Below, one piece after another: positions 1-64,000 of a DNA stretch of 64,000 nucleotides. The position numbers and the translations under genes are program-made. The notes below the pieces were generated by a model. The model did no database searches. It was not told the DNA's origin and saw only the letters and a list, made by a program, of their open reading frames with translations. The first letter of the stretch is position 1; each line of letters starts with the position of its first letter. This stretch comes from Oscillospiraceae bacterium (lineage in GTDB: Bacteria; Bacillota; Clostridia; Oscillospirales; Ruminococcaceae): positions 32,651-96,650 of the forward strand of contig JAFRTG010000026.1 in assembly GCA_017427265.1 (NCBI GenBank), written 5' to 3'.

Positions 1-501
1 TGCAGCTTCCAGAGCCGTTTGGATCTGCGGAATCTTTCCGGGATCATCTGCCACGGATGAAATATCAAAAAACACATTTTCGCAGCCGCCGAGTATTTCA
101 AAGCACTGCGCTGCCGCAGGATAGAAGCAGTGGCAGTATACAAGCCGGTTCTGCGGACGGCGCTGTGCAAGCTCCCGCATGACCGGCGGCGCGGCATACT
201 GCGCGTTGTCCCAGCCGGTATGAAACAGCACCGGTACAGAGAATTCTGCGGCAAGATCATATACCGGTTGCAGCAATTCGTCGGTGCAGAAAAGCTGCTC
301 GTGTCCCGTATAGAGCTTCAGTCCGATGAGATCGCCGTTTCGGAGCAGCGTTCTGCACATTGCAAGCTGTTCGCGGTAACTGAAAAACGGGCTGATGCCG
401 CCCACGACTTTGATGACGCTGCTGCCGCGGAACAGCTCCGCGCAGTCACGGGTTGAGCCGATTGTGCTCTCAAGTACGGAATCCGCAATGACAATGCCCA
501 T
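1..501 (-). pseudogene. Amidohydrolase-2 family fragment, N-terminally truncated, runs off left edge
   Basis: Reading the minus strand from an ATG at 501 gives 167 open codons to the window edge. The protein has features of metal-dependent TIM-barrel amidohydrolases: a GLKLYTGHE strand, VLFHTGWDN with a likely metal-ligand His, then VYCHCFYP and VFFDISSVADDP. The family normally begins about 60 residues earlier with an HxH metal site. That segment is absent: the frame is closed by a stop about 50 bases upstream of the ATG, and the sigma-gene promoter lies directly beyond. I therefore read it as a decayed or 5'-deleted gene rather than a working hydrolase. The C-terminus is outside the window. 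An alternative is a divergent family member that starts late. Confidence 0.6.
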
Positions 502-542
502 GCTGACGCCGTTTTTACAAGTGGGCTTTGGACTGTTCCTGC

Positions 543-571
543 TTGACAATCATACAAAAATGCATTATGAT
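543..571 (+). promoter_or_regulatory. Sigma-70 promoter for the ECF sigma operon
   Basis: TTGACA (543-548), a 17-base spacer, then TATGAT (566-571). It lies about 125 bases before the ECF sigma factor start and is the only good match in the gap. Confidence 0.75.
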
Positions 572-695
572 AAGCATGAAGAAAGGACGCGGCGCGGTGA
601 TGCGCAGAATCCGGAAAAAATTTTTGTGATATTTCCGGGGTTTGTGCGTCTGATATATGAACGGCGAAAAAATGCAGGGAAAGGAGGGCAGCCGG

Positions 696-1199
696 ATGGA
701 GGATATTGAAGCGGCATACCGTGCGCATTTTGATGATGTATACCGGTTTCTGCGCGGACTGACCGGCAGTGAATCGCTGGCCGAGGAGCTGACGCAGGAA
801 ACCTTTTTCTCCGCGATGAAGCATATCAGCGATTATCGCGGAGAATCTGAGCTTCGCGTCTGGCTGTGCTCCATCGCCCGGAATCTGTACTTCACACATC
901 TGCGGAAGCAAAAGCATCTTTCACCGGATGCGGTGCCGGAGGATTTGTGTGCAGAGGACAGCGACCTGACGGAACTGATTGCGGACAAGGCGCTCGCCAT
1001 GCAGATTCACCGGGTACTGCACAGCCTGCGCGACCCCTATAAGGAAGTGTTTTCGCTGCGGATTTTCGGTGAGCTTTCGTTCCGGGAGATCGGTTCGCTG
1101 TTCGGCAAAAACGAGCACTGGGCATGTGTGACCTTCCACCGTGCCAAGAATATGATTCAGACGCAGATGAAAGGAGCGGATTCGGATGCTGGATTGTGA
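696..1199 (+). CDS. ECF-type RNA polymerase sigma factor
   Basis: 167-residue sigma-70 family protein of the extracytoplasmic-function size class. Region 2 is at about residues 8-75 (AYRAHFDDVYRFLRGL, then AEELTQETFF and a W-containing segment RVWLCSIARNLY). Region 4 is at about 105-155 (LRDPYKEVFSLRIFGELSF, then an HTH around FREIGSLFGKN). The ATG at 696 is chosen because AAGGAGG sits 8 bases before it; an upstream in-frame start at 657 lacks this. The stop overlaps the start of the zinc-finger anti-sigma gene by 14 bases, so the two are translationally coupled. The pair probably reads an envelope signal; the regulon cannot be told from here. Confidence 0.9.
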   Translation: MEDIEAAYRAHFDDVYRFLRGLTGSESLAEELTQETFFSAMKHISDYRGESELRVWLCSIARNLYFTHLRKQKHLSPDAVPEDLCAEDSDLTELIADKALAMQIHRVLHSLRDPYKEVFSLRIFGELSFREIGSLFGKNEHWACVTFHRAKNMIQTQMKGADSDAGL

Positions 1200-2085
1200 A
1201 GTTGTCAGAGATTTGCTGCCGCTTTATACAGAGCAGATGGTCAGCGAGCATACAGCGGAGCTTGTCGGTGCGCATCTGCAGAGCTGCCCGGAATGTGCGG
1301 CGCTCTGCCGCAGCATGACGTCGCCGGAACCGGCGGTGCAGTTTCATACGGACACAGCACAGCAGTTTGCCGCATACGAAAAAAAGCAGAAGCGAAAGTT
1401 CGGCCGGAAGGTCGCAGTGCCGGCCGCGGTGATCGGCGCATTGTTCTTCTGGATTTTCAGCAAATTCTGGCTTGTGCTTGGCGCTGCCGGGCTGCTGCTG
1501 GCCGACTCTGCACTTGCCAAAGTCAAAACGGATACCGACCCTGCACATTATTTGCAGTATATGGGCGAGAATGCGGATTCGGACTATAAGTTCAAAAACC
1601 GCTCGATCGATGAGCGTATTTTCCCGGAAGCGCTGACAGACAATATGGACGTCCGGGAATACAAGATGGTATACTATAATCCGTGGGATCCGCAGTACCT
1701 GAGCTATCTCACCGTTGCGTACTCGCCGGAGGATTACGCCGCAGAAAAGGAGCGCCTGAAGAAACGCGGCATTGCAGATTATCAGGGCTCTTATGGCGTA
1801 ACGGGTTTTCCGGGCGGTGAACCGCTTGCCGTTGCAATGGATTCCTATTACGGCTATGTCTATGCGATCAACACGCCGGAGCAGGAGAACACGATTACCT
1901 ACTGCGAGATGATTTTCTGCAACAAATTCATGGATCTGGACTATACAAAATATATGCCGGAGGAATATCTTCCGCTGAATTTCAATGCGCGCAGCAGCAA
2001 CGTCAGCAAACAGGAGGAGTGGATCAAACAGCATCCGCCGCACGGCAGCATATATGAGTATTATTCAGAGGACTATCATCCGTAA
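1186..2085 (+). CDS. Zinc-finger (ZAS/zf-HC2) membrane anti-sigma factor
   Basis: 299 residues. The N-terminal domain (about 1-45) has the anti-sigma zinc motif HxxxCxxC (HLQSCPEC), expected to bind the preceding ECF sigma factor in the cytoplasm. A hydrophobic stretch follows at about 83-110 (VAVPAAVIGALFFWIFSKFW onward), giving one or two membrane passes. The C-terminal ~180 residues are probably extracytoplasmic and rich in Tyr, Asp and Pro, as expected for a sensor domain, but I recognise no named fold there. The gene overlaps the sigma gene. A transcript starting at 543-571 would carry both. No terminator is obvious before the next promoter at 2193. Confidence 0.85.
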   Translation: MLDCEVVRDLLPLYTEQMVSEHTAELVGAHLQSCPECAALCRSMTSPEPAVQFHTDTAQQFAAYEKKQKRKFGRKVAVPAAVIGALFFWIFSKFWLVLGAAGLLLADSALAKVKTDTDPAHYLQYMGENADSDYKFKNRSIDERIFPEALTDNMDVREYKMVYYNPWDPQYLSYLTVAYSPEDYAAEKERLKKRGIADYQGSYGVTGFPGGEPLAVAMDSYYGYVYAINTPEQENTITYCEMIFCNKFMDLDYTKYMPEEYLPLNFNARSSNVSKQEEWIKQHPPHGSIYEYYSEDYHP

Positions 2086-2192
2086 ATCCGCGGCGGAACA
2101 GCCCGCACTGTTGTTCGGCGGCAGTATCAGCAGGGAACGGGCGGGGTATGTTCAGATTTTTGTGTAGATGTGTCGAAAAACTGCGGCTTGTA

Positions 2193-2221
2193 TTGACAGA
2201 AGCGTGCGCAGATGCTATAAT
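2193..2221 (+). promoter_or_regulatory. Consensus sigma-70 promoter for the deacetylase gene
   Basis: TTGACA (2193-2198), a 17-base spacer and TATAAT (2216-2221): a perfect consensus match about 40 bases before the start codon at 2263. Confidence 0.85.
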
Positions 2222-2262
2222 GAGAGATGGAAAACCATAATTTCTGAGTAAGGAAGCGATTT

Positions 2263-3291
2263 TTGATTCCAATGGAAAAAAAGAAACAACGGAAGAAAAA
2301 AAAGGTCAATACGTCTTCACCGCTGTATCTGCTGATTCCGCTGGCTGTTGCGTATTCGTTTATATTTTTCACGAAGCGGACGCCCGATCCGGATTCTGCT
2401 GCTCTGGACAGTTCGCAGATTGATTCCGGCATTGCGCAGACGACAACCGTGCCTGAATATGCAGAAACGACAGCAGACGGTTCCGGGGCGCTGACGGTTA
2501 CAACGGCTGCCACGCTGCTTTCCGGAAACGCTGCAGCACTGACAAGCGTTCAGACGTCCTATCTTCTCCCTGTGACCGTGACGACCACTGCGGCTTTGAC
2601 GGTGCCCGTCACGGAGACACAGCCCGCTGCTGCATCCGGAAACAGACAGGTTTTTGTGACCTTTGATGACGGCCCCTGCAAGAATACGCCGCAGGTGCTG
2701 AGTATTCTCGATCAGTACGGCGCAAAGGCAACCTTCTTTACAGTCGGCTGCTTTGTGGATGTATATGCGGAGAATGCCGCAGAAATTGTGCGGCACGGAA
2801 ATCTGATTGCCTGCCATTCTTTCACGCATGAAATGGATCAGACCTATGCCTCCGTGGATTCGTTTGCGAATGAACTGGAGCAGTGGAAGCAGTCTGTGAC
2901 GAACGCCTGCGGGCAGCTCCCGGATAAGCTCGTTTTCCGCTTTCCGGGCGGTTCTACCACCAGATATGCAAAGGATGTCCGCGCGGGCGCCATTCAGCGG
3001 CTGGATGCCGGAGGCTGGCTCTATTTCGACTGGAATGCCGGCGATAATGACAAGTGGCAGAAGGGCAATACCGAAAATCTGCCGGATGAGCAGTATTTTA
3101 TGAAGTCGTACCGGGAGTGCATCAACTGGTTCAATGAGAAGCCGGATGAGCCGGTGATTCTGCTGCTGCATGAAACCGAAATCGGTACGGTCAACATTCT
3201 GCCGCAGATTCTGCAGGATCTGATCGACCGCGGCTATTCGTTCCATCTGCTGAGCGAGCGTACCGAGAGCTATATCAAGGATCCGGTTTGA
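2263..3291 (+). CDS. Membrane-anchored polysaccharide deacetylase (NodB/CE4 family)
   Basis: 342 residues. A basic N-terminus (KKKQRKKKK) and a single hydrophobic segment (about 16-35) anchor the protein. A Thr/Ala-rich linker of about 90 residues follows, then the CE4 domain from about 125. The CE4 motifs are visible: FVTFDDGP (motif 1, catalytic Asp and metal Asp), CHSFTHEM (motif 2, HxxxH metal pair), FRFPGG (motif 3), DWNAGDND (motif 4) and ILLLHE (motif 5). Such enzymes remove acetyl groups from peptidoglycan GlcNAc/MurNAc or other wall glycans outside the membrane. The start at 2263 is TTG with AGGA 8 bases upstream; the ATG at 2272 is less well spaced. Monocistronic between its own promoter and a terminator. 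Confidence 0.9.
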   Translation: MIPMEKKKQRKKKKVNTSSPLYLLIPLAVAYSFIFFTKRTPDPDSAALDSSQIDSGIAQTTTVPEYAETTADGSGALTVTTAATLLSGNAAALTSVQTSYLLPVTVTTTAALTVPVTETQPAAASGNRQVFVTFDDGPCKNTPQVLSILDQYGAKATFFTVGCFVDVYAENAAEIVRHGNLIACHSFTHEMDQTYASVDSFANELEQWKQSVTNACGQLPDKLVFRFPGGSTTRYAKDVRAGAIQRLDAGGWLYFDWNAGDNDKWQKGNTENLPDEQYFMKSYRECINWFNEKPDEPVILLLHETEIGTVNILPQILQDLIDRGYSFHLLSERTESYIKDPV

Positions 3292-3317
3292 GAAGATATG
3301 CTCTGCAGTGAATCAAA

Positions 3318-3349
3318 AAACGGCGCTGATGTCAGAATCAGCGCCGTTT
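3318..3349 (+). terminator. Rho-independent terminator after the deacetylase
   Basis: 13-bp stem AAACGGCGCTGAT / ATCAGCGCCGTTT with a 6-base loop, followed by a short T-rich stretch. Confidence 0.75.
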
Positions 3350-3418
3350 CTGTCTGCAAATCATGTGCTGGTTGCGCAAAGCGGGCTATTATGACAGAAT
3401 GAAAACGGAAGTGATGAT

Positions 3419-4156
3419 ATGAAGGCATATATTCAATGCGGCAATAACGGATTGCCGTACAATATGAATACTTTTTCGGCGATGCTCGGCTTTGAGCAGA
3501 TGGGAATACAGACAGTGCTTTTCAGCGATAAGCAGGAACTAATCCGTGCAGAGACTGCCGATCTTGTTGCCGGCGGCGTGGGGCGGGTAAAACAGTTCCT
3601 TGAAGAAAGAGGAATCATTGTGGATGACATTGATTATCCGGAAAGCCTGTCTAAGTATTTCGGGCGCAGAATATGGGAAACGACATCGGATGCATTTCTG
3701 ACCGGGAAACAGCACTTTCCCATATTTATCAAGCCCAAACAGGGCAAATTCTTTACAGGCTTTGTATGTAACAGGGAAACGGATATCGCCGGGCGTTTTT
3801 CGCCGGGAGAAAATATTCCTGTTTATTGCAGCGAGGTCAGGAATATCATCACGGAATGGCGCTGCTTTGTCAGATACGGAAAGATATTGGATATACGGCG
3901 GTACAAGGGCGAACTCGGAAAGACATATTCCTTAAAGACGGTTCAAAGCATGGTAGAGTCTTTTTCGGATGCGCCGGCAGCATACGCGATTGATATCGGG
4001 CTGACCGATAAGGATGAGACCATCATTGTTGAAGTGAATGACGGATATTCCCTTGGAAGCTATGGACTGGATCCGTTATTATACGCAAAGCTCCTGTCGG
4101 CGCGCTGGGCTGAATTAACCGGTACGAAAGACGAATGTGCATTTGATATCGGATAA
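3419..4156 (+). CDS. ATP-grasp protein, R2K/DUF4343-like
   Basis: 245 residues with ATP-grasp features: FIKPKQGKFFTGF (nucleotide-binding lysines), EWRCFVRYGKILDIRRYKGE (the Arg plus two-Lys pattern typical of the R2K clade) and a C-terminal metal-binding IIVEVNDGYSLGSYG. ATP-grasp enzymes ligate a carboxylate to an amine or similar nucleophile. R2K members occur in phages and in peptide or protein-modification settings, and their substrates are mostly unknown. The gene stands alone: nothing nearby encodes a precursor peptide. The Shine-Dalgarno sequence is weak (GGAAGTGA). The family call is good; the substrate is unknown. Confidence 0.75.
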   Translation: MKAYIQCGNNGLPYNMNTFSAMLGFEQMGIQTVLFSDKQELIRAETADLVAGGVGRVKQFLEERGIIVDDIDYPESLSKYFGRRIWETTSDAFLTGKQHFPIFIKPKQGKFFTGFVCNRETDIAGRFSPGENIPVYCSEVRNIITEWRCFVRYGKILDIRRYKGELGKTYSLKTVQSMVESFSDAPAAYAIDIGLTDKDETIIVEVNDGYSLGSYGLDPLLYAKLLSARWAELTGTKDECAFDIG

Positions 4157-4213
4157 ATGTGCCTCCGGCGGATCAGAATTGAGGGCTTTGCATTCAAACT
4201 TCCTGCTGTTTGA
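4157..4213 (+). repeat. Partial copy of the intergenic repeat family (copy A)
   Basis: The segment GTGCCTCCGGCGGATCAGAA and the following GAGGGCTTTGC..TTCAAACTTCCTGCT align with the 5' half of the full repeats at 29684 and 29942 (there GTGTCTCCGACGGATCAGAA, GAGGGCTCCGCCCTCAAACT). It begins right behind the stop codon of the ATP-grasp gene and is followed by a terminator hairpin. Confidence 0.6.
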
Positions 4214-4218
4214 TAAAA

Positions 4219-4252
4219 AAATCCCGGCAAATCGCAAGATTGCCGGGATTTC
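4219..4252. terminator. Bidirectional terminator between convergent genes
   Basis: Stem AAATCCCGGCAA / TTGCCGGGATTT, with seven A on the left (a T tract for the minus strand) and T-rich sequence on the right. It serves the ATP-grasp gene and the GGGtGRT gene. Confidence 0.75.
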
Positions 4253-4282
4253 GTATTTATGCATATTTACACTGTTTTCAGC

Positions 4283-5281
4283 TTATTTCATAGCCTCTTC
4301 AACTGCAACTGCACAAGCAACTGTTGCACCAACCATCGGGTTGTTGCCCATGCCGATGAGACCCATCATCTCGACGTGTGCCGGGACGGAGGAAGAACCT
4401 GCGAACTGTGCATCGGAGTGCATACGGCCCATGGTATCGGTCATGCCGTAGGAAGCAGGACCTGCTGCCATGTTATCCGGGTGCAGGGTACGGCCTGTGC
4501 CGCCGCCGGAAGCAACAGAGAAGTACTTCTTGCCTGCATCGGTGCGCTCCTTCTTATAGGTGCCTGCAACCGGGTGCTGGAAACGGGTCGGGTTGGTGGA
4601 GTTACCGGTGATGGAAACATCCACGTTTTCCTTCCACATGATGGCAACGCCCTCGCGGACATCGTTTGCGCCGTAGCAGTTGACCTTTGCGCGGAGACCG
4701 TCAGAGTAAGCCTTGCGGAAGACTTCCTTGACTTCGCCGGTTGCATAGTCCATCTCGGTTTCAATATAGGTGAAGCCGTTGATTCTTGCAATGATCTGTG
4801 CAGCGTCCTTGCCGAGACCGTTCAGGATAACACGGAGCGGCTTCTGACGAACCTTGTTTGCCTTCTCAGCGATGCCGATTGCGCCCTCAGCCGCAGCGAA
4901 GGACTCGTGGCCTGCGAGGAATGCGAAGCACTCGGTATCCTCTTCGAGCAGCATCTTGCCGAGGTTGCCGTGGCCGAGACCGACCTTGCGCTGATCTGCA
5001 ACGGAACCCGGAATGCAGAATGCCTGCAGACCTTCGCCGATTGCGGCAGCAGCGTCAGCAGCTCTGGTACATCCCTTCTTGATTGCGATGGCGCAGCCGA
5101 CGGTATATGCCCACTTTGCGTTCTCGAAGCAGATCGGCTGAATGCCCTCGACCAGCTTGTAGATATCAAGACCCTTTTCCTTGCAGACATCGGCACATTC
5201 CTCGATGGAGTTGATGCCGTACTGCTTGATCACAGCGAGAATCTGCTTCTCGCGTCTTTCATACGATTCAAACAAAGCCAT
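4283..5281 (-). CDS. GGGtGRT protein (function unknown)
   Basis: 332 residues. The protein carries the family signature SVASGGGTGRTLHPDN and has several conserved Gly/Cys/His segments (GHGNLGKMLLEEDTECFAFL, GHESFAAAEG). This family is widespread in anaerobic Firmicutes and typically sits next to an iron-sulfur scaffold-like gene, as here: the NifU-like gene lies 14 bases upstream on the same strand. No biochemical function is established that I know of; the pairing suggests a role in Fe-S or redox cofactor handling. Full length by comparison with family members. The high Ala/Gly content and optimal-looking codons suggest strong expression. Confidence 0.85.
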   Translation of the reverse strand: MALFESYERREKQILAVIKQYGINSIEECADVCKEKGLDIYKLVEGIQPICFENAKWAYTVGCAIAIKKGCTRAADAAAAIGEGLQAFCIPGSVADQRKVGLGHGNLGKMLLEEDTECFAFLAGHESFAAAEGAIGIAEKANKVRQKPLRVILNGLGKDAAQIIARINGFTYIETEMDYATGEVKEVFRKAYSDGLRAKVNCYGANDVREGVAIMWKENVDVSITGNSTNPTRFQHPVAGTYKKERTDAGKKYFSVASGGGTGRTLHPDNMAAGPASYGMTDTMGRMHSDAQFAGSSSVPAHVEMMGLIGMGNNPMVGATVACAVAVEEAMK

Positions 5282-5295
5282 TGTACAAGTCCTCC

Positions 5296-5988
5296 TTATT
5301 CTTTTCTCGGATCAACGAGCTTAACAGCGTCAGCGACTCTGCCGTACTGACCCTGCGCCTTTTCGAATGCGGTATTTGCGTCATCGCCGGCCTTGATGAA
5401 GTCCATCATCTTGCCGAAGTTGACAAACTTGTAGCCAATGATCTCGTCGTCTGCATTCAGAGCGAGCTTGGTGATGTAGCCGTCGGTCAGCTCCAGGTAG
5501 CGCGGACCCTTCTTCAGCGTACCGTAGGTGGTACCGATCTGGGAGCGGAGACCCTTGCCGAGGTCCTCAAGACCTGCACCGACCACGAGGCCGCCTTCGG
5601 AGAATGCGGACTGGGAACGGCCGTAGACGATCTGGAGGAACAGCTCTCTCATAGCAGTATTGATTGCGTCGCAGACCAGGTCTGTGTTCAGTGCCTCAAG
5701 GACAGTTCTGCCGGGCAGAATCTCAGCTGCCATAGCAGCGGAGTGGGTCATGCCGGAGCAGCCGATGGTCTCCACAAGTGCTTCCTGAATCACGCCTTCC
5801 TTGACATTAAGGGTCAGCTTACATGTGCCCTGCTGCGGCGCACACCAGCCGATACCGTGTGTAAAGCCGGAGATATCCTTGATCTCCTTTGCCTTGACCC
5901 ATTTTGCCTCCTCAGGGATGGGGGCAGCGCCGTGTGCAACACCCTGTGCGATCGGGCACATTGTTTCAACTTCGTGCGAATAGATCAT
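5296..5988 (-). CDS. NifU-like iron-sulfur cluster scaffold protein
   Basis: 230 residues. The N-terminal half resembles the IscU/NifU scaffold fold, with Cys residues in GIGWCAPQQGTC and TIGCSGMTH as candidate cluster ligands. The C-terminal extension (about 130-230) is shared by the subfamily that co-occurs with GGGtGRT proteins. The start is placed at 5988 because AAAGGAG lies 8 bases upstream; the open frame extends 10 codons further without a ribosome site. First gene of a two-gene operon with the GGGtGRT gene, under the promoter at 6036-6064. Confidence 0.85.
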   Translation of the reverse strand: MIYSHEVETMCPIAQGVAHGAAPIPEEAKWVKAKEIKDISGFTHGIGWCAPQQGTCKLTLNVKEGVIQEALVETIGCSGMTHSAAMAAEILPGRTVLEALNTDLVCDAINTAMRELFLQIVYGRSQSAFSEGGLVVGAGLEDLGKGLRSQIGTTYGTLKKGPRYLELTDGYITKLALNADDEIIGYKFVNFGKMMDFIKAGDDANTAFEKAQGQYGRVADAVKLVDPRKE

Positions 5989-6035
5989 TGTAAAAACTCC
6001 TTTCAGTTTTAGGCACAAAACTGGCCTTACCTTAT

Positions 6036-6064
6036 AATATACTACATTTCCGGCTTCAAATCAA
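6036..6064 (-). promoter_or_regulatory. Promoter for the NifU-like/GGGtGRT operon
   Basis: On the minus strand: TTGATT (6064-6059), a 17-base spacer and TATATT (6041-6036), about 48 bases before the start codon. Confidence 0.65.
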
Positions 6065-6177
6065 GAGTTTTTTCCGAAAAATGCAGATTTTAGTCTGTTT
6101 GGATAAGAATTCGGAATGATCTCTCCGGTTTTTGCATATCCGCGCAAACAGCGGGAACGGGAAGCAGATACAGAAAA

Positions 6178-6213
6178 TCCGCTGCCGGAGCCATGCGGCA
6201 TTCCGGCAGCGGA
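6178..6213 (-). terminator. Terminator after the Na/Pi cotransporter
   Basis: 12-bp stem TCCGCTGCCGGA / TCCGGCAGCGGA directly after the stop at 6232. The A-rich bases on its left side give a short U tract for the minus-strand transcript. Confidence 0.65.
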
Positions 6214-6231
6214 CTGTATTGCGGAAAACAA

Positions 6232-8016
6232 TTATTCAAGGAACTCAAATTCTTTGCTGTATTCCTCGTACATGCGTACAAAATCGTCATTCTGGTGCGA
6301 TTTGATATTGTTCAGGTATTCGTGCGTATCGAAGGAATCTGCGTGCAGCTCCACGAGTGCAACTGCGATGTTGGAACAGTGGTCGGCAACACGCTCAAAA
6401 TTGCTGAGCAGATCGTTGAAGACGAAGCCCTGCTGCAGCGTACAGACCTGCGCCTGCAGTCTGGCAACATGGTTCAGTTTGGCGGACTGGCAAAGCGAGT
6501 CGATCAGCTCTTCCAGCGGTTCAACATGCGCTGCAAGCGCGAGGTCACCCTGGCGGAACGCATCAAAGGTGATGGTGACGATCTTCCGGATTGCGCGTTC
6601 AAGCACATGCAGCTCGTCCTGCGCGCCGCCGGAGAAACGAACCTTCTTTTCGTAGATTTCATGCGCCGCCTCCTGAATATTGACGGAGTGGTCACTGATA
6701 CGCTCAAAGTCTGCAACGGTGTGCAGATAGAGCGAACATTCCAGTGTTTCGGCATGATTGAGTGCTTTTCCGGTCACCTTGACCAGATAGGTGCCGAGCT
6801 TGTCCTCATAATGATCCACGGCGTCCTCTGCTTCGATGACCTGTTTTGCGACAGCTTCATCATATTGGCCGATGAGGTCGAAGGAAAGAAACAGGTTTTC
6901 CTGTGTGAGATCGGCCATGCTGCACATGGCTTCCTTGCTCTGTGTCAGGGCGAGGACAGGGTTCTCAAGGAAGCGCTCTTCCAGCTGTACGACAGGCATC
7001 GCTTCCTTGCTGCTCTCTTCTTTTTCCTCCTCAGGCGAATGCTTGAGCAGGAAATTTGTGAAGCGCTCCAGATACTTGATAAACGGCAGCAGCAGGATTA
7101 TGGCGACGATACGGTAGAGCGTATTGACGGATGCAATGCCGATCACGCCGATCGGGACATCGCCCTGCATGAATGAGAAGTGCAGCAGCGCATTGGCACC
7201 GTAGAACAACAGCGTACAGACCACCGCGCCGAACACATTGATCAGCAGATAGATCAGAGAAGTGCGTTTACCGTCGCGGCTTGCGCCGACGGCAGAGAGC
7301 AGAACCGGAACCGATGCACCGATACCCATACCCATAATCATCGGGAATGCAGCTGCATAGCTGACAGCGCCGGTGACGGAGATTGCCTGCAGGATACCGA
7401 CAGATGCCGAATTGCTCTGCAGCAGCGCGGTGATGAGAATACCGACCAGAATGCCGAGCAGGGGATTGTCAAACATTGTCAGCATGCTGCGGAAGTTTTC
7501 GCTTTCCTTCAGCGGTGCAACGGCGCCGCTCATGGCTTCCATGCCGTACATCAGAACGGCAAAACCCAGCATGATGCCGCCGATATGCTTTTTGACTTCC
7601 TTTTTGGAGAACATCAGCCAGATGATGCCGATGAACGCCACAACGGCGGAGATTGTGCTCGTGGAGAGCAGGCTCACCAGTCCGCCGGATTTGCCGAGCG
7701 CAGAAAGACACAGCAGCCAACCCGTGACGCTTGTGCCGATATTCGCGCCCATGACAATAGGGATCGACTGTGCCACCGTCATCAAAGCGGAATTGACAAA
7801 GCCGACGACCATTGCCGAGGTCGCGGACGAAGACTGCACCACGGCCGTGACAACTGTGCCGAGCAAAATACCTTTGATTGGTGTGCCGGAGAGCTTCCAG
7901 AGCACGAGCTCCAGCTTGTTGCCGGCGACTTTTTTCAGACCGTCGCCCATCAGCTGCATGCCGAATAAAAACAGGGCGATACCGCCGATTAAAGCAATAA
8001 CATTCGCAATACTCAT
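6232..8016 (-). CDS. Na+/phosphate cotransporter (NptA/PNaS family) with PhoU-like tail
   Basis: 594 residues. The N-terminal ~320 residues are membrane-embedded and contain the two inverted Na/Pi repeats, each with the QSSSATS-type signature (VVQSSSATSAM; LLQSNSASVG). The C-terminal ~230 residues are soluble and helical, with PhoU-like pairs of helices (FERISDHSVNIQEAAHEIYE; FERVADHCSNIAVALVEL). The protein should import phosphate driven by sodium, with the PhoU-like part sensing or regulating it. It is downstream of phoB-phoR on the same strand, and its promoter region carries a Pho-box-like repeat array (8092-8135), so induction under phosphate limitation is likely. Confidence 0.9.
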   Translation of the reverse strand: MSIANVIALIGGIALFLFGMQLMGDGLKKVAGNKLELVLWKLSGTPIKGILLGTVVTAVVQSSSATSAMVVGFVNSALMTVAQSIPIVMGANIGTSVTGWLLCLSALGKSGGLVSLLSTSTISAVVAFIGIIWLMFSKKEVKKHIGGIMLGFAVLMYGMEAMSGAVAPLKESENFRSMLTMFDNPLLGILVGILITALLQSNSASVGILQAISVTGAVSYAAAFPMIMGMGIGASVPVLLSAVGASRDGKRTSLIYLLINVFGAVVCTLLFYGANALLHFSFMQGDVPIGVIGIASVNTLYRIVAIILLLPFIKYLERFTNFLLKHSPEEEKEESSKEAMPVVQLEERFLENPVLALTQSKEAMCSMADLTQENLFLSFDLIGQYDEAVAKQVIEAEDAVDHYEDKLGTYLVKVTGKALNHAETLECSLYLHTVADFERISDHSVNIQEAAHEIYEKKVRFSGGAQDELHVLERAIRKIVTITFDAFRQGDLALAAHVEPLEELIDSLCQSAKLNHVARLQAQVCTLQQGFVFNDLLSNFERVADHCSNIAVALVELHADSFDTHEYLNNIKSHQNDDFVRMYEEYSKEFEFLE

Positions 8017-8058
8017 ATGATTTACCTGCTGCTTTCATACACATTCTAAACCACGTAT

Positions 8059-8135
8059 ATCATAGCCCATAAAAATCAAATTTCTGTATTGCGAATGTTA
8101 AGATCGCGTAAATGAATGTTAAATTTAGGTTAAAT
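8059..8135 (-). promoter_or_regulatory. Pho-box-like array and promoter upstream of the Na/Pi cotransporter
   Basis: Read on the minus strand, 8135-8092 splits into four consecutive 11-base units: ATTTAACCTAA, ATTTAACATTC, ATTTACGCGAT and CTTAACATTCG. PhoB/PhoP-type regulators bind direct repeats of TTNACA-like hexamers at 11-bp spacing, so this is a good operator candidate. A TATGAT -10 lies at 8064-8059 with a poor -35, as expected for an activator-dependent promoter. The array overlaps the last codons of phoR. Confidence 0.65.
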
Positions 8136-10064
8136 CCGGATGTCCATGGTGTCCTCGTCGATCGGCACGACGTCGATGCGGCGCGGCTCTGCGACGGGTT
8201 CCTCCGGCTCCGGAATGATGAGGTCAGCTTCCGGTTCCTCGACCGGTTCGCCGTCATCGTCCTCGTAATAAAACACTTCCTCCGCCTCGGCTTCCGGTTC
8301 CTGATCGTTGTCGTCGTCAAACACCTCAAGCTCCAGTGCGGCGACGGCCTCACGGATCAGGCGGTCGGTTTCGTCCTCCGGGTCGGGGTACGGCTCCGAT
8401 GCCTGTTCGGGCTCCGGTTCCGGCTGCAGCTCCGCTTCATCAAAGAGCGTCAGCGGCTCCGGTTCATTTTCCGGCAGTTCTTCCGTTTCTTCGGACTGTT
8501 CCAGCGCTGCTTCGTCCGGTTCTTCGGATTCTGCTTCGGCGGTCTCTTCCGGTTCTGCTGTCGGTTCCGCTTCCGGTTCGGTCTCCGGTTCTGCGGCAGT
8601 CTCCGTTATTTCCTCCGGCTCCGGCGCACTCTCACGCACATGGATGAGCTGCGGCTCCGAAGCACCGGGAATATCGACATTCAGCGGATTCAGTCTTGCG
8701 GAGCTTTCCGCAGCAGCTGCTGCTTCGGCACTGCGCGGGAAGAACAGCGTAATGGTTGTGCCGCTGCCGAGCTGGCTTTCAAGCTCGATGGTCGCATTGT
8801 GGAACAGTGCGCCGTGTTTGACAATGGAAAGACCGAGGCCTGTGCCGCCGATCTGCTTGGAGTGGCTCTTGTCCACGCGGTAGAAGCGTTCAAAGATGCG
8901 TTCTCTGTCTGCCTGCGGGATGCCGATGCCGGTATCCGTTACGGAAAAGACGGCCTGCTGATCGGTACGGGTGACTTTGATATGGACAGCGCCGTTTTCC
9001 ACATTATATTTGATCGCATTGTCGCAGAGGTTATAGAGCATTTCCTCCACGATGACCGGCACGCCCCGCATCGGTGCCGGAGTGCCTTCCAGTGTAACGG
9101 TCAGCTGCTTGGCTTCTGCGGCAGGGAGCAGCTGCTCGCGGACATTCTCTGCAATTTCATAGAGATCGAGCGGCAGAACCTCTTCGGTAAAGCTCTCGTC
9201 ATCCAGTCTGGAAAGACGGATGATGTCCTCGATCAGTGCAATCATGCGCGAGGATTCATCGCGGATGCGCCGTGCAAAGCCGCTGATATCCTTTTTCTTG
9301 ACCATGCCGCTTTCCATCATGTCGGCAATGCCGTAAATGGAGGTGAGCGGTGTTTTCAGCTCATGGGAGATATTGGCCGTAAATTCACGGCGGAGCGCAT
9401 CACGTTTTTCGCGTTCGGTGACGTCCAGCAGCACCATGACTGCGCCTGTCAGACGGTTTTCCCGTGCGACCGGATTGGCAATCAGCTGCACCGCGGTATC
9501 ACCGACTGTAATGATGGCGGAAGCGCGTGCGCCGTCAAGCGCCTGCCCGACAACGAGCTGGAACTGCTCGGCCTCGCTCAGTGCATAGACGGAGAGAATG
9601 TCGTTGTGCGGGGAAATCTCCTGTCCGAGCAGCTGCAGGGCTGCATGGTTGTGGGAGAGCACCCGTCCGGTCGCGCTGATGAGCAGCAGACCCTCCTGCA
9701 TGTTGTCCGTCAGGACGCGGAGCTGTTCCTGCTGACCGGTCAGCTCGTTCATTTGCGTGTCAATCTGCGCCTTGAGGCTGGAAACCTGCCGGGCAAGCGG
9801 CCGCAGCTCCGGATACTGTGTCAGTGCGGCCTTTGAGTCAATCCGCAGCTTTTTGAGCTCCTGTGCGGTATTCCGCGAAAAGTTCTCACTGATGAAATGC
9901 AGCGGAATCAGCATGACAGCGCCGATCACGAGCGAGAGCGGGAGCAGCTGCAGCACCAGCCGGAAATAGTTTTCGGTCGGCAGAAGCAGCGGATAAACCA
10001 GCAGGCAAAGTCCAAGTGTTGCTGCCATTGCCGTGAGCAGCTTTCGGAACAGTGCTTTTTTCAT
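8130..10064 (-). CDS. phoR: PhoR-type sensor histidine kinase with a long acidic C-terminal tail
   Basis: 644 residues. Two membrane segments lie at about 8-55, followed by a coiled linker, a PAS domain (about 115-205), a HisKA domain with the phospho-acceptor His in FTANISHELKTPLTS, and an ATPase domain with N box (LYNLCDNAIKYN), G boxes (VTDTGIGIP; GGTGLGLSIVK) and ending near GSGTTITLFFPR at about residue 440. About 200 further residues are dominated by Glu-Pro and Glu-Ala runs ending in VVPIDEDTMDIRI. PhoR proteins normally stop after the ATPase domain, so the tail is unusual; it is predicted disordered and cytoplasmic. The start overlaps the phoB stop by 4 bases (ATGA). Partner of PhoB in phosphate sensing. 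Confidence 0.9.
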   Translation of the reverse strand: MKKALFRKLLTAMAATLGLCLLVYPLLLPTENYFRLVLQLLPLSLVIGAVMLIPLHFISENFSRNTAQELKKLRIDSKAALTQYPELRPLARQVSSLKAQIDTQMNELTGQQEQLRVLTDNMQEGLLLISATGRVLSHNHAALQLLGQEISPHNDILSVYALSEAEQFQLVVGQALDGARASAIITVGDTAVQLIANPVARENRLTGAVMVLLDVTEREKRDALRREFTANISHELKTPLTSIYGIADMMESGMVKKKDISGFARRIRDESSRMIALIEDIIRLSRLDDESFTEEVLPLDLYEIAENVREQLLPAAEAKQLTVTLEGTPAPMRGVPVIVEEMLYNLCDNAIKYNVENGAVHIKVTRTDQQAVFSVTDTGIGIPQADRERIFERFYRVDKSHSKQIGGTGLGLSIVKHGALFHNATIELESQLGSGTTITLFFPRSAEAAAAAESSARLNPLNVDIPGASEPQLIHVRESAPEPEEITETAAEPETEPEAEPTAEPEETAEAESEEPDEAALEQSEETEELPENEPEPLTLFDEAELQPEPEPEQASEPYPDPEDETDRLIREAVAALELEVFDDDNDQEPEAEAEEVFYYEDDDGEPVEEPEADLIIPEPEEPVAEPRRIDVVPIDEDTMDIRI

Positions 10065-10762
10065 TCTGTAGCCTCCGTAGTTTCCGCCGGATTTGCCTGA
10101 AAGCGGTAGCCGACGCCGCGCACGGTTTCGACTGCGTTGCCGGCCTCGCCGAGCTTTGCGCGCAGTGTCCGGATATGGACATCAACGGTGCGGCTTTCTC
10201 CGGTATAGTCATAGCCCCAGACGGATTGTAAAATGCGTTCTCTGCTGAGCACGATGCCCTGATTGCGCATCAGCATGGCGAGCAGATCGAATTCCTTGCC
10301 GGTCAGCGTGATTTCTTCCTCGCGCACGGAAACGAGATGTCTTGCGGTGCTCAGCCGGATGCCGCCGCCGCAGAGCGTTTCGTCCTCTGTCTGCCGGGAG
10401 GCGGTTCGCCGGAGCAGCGCACGGATTCTGGAGAGCAGCTCCATGACGCCGAACGGTTTGGCGAGATAGTCATCCGCGCCGCTGTCCAGTCCGAGCACCT
10501 TGTCATATTCTGTGCTGCGTGCGGAAAGCATCATGATGGGAAGGTCTTTGGTTGCAGGATTCTCCCGCAGCCGGCGCAGAACGGAAAGGCCGTTTTCCTC
10601 CGGCAGCATGATATCCAGCAGCACAACATCCGGTATATGCTCTTCCAGTGCGGCGCGGAACGCTGACGGAAGTGCAAATCCGCGGATCTCATAGCCGGCA
10701 CTTTCGAGCGCATAAATCGTGAAATCCCGGATATTCTGGTCATCCTCCAGCAGATAAATCAT
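10061..10762 (-). CDS. phoB: OmpR/PhoB-family response regulator
   Basis: 233 residues. The receiver domain (1-120) has the acidic pair near DDQN, the phospho-acceptor Asp in VVLLDIMLPEENG and the conserved Lys in YLAKPF. The C-terminal winged helix has the typical LTGKEFDLLAMLMRNQG, VWGYDYTGESRTVDVHIRTL and VRGVGYRF. Gene order phoB-phoR followed by a phosphate transporter with a Pho-like operator supports the PhoB assignment; PhoP is the name used in Bacillus. The Shine-Dalgarno sequence is AGGGAGG, and the promoter is at 10796-10824. Confidence 0.88.
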   Translation of the reverse strand: MIYLLEDDQNIRDFTIYALESAGYEIRGFALPSAFRAALEEHIPDVVLLDIMLPEENGLSVLRRLRENPATKDLPIMMLSARSTEYDKVLGLDSGADDYLAKPFGVMELLSRIRALLRRTASRQTEDETLCGGGIRLSTARHLVSVREEEITLTGKEFDLLAMLMRNQGIVLSRERILQSVWGYDYTGESRTVDVHIRTLRAKLGEAGNAVETVRGVGYRFQANPAETTEATE

Positions 10763-10795
10763 GGAATCCTCCCTGATAAATACATATTCTGTTTT

Positions 10796-10824
10796 ATTAT
10801 ATCACATTTCGCCGTGAAATGCAA
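10796..10824 (-). promoter_or_regulatory. Promoter for phoB-phoR
   Basis: On the minus strand: TTGCAT (10824-10819), a 17-base spacer and TATAAT (10801-10796), about 35 bases before the phoB start. Confidence 0.7.
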
Positions 10825-11278
10825 GTACGGTTCGCGGGCATTTTCCTCCGGCGTGCGGCAGCGGCGCTCTCCCGATGAGACAAGCACACGGCGCTGATTG
10901 CGCCGCCTGAAAGGCAACTTCTTCCCATACGAAAGCACTGCACAGATGCCCGCGGCGCATTGATTGAAAGCAGTCCGGCAACGTCATGCGAATCCTGTGC
11001 AATCACGCCCCCGCTTTCCTAACCCTTTTTCCTCTGGCTTCGCAGAACTTCAGTTGTGCGCCGCACAGCGTTCTGCGCATCCGGTGTGCAGTCTCCGCTG
11101 CTGTTTCCTTATCTTCAAACGTCAGAAGGAATGGCAAAAAAATGCAGCAGAAATCACGTAAATATGTGAAATAATGTCTGCGACCTGCGCTCCGCAAGGA
11201 GACGGCTCCGTGAAAACAGGCGGTTTTTCGGTGAAAGCAGAAAAATCACCCGGAATCAGAAAAAACTTGCGAAATCTC
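10825..11278. other. Intergenic region between divergent phoB and MBOAT operons
   Basis: About 450 bases with only short open frames that lack ribosome sites and protein-like composition. I recognise no RNA gene or riboswitch. It holds the two divergent promoters at its ends. Confidence 0.5.
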
Positions 11279-11307
11279 TTGCATGTTTGTTGCTTTTATG
11301 CTATAAT
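11279..11307 (+). promoter_or_regulatory. Promoter for the MBOAT-DHHW-ACP operon
   Basis: TTGCAT (11279-11284), a 17-base spacer and TATAAT (11302-11307). The leader to the ATG at 11426 is about 110 bases. Confidence 0.75.
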
Positions 11308-11425
11308 AGTAGAAAAGTGCCCGCAGACCGGACGCCCGGAGAGAAACAGAACCGGAAAACGTCTGCGGTTTGCTGTGATACATGTAAAATATAAAAAGAA
11401 GAACAAAAAAGCAGGAGCAAACAGT

Positions 11426-12838
11426 ATGGTTTTTTCAAGCCTTTATTTTCTATATCTGTTTCTGCCCGTATGCCTGCTCTGCTACGGGCTTTCGCCGTCT
11501 CTGAAGATCAAAAACCTTGTTCTGACGGCCTTTTCACTTGTTTTTTATGCATGGGGTGAGCCGACATACATTATTCTGCTGCTCATCAGCGTGCTGGCGA
11601 ACTATCTGTTCGGACTCGGCATCGGGCATTTCCAGAAAACGGAAAAACCGGGCAGCGCCAAGGCCGTGATGATCGTCAGCCTGATTTTCAATCTCGGTCT
11701 GCTCGGCGTGTTCAAATACAGCGGATTCATTGTCGAGAATCTGAACCTGATACCGGGCGTCAGTCTCCCGGTGCCGAAGCTGACGCTGCCGATCGGCATC
11801 AGCTTCTATACCTTCCAGATTCTGTCCTATATCATTGACCTTTACTGGGAGAAAATTGATGTTCAGCGCAATCCGCTGCATCTGCTGCTCTATATCTCGA
11901 TGTTCCCGCAGCTGATCGCCGGACCGATCGTCCGCTATTCGACGATCGCAGAGGAGATCAAAGACCGGAAAACAACGCTTGCCGATCTGAGCGAGGGTCT
12001 GACCCGCCTGATGATCGGCCTCGGCAAAAAGGTGATTCTGGCGAACCATCTTTCCGTGATTGTTGACCAGTTCTTCGGTACGCCGGGTACAAGGCTTTCG
12101 GTGGCCGGAACATGGTATGCCGTCATCGTCTATGCGATGCAGATTTATTTCGATTTTTCAGGCTATTCCGATATGGCGATCGGCATGGGAAGAATGTTCG
12201 GCTTTCACTTTGACGAAAACTTCCGGCATCCGTTCCTCTGCAAGGATATCTCGGAGTTCTGGCAGCGCTGGCATATCTCGCTGGGCACGTTCTTCCGCGA
12301 TTATCTGCTCTATGTCCCGATTTTCGGCAAGCGCCGGAAATACGGCGGACTGTTCCTTGTCTGGTTCTGCACGGGCATGTGGCACGGTGCCAGCTGGAAC
12401 TTTATCATCTGGGGTCTGTATTTCGGCGTGTTTATTCTGATCGAACAGCTGATCGGCAAAAAGCGCATGAAGAAGATCCCGATTGTGATCCGGCATATTT
12501 ATAACAAGATCGTCATTATCATCGGCTTCGGCATCTTCTATTTTGAGGATTTCGGACGGCTCGGTGAATTCTTCAGAAATATCGTCGGTGCAAACGGCAA
12601 TGCGCTGTTTGATACCGTGACGAAGCTCTCTGTACAGAACAATCTGTTTTTGCTGCTTGCGGCGCTGCTCTGCTGCTTCCCGCTCTACGACGGACTGCAG
12701 AAGCTCAAGACGCGCTATGCGGCTGCGGTTTACGCCGTGGATGCATTTCAGGTTGTCTGCAATGCGGCGCTGCTGATTATCAGCAGTGTGCTGCTTGTCG
12801 ATGCAACGAATAACCCGTTCCTGTACTTCCGCTTCTGA
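11426..12838 (+). CDS. MBOAT-family O-acyltransferase (AlgI/DltB-like)
   Basis: 470 residues, polytopic. MBOAT signatures are FPQLIAGPIVRY, FDFSGYSDMAIGMGRMFGF, the NFRHPF/ISEFWQRWHISLGTFFRDYL segment and the catalytic His in CTGMWHGASWNFIIWG. These enzymes move an acyl group, usually acetyl, across the membrane to a wall or extracellular polysaccharide. The ATG at 11426 has CAGGAG 8 bases upstream; the open frame extends far upstream but that part is not protein-like. The following genes encode a DHHW protein and an acyl carrier protein, the same logic as AlgI-AlgJ/X or DltB-DltC-DltD modules, so this is probably the membrane channel/transferase of an envelope glycan acylation system. Confidence 0.9.
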   Translation: MVFSSLYFLYLFLPVCLLCYGLSPSLKIKNLVLTAFSLVFYAWGEPTYIILLLISVLANYLFGLGIGHFQKTEKPGSAKAVMIVSLIFNLGLLGVFKYSGFIVENLNLIPGVSLPVPKLTLPIGISFYTFQILSYIIDLYWEKIDVQRNPLHLLLYISMFPQLIAGPIVRYSTIAEEIKDRKTTLADLSEGLTRLMIGLGKKVILANHLSVIVDQFFGTPGTRLSVAGTWYAVIVYAMQIYFDFSGYSDMAIGMGRMFGFHFDENFRHPFLCKDISEFWQRWHISLGTFFRDYLLYVPIFGKRRKYGGLFLVWFCTGMWHGASWNFIIWGLYFGVFILIEQLIGKKRMKKIPIVIRHIYNKIVIIIGFGIFYFEDFGRLGEFFRNIVGANGNALFDTVTKLSVQNNLFLLLAALLCCFPLYDGLQKLKTRYAAAVYAVDAFQVVCNAALLIISSVLLVDATNNPFLYFRF

Positions 12839-12927
12839 GAAATGCGGCTGCAGGGACAGCAGAAAGAGAAAACCGGGCATGATATCCGCCCGGAACGGAA
12901 CAGAACGAACAGGAAGGAGGAAACTCC

Positions 12928-15477
12928 ATGCCGAATACAGATTTGCCGGAGGAACTGCCGCAGACCGGCGAGCATCCGCTCCCGGAGGAACCGCTTCTTG
13001 ACCGCCGCAGCGCAATCGCACAGGCAAGAGCAATCCGCCGCGAAGCAGCTGCGCTGGAGCAGTCGGAGAAGGAAAAGGCTGCTGAGACGGCAAACAGCAT
13101 TCTGGAAATGGCTGCGCCGGAGCCGCTGCGCAAAACCATCCGCAGGCAAATGGCGCCGATACCGGTCTCCAATGCGTCCGGAAAATTCAGCTGGCTGGAC
13201 GATGTCCGGAAGCTGAATCCCGCACGCTCGGATGCGGAAGAAATCGTGGAAAAGCTCGTTGCGGAATCCCGTCAGCGCGAGGAACCGGAGGAAGAGGATG
13301 ATACGGAGCAGAAGCCCTCTGCGCCGGAGATTCTGGCAGAGCATATTATAACGGAGGTACAGAATCCTCATGCACCGGAGGCGATTGTGGCACAGGTGCT
13401 GCGGGAGGCTGCACAGGCAGAGCCGGTACTGATCCCCGCGGATGAGCCGGAAGAGGCACAGGAGGAACCGTCTGAGCCGGAAGAGCCGGAGCAGGCAGCT
13501 GCAGAACCGGAATTCACCGAAGAACCGCAGGAGGAAGCTGCGCCTGCGCTGATGCCGGAAGCGGATACAGCCGCAGAAACGGAAACAGTACCGGAGGCGG
13601 CAGCGTCCGCTGATTCAGAGTCCGCCGATGAGCCGGAAGTGCTCGCGGAACCGGAATCCGAATCGGAAGAGGAGATCTCTGCACAGGAACCGGAAGCTGC
13701 GGAGGCTGAAGAATCCGCAGCGGATACCACAGAGGAAGTCATTGCGGCAGAACCGGCGTTTGCTGCCGAAGAAGCATTGCAGGAGCTGCCGGCATCCCGC
13801 CCGGAGCCCGAAGCGGAGCCGCAGCCTGAACCGATCGCAGAGGAAATCTCCGTGCCGAAGCCGAAGGCGGAAGCGAAGTCTGAACCGCGGGCGAAAGCGG
13901 GAGCGAGACCCAAGCCTGCGCAGAAGCGTCCGCCGGAATCGCCGCGGAAGCCGAAAAAGCCTGCGCAGAATCAGAAGCAGCGGCGTCAGCCGTCCCGTGC
14001 GGCATCGGCTGTTTCTGCTGAGAACGCTGCAAAGCAATACCGCGAGAACGCCCGCACCGCCAGAGCCGAAGTGCGCAAAATGGTGCGCGAGACGACCCGC
14101 AGCTGGAGCAGAGAGGCTGACGGAATCCGTGCAAAGGCTGTCAGCGGACGGACGCAGAAAAAGGCGGCACGGTGGAATGTCGGCGTGAGCCTTTCTATCC
14201 TGTTCCTTGCGGCGGTCGGCATGATTGTGCTGGAACGGCCGACTGTTTCGATGGAGGAAAACCGTACTCTCGCCAAAATGCCGGCGTTCTCCGTGGAGAG
14301 CTATCTCGACGGCAGCTATACGGCCGGTGTTGCGGAATACTATAATGATACGGTGCCGATGCGCTCCGTATTCAAGCGCTGGACGCAGGAAATCCGCAAG
14401 TGCATGGGTCTGCAGAGCGGCGCTGCGATTCACGGTGCAGTGCCTGCCGTTCAGGAGACACCTGCGGAAACGGAGCCGGTTCCGGCAACGACTGCACCGC
14501 CTGTTACCGCGGTGGCTGTCACGGCCGACCCGGATGCAGCCGCGGAAACCGTAACCGAGACCACGCCTGCACCGCAGCAGGAGGAAGGCGAGCATGACGG
14601 CGAAATCAGCAGCGGCATCCTGATTGTGGATAAACGCGGTCTGATGCTCTTCGGCGGCGGGGAAACCATGGGCGAGCCCTATGCGCGGACGCTCAACCGC
14701 TTCAAGGAATCGCTGCCGGATGTCCGGATGTATTCGATGGTTGTTCCGACACCGTGCTCGTTCTATACGCCGGAGGAATATCAGTATATGATCTCCAGCG
14801 AGAAAGCCAATATCGACTATATCAACCAGTGCCTTGTCAATGTCGAGCCGGTTGATGTCTACAGCGCGCTTGAAAAGCACAAGGACGAACCGATCTTTAT
14901 GCGGACAGACCATCACTGGTCGTCGCTCGGCTCGTTCTACGGCGCAGAGAAGTTTTCAGCTGTTGCGCGTGTGCCGTTTGCCCGCATTGAAGAATATGAA
15001 AAGCATGTCAAAGAGGGCTATGTCGGCACGCTGTACGGTTTCTCAGGCAATATCATTCTGAAGGAAAATCCGGAGGAATTTTTCTGGTATGTGCCGAAGC
15101 ACCCGTTCCGCACGACGTTCTATAACAGATCGTGCGGCGGCGGCTATGAGGCCGATTTCTTCATGAATATTGACAATGTTGATCCCGTCAGCTGGTATAT
15201 GGTCTATATGACCGGTGACGATCATGTTGTGCATATTGAGTCGGAGGTCGGCAACGGCCGGAAGCTCTGCGTCATCAAGGACAGCTACGGCAATGCGCTG
15301 ATTCCGTGGCTGACATCCTCTTTTGACGAGATCTATGTCATCGACATGCGGTATTTTAATCTGAATGCCGTCCGGTTTATTCAGGAAAAGGGCATCACGG
15401 ATGTGCTGTTTGCGATGAACAGCTTCAGCGCGAACGGCCCGAATACCGACAAGATTGAAAAAATTCGTGTGCAGTAA
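12928..15477 (+). CDS. DHHW-motif protein with a large acidic cytoplasmic N-terminus
   Basis: 849 residues in three parts. Residues 1 to about 410 are low-complexity, dominated by Glu, Pro and Ala (many EPE and PEE steps), turning basic (KPKKPAQNQKQRRQ) just before the membrane. One transmembrane helix follows (about 415-435, VGVSLSILFLAAVGMIVLE), then SMEENRTLAKMPAF, typical of the start of a DHHW domain. The extracytoplasmic domain has the namesake DHHWSSLGSFYGAEKF and the C-terminal KDSYGNALIPWL. DHHW proteins resemble the AlgX/AlgJ/DltD SGNH-like partners that complete O-acylation outside the cell. The long N-terminal tail is unusual for the family. Follows the MBOAT gene by 89 bases with AGGAAGGAGG before its ATG. 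Confidence 0.85.
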   Translation: MPNTDLPEELPQTGEHPLPEEPLLDRRSAIAQARAIRREAAALEQSEKEKAAETANSILEMAAPEPLRKTIRRQMAPIPVSNASGKFSWLDDVRKLNPARSDAEEIVEKLVAESRQREEPEEEDDTEQKPSAPEILAEHIITEVQNPHAPEAIVAQVLREAAQAEPVLIPADEPEEAQEEPSEPEEPEQAAAEPEFTEEPQEEAAPALMPEADTAAETETVPEAAASADSESADEPEVLAEPESESEEEISAQEPEAAEAEESAADTTEEVIAAEPAFAAEEALQELPASRPEPEAEPQPEPIAEEISVPKPKAEAKSEPRAKAGARPKPAQKRPPESPRKPKKPAQNQKQRRQPSRAASAVSAENAAKQYRENARTARAEVRKMVRETTRSWSREADGIRAKAVSGRTQKKAARWNVGVSLSILFLAAVGMIVLERPTVSMEENRTLAKMPAFSVESYLDGSYTAGVAEYYNDTVPMRSVFKRWTQEIRKCMGLQSGAAIHGAVPAVQETPAETEPVPATTAPPVTAVAVTADPDAAAETVTETTPAPQQEEGEHDGEISSGILIVDKRGLMLFGGGETMGEPYARTLNRFKESLPDVRMYSMVVPTPCSFYTPEEYQYMISSEKANIDYINQCLVNVEPVDVYSALEKHKDEPIFMRTDHHWSSLGSFYGAEKFSAVARVPFARIEEYEKHVKEGYVGTLYGFSGNIILKENPEEFFWYVPKHPFRTTFYNRSCGGGYEADFFMNIDNVDPVSWYMVYMTGDDHVVHIESEVGNGRKLCVIKDSYGNALIPWLTSSFDEIYVIDMRYFNLNAVRFIQEKGITDVLFAMNSFSANGPNTDKIEKIRVQ

Positions 15478-15497
15478 AAACAGAAAGGAGCAAAACC

Positions 15498-15743
15498 ATG
15501 ACCAAGGAAGAAGCAATGGAGGCACTGACGCCGATTTTCCGCGAGGTGTTTGACGATGAGAGCATTGAGCTTTCTGATGAACTGACCGCTGCCGATGTGG
15601 AGGGCTGGGACAGCGTCGAGCACTTCAATCTGATTTCCGAGATTGAGCGCACATTCGGAATGCGCTTCAAGATGAAGGAGGTTTCCGGTATGAAGAATGT
15701 CGGGGAGCTTGCGGAGATTGTTGCGGAGCGCGGCAGCCTCTGA
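15498..15743 (+). CDS. Acyl carrier protein of the acylation operon
   Basis: 81 residues, with the phosphopantetheine attachment site in VEGWDSVEHFNL (Ser about residue 37) and ACP helices on both sides. It lies 20 bases after the DHHW gene with its own AGAAAGGAG. Position as third gene after an MBOAT and a DHHW protein suggests it carries the acyl donor for that system, as DltC does for D-alanine, rather than serving fatty acid synthesis. No adenylating ligase (DltA-like) is present in the window, so the donor and loading enzyme are unknown. Confidence 0.85.
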   Translation: MTKEEAMEALTPIFREVFDDESIELSDELTAADVEGWDSVEHFNLISEIERTFGMRFKMKEVSGMKNVGELAEIVAERGSL

Positions 15744-15767
15744 GCATAAAAAATGTAACGAAAAAGA

Positions 15768-15804
15768 GCACTGCGAAAACAGAAGTTTCGCAGTGCCTTT
15801 TTTT
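15768..15804 (+). terminator. Terminator of the MBOAT-DHHW-ACP operon
   Basis: 11-bp stem GCACTGCGAAA / TTTCGCAGTGC, 7-base loop, followed by C and seven T. Confidence 0.9.
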
Positions 15805-16056
15805 GAACAAAATTAGCTGTTTTGTCCTAAAAAATACTGCACGTTTTACTGAAATAATATTTAACAGAATGGAATAAAACTTCCGGCAATAACGTAATAA
15901 AGCTGCCAAAGATCACTTTACAATTTGTGATATTTCCGATTTTTTTCTAATAAAAACCGTGTAATACCGCGTTTTTTATCTACGAATGGTATAATTTGCA
16001 AAAAATTTGCTACAGGTTGCACAAAAATGATAAGCAAGATTTTACTAAATCGACTA
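15805..16056. other. AT-rich intergenic region
   Basis: About 250 bases of strongly A+T-rich sequence between the terminator and the AraC promoter. No open frame, RNA or repeat recognised. Confidence 0.5.
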
Positions 16057-16085
16057 TTGAAAAATGAAAAAATTTTTTGTATAAT
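16057..16085 (+). promoter_or_regulatory. Promoter for the AraC-family regulator
   Basis: TTGAAA (16057-16062), a 17-base spacer and TATAAT (16080-16085), in very AT-rich DNA about 70 bases before the ATG. Confidence 0.65.
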
Positions 16086-16153
16086 AAAGTTGAGGAAAGT
16101 GACAAAAACCTTTTAATAAGCTGAAGGCCTTATCTTGAGAAGGAGGATCAAAA

Positions 16154-17017
16154 ATGCCGCAGCAGATTTATGAACATGTCCCGAATCCGCTCGACAGCAG
16201 AATCATGAAAACGCCAAGTGCCGTCGCACGCCGCACATTCTTTTATCTTCAGGAGTGCGGGCACCTGAAGGCGGGGGACGATCATCACACAAGCCGTCAG
16301 AACCTGCAGTCATTTTTGTTTGCAGCCGTTCTGAACGGAAAGGGCAGCCTGTCTTATGACGGAAAACAGTACCAGCTGGAAGCCGGCGACTGCTTCTTCA
16401 TCGACTGCCGCTCCGCGCATTCCTATCAGAGTGATGCGCAGAATCCGTGGGAGCTTCTCTGGATCCATTTTAACGGGGCGACCTCAGAGGAGTATTACAA
16501 GCTGTTCACGACGCAGCTTCAGCCGGTGTTCCATCCGGTGTCAACAGTGAAATTCGTTTCGCTGCTGCAGGAGATTATGCGTCTGAATGCCGAAACCTAT
16601 GCCGATACAGAGGCACTGACCTCAAGCCTGATTGTCAATCTTCTGACCATGCTGCTGACTGTCAACAGCACCTCGGAGGAAAACGACACCGCGCTGCAGG
16701 CCAAGCTCAAGACCGTGATGGCGCATATCGACGCGAACTTTACGTCGGATATCCGTCTGGACGATCTGGCTGAACGCTTTGACATCAGCAAATATTACCT
16801 GACGCGGGAATTCAAGCGCGCATACGGCGAGACGATCTTCCAGCACATCATTGCGCTGCGGATCAACTACGCCAAGAGACTGCTCCGCTTTACGGACAAA
16901 TCCGTCGAGGAGATCTCTGTGCTGTGCGGCTTCAATGACCAGAGCTATTTTTCCAAGCAGTTCAAGAAAGCAGAAAACGTCACATGTCTTGCTTTCCGCC
17001 GCCGCTGGCGCGACTGA
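16154..17017 (+). CDS. AraC-family transcriptional regulator with cupin sensor domain
   Basis: 287 residues. The N-terminal ~150 residues are cupin-like (GKGSLSYDGKQYQLEAGDCF, then ELLWIHFNG), typical for sugar-responsive AraC proteins. The C-terminal ~100 residues hold two HTH units (IRLDDLAERFDISKYYLTRE; SVEEISVLCGFNDQSYFSKQ) and the usual FKK linker. AAGGAGG precedes the ATG by 7 bases. The sugar ABC transporter operon at 19.1-22.6 kb is a plausible target, but two genes lie between them and I see no operator. Family call is firm, effector unknown. Confidence 0.9.
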   Translation: MPQQIYEHVPNPLDSRIMKTPSAVARRTFFYLQECGHLKAGDDHHTSRQNLQSFLFAAVLNGKGSLSYDGKQYQLEAGDCFFIDCRSAHSYQSDAQNPWELLWIHFNGATSEEYYKLFTTQLQPVFHPVSTVKFVSLLQEIMRLNAETYADTEALTSSLIVNLLTMLLTVNSTSEENDTALQAKLKTVMAHIDANFTSDIRLDDLAERFDISKYYLTREFKRAYGETIFQHIIALRINYAKRLLRFTDKSVEEISVLCGFNDQSYFSKQFKKAENVTCLAFRRRWRD

Positions 17018-17198
17018 CACGCTCCTCGGCAATCAAGCGGGAGGAAGCCATCGGGGAATCTGCTCCCGCAGACTGAACGTCCTGCTGCAAAGGTTTTACG
17101 GGTCTTTTGCAGCACAGCGCCCTCTGTCTATACTATTATAATATACGGGAGGGGCTGCGGACGCACGGCGCACGGAAGTGGTTTCCCCTTTTCTCTTT

Positions 17199-17373
17199 TG
17201 GCGGAGCGAAGGCGAAGGAAGCCGTGCGGTTCCGCTCTCAGAGCTCGGAAATGTGATCGGCGGATTTCCGCTGATTTTCAATACGGTTCCTGCAATGCTG
17301 CTCGGACGTGAGCAGCTGCAGCGGATACAGAAGGATGCGCTGATTGTCGATCTTGCTTCAAAGCCGGGCGGGG
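17199..17373 (+). pseudogene. dpaA (spoVFA) internal fragment
   Basis: About 58 codons encode a segment closely similar to the distal part of dipicolinate synthase subunit A: RAVPLSEL, then GGFPLIFNTVPAMLL, and DALIVDLASKPGG. In B. subtilis DpaA the matching segment is about residues 185-243. Nothing before 17199 resembles the N-terminal two thirds, so that part is missing. The homology stops exactly after the Gly-Gly codons at 17373, and its continuation (VDFEAASEIGVQVIWALSLP) is found at 23432-23580. The frame continues into the next gene region without meaning. See findings for the junction. Confidence 0.75.
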
Positions 17374-17406
17374 ATGACGCACAAGACAACGGGAGGGATG
17401 TACAGA

Positions 17407-18195
17407 ATGGAACGGAAACCGGAGCGGTTCACGGCCGCGGTTGTCAGCGTTCTTTGTCTGACGTCGCTGGTGCTGATGCTCACTGCGGGCGAAAAGCCGC
17501 AGATCAGAGTCAGTGTCCGGGAACCCGCCGCGGAAACCGCAGTGACAGAACAGTCCCCGGCACCTGAAACAAGCAGAACGGAACGCAGCAGAAAAATACA
17601 AACAAAAAAGACGGCAGGGGAAACCGTGCCGTCAGATACAATCATAAAGGAAGATAAGGAAGTAACGGAATCACCGGTGCCGGATCGCAACCTCAATACT
17701 GCGGATGCAGCAGCATTGAAGCGCGTGCGCGGCATCGGTGATTCTTTGGCAGATGTAATTCTTGCCTACCGCGATGCGCACGGCGGCTTCCGCAGGAGAG
17801 CAGAGCTGCTCGAAATAGACGGCGTCGGCGCGGTACTGGCAGCACGCATTCTGGAAGAATTCGATATTCCCGGAGAGCTGCCGCCGGAGGAACCGCAGAA
17901 CGAGCCCGAACAGCAGCAGCTCCCGGAACAGGAAACAGAACAGCCTGCGGAATCGGAGCCGGAGCCGGCCGCGGAGCGCTTTGCACTGAATGCAGTCACG
18001 CGGGAGGAGCTGCTGCGCATTCCGGACATGACCGAAGCCCTTGCGGACGGAATCCTGCAGATGCGGGATCAGCTTGGCGGCTATGACAGCATCTATGAAC
18101 TGATGCTTGTTTCCGGGGTGACAGAACGGTACTTCCATGACGTCCTGCGGAACTGTCTGTATGCAGAGGCGGAAACGCTTTTGTCTGAGCCTTGA
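17407..18195 (+). CDS. Membrane-anchored helix-hairpin-helix (ComEA-like) protein
   Basis: 262 residues. An N-terminal hydrophobic segment (about 8-27, FTAAVVSVLCLTSLVLML) anchors or exports it. Two ComEA-type HhH units follow. The first starts at about residue 95 (LNTADAAALKRVRGIGDSLA, then a second hairpin IDGVGAVLAARIL). The second is at about 195-250 (LNAVTREELLRIPDMTEALA, then GVTERYF). They are separated by a Glu/Pro/Gln-rich linker. HhH pairs bind DNA without sequence specificity; ComEA does so in DNA uptake. No other competence genes are nearby. The ATG at 17407 has GGGAGGG 9 bases upstream. It begins 34 bases after the dpaA break. Function beyond DNA binding is inference. Confidence 0.75.
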   Translation: MERKPERFTAAVVSVLCLTSLVLMLTAGEKPQIRVSVREPAAETAVTEQSPAPETSRTERSRKIQTKKTAGETVPSDTIIKEDKEVTESPVPDRNLNTADAAALKRVRGIGDSLADVILAYRDAHGGFRRRAELLEIDGVGAVLAARILEEFDIPGELPPEEPQNEPEQQQLPEQETEQPAESEPEPAAERFALNAVTREELLRIPDMTEALADGILQMRDQLGGYDSIYELMLVSGVTERYFHDVLRNCLYAEAETLLSEP

Positions 18196-18198
18196 AAA

Positions 18199-18519
18199 TT
18201 ATTGCATCCGGGAATCAGCGGCGGGGTAAAAATCCTCGCCGCTGATTCTGCCGAACTGCCATGCATGGGCACGGGACTTTCTGGAAGCAGCTGCCCCGAC
18301 AGGCAGATCGCAGACCAGATGCAGCGAGGGATCCATCTCGCAGAGCTCCCCGATGCTGAGCACGATGGCTTCGTCCTCAGAATGGCTGCCGTCGCAGACA
18401 AATTCCCATGTGTTGTCATTGAAGTGGTGACAGACCAGCGTGATATCGGCGCCCTCCAGAACATGCGTGCAGGTCAGAACCAGCAGATCGGGGCGGTCGG
18501 TGAATGGATAATGCTTCAT
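18199..18519 (-). CDS. Conserved hypothetical protein, 106 aa
   Basis: Soluble protein with a compact Cys/His/Trp-rich core (LTCTHVLEGADITLVCHHFN, then WEFVCDGSHSEDEAIVLSI and DPSLHLVCDLP). Similar small proteins are common in Clostridia; there is a loose resemblance to DUF2185-type proteins but I cannot name the family with certainty. GGAGG lies 8 bases before the ATG at 18519, which makes expression likely. It converges on the HhH gene with a 3-base gap. No function assigned. Confidence 0.7.
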   Translation of the reverse strand: MKHYPFTDRPDLLVLTCTHVLEGADITLVCHHFNDNTWEFVCDGSHSEDEAIVLSIGELCEMDPSLHLVCDLPVGAAASRKSRAHAWQFGRISGEDFYPAADSRMQ

Positions 18520-18858
18520 AACAAGAACCTCCGAAAGTATTTGTAACTACTATCATACCGGAAAATGACAGAAATTGCAAGAGGAAAACCGTATTTTTGT
18601 GATGAAGCAGTGAAAAATGTGACGGTTGGCAAAAATAACGAATCAAAAAAGGGCGCAAAACACAGATATGGAAAATGAAATCAGCGAAAAAATCCCATTT
18701 TGTAAAGAAATGGGCCGGAAATGTAACCGAAATGTAATAAAGTCGCAAAAAATCATAAAAAAAGAGTGTCAAATCGCAAATAATGCACAAGAGAGCAAGA
18801 AGTGAGTTGACTAGAATGCACAAAACGTCCAAATAAGATGACGAAATAGTGATTGGCA
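18520..18858. other. AT-rich intergenic region
   Basis: About 340 bases, markedly AT-rich, upstream of the sugar transporter promoter and of the minus-strand hypothetical gene. A long minus-strand frame covers it but overlaps the better-supported gene 18199-18519 in another frame, so it is not called. Its AT-rich composition could host regulator binding, but no palindrome stands out. Confidence 0.45.
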
Positions 18859-18887
18859 TTGACTTTTCAAGGATTTTCGTGTATATT
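18859..18887 (+). promoter_or_regulatory. Promoter for the sugar ABC transporter, followed by a ~225-base leader
   Basis: TTGACT (18859-18864), a 17-base spacer and TATATT (18882-18887). The untranslated leader to 19118 is long and contains inverted GCTGCG/CGCAGC elements, so post-transcriptional control is possible; no known riboswitch class is recognised. Confidence 0.65.
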
Positions 18888-19117
18888 ACAAGTATGAAAA
18901 CGAGGGACGCACGCAGGCAGCGAAAGGAAGCCTGACACCGGACGCCGCCAGACTGCTGAACTTGTTTGGATGGAAGCTGACCTGAATGAAGGATGAAGGA
19001 CGCGCTTCCGTGCTGCGCAAAACGCAGCGAAAATTTACCCCGACAGATTCGGGCATATTTTTTCAAAGCTGCGAACGCAGCAAATTATTCGCAGCAAATT
19101 GAAGGAGGAAATTTCAA

Positions 19118-20563
19118 ATGAACAAGCTGAAGAAGTCTCTTGCTCTGGTTGCTACTCTGGCAATCGCTTCCACTGCATTCTATGCATGTGGCACTACTTC
19201 CACCCCGGCAGAAACTCAGGAGTCCCAGGAGTCTGTGACTGAAGAGTCCACCGAAGAGTCCGAGACCGAAGAGTCCGAGACCGAAGCGTCTGAGACTGAG
19301 GAGTCTAAGGAAGAAGCTGTTGCTGACATCGCTCTTCCGGAGACCGGCGACAAGCTGAGCATTCTCTGCTGGACACCTGATGATGTCACCAAGATGATCG
19401 AGCACTTCGAGAAGGCAAACCCGGATTACGCTGGCAAGTGCGAGTATGTCAACGTCGGTTCCAACGGCGGCGAGGCTCGTGAGGGCTATGCAAACTACTT
19501 CGCAGGCGGCGAGGATGTTGACCTCTTCGTTCTGGAAGCAGACTGGATTCTCGAGTACATCAACAATGATGAGTACACCGCTCCGCTGAGCGATCTGGGC
19601 TTCTCTGCTTCTGATTTCAGCGGCAATTACGCTTACACTGTTGCAATCGGCACCAACAACGACGGCGTTCTGAAGGGCGCTTCCTGGCAGGCAACTCCGG
19701 GCGGCTACGTCTACAGAACTGACCTCGCTGAGAAGTACCTCGGCGCAAAGACTCCGGAGGAGATGCAGGAGTTCGTTAAGGACTGGGCAACCTTCGAGGA
19801 GACCGCTGCAAAGGTTAAGAAGGATTCCGAAGGCAAGACTGCTCTCGTCGATACGCTCGGCGGTCTGTGGCAGGTTTGGCAGTACAACCGTTCCACCGGT
19901 TGGGCAAAGGACGATGCTCTGATCGTTGACGATTACTGCAAGGAATATGCTGAGACTGCTAAGAAGTACTGGACTGAAGGCTATGTCACGAAGGAAGACC
20001 AGTGGCAGGATGGCTGGTATGCAATCGGCCAGGATGATTCCACTCTCGGCTACTTCTTCTGCACATGGTGCCTCGGCGAAGGCTCTATGCTGAGCAACGC
20101 TGAAGGCGGCGAGGGTGGCTCCACCTACGGTAAGTACGCAATCACCGCTGGCCCGTCCGACTGGGCATGGGGCGGTTCTTGGCTGGCAGTTTCTCCGAAC
20201 TGCGACAACGGCCAGATGGCTCACGACTTTGTGAAGCACTTCACTGTTGATGAGGCTACCATGGAAGACTATGCTCTGTTCAAGGGCGAGTTCGTCAACA
20301 ACCCGACTGTTATGGAGAAGATCGTTAACGATAAGTCCAACAGCAACAAGCTCCTGGGCGGTCAGGATCAGTTCTCTGTTCTGTTCGAGTCCGCAAAGGG
20401 CATCAACATGGACGGCAAGATCACCCAGTACGATGCTCAGATCAAGGCTGCATTCAACGATGCTGTTACCAAGTATGCAAAGGGCGACTATGCTTCTTAT
20501 GATGACATGATCGCTGCATTCAAGAAGGAAGCTGCTAAGATCGAGGGTCTGACCGTCGAGTAA
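19118..20563 (+). CDS. Sugar ABC transporter substrate-binding lipoprotein (family 1)
   Basis: 481 residues. The signal peptide ends in a lipobox (STAFYAC, modified Cys about 25), followed by a Ser/Thr/Glu-rich linker of about 45 residues (repeats of ESETE and EESTEE) and a MalE-like domain from about residue 75 (DKLSILCWTPDDVTKMIEHF). AAGGAGG precedes the ATG. Codon use is strongly biased to GCT, GTT and AAG, unlike most neighbours, suggesting high expression. A stable hairpin after the gene and two permease genes follow. No ATPase gene is in the operon; these CUT1 systems often share an MsmK-type ATPase encoded elsewhere. The sugar is unknown, likely an oligosaccharide. Confidence 0.9.
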   Translation: MNKLKKSLALVATLAIASTAFYACGTTSTPAETQESQESVTEESTEESETEESETEASETEESKEEAVADIALPETGDKLSILCWTPDDVTKMIEHFEKANPDYAGKCEYVNVGSNGGEAREGYANYFAGGEDVDLFVLEADWILEYINNDEYTAPLSDLGFSASDFSGNYAYTVAIGTNNDGVLKGASWQATPGGYVYRTDLAEKYLGAKTPEEMQEFVKDWATFEETAAKVKKDSEGKTALVDTLGGLWQVWQYNRSTGWAKDDALIVDDYCKEYAETAKKYWTEGYVTKEDQWQDGWYAIGQDDSTLGYFFCTWCLGEGSMLSNAEGGEGGSTYGKYAITAGPSDWAWGGSWLAVSPNCDNGQMAHDFVKHFTVDEATMEDYALFKGEFVNNPTVMEKIVNDKSNSNKLLGGQDQFSVLFESAKGINMDGKITQYDAQIKAAFNDAVTKYAKGDYASYDDMIAAFKKEAAKIEGLTVE

Positions 20564-20632
20564 TTCAACTCAACGCTCAGGGTTCAGACATTTCCAAATT
20601 AAATAGATAATGCCTGAAAAATAGCATAATCG

Positions 20633-20672
20633 AATATTTGCCTATTGGGCTCCGGCCCAATAGGCGAATATT
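20633..20672 (+). terminator. Strong intercistronic hairpin after the binding-protein gene
   Basis: 18-bp inverted repeat around CCTATTGGGC tccg GCCCAATAGG (one mismatch), without a clear U tract. It probably acts as an attenuator or 3'-end stabiliser so that the binding protein is made in excess over the permeases. Confidence 0.7.
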
Positions 20673-20722
20673 ATATCTCGGTCTGTAAAATTCACTAATT
20701 TTTTCTTGAAAGGGTGTGCTGA

Positions 20723-21745
20723 ATGGCTACAGCTGCACAAAGACGGATCAAATCCGTCAGCTACGCGAAGTACGGCTATTTCTTCATCCTGCCGTTCTTT
20801 ATCGTGTACTTTATCTTTAGTCTCTGGCCGCTGCTGCAGACATTTGTCCTTGCATTCCATTCCAACGGTGCAAGAACGAATCTGACGTTTGTCGGTCTGG
20901 ACAACTTCAGGACAATTCTGGCAACTCCGGCCGAAAATGACTTCAAAGCAATGGGTATTCATGAGACTTTCTGGAAGTACATGAAGAACACGGTCATCAT
21001 CTGGGTCGGCAACTTCATTCCGCAGATTGCACTTTCGCTGCTGCTCGCAGTGTGGTTCACGGATCTGCGTGTCAAAATGCCCGGCAAAGGCTTCTTCAAG
21101 GTTGTGATGTATATGCCGAATATCATCACCGCTGCGTCCGTTGCCGGTCTGTTTCTGTCTCTTTTCGGTAATTCCTCTTACAGCGTCATCAATACGCTGC
21201 GCGGACCGGATGTCGAGCCGCTCAAGATTATTACCGATATGTGGCAATCGCGTGTCCTCGTTATGTTCATCCAGGTCTGGATGTGGTTCGGCAATACCAT
21301 GATCATGCTGATGTCCGGTATTCAGGGTATCAACGAGTCGCTGTTTGAAGCGGCTGAGATCGACGGCGCCAACACGCATCAGACATTCTGGCGTATTACA
21401 TTCCCGCTGCTGAAAACAATCATGGTCTATACGCTGCTGACCTCTATGATCGGCGGTCTGCAGATGTTCGATATTCCGTACATGCTCCATACGGGCAATG
21501 TCATCAACGAGCATATTGCAACGGTGGCCGTGTTTGTTTATGAAATGTTCCACAAGAACTTCGCAAAGCCTTCCTTTGGCTATTCCGCAGCTGCTTCTGT
21601 GATTCTGTTTGTCATCACCTCCATCCTCGGCGCACTCGTCTTCTGGGTGCAGCGCGATAAGGATGCGATGGAGAAGGCAAAGAAGCGCAGACAGGCGATT
21701 AAGGAAGCCAAGCGCAAAGCGAAAGGAGGCGGATTCAGCATATGA
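20723..21745 (+). CDS. Sugar ABC transporter permease 1 (MalF-like)
   Basis: 340 residues with six or more membrane segments and the permease EAA loop (ESLFEAAEIDGANTHQTFWR, then FPLLKTIMVYTLL). The basic C-terminus (KKRRQAIKEAKRKAK) is cytoplasmic. It follows the binding-protein gene after the hairpin and overlaps the next permease by 4 bases (ATGA). It forms the transmembrane channel with the second permease. Confidence 0.92.
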   Translation: MATAAQRRIKSVSYAKYGYFFILPFFIVYFIFSLWPLLQTFVLAFHSNGARTNLTFVGLDNFRTILATPAENDFKAMGIHETFWKYMKNTVIIWVGNFIPQIALSLLLAVWFTDLRVKMPGKGFFKVVMYMPNIITAASVAGLFLSLFGNSSYSVINTLRGPDVEPLKIITDMWQSRVLVMFIQVWMWFGNTMIMLMSGIQGINESLFEAAEIDGANTHQTFWRITFPLLKTIMVYTLLTSMIGGLQMFDIPYMLHTGNVINEHIATVAVFVYEMFHKNFAKPSFGYSAAASVILFVITSILGALVFWVQRDKDAMEKAKKRRQAIKEAKRKAKGGGFSI

Positions 21746-22635
21746 GCAAGAAAATTACTTATGATGACGGCAAGGGTGGCTATCAGGGAAAGCTGATTTT
21801 CAAATCGTCCCTGATTTACATCGCGCTGATTATCCTGACCTTGATCTGTCTGGTTCCGATCCTGATCCTGGTTGTCAACGCAACCCGTCTGCATAATGAT
21901 ATTATCGGTCATGTGTCGCTGATTCCGAGCACACATCTCTTTGATAACCTGAGAACCCTCAAGGAAAACAGACTGTACAACGTCTTCTTCGATCCGGTTG
22001 TCGGTATGCGCAACTCGCTGATCGTTGCGGGCTGCTGCTGTGCTCTGACCGTATTCTTCTCCGGTCTGACCGCTTACGGTCTGGTCGTTTACGACTTTAA
22101 GCTGAAAGGACCGGCTTTCGTTTTCATCCTCGCAGTTATGATGGTTCCGACGCAGGTCACTGCCGTTGGTTTCATGAACCTGTTGATTAAGATGAATCTT
22201 CTGGACAGCTATATTCCGCTGATTGTTCCGTCGATTGCAGCACCTGCGATCGTGTTCTTCATGCGTCAGTATATGCTTTCCTCGTTCCCGCTTGACATCA
22301 TTGAGGCTGCCCGTATCGACGGCTCCAATGAGTTCCGTACCTTCCTGACCATTTCCATCCCGATGATGAAGCCGGCATTTGCCGTTCAGGCAATTTTCTG
22401 CTTCATTCAGAAGTGGAATGACTACTACAACCAGTCCATCGTGCTCGTCTCCGGTAAGAAGAACCAGCTGACCATGCCGATGATGGTGCAGAAGGTTATC
22501 GCAATCGACCGAAATGCTGATTTCGGCGCAAACTACGCTGCAATCTTCCTTTCGATCATTCCGGTTGTCGTCATTTATATCGTTCTCTCGAAGTTCATCA
22601 TCGGCGGCGTTGCTGCCGGCGGTGTCAAGGAGTAA
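21742..22635 (+). CDS. Sugar ABC transporter permease 2 (MalG-like)
   Basis: 297 residues, six membrane segments, with the EAA loop (PLDIIEAARIDGSNEFRTFL) that docks the ATPase, and the family C-terminus (FIIGGVAAGGVKE). Overlaps permease 1 by 4 bases and ends before a terminator. The ATPase partner is not encoded here. Confidence 0.92.
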   Translation: MSKKITYDDGKGGYQGKLIFKSSLIYIALIILTLICLVPILILVVNATRLHNDIIGHVSLIPSTHLFDNLRTLKENRLYNVFFDPVVGMRNSLIVAGCCCALTVFFSGLTAYGLVVYDFKLKGPAFVFILAVMMVPTQVTAVGFMNLLIKMNLLDSYIPLIVPSIAAPAIVFFMRQYMLSSFPLDIIEAARIDGSNEFRTFLTISIPMMKPAFAVQAIFCFIQKWNDYYNQSIVLVSGKKNQLTMPMMVQKVIAIDRNADFGANYAAIFLSIIPVVVIYIVLSKFIIGGVAAGGVKE

Positions 22636-22655
22636 TCCGGCGACATGAAAATCAA

Positions 22656-22687
22656 AAGCACAGTGTCGTGAGGCACTGTGCTTTTTT
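22656..22687 (+). terminator. Terminator of the sugar transporter operon
   Basis: 10-bp stem AAGCACAGTG / CACTGTGCTT running into a run of six T. Confidence 0.88.
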
Positions 22688-22703
22688 GTATCAGGAGACT
22701 TGC

Positions 22704-23435
22704 ATGAGAAATGATTTTTCCGCAGCGCTTGCTGCCGCAGAGCGTGATATGGGCGGGCGCGGCATCGGCACGCTCGGTGAGAAAACGCTGCATCTCACAC
22801 TGAAATATTACGTTGCGCCGGATCCCGAAACGCATGAGCGTCCGCTTGGAAGGTTCATTGCAGATGCAGTCACAGAGGACGGCGTCTTTGAGATTCAGAC
22901 GCGCGGACTTGCCCGCCTGAAACCCAAGCTCGATGAGTTTCTGCCGCTCTGCCCGGTGACGGTTGTTTTCCCGGTTATCACACAGAAGCAGCTTTACCGC
23001 GTGGACGAATCCGGGACGGTCATCTCGGAGCGGAAATCGCCGAAGCACGAGTCGGTTTATACCGCGATGCGCGAGATCTATGCGCTGCGGGATTATCAGG
23101 CGCGGCCGTGATTTCGGGTTCTTCTCTGCCTGATTGAGCTTGCAGAATATTCGATCGTGCACGGCAGCTCCCGGCGCGAGAAGCTCGACCGGGTACCGCT
23201 TGCACTGCAGGATGCCATGATACTGGAATCCGAAGCAGATTATGCGGCTTTCCTGCCGGAAGATCTTCCGGAGCCGATTACGTCACCGGCGCTTGCAAAG
23301 GCGGTTCATACAACAGAGCTCTGCGCGAGACTGTATCTGAATCTGCTCGGAAAGATGAGCGTTCTTGCCGAAAGCGGCCGGATCGGCAGATATAAGGGCT
23401 GGAAGCGGACTGTCTTGTGCGGCATCCGGGGTTGA
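22704..23435 (+). pseudogene. Conserved Clostridia protein interrupted by an in-frame TGA
   Basis: Two open stretches lie in the same frame on either side of a single TGA at 23109-23111. The first (from ATG 22704, CAGGAGA upstream) contains GEKTLHLTLKYYVAPDPETH, GRFIADAVTEDGVFEIQTRG and SPKHESVYTAMREIYALRD. The second continues without a gap as FRVLLCLIELAEYSIVHG, REKLDRVPLALQDA and LPEDLPEPITSPALAKAV, then ends at 23435. Together they match the layout of a roughly 245-residue protein family of unknown function in Clostridia that I remember as ending in an HTH-like region. The stop truncates it after 135 codons. A point mutation (CGA or TGG to TGA) is the simplest cause. The 3' end lies next to the dpaA junction. 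Confidence 0.65.
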
Positions 23436-23580
23436 CTTTGAAGCAGCTTCGGAGATCGGCGTGCAGGTGATCTGGGCGCTCTCGCTGCCCGGCAAGACGG
23501 CACCTGTTTCCGCCGGAAAGATTGTTGCGCAGACCGTCGAGGAGCTTCTCGCTGCAGGGGACGGTGATGCAGATGACTGA
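23428..23580 (+). pseudogene. dpaA (spoVFA) C-terminal fragment
   Basis: The frame GVDFEAASEIGVQVIWALSL, then PGKTAPVSAGKIVAQTVEEL and a short tail to the TGA at 23578 matches the last ~50 residues of DpaA (B. subtilis: TDFKYAEKQGIKALLAPGLP, then GIVAPKTAGQIL). It continues exactly from the fragment ending at 17373. It overlaps the start of dpaB, the normal dpaA-dpaB arrangement, showing this is the original locus. Confidence 0.75.
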
Positions 23581-24208
23581 CCTTTCCGGAATTCGGCTGG
23601 GATTCGCGCTGTGCGGATCGTTCTGCAACGCGGCGCGTGCGCTGGAGGCTGCAAAGGCCTGTGCGGATGCCGGCGCGGAAATATTGCCGGTTGTCTCCGA
23701 GCATTTTGCCGGTATGGAGACGAGGTTCGGAACGCCGGAGGATTTTCTGGCGCCGCTGCGGACACTCGGCGGCGGGCGGCTGATTGCTTCGATTCCGGAG
23801 GCGGAACCGATCGGCCCGAAGAATCTGACGGATGTGCTCGCAGTCTGCCCGTGTACCGGGAATCTGCTTGCCAAGCTCTCCGCAGGCATCACGGACGGCA
23901 CGGTTCCGATGGCGGTCAAGTCGCATCTGCGCGGCGGAAAGCCGGTCGTGCTCTGCATTGCAACGAATGACGGCCTTTCGGCTTCGGCGCGGAACATCGG
24001 TGACCTGCTGAACCGCCGGCATTATTATTTTGTGCCGTTCGGGCAGGATGATCCGGAAAAGAAGCCGACCTCGCTGGTCGCAGATTTCTCTGCGCTGCCG
24101 GAGACTATTGCCGCTGCCGTTCGCGGCGTGCAGCTGCAGCCGGTGTTAAAGGTATCGCTGCGCGATGATGATAAATGGGCTCCGCCCCAACCCGCCAAAG
24201 GCTCTTGA
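23567..24208 (+). CDS. dpaB: Dipicolinate synthase subunit B (flavoprotein-like)
   Basis: 213 residues. It matches SpoVFB/DpaB along its length: LSGIRLGFALCGSFC at the N-terminus, EILPVVSEHFAG and TRFGTPEDF, GPKNLTDVLAVCPCTGNLLA, AKLSAGITDGTVPMAVKSHL, GGKPVVLCIATNDGLS and YYFVPFGQDDPEKKPTSLVA. With DpaA it makes dipicolinic acid in the mother cell during sporulation. The ATG at 23567 has AGGGGA upstream and overlaps the dpaA fragment's stop. The last ~18 residues (after LQPVLKV) are encoded by a copy of the intergenic repeat family, so the original end has probably been replaced. With dpaA broken, the pathway should be inactive unless the segment can be removed or a second dpaA exists. Confidence 0.88.
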   Translation: MQMTDLSGIRLGFALCGSFCNAARALEAAKACADAGAEILPVVSEHFAGMETRFGTPEDFLAPLRTLGGGRLIASIPEAEPIGPKNLTDVLAVCPCTGNLLAKLSAGITDGTVPMAVKSHLRGGKPVVLCIATNDGLSASARNIGDLLNRRHYYFVPFGQDDPEKKPTSLVADFSALPETIAAAVRGVQLQPVLKVSLRDDDKWAPPQPAKGS

Positions 24209-24359
24209 TTTACAAAAAAGGCGCCGATTTTGCATCGGCGCCTCTGTTTGTCGATACTGATGTATCTTCGATGGATTGATCATGGGCTCTTTCTCCCGCT
24301 TCGCTATGAGTTTGCGGGCAAAGCCCTCATTATAAATCATCGCGCAGCGATACCGCTGT
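24150..24359. repeat. Intergenic repeat family, inverted pair (copy B)
   Basis: 24150-24205 matches the reverse complement of the right end of the full repeats (GGTATCGCT, CGATGA, ATGGGCTCCGCCC, CCCGCCAAAGG). After a hairpin at 24219-24243, 24245-24357 matches the forward repeat in degenerate form (TTTGTCGATA, GGGCTC, CTCCCGCTT, AGCCCTCATTATAAATCATC, AGCGATACC). The first part lies inside the 3' end of dpaB, and the second ends at the stop codon of the convergent rpoD gene. Confidence 0.65.
24219..24243. terminator. Bidirectional terminator between dpaB and rpoD
   Basis: 10-bp GC-rich stem AGGCGCCGAT / ATCGGCGCCT with a 5-base loop and A6 on the left side. Confidence 0.75.
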
Positions 24360-25436
24360 TCAGTGTTCGAGGTAATCGCGGACTTTTTTGCTTCTGCTGG
24401 GGTGACGGAGCTTCCGGAGCGCCTTGGCTTCGATCTGGCGGATACGCTCGCGCGTGACATTGAACGCCTTGCCGACATCTTCAAGCGTCTTGGGCGGCTC
24501 GTTGTCAAGGCCGTAGCGCATCCGGAGCACATCGGCCTCACGGGGCGTCAGCGTAGAGAGCACCTCGTTCAGCTGCTCCTTGAGCATGGTGTTGTTCGCA
24601 GCGTCGTTCGGAGACTGCGCGTGGTTATCCGGGATAAAGTCGCCGAGGTGGCTGTCCTCCTCCTCACCGATCGGCGTTTCGAGCGAGACAGGCTCCTGCG
24701 CGATCCGCATGACCTCGCGTACCTTGTCGATCGGCATATCGAGGTAATCGGCAATTTCCTCCTCGGAGGGATCGCGGCCGTTGAGGTGCAGCAGCTGGCT
24801 GGAAGCCTTTTTCACGCGCGTGATCGTTTCAACCATATGTACCGGGATGCGGATGGTTCTGGCCTGATCTGCGATCGCACGGGTGATGGACTGCCGGATC
24901 CACCATGTTGCGTAGGTCGAGAACTTGAAGCCCTTGGTATAGTCGAACTTGTCCACGGCCTTGAGCAGACCCATGTTGCCCTCCTGAATGAGGTCAAGGA
25001 ACTGCATACCGCGGCCGACGTATTTCTTTGCAATGCTGACGACCAGACGGAGATTCGCTTCGGAAAGGCGGTTCTTTGCAGCCTGATCGTTCGGGTTATC
25101 TGCAAGGCGCTTTGCCAGATCGGTTTCCTCCTCCGGCGTCAGCAGCGGGACGCGGCCGATTTCTTTCAGATAGATTTTGACCGGATCGTCCGGAGAAGCG
25201 CCGCCTTCGAGCGACATGGCGTCCTCCTCTGCGAGCCGGGTCTCGATATCGTCGTCGAGCAGTTCTTCCTCTGCAAGCTCCAGGTTCAGCAGATTGCACT
25301 GTTCATAAAACAGGCTGATCTCCTCGTCAGTGAACTCCAGCTCCGAGAACGCAGTATCCAGCTCATTCTGCGGAAGCTTTCCGCTCATTTTGATCCGTTC
25401 GAGGAGCTGCTCAACTTTCTGATTATCTGTTGCCAT
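24360..25436 (-). CDS. rpoD: Primary-type sigma factor RpoD, second tandem copy
   Basis: 358 residues with all group-1 regions: 1.2 ([20 protein letters not shown]), 2.1-2.4 ([60 protein letters not shown]), region 3, and 4.2 ([18 protein letters not shown]). The first ~75 residues are acidic region-1.1-like. It lies 66 bases after a very similar sigma gene on the same strand, with its own GGGAGG. Both copies have a full region 2.4 and an identical 4.2 recognition helix, so they should read the same promoter class. They differ mainly in region 1, the 3.0-3.1 spacer and the last residues ([14 protein letters not shown] here). Either may be the housekeeping factor. Confidence 0.9.
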
Positions 25437-25502
25437 TTTTGTATTTTCCTCCCTTGGTTTACCCGTATGCGCACATATTACGCGGAAATTCCGTCATGCC
25501 GT

Positions 25503-26555
25503 TCAGTCGATATAGCCCTGCAGCTTTTTGCTGCGGCTGTAATGCTTGAGCTTGCGGAGCGCCTTGGCTTCGATTTGCCGGATTCGCTCACGGGTGACGC
25601 CGAGCGCCTTGCCGACATCCTCCAGTGTCTGCTGGCGGCCGTTTTCAAGCCCGTAGCGCATCCGCATGACCTTGGCTTCGCGGTCAGTCAGCGTGGAAAG
25701 AACCTCATTCAGCTGCTCCTTCAGCATCGCATTGGAAGCGGCCTCATCGGGGGAAGGTGCCTGATCGTCCGGGATGAAGTCGCCGAGATGGCTGTCCTCC
25801 TCCTCGCCGACCGGTGTTTCCAGAGAAACCGGATCCTGTGCGATCCGCATGATCTCAAGAACCTTTTCCACCGGCATTTCCAGTTTTTTGGCGATTTCTT
25901 CGGGGCTGGCCTCCTGACCGGTCTCGTGCAGGATCTGGCTTGAGATCTTTTTGACCTTTGTGATGCTCTCGACCATATGCACGGGAATGCGGATGGTTCT
26001 GGCCTGATCGGCAAGGGCTCTGGTGATGGCCTGCCGGATCCACCATGTTGCATAGGTCGAGAATTTGAAGCCCTTGGTATAGTCAAACTTGTCCACGGCT
26101 TTGAGCAGACCCATGTTGCCCTCCTGAATGAGGTCGAGGAACTGCATACCGCGGCCGACATACTTCTTTGCAATGCTGACAACCAGACGCAGATTGGCTT
26201 CTGCAAGACGCTGCCGCGCCGGCTCGTCCTGCGGATTATCCGCAAGTCTGCGGGCAAGTTCTGTTTCCTCGTCCGTGGTCAGCAGTGCCACTCTGCCGAT
26301 TTCCTTCAGATAAATCTTGACCGAATCGTCATTGGAAATCTCGTCATTTGCCATTGTGACGGAAGGATCCGAAGCGTCCTCCAGAGAGAGTTCGTCATCG
26401 ACCAGCTCAATCTGCATCGCGGAGCACCGTTCCATAATGTGCTCCGGTTCCAATGCAAGGCTTTCTGATGCCTCCTGCACTTCGGCGATGGTAATCTTTC
26501 CGCTCGATTTGGCTTTTTCGAGCAGTTGATCGAGACGCTTTTCTTCATCTGCCAT
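25503..26555 (-). CDS. rpoD: Primary-type sigma factor RpoD, first tandem copy
   Basis: 350 residues. Same organisation as its neighbour: 1.2 ([20 protein letters not shown]), 2.1-2.4 ([20 protein letters not shown] onward, [20 protein letters not shown]) and 4.2 ([18 protein letters not shown]). It lies 74 bases downstream of dnaG, the standard place for rpoD, with AAAGGAGG before the ATG. This position suggests it is the ancestral copy and the downstream gene the duplicate. Divergent residues include the N-terminal ~80 and the C-terminus ([13 protein letters not shown]). Confidence 0.9.
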
Positions 26556-26629
26556 TTTGGTTTCCTCCTTTGCGCGGCCTCCGCACAGTCTAAGAGCATA
26601 TTCATCTGCATTCTGCGGATGCAGTGCAG

Positions 26630-28381
26630 TTATGATCGTTTCTGTTGCTTGATCGCCTGAAAATTGGCAGCCCAGTCGCTGTCATCAAGCTCTGCAGCCT
26701 TTGCCGGATCGAGCTTCGGATTTTTCAGTACCCGAATGCAGTCGCTGACGGCCTTCGGCGAGATATCCAGCTCCGAATGCGAAGCCTCGATGCCGGTGAT
26801 CCGCCCCATTTCCTGCGGCGTAAAGCTGTCGGAAAAGAGCGAGAGGTCATAGGGATAACCCTGCTGCAGCTTGTCTGTCAGATGCCGGAAGATTCTGCGG
26901 TTGAGCTCTGTGACGAACTCCTCCGGCCGGATCTGTTTCAGCACATCTTCGAGCGCATCCGGCTGCCGGAACAGATAACAGAGGATCTGCTCCTCGGCCT
27001 TTGCCTCCTTCGGGCGGGCGGCTGCCTCCGGATTGATCGGATCGCGGAGCAGCGGTGCGGTTTTCAGCGCTGTCCATGTCTGCTTCTTCTCATTTTTTTT
27101 CCGTTTCCGGATTTCCTGTGCGACCTGCGCTTTCAGAATCTCCGGTGAGATCTCATATTCCTTGGCGATCTTTGAAAGATACACATTGCGGTCAAGCTCA
27201 TTTTCGATGCCGGAAAGCACGCTGATCGCCTTATGCAGCGCGGTAATCGTGCCGTCCTCGGATTCCGGATCGGTGCCGTCGCGGCATCGCTGCAGCTCGT
27301 AGGAGACAGCGTCGTCGGCTTCCTCAAGCAGCTTCCGGAAATAGGCTGACCCGAATTTTTTGATATATTCATCCGGGTCCTTTGCATCGTGCATGTGCAG
27401 GATGCGCGGCCGCAGTCCGACGGCACGCAGCAGATTCACGGCTTTGACGGTCGCGTTCTGACCGGCAGCGTCGCTGTCGTAGGAGATGACGACCTCCTCG
27501 GCGTACTGCCGCATGAGCCGGCACTGATCGGGTGTCAGCGCGGTGCCGAGCGATGCGACGACATTCTCAAAGCCTGCCTGATGAATCGAAATGACATCCA
27601 TGTAGCCTTCTGCGAGAATCAGCCGCTTGGACTGCGATTTCTTCGCAAAATTCATGGAAAACAGGTTTCTGCCCTTTTTGAAAACCGGCGTATCGGACGA
27701 GTTGAGGTATTTGGGCTCACCGTCCTTTTCGATCGTGCGGCCGCCGAAGGCAATGACGCTGCCGCGCAGGTCAAAGATCGGGAAGATCACACGGTTCCGG
27801 AATTTGTCGTAGAGATTGCCGGTTTTGCCGGAGCGGCTGCAGAGGTTCGCGCCGAGCAGCTCCTCATCGGTATAGCCGAGCTGCTTCATGGCGTTCAGCA
27901 GGCCGTCCCAGCGGTCGTCTGCGTAGCCGAGGCCGTATTTCCGGATGATTTCCGGCTTGAGTGCACGCTCCTTGAGATAGATAAGGCCGCGCTTGTCTTT
28001 GCCGGTCAGATTTTCAAAGAAATATCTTGCGGCAGCGCGGTTGAGTTCAAGCAGCCGCATCCGGAATTTGGATTCGCCGTTGTCGCGTTCCTGTTCGGGG
28101 ACGGTCATGCCTGCGCGCTCGGCAAGCATCCGGACGGCGTCCATATACGGCAGTCCTTCGATCTGCATGATGAAGGTGATGACGTCGCCGCCGGCATGGC
28201 AGCCGAAGCAATAGAAACTATTGTTGTGAGGATAAACCGTGCAGGATGGTGTCTTTTCAGAGTGAAACGGGCACAAGCATTTCAGCAGGGAACCCGCTTT
28301 GATCAGATGCACATAGCTGCCCATGACCGTGTCGATCGGATTGGCCTGTCTGAGCTGATAGAGAAATTCCTGCGGCAGCAT
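26630..28381 (-). CDS. dnaG: DNA primase
   Basis: 583 residues. The N-terminal CHC2 zinc-binding domain is clear ([22 protein letters not shown]). The primase core with Toprim motifs follows ([20 protein letters not shown] with the catalytic Glu; [15 protein letters not shown] with the DxD metal site). The C-terminal helicase-interaction region is Lys-rich, then helical. It makes RNA primers at the replication fork. It lies between dgt and rpoD in a four-gene minus-strand cluster. Confidence 0.95.
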
Positions 28382-28400
28382 GTGCGCACCTCCTTTGATT

Positions 28401-29393
28401 TTATTTCACATCCCACGAACGCGGGATAAACAGTTTTTCATATGCCCAGATGGCGTAATCGTCGCTCATGCCTGCAATATAGTCACAGACGGCGCGGGCA
28501 GCGGTGTCCTTCTCCGCGATCGCACGGTATTCATCGGGCATTTCCTCCGGCCGCTCCAGATAGTAAGCATAGAGTCTGCGGATGAGCTCCTGCGCCTTGT
28601 GATCCTCTGTTTTGGCAGCAGAGCCGGAATAAATATTCTGATAGAGGAATGTGTGCAGTGCGTCATGTGCCTGCCGGATGTCCGGCATCATATCCATAAC
28701 ATCGTCGCCGTGCTCGATGACAGAGGTAATCATCGTGGTGATGCGTTTCGATTTGGAATGCCCGAGTACGGCGGTGCAGTCTGCGGGGAGATCCTCTTCC
28801 CGGAGAATGCCGCCGCGGATGGCATCGTCAATGTCGTGATTGATATAGGCGATGCGGTCGGCCAGCCGGACAAGATTGCCCTCCCGCGTGGCCGCAGTCA
28901 TATTGGTATGGCAGAGGATGCCGTCGCGGACCTGTCTGGTCAGATTCAGCCCCCTGCCGTGCTTTTCGATGCGTTCGACGACCCGCACGCTCTGCTCGTA
29001 GTGCCGGTATCCGCCCGGCGTGATCGCATTGAGCGCCGCCTCCCCGGCATGGCCGAAGGGCGAATGTCCGAGGTCGTGGCCGAGTGCAATGGCCTCCGTG
29101 AGATCCTCGTTCATGCGCAGCGCGCGCGCCATCGTGCGGGCGATCTGTGCGACCTCCAGCGTATGGGTCAGACGGGTGCGGTAATGATCCCCGATGGGGG
29201 ACAGAAACACCTGCGTCTTGCGCTTGAGCCGCCGGAAGGATGTACAGTGCAGGATACGGTCGCGGTCACGCTGAAATTCGGTGCGGAGCGGACACAGCGG
29301 TTCCGGCACATCCCGGATGGCTTCTGCAGCATGGCAGGCGTTTTGGCACAGCATATCATTTTCAAATGCTTCGGTTTGCTCGCGGACGGTCAT
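28401..29393 (-). CDS. dgt: Deoxyguanosinetriphosphate triphosphohydrolase-like protein (HD domain)
   Basis: 330 residues. HD-domain metal ligands: TRLTHTLEVAQIARTMARAL (His) and EAIALGHDLGHSPFGHAGE (HD plus further His). The N-terminal RRLKRKTQVFLSP is typical of bacterial Dgt. The enzyme releases triphosphate from dNTPs and helps balance the nucleotide pool. The start has GAGGTGATC upstream. It is 19 bases before dnaG, a common arrangement in Clostridia. Confidence 0.92.
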   Translation of the reverse strand: MTVREQTEAFENDMLCQNACHAAEAIRDVPEPLCPLRTEFQRDRDRILHCTSFRRLKRKTQVFLSPIGDHYRTRLTHTLEVAQIARTMARALRMNEDLTEAIALGHDLGHSPFGHAGEAALNAITPGGYRHYEQSVRVVERIEKHGRGLNLTRQVRDGILCHTNMTAATREGNLVRLADRIAYINHDIDDAIRGGILREEDLPADCTAVLGHSKSKRITTMITSVIEHGDDVMDMMPDIRQAHDALHTFLYQNIYSGSAAKTEDHKAQELIRRLYAYYLERPEEMPDEYRAIAEKDTAARAVCDYIAGMSDDYAIWAYEKLFIPRSWDVK

Positions 29394-29657
29394 CGGATCA
29401 CCTCGGTTTCGGTCAGGCGGCAGCGGATTATCGGATCGTCTGTCTGATTCTGATGCAGTCAGTCCAATGCTGTCTGATTATATATACAGCAAACGGGGCG
29501 AAAAATCCTCTTTTTCGTGCTGCTTTTCCGCAATTTTCAGAACATCGTACATTTGGATGCGGAGTATACAATTTCAGTTTGTGCAAAATAACAACGAATT
29601 GCGCGGCGCTCGTTTGCGGGACAGCGATTCCGGGATCCTGATGCGAAAATGCGCAAA
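29394..29657. other. Upstream region of dgt
   Basis: About 260 bases holding the probable dgt promoter (a TATAAT on the minus strand at 29482-29477 with a weak -35). Plus-strand open frames here are unconvincing: no ribosome site and an atypical composition. Confidence 0.4.
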
Positions 29658-29682
29658 GGCGCCGATGACAGCATCAGCGCCT
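29658..29682. terminator. Hairpin preceding repeat copy C
   Basis: Imperfect stem GGCGCcGATG / CATCaGCGCC, the same kind of GGCGC hairpin that precedes the repeat at 24.2 kb. Confidence 0.5.
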
Positions 29683-29683
29683 C

Positions 29684-29903
29684 AGTTTGTTGATAAAGTG
29701 TCTCCGACGGATCAGAAATGAGGGCTCCGCCCTCAAACTCCCGCTTAAGGGCTATTAGCCCTTAAGAATCCCATTTTAAGGTGCAATATAAAAAGCACGC
29801 ACTTTCTGCTATTCTATCAAAAGTGGGATTCCAAAGGGACTCTGCCCCTTTGGCGGTTTTGGGCGGAGCCCATTATTGATTATCGCAAAGCGATACCTTT
29901 TTC
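29684..29903. repeat. Full-length intergenic repeat, copy C (~220 bp)
   Basis: Runs from AGTTTGTTGATAAAGTGTCT to CGATACCTTTTTC. It contains internal inverted repeats: GCTTAAGGGC/GCCCTTAAG, CCAAAGGG/CCCTTTGG, and a long-range pair GGCTCCGCCC / GGGCGGAGCCC. It is nearly identical to copy D 258 bp further on. Non-coding: differences include single-base changes and small indels. No transposase gene is inside. Confidence 0.85.
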
Positions 29904-29907
29904 GACA

Positions 29908-29939
29908 AGCTGAGAGCACCTCTTTTTCGGGAGGTGCTC
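29908..29939. terminator. Hairpin between repeat copies
   Basis: Stem AGAGCACCTC / GAGGTGCTCT with a T-rich loop, located between the two repeat copies. Confidence 0.6.
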
Positions 29940-29941
29940 TT

Positions 29942-30162
29942 AGTTTGTTGATAAAGTGTCTCCGACGGATCAGAAATGAGTGCTCCGCCCTCAAACTCCC
30001 GCTTAAGGGCTGTCAGCCCTTAAGAATCCCATTTTAAGACACAATATAAAAAGCACGCACTTTCTGCCATTCTATCAAAAGTGGGATTCCAAAGGGACAA
30101 TGTCCCTTTGGCGGGTTTGGGCGGAGCCCATTATAGATTCATCGCAGAGCGATACCTTTTTC
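29942..30162. repeat. Full-length intergenic repeat, copy D (~221 bp)
   Basis: Direct repeat of 29684-29903 with scattered changes (for example GCTATTAGC versus GCTGTCAGC in the first hairpin loop, and TCTGCC versus AATGT in the second). Loop changes leave the stems intact, which suggests selection on the fold or recent spread. Confidence 0.85.
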
Positions 30163-30193
30163 TTATGATAAAACCGCCGGAGATTCCGGTGCC

Positions 30194-30775
30194 TCAGAAC
30201 TGATTGAGGATCCACTGCAGCCCGCCGTAGAAGAGCAGGCACATGATGACCGTCGCCATGATGAGACCGAGGAAGATCGCCGGGACGGACTTTTTCCGGC
30301 TGACATGCAGCAGCGCTGCAATCAGGGATCCTGTCCAAGCGCCGGTGCCGGGCAGCGGAATGCCGACGAAGAGCAGCAGGCCGACAAACTCAAATTTGCG
30401 GATTTTTTCGGCCTTTTTGCCGGTGCCGCGAGCCTTCAGCCAGAGTGCCAGCTTGCGCATCCAGCCAATCTTGCAGCCCTCCATCCAGTTGAGCACCTTT
30501 TCGATGAACAGCAGAATGAACGGGATCGGCAGGATATTGCCGAGGATGCAGACGCCGACAGCCTGCCACATCGGAATACCGAGCAGCGAGGCCGCAATCA
30601 GCCCGCCGCGCAGCTCCAGAATCGGGATCATGGAGATGATGAACGGCACAAGGATCGGCGGCAGACCCCCGAGCAGGGAAGTCAGCTTTTCCGCGAGTGC
30701 TTCGGTTCCGCCGGAAGCCAGCAGAACCGGAAAAAAGGATTGCAGAAGCATGGGATCGCCCTCCGTAAACTTCAT
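30194..30775 (-). CDS. Small multidrug export/COG2426 membrane protein
   Basis: 193 residues, four to five membrane segments. The family pattern is visible: PILELRGGLIAASLLGIP, GNILPIPFILLFIEKVL, and the GxPLPGTGAWTGSL re-entrant-type motif (VGIPLPGTGAWTGSLIAAL). The Pfam name is putative small multi-drug export protein; real substrates are not established. Start at 30775 chosen by the open frame; an internal ATG eight codons in is also possible. Confidence 0.8.
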   Translation of the reverse strand: MKFTEGDPMLLQSFFPVLLASGGTEALAEKLTSLLGGLPPILVPFIISMIPILELRGGLIAASLLGIPMWQAVGVCILGNILPIPFILLFIEKVLNWMEGCKIGWMRKLALWLKARGTGKKAEKIRKFEFVGLLLFVGIPLPGTGAWTGSLIAALLHVSRKKSVPAIFLGLIMATVIMCLLFYGGLQWILNQF

Positions 30776-31121
30776 ATTATTTTAAGGTTATCTTCATTTG
30801 TGTTTTACACTGCCGTGCTATCATTATGATAAAATGCGGAATTGCGGGACGGCAGACAAATGCAATTTATTATCCCATAAATCCGGCGCACAGTCAAGTC
30901 TTTTGCGCAAAATTACCGCTTTTGCACAAATTTCCGGCCGTGTTTTTCTGAAACTGTCGATGTTTGACAGAAAATGAAAAGCGCGGTTCCGGTTCCTTGA
31001 TGAAATGCATAAATCGTGCACAGGGGACTGTTTTTTTTGTACTGCGGTATGGTAAAATATTGCAAGAAACCGGGTCTCCGGTACAGCCGGTGTTCCGCAA
31101 AACAGAAAGGAAGTTTCACAT
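30776..31121. other. Divergent intergenic region
   Basis: About 345 bases between the exporter gene and the ABC operon. Short frames overlap on both strands but none has a ribosome site. A TAAAAT -10-like element lies near 31053 without a clear -35, so no promoter is called. Nothing else recognised. Confidence 0.45.
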
Positions 31122-32060
31122 ATGGGATTTTCAGTCACGGATCTGTATAAAAAATACGGAGAGAAGGTCGTTGTCGATCATCTCAGCTTTGAGATCAACG
31201 AGCCGGGTGTTTATGCGCTGCTCGGCACGAACGGCGCCGGAAAAACGACCTCGATCCGTATGATTCTGAACATGCTCTCGAAGGACGGCGGAACGGTTCG
31301 CTGGAACGGCGGTCCGCTGACGCTGCAGACCTGCAATATCGGATATCTGGCCGAGGAGCGCGGTCTGTATCCGAAAAATACGCTGATGGATCAGCTGATG
31401 TATTTTGCAGCGCTGCGCGGCGTTTCGCATGATGAGGCAAAGAAGCGAATCAGATACTGGGCGGAGCGCCTGGATGCAACGGAGTATCTGTTTCCGAAGC
31501 AGGAGGGGAAAAAGCCCGTCAAGCCGAAGAAGGCCGATCAGCTTTCCAAGGGCAACCAGCAGAAGATCCAGCTGATGCTGGCGCTGCTCAGTGATCCGGA
31601 GCTGCTGATTCTGGACGAGCCGCTTTCCGGCCTTGACCCGGTCAATACCGATCTGTTCAAGGGCATTATTCATGAGGAGATCGAAAAAGGAAAATACCTT
31701 ATCATGTCGAGTCACCAGATGGCGACGATTGAGGAGTTCTGCACCGATCTGACGATCCTCAGCAGAAGCAAGACCGTGCTGCAGGGCAATCTTGCGGAAA
31801 TCAAAAAGAGCTACGGCCGCATCAACCTCTTCCTGAAGGCAGAGCAGGATCTGCGCCGGTTCATTGACGGGGCGGGCGTGACCGTGCTGTCCTCTGTCGG
31901 ATATTCCTATCAGTGCCGCGTAACGGGCGAGGAGCAGGCCAATGCACTGCTGCATACGCTGGTTTCGCAGGGCATCACGCTGATCGCTTTCGAGCTGCGC
32001 GAGCCGAGTCTGCATGAGATCTTTGTGGAAAAGGTGGGCGAAACGCATGAAGAAGCATGA
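31122..32060 (+). CDS. ABC transporter ATPase (NatA-like)
   Basis: 312 residues. Walker A LGTNGAGKTTS, signature QLSKGNQQKIQLM, Walker B LLILDEPLSGLDP and the H-loop SSHQM. The C-terminal ~80 residues match the DUF4162-type tail of NatA-class exporters (FELREPSLHEIFVEKVG). AGAAAGGAAG precedes the ATG. It drives export with the two ABC-2 permeases downstream, whose genes overlap end to start. The substrate is unknown; NatAB homologues extrude sodium or toxic compounds. Confidence 0.92.
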   Translation: MGFSVTDLYKKYGEKVVVDHLSFEINEPGVYALLGTNGAGKTTSIRMILNMLSKDGGTVRWNGGPLTLQTCNIGYLAEERGLYPKNTLMDQLMYFAALRGVSHDEAKKRIRYWAERLDATEYLFPKQEGKKPVKPKKADQLSKGNQQKIQLMLALLSDPELLILDEPLSGLDPVNTDLFKGIIHEEIEKGKYLIMSSHQMATIEEFCTDLTILSRSKTVLQGNLAEIKKSYGRINLFLKAEQDLRRFIDGAGVTVLSSVGYSYQCRVTGEEQANALLHTLVSQGITLIAFELREPSLHEIFVEKVGETHEEA

Positions 32061-33399
32061 GATGCAGAATGTCGGAACGGTATTTCGCTATACGGTACAG
32101 CAGCACTATAAGACAAAATCTGTTGTGATTTTCCTGGTGATCCTGTTCGTGCTGGCGATGCTTTCGTTTCCGATGATCTATTTTTTCAACGGACAGGACA
32201 AGGAAGTGACGGAAACGCAGATCACAACGCTCTATCTGCGCAATGAGGCCGACATTCCGATGGATGCATCGGAGATCCTTGCTGATTCGCGTTACAGCGC
32301 GCTGAAGATCGAGAATGTCACGGATGATGACGATGCGATGAAGCAGCGTGTGCTCAGCGAGAAAACAGCCGCGGGTGCAGTCATCTCCCTGAACGCAGAG
32401 CAGATGCATTTCAGCATCCGCACGGTCTACGGTCAGAACGGTGACATCGAAAACAAAGATGCCAGAACGCTGAACCGCGTGCTGGAAAAGGCACTGCATC
32501 AGTCCGTGCTGAAGACGCTTTCCGTCACGGAGGCACAGGAAGCGACCATCCGCAGCAGTGTGGTCTCACAGGTTGCAAAGACCGCGGACTACCTGAACGG
32601 TACAGAGGAAACGGGAACGGATACACATGTCTTTGCGAATTTGTTTTACTGTTATCTGATTATGATTGTATGCAGCCTTTCGATGGGCTATGTATTCCAG
32701 CAGTGCATGGACGAAAAGGTTTCCAAGCTGGTGGAGTCGCTGCTGGTCAGTGTCTCACCGACAGCGCTGCTTGCCGGAAAATGCCTTGCTGTCATGTTGT
32801 TTGTGTTCGGCGGCCTCGGAATCATTGCGCTGGGAATCGTGCTCTCATACTTCATCAGCAAGTCGCTCGGCATTACGGTTTCGGCCGATCTGCTCCAGAG
32901 CTTCCTGCACATCAATCTGACATCGCTGCATCTTTCACCGAAAACCGTGATTCTGTTTATCGTATGTCTGATTCTTGCATTTTCGATCTGCATGGGTCTT
33001 GCGGGTGCAGCCGGCTCCTGCTGCTCCAAGACTGAGGATACCCAGCAGGCAAGTCTGGTCGTGATGATGTTCATTATGATCGGTTATCTGACAGGTGCAT
33101 TTGCACCGATGTTTGAGCGCGACAGCGTGAATATTCTGTTCTCGCTGTTCCCGCTGACGTCTGTATTTACGGCCTTTCCGAACTATGTCTGCGGCAAGAT
33201 CGGACTGCCGGTATTTGTGCTGGCGCTGGTGCTGCAGGCAATCACGGCGGCGCTGCTGGCGAGACTTGCAGGACGTATTTACCGCATGATGATGTTCTAT
33301 CGGGGCGCCGTCCCGAAGCCCGCACAGATCATAAAGATGCTGCGCGAGGAAAAGGAAGCTGCAAAGCAGGCCGGAAAGGAGGATTCTCATGGCGCATAA
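32047..33399 (+). CDS. ABC-2 type permease, first subunit (NatB-like)
   Basis: 450 residues. N-terminal membrane helix (about 24-45), a ~150-residue extracytoplasmic region, then five or six helices in the C-terminal half (CSLSMGYVFQQCMDEKVSKL marks the ABC-2 core: coupling segment with VSKLVESLLVSVSPTALLAG). The start at 32047 overlaps the ATPase gene by 14 bases. The C-terminus is followed at once by the second permease gene (11-base overlap). The two permeases share the same layout and probably form a heterodimer. Confidence 0.85.
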   Translation: MKKHEMQNVGTVFRYTVQQHYKTKSVVIFLVILFVLAMLSFPMIYFFNGQDKEVTETQITTLYLRNEADIPMDASEILADSRYSALKIENVTDDDDAMKQRVLSEKTAAGAVISLNAEQMHFSIRTVYGQNGDIENKDARTLNRVLEKALHQSVLKTLSVTEAQEATIRSSVVSQVAKTADYLNGTEETGTDTHVFANLFYCYLIMIVCSLSMGYVFQQCMDEKVSKLVESLLVSVSPTALLAGKCLAVMLFVFGGLGIIALGIVLSYFISKSLGITVSADLLQSFLHINLTSLHLSPKTVILFIVCLILAFSICMGLAGAAGSCCSKTEDTQQASLVVMMFIMIGYLTGAFAPMFERDSVNILFSLFPLTSVFTAFPNYVCGKIGLPVFVLALVLQAITAALLARLAGRIYRMMMFYRGAVPKPAQIIKMLREEKEAAKQAGKEDSHGA

Positions 33400-34792
33400 T
33401 ATGAAGCGCAATCCGTTTTCCGGAACCGGAAAGGTCTTTTCATTCACGCTGAGGCAGACAATCTTTTCCAAGGGCTGGCTGACCTCGACGATTGTGGTCG
33501 CAGTGCTGCTGATTGTCGGCATTCCGCTGATTCTGTTCGGCGTTTCAAAGGCCGCGGAAAAGGATTCGGACAAGAAAACCGCCGATGCTGTTGAGACTGT
33601 CTATGTGACGGACGAAACAGAGGGCGAGGCGGATTACAGTGTGCTGAAGCAGACAGGCAGCTACGAGAATGTCAGCTATATTGCCTGCAGCTCGATGGAC
33701 GAGGCGATTCAGTCCTCCACCGAAGACAGCAATGCGGTAATTCTGCGCGTGGCAAAGCCGGGCGGCAGCTATGCCCTGACCGTTTATCTGCCGGTCGGAA
33801 CGGCTGTCTCACGCAGCAAGGCGAGCAGTTTCGGCAGCTTTGTCGAAAAGAATTTTGCAGCCGTGCTGATGCAGAAGGCGGACATGACGCAGGAGGATGT
33901 TCTGCTGCTCTCCATGCCGGTCGTGACGGAGACGGCTTCGGTCAGCGATAAGCCGCAGGAGGATGATGCAGAGCAGGATACTATGGCGAAGGTGCTCGGC
34001 ATGGTCGTGCCGTTCATGGCGGCCATGACCGTCTATATGATGGTTGTCCTGTACGGTCAGAGCATGTCGAACAGCGTCATGCTGGAAAAGTCCTCGAAGC
34101 TGATGGAGACGATTCTGACCGCGGTGCATCCGTTTGCACTGATGCTCGGCAAGCTGCTTGCAACAGCCTGTGCGGCTGTGGTTCAGATTGTGATCTGGCT
34201 GTTTGCACTCATCGGAGGAATCATCGGCGGCATCGGCTTTGCGCTGCGCATGGTGCCGGATACCGGCAGCGAGACCGTGCTGATGCTCGATGCAGCGACA
34301 AAATCCATGGGCAGCATTTCGGTTGCGGGCGTGTTCGCATCGGTGATTGTGCTGGCAATCGGCTTCCTGCTGTACCTGACGGTCGCAACGGTTTCCGGCG
34401 CACTGGCTTCCAAGACGGAGGACCTCAACAAAACCAACGTGATCTATGCGCTTGTGATCGTGGCGAGCCTGCTGCTCTGCCTGCGTCCGGAAGTCAATGA
34501 GGTCAGCGACAATGCACGGCTGCTCTCCGGCGATCTTTGGCTGCGGTTCTTCCCGTTTACGGCGGTGCTCGTGCTGCCGTCTGACCTGATCCTCGGAAAG
34601 ATCGGCCTTCTGACGGGGATCGGCGCGATCGTGCTGATGATTGCGGCGGTCGGCCTGATGGTCTGGCTTGCGGCAACGATCTATAAAATGATGGTGCTCT
34701 ACCGCGGAACGCCCCCGACCCCGAAGCGGCTCATTGCGATGCTGAAAGAGGAGCGGGAGCACAAGAAGAATCCGCCGCAGGCTGATTCGTGA
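33389..34792 (+). CDS. ABC-2 type permease, second subunit
   Basis: 467 residues, same topology as the preceding gene: a helix at about 25-50, an extracytoplasmic domain, then the ABC-2 core (MSNSVMLEKSSKLMETILTA, HPFALMLGKLLATACAAVVQ). GGAAAGGAGG precedes the ATG, which lies inside the preceding gene. A duplication of the upstream permease is likely. Last gene before a terminator. Confidence 0.85.
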   Translation: MAHNMKRNPFSGTGKVFSFTLRQTIFSKGWLTSTIVVAVLLIVGIPLILFGVSKAAEKDSDKKTADAVETVYVTDETEGEADYSVLKQTGSYENVSYIACSSMDEAIQSSTEDSNAVILRVAKPGGSYALTVYLPVGTAVSRSKASSFGSFVEKNFAAVLMQKADMTQEDVLLLSMPVVTETASVSDKPQEDDAEQDTMAKVLGMVVPFMAAMTVYMMVVLYGQSMSNSVMLEKSSKLMETILTAVHPFALMLGKLLATACAAVVQIVIWLFALIGGIIGGIGFALRMVPDTGSETVLMLDAATKSMGSISVAGVFASVIVLAIGFLLYLTVATVSGALASKTEDLNKTNVIYALVIVASLLLCLRPEVNEVSDNARLLSGDLWLRFFPFTAVLVLPSDLILGKIGLLTGIGAIVLMIAAVGLMVWLAATIYKMMVLYRGTPPTPKRLIAMLKEEREHKKNPPQADS

Positions 34793-34814
34793 AAACTGCA
34801 TAAAAATCAAAACA

Positions 34815-34854
34815 AAATCCGCCGGAAATTCTTTCGTGAAGCTCCGGCGGATTT
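34815..34854 (+). terminator. Terminator of the NatAB-like operon
   Basis: 12-bp stem AAATCCGCCGGA / TCCGGCGGATTT, 16-base loop, then TCTTG. It lies directly before the rpsB promoter. Confidence 0.8.
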
Positions 34855-34855
34855 C

Positions 34856-34884
34856 TTGTCAAAAGACGGAAAATATGTTATAAT
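34856..34884 (+). promoter_or_regulatory. Promoter of rpsB-tsf with a ~130-base leader
   Basis: TTGTCA (34856-34861), a 17-base spacer and TATAAT (34879-34884). The leader from about 34891 to 35016 contains inverted segments (GCACGGATCTGCACAGCTGC and CTTGTGCAGTCCGGAGG), so an autoregulatory S2-binding leader is possible, but I cannot match it to a defined rpsB leader class. Confidence 0.7.
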
Positions 34885-35016
34885 AGATAGGCACTTCGCA
34901 CGGATCTGCACAGCTGCACGGTTTCGGAGCAGGTTTTCCGCCCCGGTCGCGGCGACTCCTTGTGCAGTCCGGAGGTCACAAACCAAATTTTTTTTATATT
35001 ACAGGAGGAATATCCC

Positions 35017-35757
35017 ATGGGCGTTGTATCTATGAAACAGCTCCTCGAAGCCGGCGTGCACTTCGGTCACCAGACCAGACGCTGGAACCCGAAAATGGCT
35101 CCGTACATCTTCACGGAGCGCAACGGCATCTACATCATTGATCTGCAGAAGACCGTTCGCAAGCTCGAGGAAGCATACGCTTTCGTCCGCGACCTGTCCG
35201 CAGAGGGCAAGTCCGTTCTGTTCGTCGGCACCAAGAAGCAGGCTGCCGATTCCATCCGCGAGGAGGCACTGCGTTCCGGTTCTTACTTCGTCAACGCAAG
35301 ATGGCTCGGCGGTATGATGACCAACTACAAGACCATCCAGCAGCGCATCAAGCGCCTTGAGCAGCTGCACGCTATGGAAGCAGACGGCACCTTCGCTCTG
35401 CTCCCGAAGAAGGAAGTTGCAAAGCTCTCCCTCGAAATTGAGAAGCTCGAAAAGTTCCTCGGCGGTATCAAGGGCATGAAGGATCTGCCGGGCGCACTCT
35501 TCATCGTTGACCCACGCAAGGAGAAGATCGCTGTTGCAGAAGCAAAGAAGCTCTGCATCCCGATCGTCGCAATCGTTGACACCAACTGTGATCCGGACGA
35601 TGTCGATTATGTCATCCCGGGCAATGACGATGCTATCCGTGCGGTCAAGCTGATTGCAGGCACCATCGCAAATGCTGTCATCGAAGGCAGACAGGGTGCG
35701 GATGCACAGGCTGCCGAGACCGCTGCTGCTGCCGAAGAAGAAGCTGCTGCTGAATAA
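35017..35757 (+). CDS. rpsB: 30S ribosomal protein S2
   Basis: 246 residues. Classical S2 sequence: [52 protein letters not shown], and the C-terminal [26 protein letters not shown] is 8 bases before the ATG at 35017. Codons are strongly biased as expected for a ribosomal protein. Followed by tsf 20 bases later. Confidence 0.97.
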
Positions 35758-35777
35758 TTCACGGGAGGATAATTGAA

Positions 35778-36701
35778 ATGGCTAATTTTACTGCAAAAGA
35801 CGTCAATGATCTCCGTAAGTCCACCGGCGTCGGCCTCATGGACTGCAAGAAGGCTCTGACTGAGGCAGACGGCGATGTCGAAAAGGCAATCGTCATCCTC
35901 CGTGAGAAGGGTCTTGCAAACCAGGCCAAGAAGGCTGACCGTATCGCTGCTGAGGGCGCTGTCATCGCAATCACCAATGCTGACAACACCGCAGGCGCAA
36001 TCGTTGAGGTCAACTCCGAGACCGACTTTGTTGCTCAGAACGAAGAGTTCGTCGGCTTCTGCGAGGGTCTGGCACAGACCGTTCTCGATACGAATCCGGC
36101 TGACCTCGATGCCCTGAAGGCTGCAAAGTTTTCAGGCAAGGACATGACCGTTGAGGAAGCACTGCAGGAGATCTTCCTGAAGTTCCGCGAGAACCTTCAG
36201 ATCCGCCGCTTTGCCCGCCTCGAGGGCATCGTCAAGGAGTATGTCCACTTCAATAAAAAGGAAGGCGTGCTCGTCGCTGCTTCCTGCGATGCAGGCGCAA
36301 ATGCTGCTGTTCTGGAATGCCTGAACGACGTTGCACTGCAGGCTGACGCAATGAAGGCAACCTACCTGACCAAGGAAGAGGTTCCGGCAGACGTCATCGA
36401 GCAGGAGAAGAAGATCGTCATGGCACAGATGGCTGACGATCCCAAGATGGCAAACAAGCCGGAGCAGGTGCTCGCAAAGATTGCAGAGGGCAAGCTCGGC
36501 GTTTACTACAAGGACAACTGCCTGCTCGCACAGGAGTTCGTCAAGGGTGAGGGTGAGTCCATCGAGCAGTATGTTGCTGCATGCGGCAAAAAGGCCGGCG
36601 CGCCGATCACGCTCAACAGCTTTGTCCGCTTCATCTGCGGCGAAGGCATCGAGAAGCGTGTGGACGATTTCGCAGGCGAGATCGCAAGTATGCTGAAATA
36701 A
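35778..36701 (+). CDS. tsf: Elongation factor Ts
   Basis: 307 residues: the N-terminal UBA-like domain (DVNDLRKSTGVGLMDCKKAL), the core with AIVEVNSETDFVAQNEEF (family signature) and the C-terminal module. It recycles EF-Tu by nucleotide exchange. Second gene of rpsB-tsf. Confidence 0.97.
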   Translation: MANFTAKDVNDLRKSTGVGLMDCKKALTEADGDVEKAIVILREKGLANQAKKADRIAAEGAVIAITNADNTAGAIVEVNSETDFVAQNEEFVGFCEGLAQTVLDTNPADLDALKAAKFSGKDMTVEEALQEIFLKFRENLQIRRFARLEGIVKEYVHFNKKEGVLVAASCDAGANAAVLECLNDVALQADAMKATYLTKEEVPADVIEQEKKIVMAQMADDPKMANKPEQVLAKIAEGKLGVYYKDNCLLAQEFVKGEGESIEQYVAACGKKAGAPITLNSFVRFICGEGIEKRVDDFAGEIASMLK

Positions 36702-36712
36702 GATGACAATAT

Positions 36713-36753
36713 GACAGCTGCCGGGCTCCGAAAGGCTCGGCAGCTGTCTTTTT
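36713..36753 (+). terminator. Terminator of rpsB-tsf
   Basis: Stem GACAGCTGCCG / CGGCAGCTGTC, loop of about 14 bases with an inner GGGCTC pairing, followed by five T. Confidence 0.88.
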
Positions 36754-36893
36754 CAGACAGTTTTTGCGTAAAAAATTCTCATCAAAATTTGATATTTGAG
36801 CAATATCATACTGAAACCGGCATGTTTAGAACAATATAATTCTATTTTCGGGGATGATTGTGTGAAACGTCATAAAGAAGATACAAAAAGTCA

Positions 36894-36922
36894 TTGCATT
36901 TTCTTTCAGTTTCAGTTAAGAT
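36894..36922 (+). promoter_or_regulatory. Probable promoter of the cohesin-dockerin gene
   Basis: TTGCAT (36894-36899), a 17-base spacer and TAAGAT (36917-36922). The leader to 37030 is about 100 bases. Confidence 0.55.
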
Positions 36923-37029
36923 ATAAGTGGTATCATGTGAACGTGGATGAAGAAGGGGACATCCGCCTCACGATGCGGTCTGTTTTGCAGACTGCAGAAC
37001 ACCATATAAAAATTTGGAGGAGTATGAAC

Positions 37030-37857
37030 ATGAAAAAGAAGATTGTTTCCGGCCTGATGGCTATGGCAATGGCAACAATGAGCATGGGCCTTACGGCTTT
37101 TGCAGCTGATGATGTTCAGGTTTCCATCGGTAAAGAAACGGTTAAGCAGGGTGCTGCTTTTGCCGTTGATGTCAATCTGGACGCGGTTCCGTCCGCCGGC
37201 CTGAGCTCCATTGATTTTGCCATTAACTACGACAGCAGCTTGCTGACGATCACCGACGTGAAGCTGAAGGATGCCGGCAACACCGGCGCTGCTTCCAAGG
37301 AAGGCGAACTCGGCGAGACCGTTTTCAACTGGTACAAGACTGACAGCCAGATCATTATCATCTGGGCAACCGGTCTGACCGATTCTCAGTACTGGGTCAA
37401 GAGCACAGGCAAGTTCCTGGAGATCTCCGGTACCGCAAAGGGTGATGCAGGTAAGAAGGCTGATCTGACAATCGGCGCTGTTGACCGTGCTGCATATCCG
37501 GGCTCGTCTGCAAAGGCAAACTATGTGTTCTCCGGCGTCGGCGCTGACAGCACAGCAAACTACACCGCGAGCTTCACTGACGGCTATGTCCAGATCGAGG
37601 ATGATACGCCGGTTACCACCACACCGAAGCCGGGTGATGCTGACTGGGGCAACGCAAACGAAGATGATGCAATCGACGTTTCTGACGCTGTTCTGATGGC
37701 AAAGTTCTCTGCTTCTGATTCTTCTGCAAGAATCACCGACCAGGGCAAGATCAACGCTGACGTCACCCATGACGGCAACGTCGATGATCAGGACGTTACC
37801 AAGGTTCTGAAGTACATCGCTCGCCTGATCTCCAAGGACGATCTTGCGAAAAAGTAA
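37030..37857 (+). CDS. Cohesin-dockerin adaptor scaffoldin (ScaC-like)
   Basis: 275 residues. Signal peptide 1 to about 26 (cleavage near TAFA-ADD). One cohesin domain follows at about 27-185 (SIGKETVKQGAAFAVDVNLD, SSIDFAINYDSSLLTITDVK, TGKFLEISGTAKGDAG). After a short Thr/Pro linker comes a dockerin (about 200-272) with two calcium-loop repeats, ANEDDAIDVSDAVLMAKF and ADVTHDGNVDDQDVTKVLKY. A single cohesin plus a dockerin is the layout of adaptor scaffoldins such as R. flavefaciens ScaC, which switch binding specificity between the main scaffold and enzymes. GGAGG is 9 bases before ATG 37030. It stands alone between terminators, away from any sca cluster in this window. Confidence 0.88.
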   Translation: MKKKIVSGLMAMAMATMSMGLTAFAADDVQVSIGKETVKQGAAFAVDVNLDAVPSAGLSSIDFAINYDSSLLTITDVKLKDAGNTGAASKEGELGETVFNWYKTDSQIIIIWATGLTDSQYWVKSTGKFLEISGTAKGDAGKKADLTIGAVDRAAYPGSSAKANYVFSGVGADSTANYTASFTDGYVQIEDDTPVTTTPKPGDADWGNANEDDAIDVSDAVLMAKFSASDSSARITDQGKINADVTHDGNVDDQDVTKVLKYIARLISKDDLAKK

Positions 37858-37891
37858 TTCTTGTTTGTCTGCACGAATGATGCAACGAATA

Positions 37892-37926
37892 CCGCACTGC
37901 TCTGCTGAGCAGTGCGGATTCTTTTT
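37892..37926 (+). terminator. Terminator after the cohesin-dockerin gene
   Basis: 11-bp stem CCGCACTGCTC / GAGCAGTGCGG with a 4-base loop, then ATTCTTTTT. Confidence 0.88.
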
Positions 37927-37956
37927 GAAAAAGAACCTGAAATCTCTGAAATGCTC

Positions 37957-37985
37957 TTGCATCTTGCGGAAAAATGTGGTATAAT
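37957..37985 (+). promoter_or_regulatory. Promoter of glyA
   Basis: TTGCAT (37957-37962), a 17-base spacer and TATAAT (37980-37985), 54 bases before the start codon. Confidence 0.8.
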
Positions 37986-38039
37986 ATTTATATCTGCCCG
38001 CTCAAGAGCGGAATTATATACCGGAAAGGAAATCGTATT

Positions 38040-39293
38040 ATGTTTAATGATCTGATCGACACAATCGGCTATGTTACTTCGTGTGACCCCGATGTCGGAA
38101 ATGCAATGCAGCAGGAGCTCGCACGTCAGAGAAGAAATCTGGAGCTGATTGCCAGCGAGAATATCGTTTCGCCGGCTGTCATGGCTGCAATGGGCTCTGT
38201 TCTGACCAACAAGTATGCAGAAGGCTATCCGGGCAAGCGCTACTACGGCGGCTGCGAGGCAGTTGATATCGTTGAGGAAATCGCAATCGAGCGCGCAAAG
38301 AAGCTGTTCGGTGCAAATTACGCCAATGTGCAGGCACATTCCGGCGCACAGGCCAACACCGCTGTTTACTTCGCACTGCTGCAGCCGGGCGATACCGTCC
38401 TCGGCATGAGCCTTGCACACGGCGGCCACCTGACCCACGGTTCTCCGGTCAATCTTTCCGGTAAGTACTTCAACTTCCTGTCCTACGGTGTCGGCGATGA
38501 CGGCAGACTGGATTATGATGCTGTCGAAAAGCTCGCCAAGGAGCATCATCCGAAGATGATCGTTGCAGGCGCTTCTGCTTATCCGCGTGCAATCGACTTT
38601 GCAAAGCTCGCAGAGATCGCACATTCCAACGGCGCACTGCTGATGGTTGATATGGCGCATATCGCCGGTCTGGTCGCAGCAGGTCTGCATCAGTCTCCGG
38701 TCGGCCATGCCGATGTCGTCACCACCACGACCCACAAGACCCTCCGCGGTCCGCGCGGCGGCCTGATCCTCACCAATGAAGAGGAGCTCATCAAGAAGAT
38801 CAACAAGGCGATCTTCCCGGGCATCCAGGGCGGTCCGCTCATGCACGTTATCGCAGGCAAGGCTGTCTGCTTCGGTGAGGCACTGAAGCCCGAATTCAAG
38901 GCTTATGCACAGCAGATCATTGACAATGCACAGGCACTTGCAAAGGGACTGCTGGCACGCGGATTTGACCTCGTTTCCGGCGGCACCGATAACCACCTGA
39001 TGCTGGTAGACCTCCGCCCGGTTCACATCACCGGCAAGGAGATGGAGCACAGACTCGACGAAGTCTATATCACCGTCAACAAGAACGCAATTCCGAATGA
39101 CCCGGAGAAGCCGATGGTCACCAGCGGTATCCGCGTCGGTACGCCGGCTGTCACGACCCGCGGTCTTGTGACAGAGGATATGGAGAAGATCGCAGAGTTT
39201 ATGTATCTGACGGCAACACAGTTCGAGACCAAGGCGGACGAGATCCGCGAGGGCGTCAGCGCACTGTGTGCAAAGTATCCGCTCTATCAGTAA
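38040..39293 (+). CDS. glyA: Serine hydroxymethyltransferase
   Basis: 417 residues. Typical Gly[40 protein letters not shown], the PLP-lysine region [18 protein letters not shown], and [10 protein letters not shown] near the end. It converts serine and THF to glycine and methylene-THF, linking to the folate genes at 47.5 kb. GAAAGGAAA precedes the ATG at 38040. Confidence 0.97.
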
Positions 39294-39311
39294 TTCGTTT
39301 GATGAAAGTAT

Positions 39312-39340
39312 GAAAGCAGGACACACGCTGTCCTGCTTTC
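39312..39340 (+). terminator. Hairpin between glyA and the antiporter gene
   Basis: 12-bp perfect stem GAAAGCAGGACA / TGTCCTGCTTTC, 5-base loop, without a T run. It may attenuate read-through into the antiporter operon. Confidence 0.6.
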
Positions 39341-39364
39341 AGCGTGTATACGGGAGTGAAAATC

Positions 39365-40672
39365 ATGGAGTTTGATGTCATGCATATCTTGCTGGATTGC
39401 GGCATTATTCTTTTTTCGACAAAGTTTCTGGGCATGGTGACCAGAAAACTCGGGCTGCCGCAGGTTGTCGGCATGATTCTTGCGGGACTGCTGATCGGTC
39501 CTGCGCTGTTCGCCGGAACCGGCTTTCAGGGGCTGATTCATCCGACGGAAATTGAAATGGATGTGCTCAAGAGCTTTTCGCAGATCGGCGTGGTCTTTAT
39601 CCTGTTCTCCAGCGGTCTGGAAACGGACTTCCGGGAGATGAAGCGCAGCGGTGTTGCAGCTACATGCATTGCACTGGCGGGCGTGGCGGTTCCGATTTTG
39701 CTGGGAACCTTTGCAGCACTGCTGTTTATGGGCGGCCTTTCGGAAATCCATAACCATGAAAAACTCATGAATGCATTGTTTATCGGATGTATTCTTTCTG
39801 CAACAAGTGTCGGCATCACGGTGGAGACGCTCCGTGAGCTCGGCAAGCTGAAAACGAAGATCGGCACGACCATTCTCAGTGCTGCCATCATTGATGACGT
39901 CATCGGCATTATTGCATTGAGCGTGATTACCGGTCTCGGCGGAGAGGGCAGCATCTGGATGACACTGCTGCGCGTTGCGGGCTTCTTCCTGTTCACGATT
40001 GTTGCGGGTTATCTGATGCGCCGTGCCTTCCGGCTGATGGTCAAAATCTATCCGCATAAGCGCAGAACGAGTATCTTTGCCTTTGCGGCGTGTTTCTTCT
40101 TTGCCTATGCGGCGGAATCCTTCTTCGGGATTGCTGCGATCACCGGCGCGTATATGGCCGGCCTGATGCTTTCCGGCTTGGGAGACAGCCAGTTCGTTGA
40201 CCGCAAGGTCATTGTTTCCGGCTACATGTTCTTTACGCCGATGTTCTTTGCGTATATCGGCATCAGCGCGGATTTCAGCGGCTTCCACTGGTCGAGTATG
40301 CTGTTTGTGCTCGCGTTCGTGGCGGCCGGCATCATCGGCAAGATCATCGGATGCAGCGTCGTTGCACGCGGCTTCAAATACGACGGAAAGGAATCGCTTG
40401 CGGCGGGCTTCGGCATGATTGCCCGCGGAGAGGTCGCACTTGCCGTTTACGCGACAGGCTCCGTGCTGATTGCACCGAACGGCGGCATTGATCCGCTGGT
40501 CGCGACAATCTTCCTGATTATCACAAGCTCGATTCTGTGTCCGGTGTTCCTGAAGCTGGTGTTCAAGGGCCATCAGACGGCCACCCTCGAAGCGGCTGCC
40601 GATCACAAGGTCACAATCTCCTCGGAGGCCATCGAAAATGTGCACCATCATATTGAAGGGGACGGAGAGTGA
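39365..40672 (+). CDS. Cation:proton antiporter (CPA2/KefB-NapA type)
   Basis: 435 residues, 12-13 membrane segments. Features of the Na+/H+ exchanger family: GLPQVVGMILAGLLIGPAL, LFSSGLETDFREMK, the ion-binding ILSAAIIDDVIGIIALSV (paired Asp residues) and FGMIARGEVALAVYATG. No TrkA-N/RCK domain follows, so it is the short form. The ATG at 39365 has GGGAG 8 bases upstream. The stop overlaps the start of the next gene by 4 bases (GTGA). Confidence 0.88.
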   Translation: MEFDVMHILLDCGIILFSTKFLGMVTRKLGLPQVVGMILAGLLIGPALFAGTGFQGLIHPTEIEMDVLKSFSQIGVVFILFSSGLETDFREMKRSGVAATCIALAGVAVPILLGTFAALLFMGGLSEIHNHEKLMNALFIGCILSATSVGITVETLRELGKLKTKIGTTILSAAIIDDVIGIIALSVITGLGGEGSIWMTLLRVAGFFLFTIVAGYLMRRAFRLMVKIYPHKRRTSIFAFAACFFFAYAAESFFGIAAITGAYMAGLMLSGLGDSQFVDRKVIVSGYMFFTPMFFAYIGISADFSGFHWSSMLFVLAFVAAGIIGKIIGCSVVARGFKYDGKESLAAGFGMIARGEVALAVYATGSVLIAPNGGIDPLVATIFLIITSSILCPVFLKLVFKGHQTATLEAAADHKVTISSEAIENVHHHIEGDGE

Positions 40673-41151
40673 AAACGCCGGGCGCCATGCTGCGGGATGA
40701 GATTGAGGAAACCGTAAAGGCGCTCGGCATTGACCGCACGCGCTTTTACGAGTATTCCAAGCAGCGCTACGAGGATATCCTGAAACAGTTTTATCAGACG
40801 TTTTTTGATTTGCCGCGCAGGCAGCTGCAATATGAATTTTATCCGTGGACGAATATCCGCAGGCAGTGGAAGAAAACACGCAGCAGCGGATATCAGCGGG
40901 AGAACGGCGGCTGGAACGGTTTTCTGGAGGAGATACACCGGCTTCTGCCTGCTGACGATGACCGGAAGCTGCTGCTGATTACATCAAATGACTTTGTTTA
41001 TGAGGGCTATCCGCAGGAGATTTTTGCGGTGCTTGGGGAGGCGACCGGACTGCTGCAGGATTTCTATCTGGTCTCCCCGAAATTTGAATGGCTGGTTGTA
41101 TACAGCGATGACGCTGACTGTGCGACCCTGTATGAAAAGGAGCAGGCATGA
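40669..41151 (+). CDS. Hypothetical protein, 160 aa, translationally coupled
   Basis: Starts at GTG 40669, overlapping the antiporter stop, and ends overlapping the maf start (ATGA), so it is clearly part of the operon. Soluble, with many aromatic residues (QYEFYPWTNIRRQWKKTRSS, LLLITSNDFVYEGYPQEIF, FEWLVVYSDDADCATLYE). I do not recognise the family; the C-terminal half looks like a small alpha/beta fold. No function assigned. Confidence 0.8.
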   Translation: MKTPGAMLRDEIEETVKALGIDRTRFYEYSKQRYEDILKQFYQTFFDLPRRQLQYEFYPWTNIRRQWKKTRSSGYQRENGGWNGFLEEIHRLLPADDDRKLLLITSNDFVYEGYPQEIFAVLGEATGLLQDFYLVSPKFEWLVVYSDDADCATLYEKEQA

Positions 41152-41708
41152 AACTGATTCTTGCAAGCGGCAGCCCGCGCAGACGGGAACTGCTCGGAAA
41201 ACTGAATCTTCCGTTTGAGGTGATTGTCTCGGAGTGTGACGAGACGCTGCCGGAGGGCATTCCGGCGGATTCCGCAGCGGAGATGCTCGCTGTGCGGAAG
41301 GCTGCGGCCGTCGCAAAGCTGCACACGGATGCGGTCGTCATCGGTGCGGATACGACCGTCATTCTCGATGACGAAATTCTCGGCAAGCCCGCTGACGAAG
41401 CTGACTGCAAGCGGATGCTGCATCTGCTCTCCGGCCGGATGCATAAGGTGATCACGGGTGTCGGCATCTTCTGGGCGGGGCATTCGCTGAGCTTCTCCGA
41501 TGAGACCTCGGTGCAGTTTTATCCGCTGACGGATGCCGAGATCGACGAATATGCCGCTTCCGGCGAGCCCTACGATAAGGCCGGTGCATACGGCATTCAG
41601 GGACAGGGCGCACTGCTTGTTGCGGGCATTCACGGCGATTATTACAATGTCATGGGGCTGCCGGTTGCACGACTCGCCCGGCAGCTGCGTGACCTGAGGC
41701 TGATCTGA
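41148..41708 (+). CDS. maf: Maf-type nucleoside triphosphate pyrophosphatase
   Basis: 186 residues with the Maf signature LILASGSPRRRELL at the N-terminus, SECDE, GADTTVILDDEILGKP, and GSA/Y region YGIQGQGALLVAGIHGDYYNVMGLP. It hydrolyses dTTP/UTP or modified nucleotides to prevent misincorporation. Overlaps the preceding gene; the MBL gene follows 16 bases later. Confidence 0.93.
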   Translation: MKLILASGSPRRRELLGKLNLPFEVIVSECDETLPEGIPADSAAEMLAVRKAAAVAKLHTDAVVIGADTTVILDDEILGKPADEADCKRMLHLLSGRMHKVITGVGIFWAGHSLSFSDETSVQFYPLTDAEIDEYAASGEPYDKAGAYGIQGQGALLVAGIHGDYYNVMGLPVARLARQLRDLRLI

Positions 41709-41724
41709 GAAAGGGGAGATTCGG

Positions 41725-42435
41725 ATGCTGCAGTTTCTCGGACGCGGTTCAGCGTTTGCGGATACGCAGAACTGTGCGTTTTTTGAGGCGGACGGCGCTT
41801 TGATTCTGCTGGACTGCCCGATGTCGGCATTCCACCGGCTGCGGTATATGCAGAAGCGCTTTGACCGCATCGCTGTGCTGGTGACGCATACGCACAGCGA
41901 CCACATCGGCGGAATCCCGATGCTGATTCATTTTGCAAAGCATGTGCTGCATATCCCGGTGACGGTCATTGCACCGACACAGGAAGTCGCGGACGATCTG
42001 CGGTATCTGATCGAGCGGCTCGACGGATGCAGCCCTGATGCATATGCCATGCTGACGGCCGACGCGCTGCGTGCGGACTGGTTTGTCTCTGCGGTGCCGG
42101 TCAAACATGCGGAGGCGCTGGCCGGCCGCTGCTTCGGCTATGTGCTGCGCATCGGCGGCAGGGATGTGATTTATACGGGCGATACCGCATCGCTCAGCCC
42201 GTTTCTGCCGTATCTGCATGCGGGTGCCTATCTCTATACCGAGGCCGCGGGCTTTGACAGCGGCGTGCATCTGTATATAGAAGATCTGCTGCCGGAGATC
42301 AGAAGGCTGACGGCTGAGGGTGTGCATGTGTATCTGATGCATCTGGATGATGAAGCAGCGCTTGCAGCGCGGATTCAGGGCACCGGAGCGGAATTTGCAC
42401 CGCTTTATACTGAAAAAACAGGCGGAAATGCTTGA
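41725..42435 (+). CDS. MBL-fold metallohydrolase
   Basis: 236 residues. The metallo-beta-lactamase motif THTHSDHIGGIP gives the di-metal site, with further ligands in VKHAEA, IYTGDTA and the C-terminal YLMHLDD. It resembles ribonuclease Z/phosphodiesterase-like MBL proteins more than beta-lactamases; the substrate is unknown. AGGGGAG precedes the ATG. In operon with maf; prfB follows after a gap of about 100 bases. Confidence 0.85.
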   Translation: MLQFLGRGSAFADTQNCAFFEADGALILLDCPMSAFHRLRYMQKRFDRIAVLVTHTHSDHIGGIPMLIHFAKHVLHIPVTVIAPTQEVADDLRYLIERLDGCSPDAYAMLTADALRADWFVSAVPVKHAEALAGRCFGYVLRIGGRDVIYTGDTASLSPFLPYLHAGAYLYTEAAGFDSGVHLYIEDLLPEIRRLTAEGVHVYLMHLDDEAALAARIQGTGAEFAPLYTEKTGGNA

Positions 42436-42533
42436 CAGATCGCGGAAAATCCTGTAAAATAGTAAACGTGGAAATTTGCGCGGCAGTCAGAGCGGCTGTC
42501 CGCATGACGATACCAACCGAAAGGAAATCTGAT

Positions 42534-43676
42534 ATGATTTTACTCGACGATATCAAGAATGAACTTGTCAATGCCCGGCCTGAGGTCAAGGAGCTCGGCG
42601 AGGTGCTGCAGATTGAGCGCGCAAAGAATGAGCTTTCCGATCTGCGGATTCAGATGGAATACGACGGCTTCTGGGATGACCATGAGAAGGCACAGAAGGT
42701 CACGCAGAAGTGTAATACACTGGAGCGGAAGATTGAGAACTTTGAGCGGCTGCAGTCGCTGCTGGAGGACACGATCGAGCTGATCGAGATGTCTCTGGAG
42801 GAGGGCGACGATTCCTCGAACGATGAGATTCTCGCCGATGCAGAGGCCTTCAAGGAGCAGCTGGCCGCTGAAAAGCTGAAGTCCCTGCTGACCGGTGAAT
42901 ACGACAACTCCAATGCAATTCTGACGCTCCATGCGGGTGCGGGCGGCACAGAGGCGCAGGACTGGTCGCAGATGCTCTACCGCATGTACAACAAATATGC
43001 CGAAACGCACGGCTTCAAGGTCGATCTGCTCGACTGGCTCGACGGCGACGAAGCGGGCATCAAGTCTGCATCGTTCATGGTCGAGGGCGAAAACGCTTAC
43101 GGCTTCCTGAAATCCGAGGCGGGCGTGCACCGTCTGGTGCGTGTGTCGCCGTTCGATTCTTCCGGCAGACGGCATACGTCCTTCGCGGCGCTTGAGGTCA
43201 TGCCGGAGCTTTCCGATGATGTTGAGGTCGAAATCCGTCCTGAGGACATCGAAATGCAGGTCTACCGTTCCAGCGGCGCCGGCGGTCAGCATATCAACAA
43301 GACGAGCTCCGCAGTGCGCCTGAAGCATCTCCCGACGGGCATCGTCGTTTCGTGCCAGACGCAGCGTTCGCAGTTCCAGAACAAGGATTACTGTATGAAG
43401 ATGCTGCGTGCAAAGCTGGTCGAGATCAAGGAGCGCGAGCACCTCGAAAAAATCTCCGATATCAAGGGCGATCAGTTGAAGATCGAGTGGGGCAGCCAGA
43501 TCCGATCCTATGTCTTTATGCCCTATACGCTGGTCAAGGATCACCGCACGGGCTGTGAAAACGGCAACGTACAGGCTGTCATGGACGGTGATCTCGATAA
43601 CTTCATCAATGCGTATCTGAAGGCACTTTCGCACGGTACGCTCAAGGCCGGTGCGGCTGCATCCGCAGAGGACTGA
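42534..43676 (+). CDS. prfB: Peptide chain release factor 2
   Basis: 380 residues. RF2 features are the SPFDS tripeptide region (VSPFDSSGRRHTSFAALEV), which reads UGA/UAA, and the catalytic GGQ in YRSSGAGGQHINKTSSAVR. The ATG at 42534 with AAGGAAA upstream gives the full N-terminal domain in one frame, so this copy does not use the +1 programmed frameshift common in prfB (no CTTTGAC near codon 25). The stop TGA overlaps the next gene by one base. Confidence 0.95.
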   Translation: MILLDDIKNELVNARPEVKELGEVLQIERAKNELSDLRIQMEYDGFWDDHEKAQKVTQKCNTLERKIENFERLQSLLEDTIELIEMSLEEGDDSSNDEILADAEAFKEQLAAEKLKSLLTGEYDNSNAILTLHAGAGGTEAQDWSQMLYRMYNKYAETHGFKVDLLDWLDGDEAGIKSASFMVEGENAYGFLKSEAGVHRLVRVSPFDSSGRRHTSFAALEVMPELSDDVEVEIRPEDIEMQVYRSSGAGGQHINKTSSAVRLKHLPTGIVVSCQTQRSQFQNKDYCMKMLRAKLVEIKEREHLEKISDIKGDQLKIEWGSQIRSYVFMPYTLVKDHRTGCENGNVQAVMDGDLDNFINAYLKALSHGTLKAGAAASAED

Positions 43677-44341
43677 TGATTGCCAAACCGCGGGGGTTGT
43701 TCCCTGCTGTTACATTCCTGTTGTTCAGCATTCTGACACCGCTGCTGCTTGTCATGTTTGCCATGCCGAAGCAGCGGCTGGAAGAGAAGAAATATATACA
43801 AGAGGGAATCTATGTAGTCTGTGAGGTCAATTCGACGCTGACGCTTGGCGGAAAACAGACTGTGACCGGTATTTATCACGATGCAAAGGGAACGGAAATC
43901 TGTGCGGGTATCATTGCGAACCGGCACACGGAGGCCGGCGAAAGACTGTTCGGCTATGTGCTGCCGGATCAGCCGGATGTTGTGTACTGTCCGGCGCCGC
44001 GTTGGAAGAAAATCATGTACAGCATCGTCATGCTGATATTCTTTTTGTCCGGTGCTTTTTATCTGCTGTATTATCTGTATGAATACGCAGTTTACCGGCT
44101 TCTGACCAGGCGCGGCAGCCATGCGGAGGCGACGCTCACCCGTGTCTGGCTGACCGGGCGCGGGATGCACGGCAATTTCCGGTTTCTCGGAAAATCCGGC
44201 AGGATTTATGAGCGGGAGCTTGATCTTTCTGCGGGATCGTTCAGTGTCAGCATCGGAGAACGCTTCGGCCTGCTGTATTACGAACTGAAGTCCGGAAAAT
44301 GTATTGCCCGAATTTGCCTTCCGAAAAAACAATCGAAATGA
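43676..44341 (+). CDS. Hypothetical membrane protein, 221 aa
   Basis: Begins on the last base of the prfB stop (TGATG) and is thus coupled to it. Two hydrophobic segments at about 10-30 and 120-145 (IVMLIFFLSGAFYLLYYLYE) enclose an extracytoplasmic beta-rich region of about 90 residues, with a cytoplasmic C-terminal ~75 residues. The architecture resembles the DUF3592 type of small membrane proteins, but I cannot assign it. Its job is unknown. Confidence 0.7.
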   Translation: MIAKPRGLFPAVTFLLFSILTPLLLVMFAMPKQRLEEKKYIQEGIYVVCEVNSTLTLGGKQTVTGIYHDAKGTEICAGIIANRHTEAGERLFGYVLPDQPDVVYCPAPRWKKIMYSIVMLIFFLSGAFYLLYYLYEYAVYRLLTRRGSHAEATLTRVWLTGRGMHGNFRFLGKSGRIYERELDLSAGSFSVSIGERFGLLYYELKSGKCIARICLPKKQSK

Positions 44342-44347
44342 GTACAG

Positions 44348-44381
44348 AAAAATGCGCTGATTCTACAATCAGCGCATTTTT
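44348..44381. terminator. Bidirectional terminator between convergent genes
   Basis: Near-perfect 14-bp stem AAAATGCGCTGATT / AATCAGCGCATTTT, 4-base loop, A tract on the left and T tract on the right. Confidence 0.9.
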
Positions 44382-44386
44382 GCGGT

Positions 44387-45646
44387 TTATTTCAAAAGCT
44401 CGCTCCATTCAGTCGGAATCTTCGAGACGGAGTTCATGACATAATAAACAAGCACGAGATGCGTATCGCGCAGATCGAGTTTGCTGTTGCGATTGACGTC
44501 TGCGGCACGCATCTGCCGTTCCGTCAGGCCGGTTTTCAGATCAATCATCTGGTAAGTATAGGCTTTCAGTATATTCCGCGTATCGTGAAGCGAAACCTTG
44601 CCGTCTCCGTCGAGGTCGCCGGGCAGAAGCTCCGGCTCTGTCTGCAGTTCAAAGAACCGGACCTGATAGGAGACGGGAGCCGGCTTGCCGCTTTTGGTCA
44701 GGCCGCTGATGCTGACAGAGACCGTATCGCCTTCGGGAAACATGAATCCCGGATTGAAGATGACAGTCCCGTACTGGCTGATGTTGAAATACATGCTGTC
44801 CGCAGCGGTGTTGTTCCTGCTGAGATGATAGGTGCTGCCGGTCTTTTCCGAGGTCAGCTCCACGGAGACGGTATCAGCCTGCGGCGTATCAAAGCTGCTG
44901 CCGGGCATATACGAAAACGCATAGCCGGTGCGCATGTAGTCATACCCGCTGTAAAGCGAATACGGCATATTCGGCGGCGGCCACGCAATGCCCTCGCCGG
45001 TAAAGCGTTCCTCAGCCGTGTGCTGTGTCACATAGGTTGCGCTGTATCCGCCGATGTGGCCGAAGCCCGTGGCATCCAGATCCGGATGCAGCAGCCAGCG
45101 GCGGTGACCGAGTGCGGTGATGTTGCTCGGATCGGAATCGGAAAGATAAATCATCATTGTGTACGGCAGGGACGGAATCGCCCTGGAGCTGCTGAGCAGA
45201 TTGCTGTTTGCAGCACCGTTTTTGCCGAGCTCATAGAGCGTATCCGAAAGACCGGACGGCTGTTTCGGGTTGTGCGATGCTTCGCCGTTCAGCGCATGGA
45301 CAAGTGTGGCAGCCTGCGCCTTCTCTGCAAGGGCGCTGTCAATCGTGATGTCAGCAGGCAGACCTGCGATATACCGGCAGAAGTTCAGGCAGTTCAGTGC
45401 GTTTTCTTCGGTTTCGGCCGAGAGCTTGCCGGGGGTATACGGGCTTGTCAGGGACGGGCTTTCCGCATATTCAGTCGGCGCGGAGATGTCCCACGGATGC
45501 GCCTGAAAAAATGCGTTGATCTCACTCTGAGAGGGCGTCTGCAGCGATTCTGCGCGGACATTCTGCACGGAATCTCCGGCGGCAGCGAACATGCTGCAGA
45601 GCAGAAATGCGGCGGCGCATCCTGCAGGCAGTTTGCGGTGTTTCAT
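44387..45646 (-). CDS. Secreted CAP-domain protein with C-terminal dockerin
   Basis: 419 residues. Signal peptide at 1 to about 33. A CAP/SCP-like domain follows (about 60-220; ALNCLNFCRYIAGLP, AATLVHALNGEASHNPKQPS, NITALGHRRWLLHPDLDATG with the conserved GHR-W core), then a beta-rich region, then a dockerin (about 350-410) with two calcium loops, DLDGDGKVSLHDTRNILKAY and ADVNRNSKLDLRDTHLVLVY. The dockerin means it is built into the cellulosome; CAP domains in such proteins have no proven activity. The start at 45646 is chosen because AAAGGA lies 8 bases upstream. Convergent with the prfB operon. Confidence 0.87.
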   Translation of the reverse strand: MKHRKLPAGCAAAFLLCSMFAAAGDSVQNVRAESLQTPSQSEINAFFQAHPWDISAPTEYAESPSLTSPYTPGKLSAETEENALNCLNFCRYIAGLPADITIDSALAEKAQAATLVHALNGEASHNPKQPSGLSDTLYELGKNGAANSNLLSSSRAIPSLPYTMMIYLSDSDPSNITALGHRRWLLHPDLDATGFGHIGGYSATYVTQHTAEERFTGEGIAWPPPNMPYSLYSGYDYMRTGYAFSYMPGSSFDTPQADTVSVELTSEKTGSTYHLSRNNTAADSMYFNISQYGTVIFNPGFMFPEGDTVSVSISGLTKSGKPAPVSYQVRFFELQTEPELLPGDLDGDGKVSLHDTRNILKAYTYQMIDLKTGLTERQMRAADVNRNSKLDLRDTHLVLVYYVMNSVSKIPTEWSELLK

Positions 45647-45906
45647 GTCGATCATCCTTTCATGCGGCGGAGAAAGCGGCCGGCTTTTTCTGTCATGATG
45701 CCGGTGCGCAGTGCATCTGCCGTTACTCTCAGTATAACAGTTCCGGCATAAAAAATCAAGCAGCAGCAGGTGAAACGTGATTTTATACAAATAATTTGCC
45801 GATAATTGTATATTTTGACCCGATGCATGAAACCGGGCCGCGCCGCATATGGTCTGGTAGGAAGGATTCCGCCGCAGCGCGGAGCCCGCATTGGGAGTGA
45901 GGCAAA

Positions 45907-46257
45907 TTGAAGAAACAGCAGTTTGATCCGGCAGGTCTGCACGCGGAGGACCTCGGCGCGCGCGCCCTGCGCCTCGGCAGCTACATTGCAGAGCACGGCG
46001 CGACGGTTCGCAGCACGGCAGCCGTATTCGGCATTTCCAAATCGACTGTGCACAAGGATATCACAGCGCGCCTGCCCGCTGTTCATGCAGGGCTGTATGC
46101 ACAGGTACGGGATATCATTGAGACCAACAAACAGGAACGCCATATCCGCGGCGGACTTGCCACCAAACGCAAATACGAACGGGAAAAACAACAGCGCAGC
46201 CGTGCATTCCGGCCGTCGGACGGCGCGTCCTGCGCACGGAATGACGGTTCCGTGTAA
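45907..46257 (+). CDS. spoIIID: Sporulation transcription factor SpoIIID
   Basis: 116 residues. The core matches SpoIIID: LGSYIAEHGATVRSTAAVFG, ISKSTVHKDITARLP (HTH) and ETNKQERHIRGGLATKRKY. SpoIIID is a mother-cell DNA-binding switch factor acting after sigma-E. Compared with the usual ~90 residues it has about 20 extra N-terminal residues and a basic C-terminal extension. The start is TTG at 45907 with GGGAGTGAGG just upstream; a start inside the extension cannot be excluded. Together with dpaB it shows the lineage has, or had, an endospore programme. Confidence 0.9.
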   Translation: MKKQQFDPAGLHAEDLGARALRLGSYIAEHGATVRSTAAVFGISKSTVHKDITARLPAVHAGLYAQVRDIIETNKQERHIRGGLATKRKYEREKQQRSRAFRPSDGASCARNDGSV

Positions 46258-46305
46258 GGATTTCGGAAAAATTTGTACAGTGCGCGAAAAACCGCTGTTA
46301 CCCCC

Positions 46306-46334
46306 TTGACGAAATCCGAAAAAAGTAGTAAAAT
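46306..46334 (+). promoter_or_regulatory. Promoter of pfkA
   Basis: TTGACG (46306-46311), a 17-base spacer and TAAAAT (46329-46334). Confidence 0.7.
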
Positions 46335-46416
46335 AATAAACGGCAGATTATGCATGAGTAAAAAGGAAGATGCTGTGCAGTCAGTACGGCATACAATAAT
46401 AAGGAGGATGTTACAT

Positions 46417-47376
46417 ATGAAGCGAATTGGTGTTCTCACGAGCGGCGGCGATGCGCCGGGCATGAACGCAGCAATCCGTGCGGTGTGCCGTACTGCGCTT
46501 TACAAGGGGATGGAAGTCGTCGGTATCCGCAGAGGCTATAACGGACTGCTGAACCACGATGTTTTTGAAATGAATGCACGGTCGGTTTCTTCGATCATTC
46601 AGCGCGGCGGTACGCTGCTGTTCACCGCACGCTGTCTTGAGTTCAAGGAAGAAGCCGGCGTCCTGAAGGGCGTTCAGGCATGTCATGACCTCGGAATCGA
46701 GGGACTGGTTGTCATCGGCGGCGACGGTTCCTACCGCGGCGCAGGCGATCTTTCCGCACACGGAATCCCCTGCATCGGCCTGCCGGGTACCATCGACAAC
46801 GATATTTCCAGCACCGATTACACGATCGGCTATGATACCGCAATGAACACTGTCATGGAGCTGGTGGATAAGCTCCGCGACACCAGCCACAGCCACGACC
46901 GCTGTTCCGTTGTTGAGGTCATGGGCAGAGGCGCAGGCTATATCGCAGTCAACACGGGTGTTGCCTGCGGCGCCGTTGAGGTGCTTTGCCCGGAGCGCTC
47001 CTATGATCTGGATGAGATCATCGAGAGAATGCAGGCAAGCCGCAAGATCGGCAAGCAGAACTTTATCATCATCGTTGCGGAAGGCATCGGCCATTCTGAG
47101 GAGATCGCAAAGACCATCCAGGAAAAGACCGGCATCGAAGCGCGTGCAACGATCCTCGGCCATGTGCAGCGCGGCGGTTCGCCGACCGTGCGCGACCGTG
47201 TGCTCGCAAGCCAGATGGGCAATTATGCTGTCAACCTGCTCGAAAAGGGCATTGGCAACAGAGTCGTCGGTGTCCGCGGCAATACGCTGGTGGACTACGA
47301 CATTCAGGAAGCACTCAAGATGCAGAAGCCGTTTGAGGACGATCTTTATGATCTGTCCAAGATCATCAGCATCTGA
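46417..47376 (+). CDS. pfkA: ATP-dependent 6-phosphofructokinase
   Basis: 319 residues, the normal bacterial length. MKRIGVLTSGGDAPGMNAAI (ATP site), GGDGSYRGA, the catalytic LPGTIDNDISSTDYTIGYDT and EVMGRGAGYIAV (substrate site) are all intact. The Gly at GGDGS supports ATP rather than PPi as donor. AAGGAGG is 9 bases before ATG 46417. It commits fructose-6-phosphate to glycolysis. Confidence 0.96.
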   Translation: MKRIGVLTSGGDAPGMNAAIRAVCRTALYKGMEVVGIRRGYNGLLNHDVFEMNARSVSSIIQRGGTLLFTARCLEFKEEAGVLKGVQACHDLGIEGLVVIGGDGSYRGAGDLSAHGIPCIGLPGTIDNDISSTDYTIGYDTAMNTVMELVDKLRDTSHSHDRCSVVEVMGRGAGYIAVNTGVACGAVEVLCPERSYDLDEIIERMQASRKIGKQNFIIIVAEGIGHSEEIAKTIQEKTGIEARATILGHVQRGGSPTVRDRVLASQMGNYAVNLLEKGIGNRVVGVRGNTLVDYDIQEALKMQKPFEDDLYDLSKIISI

Positions 47377-47419
47377 GCATATCAAAATTTCATGCCGCGC
47401 AGAAGCAACGTGCTTTTGC

Positions 47420-47522
47420 GACAGAGTAGGGAAATCCGCGTGAAGTGCCGCCCGAACGGGGAGTTGTCGGACGGACGAAAAGTGCAGCGCACTTGCGATG
47501 GATTTTCCGCATCCCGCTGAGG
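47420..47522 (+). promoter_or_regulatory. Tetrahydrofolate (THF) riboswitch
   Basis: The sequence follows the THF riboswitch consensus in order: GAGTAGG, P2 arm GGAAATCC pairing with GGATTTTCC, GCGTGAAGTG, GAACGGGGAGTTGTC, CGAA, a variable hairpin AGTGCAGCGCACT, then GCATCCCGCT. Position just before folT-folC agrees. It lies in the gap after pfkA. Confidence 0.9.
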
Positions 47523-47537
47523 CATAAAGGGCATACA

Positions 47538-47576
47538 ACACTCCTTTGTGCATTCAGTATTTGTGCAAAGGAGTGT
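47538..47576 (+). promoter_or_regulatory. Expression-platform hairpin sequestering the folT ribosome site
   Basis: The stem ACACTCCTTTG / CAAAGGAGTGT has the folT Shine-Dalgarno AAAGGAG in its 3' arm. It is followed by ATTTTT and the ATG at 47583, so it could act as an anti-Shine-Dalgarno lock or as a terminator. Confidence 0.75.
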
Positions 47577-47582
47577 ATTTTT

Positions 47583-48137
47583 ATGAAAAATTCAACTGCT
47601 GTCCGTTCTTCCCTCACCGTGCTCAAGGATGTGCGCGTGCTGACGCTGATGGCACTGCTCGCCGCAATGAGCATTGTGTTTGGCAAGCTGCTTGCCTTTA
47701 ACATCGGCCCGACAATCCGCATCAGCTTTGAGAATCTTCCGCTGCTGATGGCCGGAATCTTCCTCGGTGCGCCCGCGGGATTCCTCGTCGGCGTGATGGC
47801 GGATGTCATCGGATGTCTGATCGTCGGCTATTCAATCAACCCGATCATTACGCTGGGCGCCGGCTGCATCGGCCTCATCGCCGGACTGGCTTACAGCGCA
47901 CTGCAGAAGGCCGGTCTCACCGAGCGCATTGCCGTATCCGTGATGTCCGCGCATGTGATCGGCTCCATGTTCATCAAATCCGTCGGCCTGATGGTGTATT
48001 ACAGCTATTCACTGCCGATGGTATTGCCGCGTGTGCCGCTGTATCTTGCAATCGGCACCGTGGAGAGCATGATTATCATTCTGCTGATGAAGAACCGGAT
48101 ATTTGCAGAACAGGTGGAAAGGCTCCGGAGAAAATGA
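47583..48137 (+). CDS. folT: Folate ECF transporter substrate-binding membrane subunit
   Basis: 184 residues, six hydrophobic segments. The ECF S-component pattern includes RVLTLMALLAAMSIVFGKLL (AxxxA surface for the T unit) and FLGAPAGFLVGVMADVIGCL. The THF riboswitch upstream and the overlapping folC downstream support folate as substrate. The energising EcfA/EcfT parts are not in the window and are usually shared. Starts at ATG 47583. Confidence 0.9.
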   Translation: MKNSTAVRSSLTVLKDVRVLTLMALLAAMSIVFGKLLAFNIGPTIRISFENLPLLMAGIFLGAPAGFLVGVMADVIGCLIVGYSINPIITLGAGCIGLIAGLAYSALQKAGLTERIAVSVMSAHVIGSMFIKSVGLMVYYSYSLPMVLPRVPLYLAIGTVESMIIILLMKNRIFAEQVERLRRK

Positions 48138-49402
48138 ATCAGAATGAAGCACTGGCTTATCTGCAGCAGGCCGCAGCCCGCGGTCCGCGGCTGGGTCTTG
48201 AGCGTGTACGTGAGCTGGTGCACCGGCTCGGAGATCCGCAGAAAAAGCTGCAGGTCATCCATCTTGCAGGCACAAACGGAAAAGGCTCTGTCGGAGCGAT
48301 GCTTGCCGCAATACTCCATGCGGCAGGCATCCGGACAGGGCATTTTGCTTCACCGGCACTTTGCTCCGTCAACGATTATTTCCGGCTTGACGGGCAGACG
48401 GTCTCCGACGACAAGCTGATTGCTTCGCTGGGTGAGGTGAAAGCACAGGCGGAGCGCATGGCAGATCTGCCGACGGAGTTTGAGATTCTTGCGGCGGCAG
48501 CCTATGTGCTGTTTGCACGGGAGGCGTGCAGCGTTGCCGTTGTGGAATGCTGCATGGGCGGTGATTCCGACTGTACCAATGTCATCGAGAAGCCGCTGCT
48601 CTCCGTGATTACGAATATCCGGAAGGATCACTGTGCTTTTCTCGGCGATACGATCGCAGAGATCGCGTCGCACAAGGCAGGCATTATCAAGCGGGAGTGT
48701 CCGGTACTGAACGGCTGCCGGAATCCGGAGGCTGTCCGGGTCATTGAAGCCCGTGCCAAGGTGCTGCATGCGCCGCTTTATCACAGAGCAGAGCTCGTGC
48801 AGGATGTCCGCGCAACGCTGAACAGCACGGAGCTCTACAGCGATACCTTCGGTGCGCTGCATCTGCCGCTGCTCGGACTGTATCAGCCGGACAATGCCGA
48901 GCTGGTGCTGCGTGCCGTGCAGATTCTCCGGATGCAGGGCGTGCAGCTGCCGGATGCGGCTGTCCGCGCAGGACTGGCCTCCTGCCGCTGGCACGGACGC
49001 TTTGAAGTGCTGCGGCGGAATCCGCTTGTGCTGTTTGACGGTGCGCACAATCCGGACGGGATGCGCAAAACGACCGAAAGCCTTGCATATTATTTCGGGC
49101 GAACCCGGCAGCTTATCATCGTTATCGGCGTGATGGCGGATAAGGATTATCAGTGCTATCCGGAGCTGCTGCGGGGGCTGGCTGCGCAGGTTTATACTGT
49201 GACGCCGGATCAGAAGCGTGCGCTTTCCGCAGATGCACTGTGCAAGGTCTTTGCGGATGCCGGAATCCCGGCAGAAGCATGCAGGACGGTTCCGGAGGCG
49301 CTGCGGCGCGCGCGCAGAAGCGGAAAGCCGGTGGTCGGACTCGGTTCGCTGTATCTGTATCCGGAATTTCTTTCTGCACTGGAGGCATCGGAAAAGGCCT
49401 GA
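48134..49402 (+). CDS. folC: Folylpolyglutamate synthase / dihydrofolate synthase
   Basis: 422 residues. Mur-ligase family: P-loop LAGTNGKGSVGAML, GHFASPALCSVNDYFRL (folate loop), ECCMGGDSDCTNV, NIRKDHCAFLGDTIAEIASH, and C-terminal LFDGAHNPDGMRKT. It adds glutamate residues to folates, trapping them in the cell after uptake by FolT. Start overlaps the folT stop (ATGA), so both are under the riboswitch. Confidence 0.94.
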   Translation: MNQNEALAYLQQAAARGPRLGLERVRELVHRLGDPQKKLQVIHLAGTNGKGSVGAMLAAILHAAGIRTGHFASPALCSVNDYFRLDGQTVSDDKLIASLGEVKAQAERMADLPTEFEILAAAAYVLFAREACSVAVVECCMGGDSDCTNVIEKPLLSVITNIRKDHCAFLGDTIAEIASHKAGIIKRECPVLNGCRNPEAVRVIEARAKVLHAPLYHRAELVQDVRATLNSTELYSDTFGALHLPLLGLYQPDNAELVLRAVQILRMQGVQLPDAAVRAGLASCRWHGRFEVLRRNPLVLFDGAHNPDGMRKTTESLAYYFGRTRQLIIVIGVMADKDYQCYPELLRGLAAQVYTVTPDQKRALSADALCKVFADAGIPAEACRTVPEALRRARRSGKPVVGLGSLYLYPEFLSALEASEKA

Positions 49403-49521
49403 TACCGACGGCGTTTGCTGTGAACGGATTATAAACGCATTCAGGGGACGCGCTCTTTGGCAGTGCGTCTCCTTTTATGCGGTGTTTGAAAAAATGCTGC
49501 GGAATTCACTGCCCGCTGCGC

Positions 49522-49550
49522 TTGCTTTTTTCAGAATAATGTTGTATAAT
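49522..49550 (+). promoter_or_regulatory. Promoter of proC
   Basis: TTGCTT (49522-49527), a 17-base spacer and TATAAT (49545-49550). Confidence 0.7.
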
Positions 49551-49598
49551 AGAACAGGAAACATGAATCCAATTCAAACCGGAAAGGCGGATAATAAT

Positions 49599-50417
49599 AT
49601 GACTCTCGGATTTCTGGGCGCCGGAAATATGGGCGCTGCTATGATGCGCGGCATCGCTGCATCGGAGCTGCTGAAAAACGGACAGATCACAAAAATCATC
49701 GCATTTGATACCGATGGAGAAAAGCTGCAGCGGCTCGCTGCGGATGCGGGGATTGAACCCTGCGAGAGCGCACAGGCGCTTGCGGATGCGGCAGATTTCC
49801 TCGTGCTTGCGGTCAAGCCGCAGGTGCTCGGCGGCGTGCTCGACGGTCTGACTCTGCGCAGGGAGCAGGTCATCATCTCGATCTGCGCAGGCATTTCTGC
49901 TGCGTTTATCCGTTCGCATACGATCGCAGATGCGCGCATTATTCTCTGTATGCCGAATACGCCGCTGATGCTCGGCCTCGGTGCGACCGCACTCGCAAAA
50001 TGCGACGGCATCACCGATGCGGAATTCTCGCTTGCCATGCAGATGTTTGCAACCTGCGGCATCGCGGAGGAGATTCCGGAGAGCAAGATGCGCGAGATCA
50101 TCGCCGTGAACAGCTCCAGCCCGGCATTTCTGTACCTCTATGCCAAGGGCTTCCTCGATTATGCGAAGTCTGAGGGCCTCGATGACGGCGCGGCACTGCG
50201 CCTCTTTGCACAGGCCATGATCGGCTCTGCAAAGATGATGACCGATTCCGGTTATTCGATCGACGAGCTGATTAAAATGGTCTCCTCGCCGGGCGGCACG
50301 ACGCTGGCCGGTCTTGACAAGCTCTATCAGGGTGCGCTGACCGATACGGTCGATGCCTGCTGCAATGCCTGCACGCAGCGTGCCTATGAGCTGGCGGGCG
50401 CAGAGCGGAACAAGTAA
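49599..50417 (+). CDS. proC: Pyrroline-5-carboxylate reductase
   Basis: 272 residues. The NADPH Rossmann motif FLGAGNMGAAMMRG, VLAVKPQVL, CMPNTPLMLGLGATAL and the C-terminal signature GSAKMMTDSGYS, VSSPGGTTLAGL are all present. It performs the last step of proline synthesis. The start at ATG 49599 follows GGAAAGGCGG. Confidence 0.95.
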   Translation: MTLGFLGAGNMGAAMMRGIAASELLKNGQITKIIAFDTDGEKLQRLAADAGIEPCESAQALADAADFLVLAVKPQVLGGVLDGLTLRREQVIISICAGISAAFIRSHTIADARIILCMPNTPLMLGLGATALAKCDGITDAEFSLAMQMFATCGIAEEIPESKMREIIAVNSSSPAFLYLYAKGFLDYAKSEGLDDGAALRLFAQAMIGSAKMMTDSGYSIDELIKMVSSPGGTTLAGLDKLYQGALTDTVDACCNACTQRAYELAGAERNK

Positions 50418-50493
50418 AATATACCGGCCGGGATCGGGTTCAGCCGGCATAAAAAGCATGACTGCCGCATAAGGTGAAGCGGAGGGGATGCTT

Positions 50494-51132
50494 ATGAAAC
50501 CGATGAACGGCCTGCTGTATCAAACGCTGCGGCCGCGGCGCCTGACGGACACAATCCGTCCGCCGGATCCGGTCAGGCTGCTGTTCTGCTGGACGATGCT
50601 CGGCGCGGCTGCCGGAACCGTGCTGTTCCGGACAAGACCGGAGCTTGCATCGGCGGCGTGGCTGATGCAGGGCATGGCGGTCTCCGATGCGGCAAGGTCG
50701 CTGTGGGATGTCTGCAGGTCAGCGCTGATTCCGATGGTTCTGGTGTTTACCGGTATTCTGCTGAGCGGACTTTCAGCGGTCGGACAGCCTTTGATTCTGC
50801 TGCTGCTGTTTTCCCGCGGGGCGGCCTTCGGACTGGCTGCGGGTGCCTGCTTTGCGGCGTATCCCGTGCGGGATGCCGTTGTCATTGCAGGAGCCCTGAT
50901 TCTGCCGATCGGCTTTGTCAGCACGGTGCTGTTTGCATATGCGTCCCGCAGTGCGATGCAGCTTTCCAATCTGCTGACAGGCTATCTGCTGCACCGGACG
51001 CAGCCGGAGCAAATGAACGAAAAGCTGCGCGGAATCATCACAAATATGCAGGTCTGTCTGCTGCTGCTGCTGATCGCTGCAGGATTGCATACGGCGCTGC
51101 TCTGGCTGTTGAATGACAGTCTGCTCGGATAA
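50494..51132 (+). CDS. SpoIIM-like (stage II sporulation protein M family) membrane protein
   Basis: 212 residues with about five membrane helices. The central segment ILLSGLSAVGQPLILLLLFS, then RGAAFGLAAGACFA and VIAGALILPIGFVSTVLFAY, matches the layout of clostridial SpoIIM/DUF95 proteins, which act with SpoIID and SpoIIP in engulfment. The similarity is in pattern more than identity, so a general DUF95 protein is possible. ATG 50494 has GGAGG 8 bases upstream. No spoIID or spoIIP gene is adjacent. Confidence 0.6.
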   Translation: MKPMNGLLYQTLRPRRLTDTIRPPDPVRLLFCWTMLGAAAGTVLFRTRPELASAAWLMQGMAVSDAARSLWDVCRSALIPMVLVFTGILLSGLSAVGQPLILLLLFSRGAAFGLAAGACFAAYPVRDAVVIAGALILPIGFVSTVLFAYASRSAMQLSNLLTGYLLHRTQPEQMNEKLRGIITNMQVCLLLLLIAAGLHTALLWLLNDSLLG

Positions 51133-51158
51133 TGTAACGCTTGAAAGGAAGAAAAAAT

Positions 51159-52064
51159 ATGGGTCTGTTCAGAAGTTTTCAGAATGCAGGTCCCGGTATT
51201 GATCCGAATGCCCCGAAAAAGAAGCCGTTTTTCCGCTTCTGGGAGCTGCTTCGCCGGAACTTCGGAAAGCTGCTCAGCCTGAACCTGCTGTATACGCTGC
51301 TGCATGTTCCGGGATTGTTTTCGCTGGTTGTTTATCTGGAGACGGACAACAAATTCACCAATGCGATGACGCTCCTGCTGCTTGCGGTTCAGTTTTTGCT
51401 GGAAGGACCGATCATGGCGGGATGCGCGAGAGTGCTCCGGCTGATCGTGCTGGACAAACCGTTCTTCTTCGGCGAGGAGTTCCGGAAGGGATTCCGCCGG
51501 AATTTCGGCGCGGCGTTTCTCTACTGGTGTCTGGATGCACTGGTAATTGCTTCGCTGCTGGCCGGACACTGGGTCTATCCGCAGATCGCGCAGGCAACCG
51601 GAAACAAGGCGATTTTCATTCTCTACGGCATTTCGGTTTCCGTCGGACTGGTGCTGCTGTTCATGAACTACTATATCTGGGCGCTGCAGGTTGCAACGAC
51701 GCTGAAAAAGGGCACTGTTCTGAAGAATGCGCTGATGCTCTCAGGGCTTTCGATGAAGCACTGCCTGATTTCTACCTTCGGCATTGCGCTGATGCTCGGA
51801 CTGATTGTGCTGCTCTGGCTGGTGAACAGCTATTTCATGTTCCTGATTGCATTTTTCCCGGCGGCGTTCATCGGCTATCTGGTGATGTTCGTGCATTATC
51901 CGATTGTGCAGAAGTTCGTCATCAATCCGTATTATGAGGCGAGCGGTGAGCAGAATCCGGAGGATGAGGAAGTGATCCCGGAGGAGGAGCGCGTTTTCAC
52001 CGACCGCGGCACCACGGAAACACCGGTCAGCACAGACCGGAAAAAGGGCAAGGTCATCTCTTGA
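51159..52064 (+). CDS. YesL/DUF624-like membrane protein
   Basis: 301 residues, five to six membrane segments (NLLYTLLHVPGLFSLVVYLE, AMTLLLLAVQFLLEGPIMAG, and a C-terminal pair around 205-250). The pattern of a cytoplasmic N-terminus rich in basic residues, GPIMAGCARVLRLIV and FRKGFRRNFGAAF resembles DUF624/YesL proteins, whose role is unknown. The C-terminal ~45 residues are acidic and hydrophilic. It is the last gene with the high-GC composition of the chromosome; AT-rich DNA starts about 50 bases after its stop. Confidence 0.65.
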   Translation: MGLFRSFQNAGPGIDPNAPKKKPFFRFWELLRRNFGKLLSLNLLYTLLHVPGLFSLVVYLETDNKFTNAMTLLLLAVQFLLEGPIMAGCARVLRLIVLDKPFFFGEEFRKGFRRNFGAAFLYWCLDALVIASLLAGHWVYPQIAQATGNKAIFILYGISVSVGLVLLFMNYYIWALQVATTLKKGTVLKNALMLSGLSMKHCLISTFGIALMLGLIVLLWLVNSYFMFLIAFFPAAFIGYLVMFVHYPIVQKFVINPYYEASGEQNPEDEEVIPEEERVFTDRGTTETPVSTDRKKGKVIS

Positions 52065-52168
52065 AACGTGATACAGGCAAGGCGCTGACGGCAAAGGATT
52101 GCGCTCATATAGAAGTTTTATTCCAACTACTATAAGCAATAACTTTACAGCAGGCTATGAGACTAAAC

Positions 52169-52202
52169 AGGCAGATACTTCATATTTGTGAGGTATCTGT
52201 CT
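52169..52202. terminator. Terminator-like hairpin, left of the element's first gene
   Basis: Stem AGGCAGATACTTCA / TGAGGTATCTGTCT with two mismatches, followed by TATTTTAT. It is closely related in sequence to the hairpin at 53595-53625. Confidence 0.7.
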
Positions 52203-52260
52203 TATTTTATAGCATTGTAAATCTTCATTCGCACTCAAATACTTTATTTAGCGGAGTTAA

Positions 52261-52289
52261 TTGACTTTTTGAATTGTATATGATATTAT
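52261..52289 (+). promoter_or_regulatory. Promoter of the 52.3-kb gene
   Basis: TTGACT (52261-52266), a 17-base spacer and TATTAT (52284-52289), about 40 bases before the ATG. Confidence 0.65.
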
Positions 52290-52328
52290 TGAGTTGTACA
52301 TATAAAAATGTTAGGGAGAGCATAGCTT

Positions 52329-53372
52329 ATGAATGAGCAGGAAGTATTATCGTTTATCGACTATTATAACCAAAAACTTGATCAAATGAATTACGATATG
52401 TATGTAGAAAGCAAACAGCAAGACAATGATTATCTTGTTTGTGGCTTATTGCCTAAACTATTTCTGAAAAACGATCCCAAACTGCTTGCATTACTTCGTC
52501 AACCTTGTAATCATGATAACCTAAAAGAATTGCTTCAGCGATATTTGGATGAAAGCTCAAATACTGAACTTAGCAAATTAGTTCCTGATTTTTCAAGTAA
52601 AAAGCCTGAAATTATTGAACCATTAGCTGAATGGATTTATAATTATAACTATATGTTAGCCTATCCATTGTGTGGAGGTTATGAAAAAGATAATACATTA
52701 ATGATAAGTGATCCTGAAATGATACTGTCATATGTCTATATTTATCTAAGAATTAACTATTCTGATAGATACTTTGATTATTCATTTCATCAACCCCTAA
52801 TTGATTCGTTATATAAAGATTCCTTTGATAAATCATCGACTTTCAAAAAGTGGGGGCTACTTCCGATAGATAACAATAGAATATTGTGTGCTTTGGATGA
52901 GCCTGTAAGAATATATGATAAGACTACTAATAGAACCATTTTTATAATGTTAAGTCGTTCACTTGCATTAATCTTCGATGAGTTAATAAACGATCATTTT
53001 ATAAACAGTATTTCATTTAGAGGAATAGATAATCGTATTTATGAAGGAGAAAATCATCTCAGTACTATATGTGAGGCTGTTGAAAAAGGTTTGATTTTTT
53101 CATTTGATCTGGAAAAACTACCGAACATCACTAAATTATATAAAGAGTGCAACTTTGAGGATACGTTGTGGGTTATTAAGGACAATCAAAATATCACATT
53201 TGAAGAACTGTGCAGTGATTTTCATACCGCTGAAGATACTATCGTCACTCAGTTGATACATCTTGAGTATGATAATGACTGTATTACCCACATAGATCAT
53301 GAATATATTTTTTACTCAATAGAAGAATATGATCAACGGTTACGAAACCCACATACCAAGGGCGAGGCTTGA
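52329..53372 (+). CDS. Hypothetical protein of the mobile element, 347 aa
   Basis: Soluble, rich in Asn, Asp, Ile and Tyr, AT-rich codons. The N-terminus (MNEQEVLSFIDYYNQKLDQM) is helical; no membrane segment or catalytic motif is recognised. AGGGAGAGC precedes the ATG. It lies between two related hairpins (52169 and 53595), so it appears as a self-contained cargo unit with the small frame that follows. Family not recognised. Confidence 0.75.
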   Translation: MNEQEVLSFIDYYNQKLDQMNYDMYVESKQQDNDYLVCGLLPKLFLKNDPKLLALLRQPCNHDNLKELLQRYLDESSNTELSKLVPDFSSKKPEIIEPLAEWIYNYNYMLAYPLCGGYEKDNTLMISDPEMILSYVYIYLRINYSDRYFDYSFHQPLIDSLYKDSFDKSSTFKKWGLLPIDNNRILCALDEPVRIYDKTTNRTIFIMLSRSLALIFDELINDHFINSISFRGIDNRIYEGENHLSTICEAVEKGLIFSFDLEKLPNITKLYKECNFEDTLWVIKDNQNITFEELCSDFHTAEDTIVTQLIHLEYDNDCITHIDHEYIFYSIEEYDQRLRNPHTKGEA

Positions 53373-53393
53373 AAGAGAGTTAAAACATTTAAG

Positions 53394-53567
53394 GTGGATA
53401 AGTCGTCAATTCCTATGAATTATCCATGTAAGATGTTTAGAACCCAAAACAGAGATTTGGTAGAAGTTAAAGTTCCATTTATATATTTTGTATTAAATAG
53501 TTATTTTGAGCATAAAGAATTACTTGAAGAATACTTTTCGGATTGTTTAACCAACCAACTTGCTTAA
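53394..53567 (+). CDS. Small hypothetical ORF, 57 aa
   Basis: GTG start at 53394 (or ATG at 53415) to the TAA at 53565. The reading MNYPCKMFRTQNRDLVEVKV, then PFIYFVLNSYFEHKELLEEY has protein-like composition but no strong ribosome site. It may be a short partner of the preceding gene or the tail of a decayed one. Confidence 0.35.
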   Translation: MDKSSIPMNYPCKMFRTQNRDLVEVKVPFIYFVLNSYFEHKELLEEYFSDCLTNQLA

Positions 53568-53594
53568 TCAGTTAACATAGAATATAAATCGCAA

Positions 53595-53625
53595 CAGGCA
53601 GATACTTCAAGTGAGGTATCCGCCT
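53595..53625. terminator. Hairpin terminator between convergent genes of the element
   Basis: Stem CAGGCaGATACtTCA / TGAGGTATCcGCCTG followed by TTTTCG. It is a sequence relative of the hairpin at 52169-52202. Confidence 0.75.
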
Positions 53626-53639
53626 GTTTTCGTATATAT

Positions 53640-54404
53640 TCACTTATAAAACCCGTTTTCATCAGGCTCGCCAAAGCAACTATGGCAAGTATACGGTTCG
53701 GAAATCTCGTTTATCCCGTCAGCGGTCAATTTCAGTTCCCGTGTGATAAACGGGAATATCCTGCAATGACTTATCATTAAAACGCCTATCTTCGGATTCT
53801 CATGGATCACCTTATTGATAAGATTGCTTATATGCCTTGCGTTTACAAAGTCAAGGTTGTTAAGCGGTTCGTCGATAATCAGCAAATCCGAATCTGAACG
53901 GGTTGCGATGACGGAGAATACTTGGAGAAGCCGTTGTTCACCACCGCTGAATTTTCCAGGGCGAGACTTGGCATCGAATATCCGACTATTATCTCCTCGG
54001 CGCGGAAGCCACTCGTCGATAAGGTCATTGACTTCTGAATAGCTCATATAACTGTTAGAATGGGCTTCGCCGCTGTTGCTGATAACATCTCGTACCTGTA
54101 TACGTCCCATTTCAGAGTATTCATCTTTCTGTGGTATATAAGCAATACTCGAACGATACCGCTGGAGTTCAGTATCATCTAACGCCATGATATTTCCGAA
54201 GTTATGGTGAATGATCTCTCCGTCTATCTTCTTTCCCTCTGTTTCCAATCGCATAATACTTTTCAAGATGGAGCTTTTACCGATACCGTTTTCGCCTGAG
54301 AGCAATACTACTTCATCGCTGCCGACTTCAAAGGAAATGTTCTGCATCAATGTCCTCTGTTTGAGCTGTATTGATAGATTCTTTACGCTGATAATACTAT
54401 CCAT
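53640..54404 (-). CDS. ABC transporter ATPase of the toxin-linked operon
   Basis: 254 residues. Walker A LSGENGIGKSSIL, Q-loop region AYIPQKDEYS, signature KFSGGEQRLLQVF, Walker B LLIIDEPLNNLD and H-loop MISHCR. The short single-domain form resembles LolD/MacB-type ATPases. A C-terminal Cys pair (YTCHSCFGE) is unusual. Start at 54404 is set by GGAGG 8 bases upstream; it lies 2 bases after the stop of the preceding permease. Last gene of the six-gene minus-strand operon. Confidence 0.88.
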   Translation of the reverse strand: MDSIISVKNLSIQLKQRTLMQNISFEVGSDEVVLLSGENGIGKSSILKSIMRLETEGKKIDGEIIHHNFGNIMALDDTELQRYRSSIAYIPQKDEYSEMGRIQVRDVISNSGEAHSNSYMSYSEVNDLIDEWLPRRGDNSRIFDAKSRPGKFSGGEQRLLQVFSVIATRSDSDLLIIDEPLNNLDFVNARHISNLINKVIHENPKIGVLMISHCRIFPFITRELKLTADGINEISEPYTCHSCFGEPDENGFYK

Positions 54405-54406
54405 GA

Positions 54407-55399
54407 TTATTTCCTCCATAGCCGCCTGTTGATTATTGCAGTCGCTGTAAATAGTGTTATAAGCTCGATCAACGGTATCCATATTACAAGTATTATTCTG
54501 ATAGCTTTAATATCAACGAATAGGAATACTATGCTTGACAGGGCAAGTGCGATTACTATAGAAACGACTCCTGATTTACATATATAACTGCGATACGCTT
54601 TGTTCAGCTTTTCCTTCTCAAATCCCAGCATTACAAGCCTGCGGAAATTACAAGCTATGCCTTTGCTTAACACACAAGCAGAAATAATCGTAATCGCTAT
54701 AGAAATCAATGAGAAGACCGCTAAATAAGGAATGATGCTCAGAACAACAGAGCGAACCTCGTCATCACGATAAATAATATCCTGCGGTGTGGCTGAACAC
54801 TTTGCCGTAAAATCGTTAATGCTTTCATCGGTGAAGACAACGCAGTTATGTGTGATATGGTCAACATATTCCGCATCATAACCCATAATGATAATACCAT
54901 TACTATGCTTGTTGCCTGTATCTACTCTTACGCACACTGCTTCTGGTATTATCTGTTCAATAGCATATTCACAAACTTCACCAGTTACTATATGCTTTGA
55001 GTACAGCTTATCGCCTAAATGCAGATTGTTTGATTTGGCTATATTCTTTGATACTGCGATTCTATGTGTGCTTAACTCATTTGCGTTCCAATATACAAGG
55101 TCGGTATAAACCGAACTATTGGACTGCATTATAATATCGGCATTAAGGCTTGACTGAGAATCAGCAGCCAGCGCAAAGTCTATGCCTGCATTGAACTGAT
55201 AGTAATCATTTTCAAGAACAGGCTCTTGTGTTGTTACAGAATAGTCATAGTCTGAACGAATAAGCGAATTGAGCTGCATACAGTCCTTGTTTACTGAAAA
55301 AATAAGCACCAATACAAGAAAAAGCGAGATCAGAGTGAATATCGCTAATACAATCGCCGTTCTTCGTGGCTCTGCTTTAAGAGCTATACGATTCTTCAT
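54407..55399 (-). CDS. FtsX-like ABC permease B
   Basis: 330 residues with the MacB/LolC layout: one N-terminal helix (about 15-36, AIVLAIFTLISLFLVLVLIF), a ~190-residue extracytoplasmic domain, then three helices (about 225-320: PYLAVFSLISIAITIISACV, a second after KSGVVSIVIALALSSIVFLF, and IILVIWIPLIELITLF). Such proteins form mechanotransmission exporters that act on lipoproteins or peptides rather than classic channels. It lies 37 bases after permease A and 2 bases before the ATPase gene. Confidence 0.8.
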   Translation of the reverse strand: MKNRIALKAEPRRTAIVLAIFTLISLFLVLVLIFSVNKDCMQLNSLIRSDYDYSVTTQEPVLENDYYQFNAGIDFALAADSQSSLNADIIMQSNSSVYTDLVYWNANELSTHRIAVSKNIAKSNNLHLGDKLYSKHIVTGEVCEYAIEQIIPEAVCVRVDTGNKHSNGIIIMGYDAEYVDHITHNCVVFTDESINDFTAKCSATPQDIIYRDDEVRSVVLSIIPYLAVFSLISIAITIISACVLSKGIACNFRRLVMLGFEKEKLNKAYRSYICKSGVVSIVIALALSSIVFLFVDIKAIRIILVIWIPLIELITLFTATAIINRRLWRK

Positions 55400-55436
55400 T
55401 GTATTATCACCTAACCTCGCTTATCTTATTGAGAAA

Positions 55437-56600
55437 TCAATTATCGTTTGATTTTCTGACTTTTTCTTTTTTGATGATACCCTTTATCATAGAACCGTTC
55501 ATAATAAGGGCAATCAATTCAGCGATTATCGCTGCTGCTGGAATAATAGCAATTTCTATGCTGAGTGCTGATTTCGGAATGTAGTCTGCCGAAGTCTTGA
55601 ACTTATAAAGCATTATAGCCGCATAAGCTACAATAAAGCAGAGAAGCTCACACATGAAGGTCTTGCTGTAGTATGGCTTGACATTCTGCCCCTTGGGTAT
55701 GCAATGCTTTGTAAAATAGCCTTTTTCGCAGCCACGCTTAGACATTACTACATTGAATATGATTATCAAAACCGCCGACAGAGCTGCACCTATGAAGATC
55801 ATAATAGGATTTACTTTTTTGTCAAGGCTGTTCTCCCGAACACGGAAATCCGTGATCTCATTTGCATATCCCGATGACATGATTGCATCATAATGCACCT
55901 GATACTGCTCATCGCTGTCAAAACGGTCACGATCCTTTAATCTGCCCATTGGTCTGTAGTCCTTGGTCAGATAAGCCTGACAAGCGTTATAATCGCTTGC
56001 GGAAATATACATTCCCGAATAGCCGTTGTTCTGAGATTTCTGAACAATGGCTTCTTTTTGCTCGGTGCTTAGTTGTGCAAGGATAGCGCCGTTCTCATAA
56101 ATGCTGTTTGTTTCGTAGATAGCATATATCTTGTATTCTGCGGTTGTGTCACCGATAGAAAATGATACAGTATCGCCTATATCCGTCGAAGTGTCCTTAC
56201 AGAACTGCCAATCCACAATAATCGGATTTTCAAAGTCTGAATCCGACTTCTTGATAAGACGTTTGCTGTTATACATAGTATTATCGACGTTTTCAAAGCG
56301 GTCACTCAGCAGAACTGTTGTTGTCCTCGATTTACCGCCTGCGTTTACAGCAGTTTTTGTCAGGAAGAATGGGAACACTGTATCGATCCCGTTGCTTCCG
56401 GGCAATTCATTTATCTGCTCAAAAGACGGCTCAGGGGCGATAAAGTCAATATTTGTGTTTTTATAAACGCTCTGCGAATTATAGTTATCCGCAATCTGAG
56501 AAATAAACGGGAACACAAACAACAGTCCGGCTACTACAGCAATGACAGCACTCAGGAAGATTGATAATAAGGCTCTGTGCCTGATCCAATAGCCTGTCAT
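55437..56600 (-). CDS. FtsX-like ABC permease A
   Basis: 387 residues. N-terminal helix at about 10-32 (ALLSIFLSAVIAVVAGLLFV), an extracytoplasmic domain of about 230 residues, then helices at about 265-287 (MIFIGAALSAVLIIIFNVVM), 315-332 and 345-370. The C-terminus is basic. The start at 56600 has GGAGG 7 bases upstream and overlaps the stop of the lipoprotein gene (TGATG). It pairs with permease B and the ATPase. Confidence 0.8.
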   Translation of the reverse strand: MTGYWIRHRALLSIFLSAVIAVVAGLLFVFPFISQIADNYNSQSVYKNTNIDFIAPEPSFEQINELPGSNGIDTVFPFFLTKTAVNAGGKSRTTTVLLSDRFENVDNTMYNSKRLIKKSDSDFENPIIVDWQFCKDTSTDIGDTVSFSIGDTTAEYKIYAIYETNSIYENGAILAQLSTEQKEAIVQKSQNNGYSGMYISASDYNACQAYLTKDYRPMGRLKDRDRFDSDEQYQVHYDAIMSSGYANEITDFRVRENSLDKKVNPIMIFIGAALSAVLIIIFNVVMSKRGCEKGYFTKHCIPKGQNVKPYYSKTFMCELLCFIVAYAAIMLYKFKTSADYIPKSALSIEIAIIPAAAIIAELIALIMNGSMIKGIIKKEKVRKSNDN

Positions 56601-57115
56601 CACTCTTCCTCCGTCTTTTCTTCTTTTTTCTCTACAAATATCAGAGTACTCTGCTTGTCATAAGAAGAATCAACATTGTCATCAAATACAAGCGTCATCG
56701 GAACTTCACCAACTGCATTCGGGACAAACTGAATAACACACTCCTGATCAACTGCCGTTTCAGATGCGTTAGCAGTAAACTCGTATGTAGTGACATTGTT
56801 GACTGCATCGAAGTTGGGTGTGATGATCTGACCGTCCATATACTTTGCATCAACATTGTCAATGCTCGGAATAGTGAGAACAACCTTGACCTGAGAGGTC
56901 TTACTCTTATTTGATGTAACTTTAAACTTAACCTTCATATATACAGTATCACCGATCTCATATTCCTTAGTGCCGTCGCCGTAGCTATGACCTTTATCGG
57001 CACTGTAGAAGAAATCAGAAGCGGCAGAATAGGTAGTTTCCCCACAAGCTGTCAGTGTACCCATTGCAAGAGCCGTAACGAGCAGGGCAGAGAGCGTTCT
57101 TTTAATTCTTTTCAT
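56600..57115 (-). CDS. Small lipoprotein of the toxin-exporter operon
   Basis: 171 residues. Lipoprotein signal with lipobox LTAC (Cys about 24), then a beta-rich domain (YEIGDTVYMKVKFKVTSNKS, VKVVLTIPSIDNVDAKYMDG, VPMTLVFDDNVDSSYDKQST) resembling Ig-like or DUF4352-style surface folds, and a Glu/Lys-rich end. AAAGGAG precedes ATG 57115. It sits between the immunity-like gene and the FtsX-like permeases, so it could be the periplasmic-type adaptor or cargo of the ABC machine. Confidence 0.75.
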   Translation of the reverse strand: MKRIKRTLSALLVTALAMGTLTACGETTYSAASDFFYSADKGHSYGDGTKEYEIGDTVYMKVKFKVTSNKSKTSQVKVVLTIPSIDNVDAKYMDGQIITPNFDAVNNVTTYEFTANASETAVDQECVIQFVPNAVGEVPMTLVFDDNVDSSYDKQSTLIFVEKKEEKTEEE

Positions 57116-57163
57116 CTTATATACTCCTTTTCTCATATTGATATTGCCTATAATTGCATACGG

Positions 57164-57544
57164 TCAGAGAATTATATCCTGAATCCCAACTGTCACTTTT
57201 CCGTCCGAAGAAAAGACAACAGCTAATCCATGCTCCAAGTCATAGCGATATTTACACATCATAGCGATTCGTGGATTTTCCTTATCTCGCTTGACAAAAA
57301 GGCATTCAGGCTTGATATAGCTGAATATATTGTCTTTTTTAGTGTTTTCCTCGTCGCTCATGACTTGTTCTCGACAGTAATCCTCTACAATAGACTTTGA
57401 CTGCTCGATCCACTCGGTATGAGATTTGAAGCGCTTTAAGGCTTGAATTTGGGCTTTTGTTACTTCTTCGCCTTCGTAGCAGTCATACTCAACAGGCAGC
57501 GTAAACTTTCTTCCCCAGATAGTTGTCTCTAATGACTCAATCAA
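57164..57544 (-). CDS. Putative immunity protein (DUF6985-like), overlapping the toxin gene
   Basis: 126 residues. It starts at TTG 57544 with AAAGGAG 9 bases upstream, both inside the last codons of the toxin gene, so the two are translationally coupled. Soluble, with WGRKFTLPVEYDCYEGEEVT at the start and CKYRYDLEHGLAVVFSSDGK, then VTVGIQDIIL at the end. That ending is characteristic of a family (DUF6985 as I recall) frequently encoded next to polymorphic toxins. Position directly after a nuclease toxin is the main evidence for immunity. Confidence 0.65.
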   Translation of the reverse strand: MIESLETTIWGRKFTLPVEYDCYEGEEVTKAQIQALKRFKSHTEWIEQSKSIVEDYCREQVMSDEENTKKDNIFSYIKPECLFVKRDKENPRIAMMCKYRYDLEHGLAVVFSSDGKVTVGIQDIIL

Positions 57545-58976
57545 AATCAGACACTCCTTTCTGACCAATCATGGCGTTATATTCTCCGACTCCGCCAAGA
57601 TGCCCAAATCCGGCATTAACTTCAGTCGGTACCAATTGCATTGATTCCATATTGTTCATTTCGTGCCAAGTAAAACCATTACTTGTCCTGTATGTTTCAA
57701 TGTCTCTTGCTGTCCAGCTTTTTCCATCATATTTATTTTTAGTCCAGATTTCTGCAAGAGCCTTATCTGCCTGTTTGAAATTTTGTGTTCTGCTATCAGT
57801 CATATTTGATATTTTTACTTGGGCTTTTTGAACTGATGAAAAATCTGGAACTCCATTTTTGTATGTCACTTTAGCGCCTGCTTTGATCTCGTAAGTTTTT
57901 TCACCAATTTTAATTGTTTTTGATTTATCGTAAATATAATCAGATTTTCCTCTCTCACCAGACCAATGACCGTATTCGTCATTCTTAGGAGTTTGATCTA
58001 TTCTTGCTTTAAGTGTACTATAAGGCGAGTTATACTTTTGATAATAGTCATATCCCTCAGCACCGCCATGAACTGTGCCGATGATAGCACCCCACATATA
58101 TCCGTCAGAAGCATTTTCAATGGCTTTCTCTGCTGATGAAACACCGACTTTTTCCCAGTCAACATTGCTCCAATCTATATCGGATGCATCTGTCGAGGTG
58201 TATGTTTTCACGGCATTATATCCTGCATAAGCTGTTCCTGCTGTTGCAGCTAAGACCGATATGCCAGCTATAACGAGCTTTATTCCTGCTGCTGCTGTGA
58301 TAGTAGTGCTTCCTCCGGAAGGAACAGCAGCCACTAATGATACAATTGAAAGAATAAGACCAGCTGTTGCTGTAGCAAATCCTATGACAGCAGATTTTCT
58401 TCCCGTTTCGTCCAGCTCATCGGTCGCACCAGTCAGTCCACCAAACAGTGTACCTATCGCTGCACCTGTTCCTGCGAATTTCAGCGATTCATCGGCGGCA
58501 GCAACAACAGCACTTGCAATTGGATCAGGTAGTCCTGCTTTCTTTAAGACAACAACAGTTACTATTACACCTGTACCCACAGCCACCTTGGTTAGCACCG
58601 ATTTTATATTGATACCCTCTCCGAAAAGGTGAGTTGTTTGGCTGTTTTCTGCAAAATCTTCAATATGCTCTTGTGGGACATATATGGTTTTACAGCACAT
58701 AACTTCGGTGATAGTTTCTTCTTCAAGCAGAAGCTCGGAAATCTTGTCCTCAGCGAGAACTATTTCTTCCAAATATATCTCAGTTGTTATAAATTCGTGC
58801 AACTCGTTTTCGGTGATTACGTTCTCTATCTCAATATTTTCTGTAACCGTCTGCGGATTTGCATCTGAAATAGTAGGCGTTGGTGGAGAATTTGAACACC
58901 CTACAGACATCAGCAATATGGAGATTACTAATATCAACGATATTACTCTATCTACTATACTTCGCCTGATCATCAT
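57537..58976 (-). CDS. Lipoprotein with C-terminal HNH/EndoVII-like nuclease toxin domain
   Basis: 479 residues. Signal peptide with lipobox SVGC (Cys about 27), then a Glu-rich stretch (about 30-115). A Gly/Ala-rich hydrophobic middle follows (about 125-275) with several possible membrane helices (VLTKVAVGTGVIVTVVVLKK; VIGFATATAGLILSIVSLVA; IKLVIAGISVLAATAGTAYA). The linker contains a predicted beta region (IGEKTYEIKAGAKVTYKNGV). The last ~75 residues have the WHE-type variant of the HNH/EndoVII toxin fold: GFTWHEMNNMESMQLVPTEV, then GHLGGVGEYN. In polymorphic toxins this pattern marks a DNase. GGAGGGG precedes ATG 58976. A separate immunity-like gene overlaps its end. Confidence 0.75.
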   Translation of the reverse strand: MMIRRSIVDRVISLILVISILLMSVGCSNSPPTPTISDANPQTVTENIEIENVITENELHEFITTEIYLEEIVLAEDKISELLLEEETITEVMCCKTIYVPQEHIEDFAENSQTTHLFGEGINIKSVLTKVAVGTGVIVTVVVLKKAGLPDPIASAVVAAADESLKFAGTGAAIGTLFGGLTGATDELDETGRKSAVIGFATATAGLILSIVSLVAAVPSGGSTTITAAAGIKLVIAGISVLAATAGTAYAGYNAVKTYTSTDASDIDWSNVDWEKVGVSSAEKAIENASDGYMWGAIIGTVHGGAEGYDYYQKYNSPYSTLKARIDQTPKNDEYGHWSGERGKSDYIYDKSKTIKIGEKTYEIKAGAKVTYKNGVPDFSSVQKAQVKISNMTDSRTQNFKQADKALAEIWTKNKYDGKSWTARDIETYRTSNGFTWHEMNNMESMQLVPTEVNAGFGHLGGVGEYNAMIGQKGVSDFD

Positions 58977-59058
58977 ATTATCCCCTCCAATATGACTATG
59001 AAACAACGTCCAATATTTTGTTTCTATCGCAGGACAAATTCGATACATATTCATATAT

Positions 59059-59087
59059 ATTATAGCATAAGTCTGAAATAATTTCAA
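59059..59087 (-). promoter_or_regulatory. Promoter of the toxin-exporter operon
   Basis: On the minus strand: TTGAAA (59087-59082), a 17-base spacer and TATAAT (59064-59059). The leader to the toxin start is about 75 bases. No other good promoter is seen before the ATPase gene, consistent with one operon. Confidence 0.7.
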
Positions 59088-59355
59088 TATTTTTATGCAT
59101 AATTTGTCACATTGCTACAATCGTAATACTGTTTTTGTGAAAAGCTACTTTGAATCAAAGGTGTAAAACATATATTGGTATTACAGTTTGCTCAAAAATG
59201 CAAATATCACTATAATAGTAGCTTTTATCAAAGAATGCATCATATCCTTCTTGATTATAACATATTTCGGAGGTTTATTCAATAGAAAACAACATATTTC
59301 CTTTGAGTATAGGTGATTCTTTTTGTTGTATCATAGTAATTAGAGGTGAATTGCT
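59088..59355. other. Divergent region between the toxin operon and the XRE regulator gene
   Basis: About 270 bases, strongly AT-rich, no open frame. It holds the toxin promoter at one end. The XRE protein encoded next door may bind here, but no clear operator palindrome is visible. Confidence 0.45.
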
Positions 59356-59667
59356 ATGACAGAGGATTTTGTTAGGAACAGAATAACTCAGCTCCGACTC
59401 CAAAAGGGCGTATCGGAGTATCAGATGAGCTATGATCTCGGTCATAGCCGTGGATATATCTATAATATTTCATCAGGCAAGTCCTTGCCGCCGCTTTCGG
59501 AGCTTTTTGCAATATGTGATTACTTCGGCATCACGCCTGCGGAATTCTTCGATGACAGCATTTCCAATCCTGAGTTGATACGGAAAGCTGTGGAGGGTAT
59601 GAAACAGCTCGATGACGGAGATCAGTTGATGATTTTGAATCATATCAATAGGCTTTTGAAGAAATAG
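59356..59667 (+). CDS. XRE-family (Cro/CI-type) transcriptional regulator
   Basis: 103 residues. HTH_3 domain at about 8-62 (ITQLRLQKGVSEYQMSYDLG, HSRGYIYNISSGKSLPPLSE, LFAICDYFGITPAEFFDD), followed by a helical tail. Typical of small regulators in ICEs. AGAGGTGAA precedes the ATG. It is divergent from the toxin operon and could regulate it or the transfer genes. Confidence 0.88.
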   Translation: MTEDFVRNRITQLRLQKGVSEYQMSYDLGHSRGYIYNISSGKSLPPLSELFAICDYFGITPAEFFDDSISNPELIRKAVEGMKQLDDGDQLMILNHINRLLKK

Positions 59668-59679
59668 GAGGACGGTTAG

Positions 59680-59871
59680 ATGAACGGATATATAAAACCT
59701 GATTTTGTTCCCGAAGATCCATATCAGAAAGCTCGTAAAGATCTTATACAGGCATTAGAATCGTTTTCTCAGTTGAATCCTCAGCAGAAACAAGCACTGT
59801 TAAACGAGATGTTTCAATATGCTACTTTTCAAAGTTTTTTAGATCAGTATAACAATAATGGAATGAGATAA
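59680..59871 (+). CDS. Small hypothetical protein, 63 aa
   Basis: AGGAGG is 10 bases before the ATG, which is 12 bases after the XRE stop, so the two form a small operon. Helical sequence (ARKDLIQALESFSQLNPQQK, ALLNEMFQYATFQSFLDQYN). No family recognised. Confidence 0.65.
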   Translation: MNGYIKPDFVPEDPYQKARKDLIQALESFSQLNPQQKQALLNEMFQYATFQSFLDQYNNNGMR

Positions 59872-59876
59872 AGTTT

Positions 59877-59907
59877 AAGGAGCGTTACCGCATTGGTAAC
59901 GCTCCTT
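59877..59907. terminator. Bidirectional terminator
   Basis: Perfect 13-bp stem AAGGAGCGTTACC / GGTAACGCTCCTT with a 5-base loop between convergent genes. Confidence 0.8.
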
Positions 59908-59917
59908 ATCTGTCGTA

Positions 59918-60127
59918 TTAGTCCTCGTCCGAGCACTCCTCCAATCCGTGCATAAGCTGAATGTATACGCACTCTGCTCGTTCGTGTTCCTCGCCGTCAG
60001 TAGACATCATAAGTTCAAGGAAATATGTCTTTGCTTCTTCGTAATCCGTCCAGACCTCACGTTTGCCGTTGTAGAAAGTCGTGACCTTGCGTGTTCTCGG
60101 CATTGCCAGTTCAGGTGTTTTTAACAT
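59918..60127 (-). CDS. Small hypothetical protein of the element, 69 aa
   Basis: Begins with MLKTPELAMPRTRKVTTFYN and ends in an acidic tail (LEECSDED). GGAGG precedes the ATG by 11 bases. It follows the relaxase gene by about 140 bases on the same strand. Small proteins of this look are common beside relaxase genes in clostridial elements; function unknown. Confidence 0.65.
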   Translation of the reverse strand: MLKTPELAMPRTRKVTTFYNGKREVWTDYEEAKTYFLELMMSTDGEEHERAECVYIQLMHGLEECSDED

Positions 60128-60266
60128 TGCTTTGTACCTCCAAAAGTCTTATTGTGACTCCATTATATCCGATAAAACTACCGGAGTCCAGCATATCGGG
60201 ATAATTGTAATAATCTTTGTGCAGGGCGCAGCAATATCACAATTATCCCCGGTGCAATGCGCTGTA

Positions 60267-61667
60267 CTATTCAAGATCATTCCGCTTGCGCTTTTTCTGC
60301 TGGTCACGGCTCTGTTCCTGACGGAGATACTGTTCGATCTCTCTTGCCGCCTCGGATAGCTCTCTTGCTTTCTGATCGATAGCTTTGTATTCTGTATTTT
60401 TCTGTACACGTTGTGCAGTCAGATCAGCGATCATCTTCTCGAATTTCTCAACAGAAGGAGCAGTCCTATCGGGATACCATTCCAGAATTTTCTGTGTGAG
60501 CATATGATGCTCGGCAAGTGATTCACTATTTTCCTTTTTGAACTTCTCCTTTTTCCGCCCGCTAAGCGACATATACTCCTGACGTATCGGTTTCACTTCA
60601 CGGTATTTGCGGAGCGTTTCTGCACGTTCTTCAAGCTCCTTGATTTCAGTTGACAGGCGATTAAGTTCCTGCACAAGTGCAAACCTCTTACTGTATGCGG
60701 TAATGCTTGCAGTCTTGGCTTCATCAGCGGTCACGCCGTACTTGGCAAGAGTGTTCAGAGCCTTACTTGTGATCTTCATGTTTTCACGGTCAATGGCATC
60801 ACGGACAAACTTGTTTTCTTCAGCCTTCGGAGTGATAACTCTGACTTTAGTTTTCGGCGTATAAAGCATTATGCCTTTGTACTGAGCAATGCGTCCTTTT
60901 ATCTGCTCAGTTTCATAGAACCAGCCGAGCGTTCTGCTTCGGGTAAACTTGGCTCTCGGATTGTTTTCACGCTGCTGTGCAAGCATAAATTTCAGGTCGA
61001 TCGTGTGTTCGGGATTATACTCGACAAGTATGCCGTATTCGGCGCATTTCAAAAGAAAATCGTCAAAATCCTCGCTGACCTTGACAACCTGATCTATGGC
61101 ATATTTCAGCTTGGCTTTCCATGACAGTCCCTGACGTGACATATCCCATTCCCAATAGCTCTTGCCTTTGGAGTTTTCAGGATGCTGAATAACGGATAGA
61201 TTGTTCTCACTGCATAGTTCGTCTGAGATACGCCGAAGCTCCGCCCAGGCACGGTCTTTCTTATTGCCCTGATTATGTTCAGTTTCAAAAGTCTTGCCCG
61301 TCATCATGTTCGTATTATTCACGATAATATGTGCGTGGATATGTTCATGATCTTCGTGTATGGCAATGACATATTGATACTGCTCCTGCAACAGCCGATG
61401 ACATAGTTCTTCTGCTATCTCCATAGCTCTTTCGGGGGTAACTTCTCCGGGAGAAAAGCTCTGAATTATGTGCTGTGCTTGGGTGGTACTTCGCCCTGTT
61501 CCGAAACGCTGACGGACGGCTCGGAACTGCTCGGCTGCTCGAACGGGTTCTGTCTCGCACATAAAAGACTGGACAAGTGCATGACCTCTGGTCTTATTCC
61601 CGTCCACGATGTATTCAAGGCTGTCGCACACTGAACTCCTGATTGAATGTAATTTAGTAACTGCCAT
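60267..61667 (-). CDS. Relaxase/mobilisation nuclease (MOBP-like)
   Basis: 466 residues. Relaxase domain in the first ~200: LEYIVDGNKTRGHALVQSFM (start region with nicking-Tyr candidates), HIIQSFSPGEVTPERAMEIA (motif II), and the HEDHEHIHAHIIVNNTNMMT metal-binding triad (motif III). The C-terminal ~250 residues are Lys/Glu-rich and coiled-coil. It nicks oriT and leads the strand into the recipient. The N-terminus overlaps the 3' end of mobC by 202 bases in another frame, which is unusually long. Confidence 0.92.
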   Translation of the reverse strand: MAVTKLHSIRSSVCDSLEYIVDGNKTRGHALVQSFMCETEPVRAAEQFRAVRQRFGTGRSTTQAQHIIQSFSPGEVTPERAMEIAEELCHRLLQEQYQYVIAIHEDHEHIHAHIIVNNTNMMTGKTFETEHNQGNKKDRAWAELRRISDELCSENNLSVIQHPENSKGKSYWEWDMSRQGLSWKAKLKYAIDQVVKVSEDFDDFLLKCAEYGILVEYNPEHTIDLKFMLAQQRENNPRAKFTRSRTLGWFYETEQIKGRIAQYKGIMLYTPKTKVRVITPKAEENKFVRDAIDRENMKITSKALNTLAKYGVTADEAKTASITAYSKRFALVQELNRLSTEIKELEERAETLRKYREVKPIRQEYMSLSGRKKEKFKKENSESLAEHHMLTQKILEWYPDRTAPSVEKFEKMIADLTAQRVQKNTEYKAIDQKARELSEAAREIEQYLRQEQSRDQQKKRKRNDLE

Positions 61668-62116
61668 ATCTCGTTCACGCTCGCTTTCATCATTGTAATA
61701 TCTTCACTGTAAGCACGTCCTGTTCCGTTCACTCTGCGGGCTACCTGATTCACATTCGCAGCAAGCCCACGAACTGCACCGACGATGTTCTTCATATCGT
61801 CCTGATCTATCATCAGAACATAGTGCGCTTTGGTACAGTCACGGACATAACTGGACTTTCTCATTTTAAGCAAATCAGCCTGCTTGCAGATATGCTCCCA
61901 CTCCGTATCATTGAAGCGGATATTAAGAGTATGATTACGGCACTGAGCCCGTCCGTCGATATACTCCTGTTCATCTGCTGTAAGGCTGTCGGGAGATACT
62001 TTTTCAAGCACTCCGTCAAGCTCCTCTTTCATACCGTCACGGGTATAATTCAAAGCAAGTTCCTCGCTGTCCTTGTGACCGTAATCACGCTTGTAGTTTT
62101 TCTCTGCTTTTGTCAT
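61466..62116 (-). CDS. MobC-like relaxosome accessory protein
   Basis: 216 residues. The MobC core lies at about 60-150 (NHTLNIRFNDTEWEHICKQA, DLLKMRKSSYVRDCTK ribbon-helix-helix part, VRGLAANVNQVARRVNGTGR, NEIWQLLNYIQSG). It helps the relaxase bind oriT. The last ~60 residues are encoded over the relaxase start and look non-homologous (Ser/Pro-rich), so the reading frame probably runs on past a lost stop. The ATG at 62116 has AAAGGAG upstream. Confidence 0.85.
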   Translation of the reverse strand: MTKAEKNYKRDYGHKDSEELALNYTRDGMKEELDGVLEKVSPDSLTADEQEYIDGRAQCRNHTLNIRFNDTEWEHICKQADLLKMRKSSYVRDCTKAHYVLMIDQDDMKNIVGAVRGLAANVNQVARRVNGTGRAYSEDITMMKASVNEIWQLLNYIQSGVQCATALNTSWTGIRPEVMHLSSLLCARQNPFEQPSSSEPSVSVSEQGEVPPKHST

Positions 62117-62496
62117 GGTGTTCTCCTTTCAATTTTGACCGCATCAGCGGTCTTTTTATTTCGGGGGGGGGGCAGGGGGCGGCAGCCCCTCTGACAAGCA
62201 TCGTGATAAAGTCCCGTTTCTCCGAAACGTGGCGCATATCACCGTGCTTGCGAACTGAGAGTGCCGATTTTCATCGGCACGGCTTATTCCCGCCTGTGGC
62301 GGTTTTCTCGCCTCTGTTGCGAGAAATCGGAGCTATGCGACTTTCTCTCTATTATGCCACCGCATTGGTCGGTAGTCATATCGCTCACGCTCCGCCGTGA
62401 TGCCCTCCCTATGCCTATGATATAATTGTAGAATATCTCGGCGCAGTTACTGCGCAACTTGGGCGGCAGTCTGGTGAAAAATAAAGAATATGTTGA
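62117..62496. other. Non-coding region upstream of mobC, candidate oriT
   Basis: About 380 bases without a credible gene. It contains a G10 homopolymer (62163-62172), GGGGGCGGCAGCCCC, a hairpin GTGCCGATtttcATCGGCAC (62251-62270) and further inverted repeats (CCGCCTGTGGCGG; CTCGCctctgttGCGAG). Dense hairpins next to mobC/relaxase genes are what an origin of transfer looks like, but no nick consensus can be assigned. Confidence 0.45.
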
Positions 62497-62525
62497 TTGA
62501 CTTTTTTATAAAAATGACTTATACT
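62497..62525 (+). promoter_or_regulatory. Promoter of the 62.6-kb gene
   Basis: TTGACT (62497-62502), a 17-base spacer and TATACT (62520-62525). Confidence 0.65.
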
Positions 62526-62578
62526 ATTATTGTAGCGTAATTTAGTAATATATTGTAAATTTGGAGGTAATAACTCAA

Positions 62579-63184
62579 ATGAATATTACAAAATATGAAG
62601 AAATAAAAATTCGTACAAAGAATAATGAAATCTTATGGAACAATATTCACGGCATTGCAACTGAAGAAACAGCCATTATTATGGATAAAGCAATGTTAAA
62701 TTGGCTAACCGAACTTACAAATACTCTTGAAATATGGATTAATAAAGGGGTGAATTTAACTATTTGCGAACTAATACTTGCAAGGACTAATCTTGGTAGT
62801 ATAGTTGAATTTTGGTTAAGACACTTTTATACTGCTTATCATGAGGATTATAAAAAGAATCCAATAACGAACAAGAATAATGTTGCAAAAAATGCTCAAA
62901 AAGAAGCATCATTTGATGAGTTGAAGAAATTCAGCACTGGCATACTGTGGAAAGATGATACGGATCCTATGTATAAATGGGTAGATTCTGTACAACATAA
63001 GCGCAATGCTATACACAGTTTCATATATAAGGAAATCGGTACACCAACAGATTTTTTGGATGATGTGGACTATCTGCTGGATTTCATTAAGAAAATTGAA
63101 AATCAGTTACCATCTATTTTAGATTGTATTGATGTTATTCCTTCTGGATATGTAGATATTGACGGTTTGTTTTATAACATCTAA
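62579..63184 (+). CDS. Hypothetical protein with HEPN-like RNAIH motif
   Basis: 201 residues, soluble, helical, AT-rich codons. Near the C-terminus, SVQHKRNAIHSFIYKEIG resembles the conserved Arg-X(3-6)-His motif of HEPN RNase and AbiV-like families; FWLRHFYTAYHEDYKKNP is a second aromatic-rich helix. It has its own promoter and GGAGG 11 bases before ATG 62579, and lies as cargo between transfer genes. A defence role is only a suggestion; the fold is not confirmed. Confidence 0.6.
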   Translation: MNITKYEEIKIRTKNNEILWNNIHGIATEETAIIMDKAMLNWLTELTNTLEIWINKGVNLTICELILARTNLGSIVEFWLRHFYTAYHEDYKKNPITNKNNVAKNAQKEASFDELKKFSTGILWKDDTDPMYKWVDSVQHKRNAIHSFIYKEIGTPTDFLDDVDYLLDFIKKIENQLPSILDCIDVIPSGYVDIDGLFYNI

Positions 63185-63419
63185 GATCAAGTCGCAGGAG
63201 TTCTCAACAACACTTGTTTTTATTGGGCACTAAGTATATATTTGCTTAGTGCTATTTTTTCTGGACAAATTACACTGGGGAAAATTGAAATTTGACAAAA
63301 AGTTCATGCGCAATTGCGGCTGGACAAACTGCTCTGTTGCGCGCTATAATTTGATTGTGGGGATACCACAACAGACACAAACAAAACAAGGAGAGAATAA
63401 AACGTAAGGAGGTGACGGT
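63185..63419. promoter_or_regulatory. Leader region with promoter of the 63.4-kb operon
   Basis: TGGACA (63321-63326), an 18-base spacer and TATAAT (63345-63350). The string CTGGACAAA occurs twice upstream (near 63260 and 63320), possibly marking a regulator site. No gene in this gap. Confidence 0.5.
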
Positions 63420-63731
63420 ATGCTTACCTATGAACAGCAGACAGAAAAGCTCCTGAGCAAGCGTCAGGCAGTGCTTGAACGTATCGAGAACGACAAGGCT
63501 GAGATCGAAAAGATCAATGCAAAGCTGAATGCTATCCAGCTCGCTAAGATCAGGGACGCACTTGGCTGTGATGAGCAGGGGCTTTTTGAGCTTATCACCA
63601 AGCACCCTGAACAGCTTGCAAAGCTCAGAAAGGACAGCATTTTCGAGAGCGATACAGATACAGCTCAGGACGATGATGAGTTTGGTCAGCAGATGTGCTT
63701 TACTGACAAGAAGAATCCTTATGAGGATTGA
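63420..63731 (+). CDS. DUF4315-like coiled-coil protein of the transfer region
   Basis: 103 residues. Coiled coil over about 5-45 (QQTEKLLSKRQAVLERIEND, KAEIEKINAKLNAIQLAKIR), then an acidic end. Resembles the DUF4315 proteins found in Tn916/Tn1549-type transfer regions, whose function is unknown. AAGGAGG lies close to the ATG. Confidence 0.65.
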   Translation: MLTYEQQTEKLLSKRQAVLERIENDKAEIEKINAKLNAIQLAKIRDALGCDEQGLFELITKHPEQLAKLRKDSIFESDTDTAQDDDEFGQQMCFTDKKNPYED

Positions 63732-63736
63732 GAAGT

Positions 63737-63785
63737 GATAGCTGTGATAATCGGGACGGCAGCAATGCCGTTCCGCACAGCTATC
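63737..63785. terminator. Compound hairpin after the 63.4-kb gene
   Basis: Outer stem GATAGCTGTG / CACAGCTATC enclosing an inner stem ACGGCA / TGCCGT, followed by an A-rich, not T-rich, stretch. It may be a structured mRNA element rather than a terminator. Confidence 0.5.
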
Positions 63786-63884
63786 ATAAAAGTATAAGGC
63801 AACAACAAAACGAGGGTAAGATAGAGAAGGCGAAGCCCTCACTCTATATGCGTAGAGATAGACAAGCAAAGGAGAAAGTTCGCT

Positions 63885-64000
63885 ATGAATAATAAAGATA
63901 ATATTGCCGTAGAAAATACGGCAACAGAAACTGTGTCCGAGTACAAGATCGGACATACGCTGTATACGGTCAAGACCGTATTCACCCCTGCTTCAATGGA
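63885..64000 (+). CDS. TnpW-like transposon-encoded protein, cut by the window edge
   Basis: 38 complete codons are visible from the ATG at 63885 with AAAGGAGAAAG upstream. The sequence TVSEYKIGHTLYTVKTVF resembles the start of TnpW family proteins (about 60-70 residues) of clostridial conjugative transposons. The rest is outside the window. Confidence 0.65.
   Translation, partial: MNNKDNIAVENTATETVSEYKIGHTLYTVKTVFTPASM

What the first reader, a model, noticed from the sequence alone, without database searches (positions are those of the whole stretch)
53640..59087. Six-gene operon: lipoprotein nuclease toxin, immunity gene and a dedicated MacB/Lol-like ABC machine
One promoter (59087-59059) leads, on the minus strand, to a lipoprotein with a C-terminal HNH/EndoVII-like (WHE) domain, an immunity-like gene starting inside the toxin gene, a second lipoprotein, two FtsX-like permeases and an ABC ATPase. 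Several of the joins are overlaps or gaps of a few bases. Polymorphic nuclease toxins usually travel through T6SS, T7SS (LXG) or contact-dependent routes. A lipid-anchored nuclease next to its own mechanotransmission ABC exporter in a Gram-positive is not a layout I know. The nearest analogy is the SitA lipoprotein toxins of Myxococcus, which are exchanged between outer membranes. Idea: the FtsX-type pump extracts or displays the lipid-anchored toxin for delivery to neighbours.
Basis: partly seen in the sequence, partly recalled or inferred. Interest (0 to 1): 0.85.

Follow-up and report, generated by a model that had tools for sequence, protein, structure and literature searches.

The report
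Lipoprotein DNase toxin with ABC machine
A Clostridia bacterium carries a six-gene cassette that encodes a predicted membrane-anchored DNA-cutting toxin with an interchangeable tip, its likely antidote, and a dedicated ATP-driven membrane machine, which may be an undescribed way for Gram-positive bacteria to handle a weapon used on neighbours.

Summary
The operon is real and intact: lipoprotein nuclease, antidote, small tethered protein, two MacB-type permeases, ATPase, behind a strong promoter. It is a conserved unit: 19 of 22 loci carry the lipoprotein toxin with the ABC module; two are cut by contig ends, one is a truncated remnant. Some loci are near-copies. Three clades share an N-terminal region but differ behind it. 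The nuclease tip recombines: two pairs of near-identical operons carry strongly diverged tips, and tip distances correlate with no other segment. The nuclease + DUF6985 pair also stands in unrelated dynamin/HerA loci, supporting DUF6985 as the antidote; yet it tracks the transporter, not the tip. Pfam misses the permeases; profile comparison matches them to MacB. Best reading: a SitA-like lipoprotein toxin handled on the outer face of the cytoplasmic membrane by its own type VII ABC machine. Toxin and antidote are well supported by sequence; release versus self-protection by the ABC is inferred.

The parts
59059..59087 (-). sigma-70-type promoter, TTGAAA-17-TATAAT with TG extension
   Evidence: 11 of 12; one of two such sites in the stretch, the other inside ftsX1
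57537..58976 (-). lipoprotein toxin, 479 aa: lipobox-like Cys at residue 27, N-terminal region with hydrophobic stretches (126-144, 197-215, 226-244), C-terminal Colicin-DNase/WHH(E) nuclease
   Evidence: Lgt present in own genome
57537..58025 (-). exchangeable nuclease tip (residues about 318-479)
   Evidence: identity and dS breaks in L021/L022 and L023/L024
57164..57544 (-). DUF6985 immunity protein, 126 aa, TTG start overlapping the toxin stop by 8 nt
   Evidence: same nuclease-DUF6985 pairing in L117 and L038
56600..57115 (-). lip2, small extracytoplasmic lipoprotein, 171 aa, no known family
55437..56600 (-). ftsX1, MacB-type permease, 387 aa, 4 hydrophobic stretches with a large domain between the first and second
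   Evidence: hydropathy; hhalign 95.2%, E 2.9e-8, over residues 76-216, to a MacB set
54407..55399 (-). ftsX2, MacB-type permease, 330 aa
   Evidence: hhalign 87.8%, E 3.3e-6, over columns 14-313
53640..54404 (-). ABC ATPase, 254 aa
   Evidence: ABC_tran 3.3e-18
53593..53626 (.). inverted repeat just after the last gene; only a weak T-run on the minus strand
   Evidence: read directly; the scan lists a stem at 53601-53620 as terminator-like on the + strand only

Best explanation
This is a polymorphic toxin system of Clostridia. Step 1 (well supported by sequence): the toxin is exported by Sec as a lipoprotein and anchored on the outer face of the cytoplasmic membrane, carrying an HNH/EndoVII-type nuclease at its C-terminus. 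Step 2 (well supported by sequence): the DUF6985 protein made from the overlapping gene neutralises the nuclease in the cytoplasm of producers and siblings. Step 3 (inferred): the two MacB-type permeases with their ATPase form a type VII ABC complex; with the tethered small protein lip2 as extracytoplasmic partner it pulls the lipid-anchored toxin out of the membrane and releases or presents it to neighbouring cells, as LolCDE extracts lipoproteins. Step 4 (inferred): the hydrophobic N-terminal helices insert into the target membrane and bring the nuclease in. The cassette is often found beside mobility genes and its tip is exchanged by recombination.
For: Order toxin-(immunity)-lip2-ftsX1-ftsX2-abc kept in three clades, with ftsX1 identity down to about 20%. 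Toxin present in 19 of 22 loci; 2 cut by contig ends, 1 a 5'-truncated remnant; L030/L031/L033 and L036/L037 are near-copies, so fewer are independent. Lipobox-like Cys in 19 of 19 toxins; Lgt in own genome. Nuclease tip shared with proteins annotated Rhs and LXG and, with DUF6985, with dynamin/HerA loci in G204 and Lactococcus plasmid pB26B. Tip exchange: L021/L022 dS 1.76 in the tip against 0.05-0.44 in the other segments; L023/L024 saturated against 0.07-0.42 (ftsX2 and abc not compared there); window and L021 share a tip (dS 0.02) on diverged backbones. Tip distances correlate with no other segment (Spearman -0.06 to 0.16, Mantel p 0.15-0.65, n = 13) while the other segments correlate with each other at 0.37-0.89. 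MacB homology of the permeases. Type VII ABCs are thought to act on the outer face; LolCDE is the lipoprotein case, and AS-48EFGH is listed as a possible bacteriocin exporter (PMC5985334, passages). No intact toxin-free copy of this ABC family was seen.
Against: No direct evidence of release, contact killing or transport. lip2 shows no sequence match to LolA or HlyD adaptors. Several Gram-positive MacB-type ABCs protect against peptides. Immunity follows the transporter, not the tip, unlike classical pairs. A tip relative in Treponema stands before an SMI1/KNR4 gene, not DUF6985. Clade III (L106) has no gene between toxin and lip2, so its protection is unexplained. The WHH pair is WHE in clade I, so activity is not certain. 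The clade II ftsX1 profile alone matches MacB only at 40.6%.
Confidence: 0.45

Rival explanations
1. The ABC module and lip2 protect the producer: they strip the membrane-inserting toxin (own or a sister's) from the outer leaflet, as YknXYZ and BceAB are thought to do with peptides; the toxin itself is released in another way (shedding, vesicles, lysis).
For: YknXYZ and BceAB are described as protective (PMC5985334 passages). Toxin N-region and ftsX1 distances correlate (0.63, p 0.0013), as expected if the ABC acts on the N-region, in either direction. Immunity gene and ABC evolve as one block. Distant ABC-permease-permease modules without this toxin exist (L107, L108).
Against: No intact toxin-free copy of this ABC family among 22 loci, two of which could not be judged; one truncated remnant (L035). 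A cytoplasmic immunity protein already exists.
Confidence: 0.27
2. A cell-surface nuclease barrier against phage or incoming DNA, with DUF6985 guarding the cytoplasm before export.
For: Some copies sit beside defence genes: JetD and an AAA protein with a type II restriction match (L025), BrxC and PglX (L035), DruE and DruD (L106), a NERD-helicase match and WYL (L034). Clade III has no immunity gene.
Against: No PADLOC match of the window's toxin, immunity, lip2 or permeases (a clade II toxin has a weak SduA match, 3.4e-4). Tip exchange and an antidote are marks of interbacterial toxins; WHH domains are said to be largely restricted to polymorphic toxins (PMC3482391, passage). The neighbours given to PADLOC were picked because most looked like defence genes (5 of 10 and 6 of 7 matched something) and no background rate was measured; many other loci lie beside housekeeping or mobility genes.
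Confidence: 0.1
3. An ordinary antimicrobial-peptide or drug efflux ABC that happens to share an operon with an unrelated toxin pair.
For: MacB homology; own genome has 27 FtsX matches elsewhere.
Against: Linkage kept across three clades and diverse insertion sites; the permeases are not recognised by the FtsX or MacB_PCD models in the own genome.
Confidence: 0.06

Closest known systems
SitA/SitI (SitBAI) lipoprotein toxins of Myxococcus (PMC5562445, PMC8546572; passages read)
   Same: Lipobox, conserved N-terminal region of 300-odd residues, exchangeable nuclease tip, adjacent antidote, in some cases an accessory secreted protein, mobile-element location.
   Different: Clostridial host, so no outer-membrane exchange is expected; ABC ATPase and two permeases in the operon; sequence homology to SitA was not tested.
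LolCDE lipoprotein extraction system (PMC5985334, passages)
   Same: One ATPase with two different 4-TM MacB-type permeases; a lipoprotein as the presumed client.
   Different: No LolA-like chaperone detectable by sequence; one client in the same operon; no outer membrane destination expected.
MacAB, YknXYZ and other MacB-type ABCs (PMC5985334, passages)
   Same: Permease family and an extracytoplasmic partner protein.
   Different: No adaptor match for lip2; permease and ATPase on separate chains; presumed client is a 479-residue lipoprotein.
Simple two-gene lipobox or signal-peptide toxin + immunity systems of Gram-positives (PMC12419801, passage read)
   Same: Secreted or lipid-anchored toxin with neighbouring immunity gene in Gram-positive bacteria.
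   Different: Lipocone tips; no ABC module in the passage, and 'ABC transporter' does not occur in that paper.
WHH/Colicin-DNase tips of Rhs and LXG toxins
   Same: Homologous nuclease tip.
   Different: Other carriers; here a lipoprotein carrier.

Membership tests
Polymorphic toxin systems | conserved N-terminus with exchangeable C-terminal tip | tested here: met
   different tip in L106 on a related N-region (hhalign 94.2%, tip 0.2%)
Polymorphic toxin systems | immunity gene directly downstream | tested here: met
   a small gene in that place in 18 of 19 toxin loci: 15 homologues of the window's DUF6985 protein, 3 another protein whose role is assumed; none in L106
Polymorphic toxin systems | immunity allele matches tip allele | tested here: not met
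   imm vs tip distance r = -0.02, p 0.54, n = 13
Polymorphic toxin systems | tip shared with other carriers | tested here: met
   Rhs, LXG, dynamin/HerA loci
SitA lipoprotein toxins | type II signal sequence with lipobox | tested here: met
   cysteine after the hydrophobic stretch in 19 of 19 toxins by a simple rule; lipidation itself not tested
SitA lipoprotein toxins | delivery by TraAB outer-membrane exchange | not tested
   no search for TraAB was made; not expected in this lineage
SitA lipoprotein toxins | sequence homology to SitA escort domains | not tested
   no SitA sequence was fetched
Type VII (MacB-type) ABC transporters | 4-TM permease with extracellular domain between TM1 and TM2 | tested here: met
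   hydropathy: ftsX1 four stretches; ftsX2 three over threshold in the window, four in L019, L030, L036
Type VII (MacB-type) ABC transporters | homology to the MacB permease | tested here: met
   hhalign 95.2% (ftsX1) and 87.8% (ftsX2); clade II ftsX1 alone 40.6%; 8 control proteins and reversed profiles at most 3%; Pfam models negative in the window
Type VII (MacB-type) ABC transporters | Porter fold of the extracellular domain | not testable with these tools
   structure prediction switched off
LolCDE | LolA-like carrier partner | tested here: inconclusive
   lip2 has no Pfam, NCBIfam or PDB sequence match of note
LolCDE | extracts lipoproteins | not testable with these tools
   needs biochemistry
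MacAB efflux | HlyD-type adaptor and NBD fused to permease | tested here: not met
   no Pfam match for lip2; ATPase and permeases in separate genes
Known anti-phage systems (PADLOC 2023) | match of toxin, immunity, lip2 or permeases | tested here: not met
   0 families for these five proteins of the window; generic ATPase matches for abc; weak SduA match of a clade II toxin

The most novel reading that the evidence does not exclude
A distinct weapon class of Gram-positive bacteria: a lipid-anchored, tip-swapping nuclease that is pulled off the producer's membrane by a dedicated Lol-like type VII ABC machine and handed to neighbours, with one broadly acting antidote guarding against many tip alleles.
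Probability: 0.35. Interest if true: 0.9.

Novelty: new variant of a known kind. Interest (0 to 1): 0.72.

Why it matters
Lipoprotein toxins with swapping tips are known from Myxococcus, where outer-membrane exchange moves them. A Gram-positive version needs another way to leave the producer, and this cassette brings its own membrane machine. I know of no other ABC machine dedicated to a lipoprotein weapon (recall). The natural operons that differ in the tip but keep one antidote make the question of broad immunity directly testable. In the searches made here (listings; and passages of the five papers read, the first of which is held only in its first 300,000 characters) no description of such a cassette was seen; bioRxiv and most subscription papers are not covered.

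Tried and rejected
Ordinary FtsX efflux pump: Pfam FtsX and MacB_PCD searches of the own genome found 27 and 6 places, none in this operon; 1 of 21 ftsX1 members reached MacB_PCD at 0.0011, below cut-off, and L106 ftsX1 at 0.024. First thought that tips are not polymorphic, since all clade I tips are WHH-type; sliding identity and dS overturned this. First thought that the antidote would be exchanged with the tip: it is not, apart from its first part in L023/L024 (immunity N-part dS 0.42, C-part 0.07). Suspected that DUF6985 is not an antidote at all: set aside because the same nuclease-DUF6985 pair stands in unrelated loci. Viral contigs: no relatives confirmed for ftsX1, toxin or lip2. tblastn with the window proteins found nothing in plasmids for ftsX1 or immunity or in phages for immunity; the plasmid DUF6985 of L038 was seen only by Pfam. 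The PDB profile hit of the toxin N-region to ATP synthase subunit c (E 0.02) is taken as a hydrophobic look-alike. The tip's PDB relative 8bd1 (Rhs) is weak (0.08). L017, L107, L108 and L109 are generic or other FtsX modules and were not counted as members. Defence-island enrichment was not tested against a background. In one search a third tip test stopped the script with an error, and the planned ftsX1 and immunity clade tests therefore did not run; two tip tests are reported.
Full report
Observation. The minus strand from 59087 to 53640 holds a strong promoter and six genes with tight joins: toxin 58976-57537, immunity 57544-57164, lip2 57115-56600, ftsX1 56600-55437, ftsX2 55399-54407, abc 54404-53640. 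A second equally scoring promoter-like site lies inside ftsX1. The toxin ends in a Colicin-DNase/WHH nuclease (6.5e-21, 8.9e-12) and the next protein is DUF6985 (1.2e-9). No Rfam family reaches its cut-off in 52000-64000. The window ends at the end of contig C24 of its genome.

Conservation. With ftsX1, 5 of 247 genomes of the family match, 4 of 394 of the order (one, G269, is a generic FtsX), and 14 of 391 of the class at E <= 1e-4. Of these 14 only the window's genome and G677 were shown to be members; I opened G677, G623, G850, G790 and G269, and not the other eight weak matches. The toxin N-region matches 3 of 247 genomes of the family, all with the cassette. lip2 matches 1 of 398 genomes of the phylum, the own one. 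A pattern-based scan of named genomes gave 20 loci, some the same records as before. Counting the window, these 20 and L106: 15 clade I loci, 3 clade II loci (L034, L036, L037) and L106 carry the lipoprotein toxin, together 19 of 22. L030, L031 and L033 are near-copies, and so are L036 and L037, so the independent number is smaller. L020 and L029 start at a contig end just before ftsX1 or lip2. L035 is the one exception with sequence upstream: a 61-residue piece of lip2, ftsX1 and a cut ftsX2 next to BREX genes. Of the 19, 16 show all six genes as open frames; L023 is cut in ftsX2 by the contig end, L024 has ftsX2 split into two frames, and L106 lacks a gene in the immunity place. Hosts by record title include Ruminococcus flavefaciens ND2009, Ruminococcus albus AR67 and Lachnospiraceae MAGs; one MAG is labelled Bacteroides, probably a binning error (inference).

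Three clades, one plan. Clade I toxins are 466-497 aa with a DUF6985 homologue; clade II are 786-817 aa with a WHH tip and a different 154-159 aa protein in the immunity place, weakly like a Peptidase_M26_N region in L010 (8.1e-6, below cut-off) and without a match in L016; clade III (L106, 592 aa) ends in an HH..N..H motif without a Pfam match (motif read by eye). The N-terminal 150 or so residues, signal sequence included, are related between clade I and II (92.0%, E 6.6e-7) and between I and III (94.2%, E 1.1e-7), reversed controls at most 1.9%; II against III gave nothing (0.4%); the III tip is unrelated to the clade I tip (0.2%). All 19 toxins have a cysteine at the lipobox place by a simple rule, and Lgt is present in the own genome.

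Tip exchange. Along the operon, L021 and L022 are 87-100% identical but 67-81% in the windows centred 58005 to 57593; L023 and L024 are 91-99% with the same dip to 62-75% and 83% in the next window (L023 ends in ftsX2). dS in the tip is 1.76 (L021/L022, other segments 0.05-0.44) and saturated (L023/L024, other segments 0.07-0.42). Window and L021 share the tip (dS 0.02) while ftsX2 is saturated; window and L018 share the ABC part (ftsX1 dS 0.30) while the toxin N-part is at 1.78. For the 13 loci with all segments, tip distances do not correlate with any other segment (-0.06 to 0.16; Mantel p 0.15 to 0.65), nor after dropping two near-copies (-0.24 to 0.11; p 0.27 to 0.89). AU tests on the tip reject L023+L024 (p 0.0025) and window+L021+L022 (p 0.021) as clades; the groups were chosen after seeing the trees.

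The antidote. Immunity distances correlate with ftsX2 (0.86), lip2 (0.68) and abc (0.60), weakly with the toxin N-part (0.37, p 0.014; 0.33, p 0.12 after dropping two near-copies), not with the tip (-0.02). Its C-terminal half is the more conserved. That it is an antidote is supported from elsewhere: in G204 a 221-aa protein with a Colicin-DNase tip (5.9e-16) is followed by DUF6985 (4.8e-11) behind a dynamin-like and a HerA-like gene, and on Lactococcus plasmid pB26B an HNH protein is followed by a DUF6985 protein (1.5e-5) in a similar locus. Against strict pairing, a tip relative in Treponema is followed by an SMI1/KNR4 gene. So one antidote seems to serve many tip alleles; this is inference until tested. 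In the family search DUF6985 relatives were found in 6 of 247 genomes: three in the cassette, G204 as above, and two weak matches, of which G143 showed no recognisable pair and G133 was not opened.

The ABC module. Pfam does not recognise the window's permeases, but profile-profile comparison with 20 MacB-type permeases of the own and related genomes (21 picked, one gave no fitting frame) gives 95.2% for ftsX1, over its extracellular part, and 87.8% for ftsX2, nearly full length, against at most 3% for eight unrelated membrane proteins and reversed profiles; the clade II ftsX1 profile alone reaches 40.6%, and ftsX1 against ftsX2 17.7%. Hydropathy gives the MacB topology. MacB-type ABCs are reported not to carry substrates across the cytoplasmic membrane on current evidence; LolCDE extracts lipoproteins, YknXYZ protects against a peptide toxin, AS-48EFGH is listed as a possible bacteriocin exporter (PMC5985334, passages). 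This fits a client that Sec has already exported, and leaves release and protection both open.

Mobility and setting. Neighbours include a relaxase (window, L018), serine recombinases (L019, L021), NikA/MobC (L022, window), integrases (L032, L037), ParA (L036) and a transposase (L024) (chosen neighbours only). Some copies lie beside defence genes: 17 neighbours were given to PADLOC, picked by look, out of 193 neighbour frames of the 20 loci plus those of L106. No background rate was measured.

Verdict. My estimates: toxin with antidote about 0.85; type VII ABC tightly tied to it about 0.85; release or presentation as its role about 0.45; self-protection about 0.27. I score interest 0.72.

Noticed in passing
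L117:2956-10161, L038:1-5676, L030/L031/L033 from about 12200 on: A second toxin locus type: dynamin-like protein, HerA/DUF87 ATPase, small Colicin-DNase/WHH(E) nuclease and DUF6985 antidote, in G204 and on Lactococcus plasmid pB26B; a dynamin-like gene of the same look, with MotA/ExbB and ExbD-like genes before it, stands downstream of the lipoprotein cassette in near-copy Lachnospiraceae loci (Pfam tested on L030 and L031).
   Followed up: partly
L106:511-14000: Clade III cassette with an unrelated HH..N..H tip and no gene in the immunity place, directly upstream of a locus with DruD and DruE matches (Druantia).
   Followed up: partly
L025, L035, L034 flanks: JetD, a type II restriction-like AAA gene, BrxC, PglX, a NERD-helicase match and WYL genes next to copies of the cassette.
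   Followed up: partly
window 59356-59667 (+) and L018, L021, L022, L028, L032: A closely similar Cro/C1-type HTH gene stands divergently upstream of the toxin in these loci (compared by eye), in L018, L021 and L022 with a 160-aa gene between (YpsA/SLOG-like below cut-off in L018): a possible regulator.
   Followed up: no
L107:5950-9328: A distant relative of the module: ATPase and two permeases with an 81-aa secreted-looking peptide gene in front instead of the toxin.
   Followed up: no
window:52329-53372 (+): 347-aa protein next to the cassette with no match worth naming in Pfam, NCBIfam, PHROGs or PADLOC.
   Followed up: no
L024:7901-8901: ftsX2 is split into two frames in this copy.
   Followed up: no
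clade I toxins, window 57537-57926: The WHH is WHE, and the following H of the motif is N, in 15 of 15 clade I toxins; the Lactococcus relative has WHE with H.
   Followed up: partly
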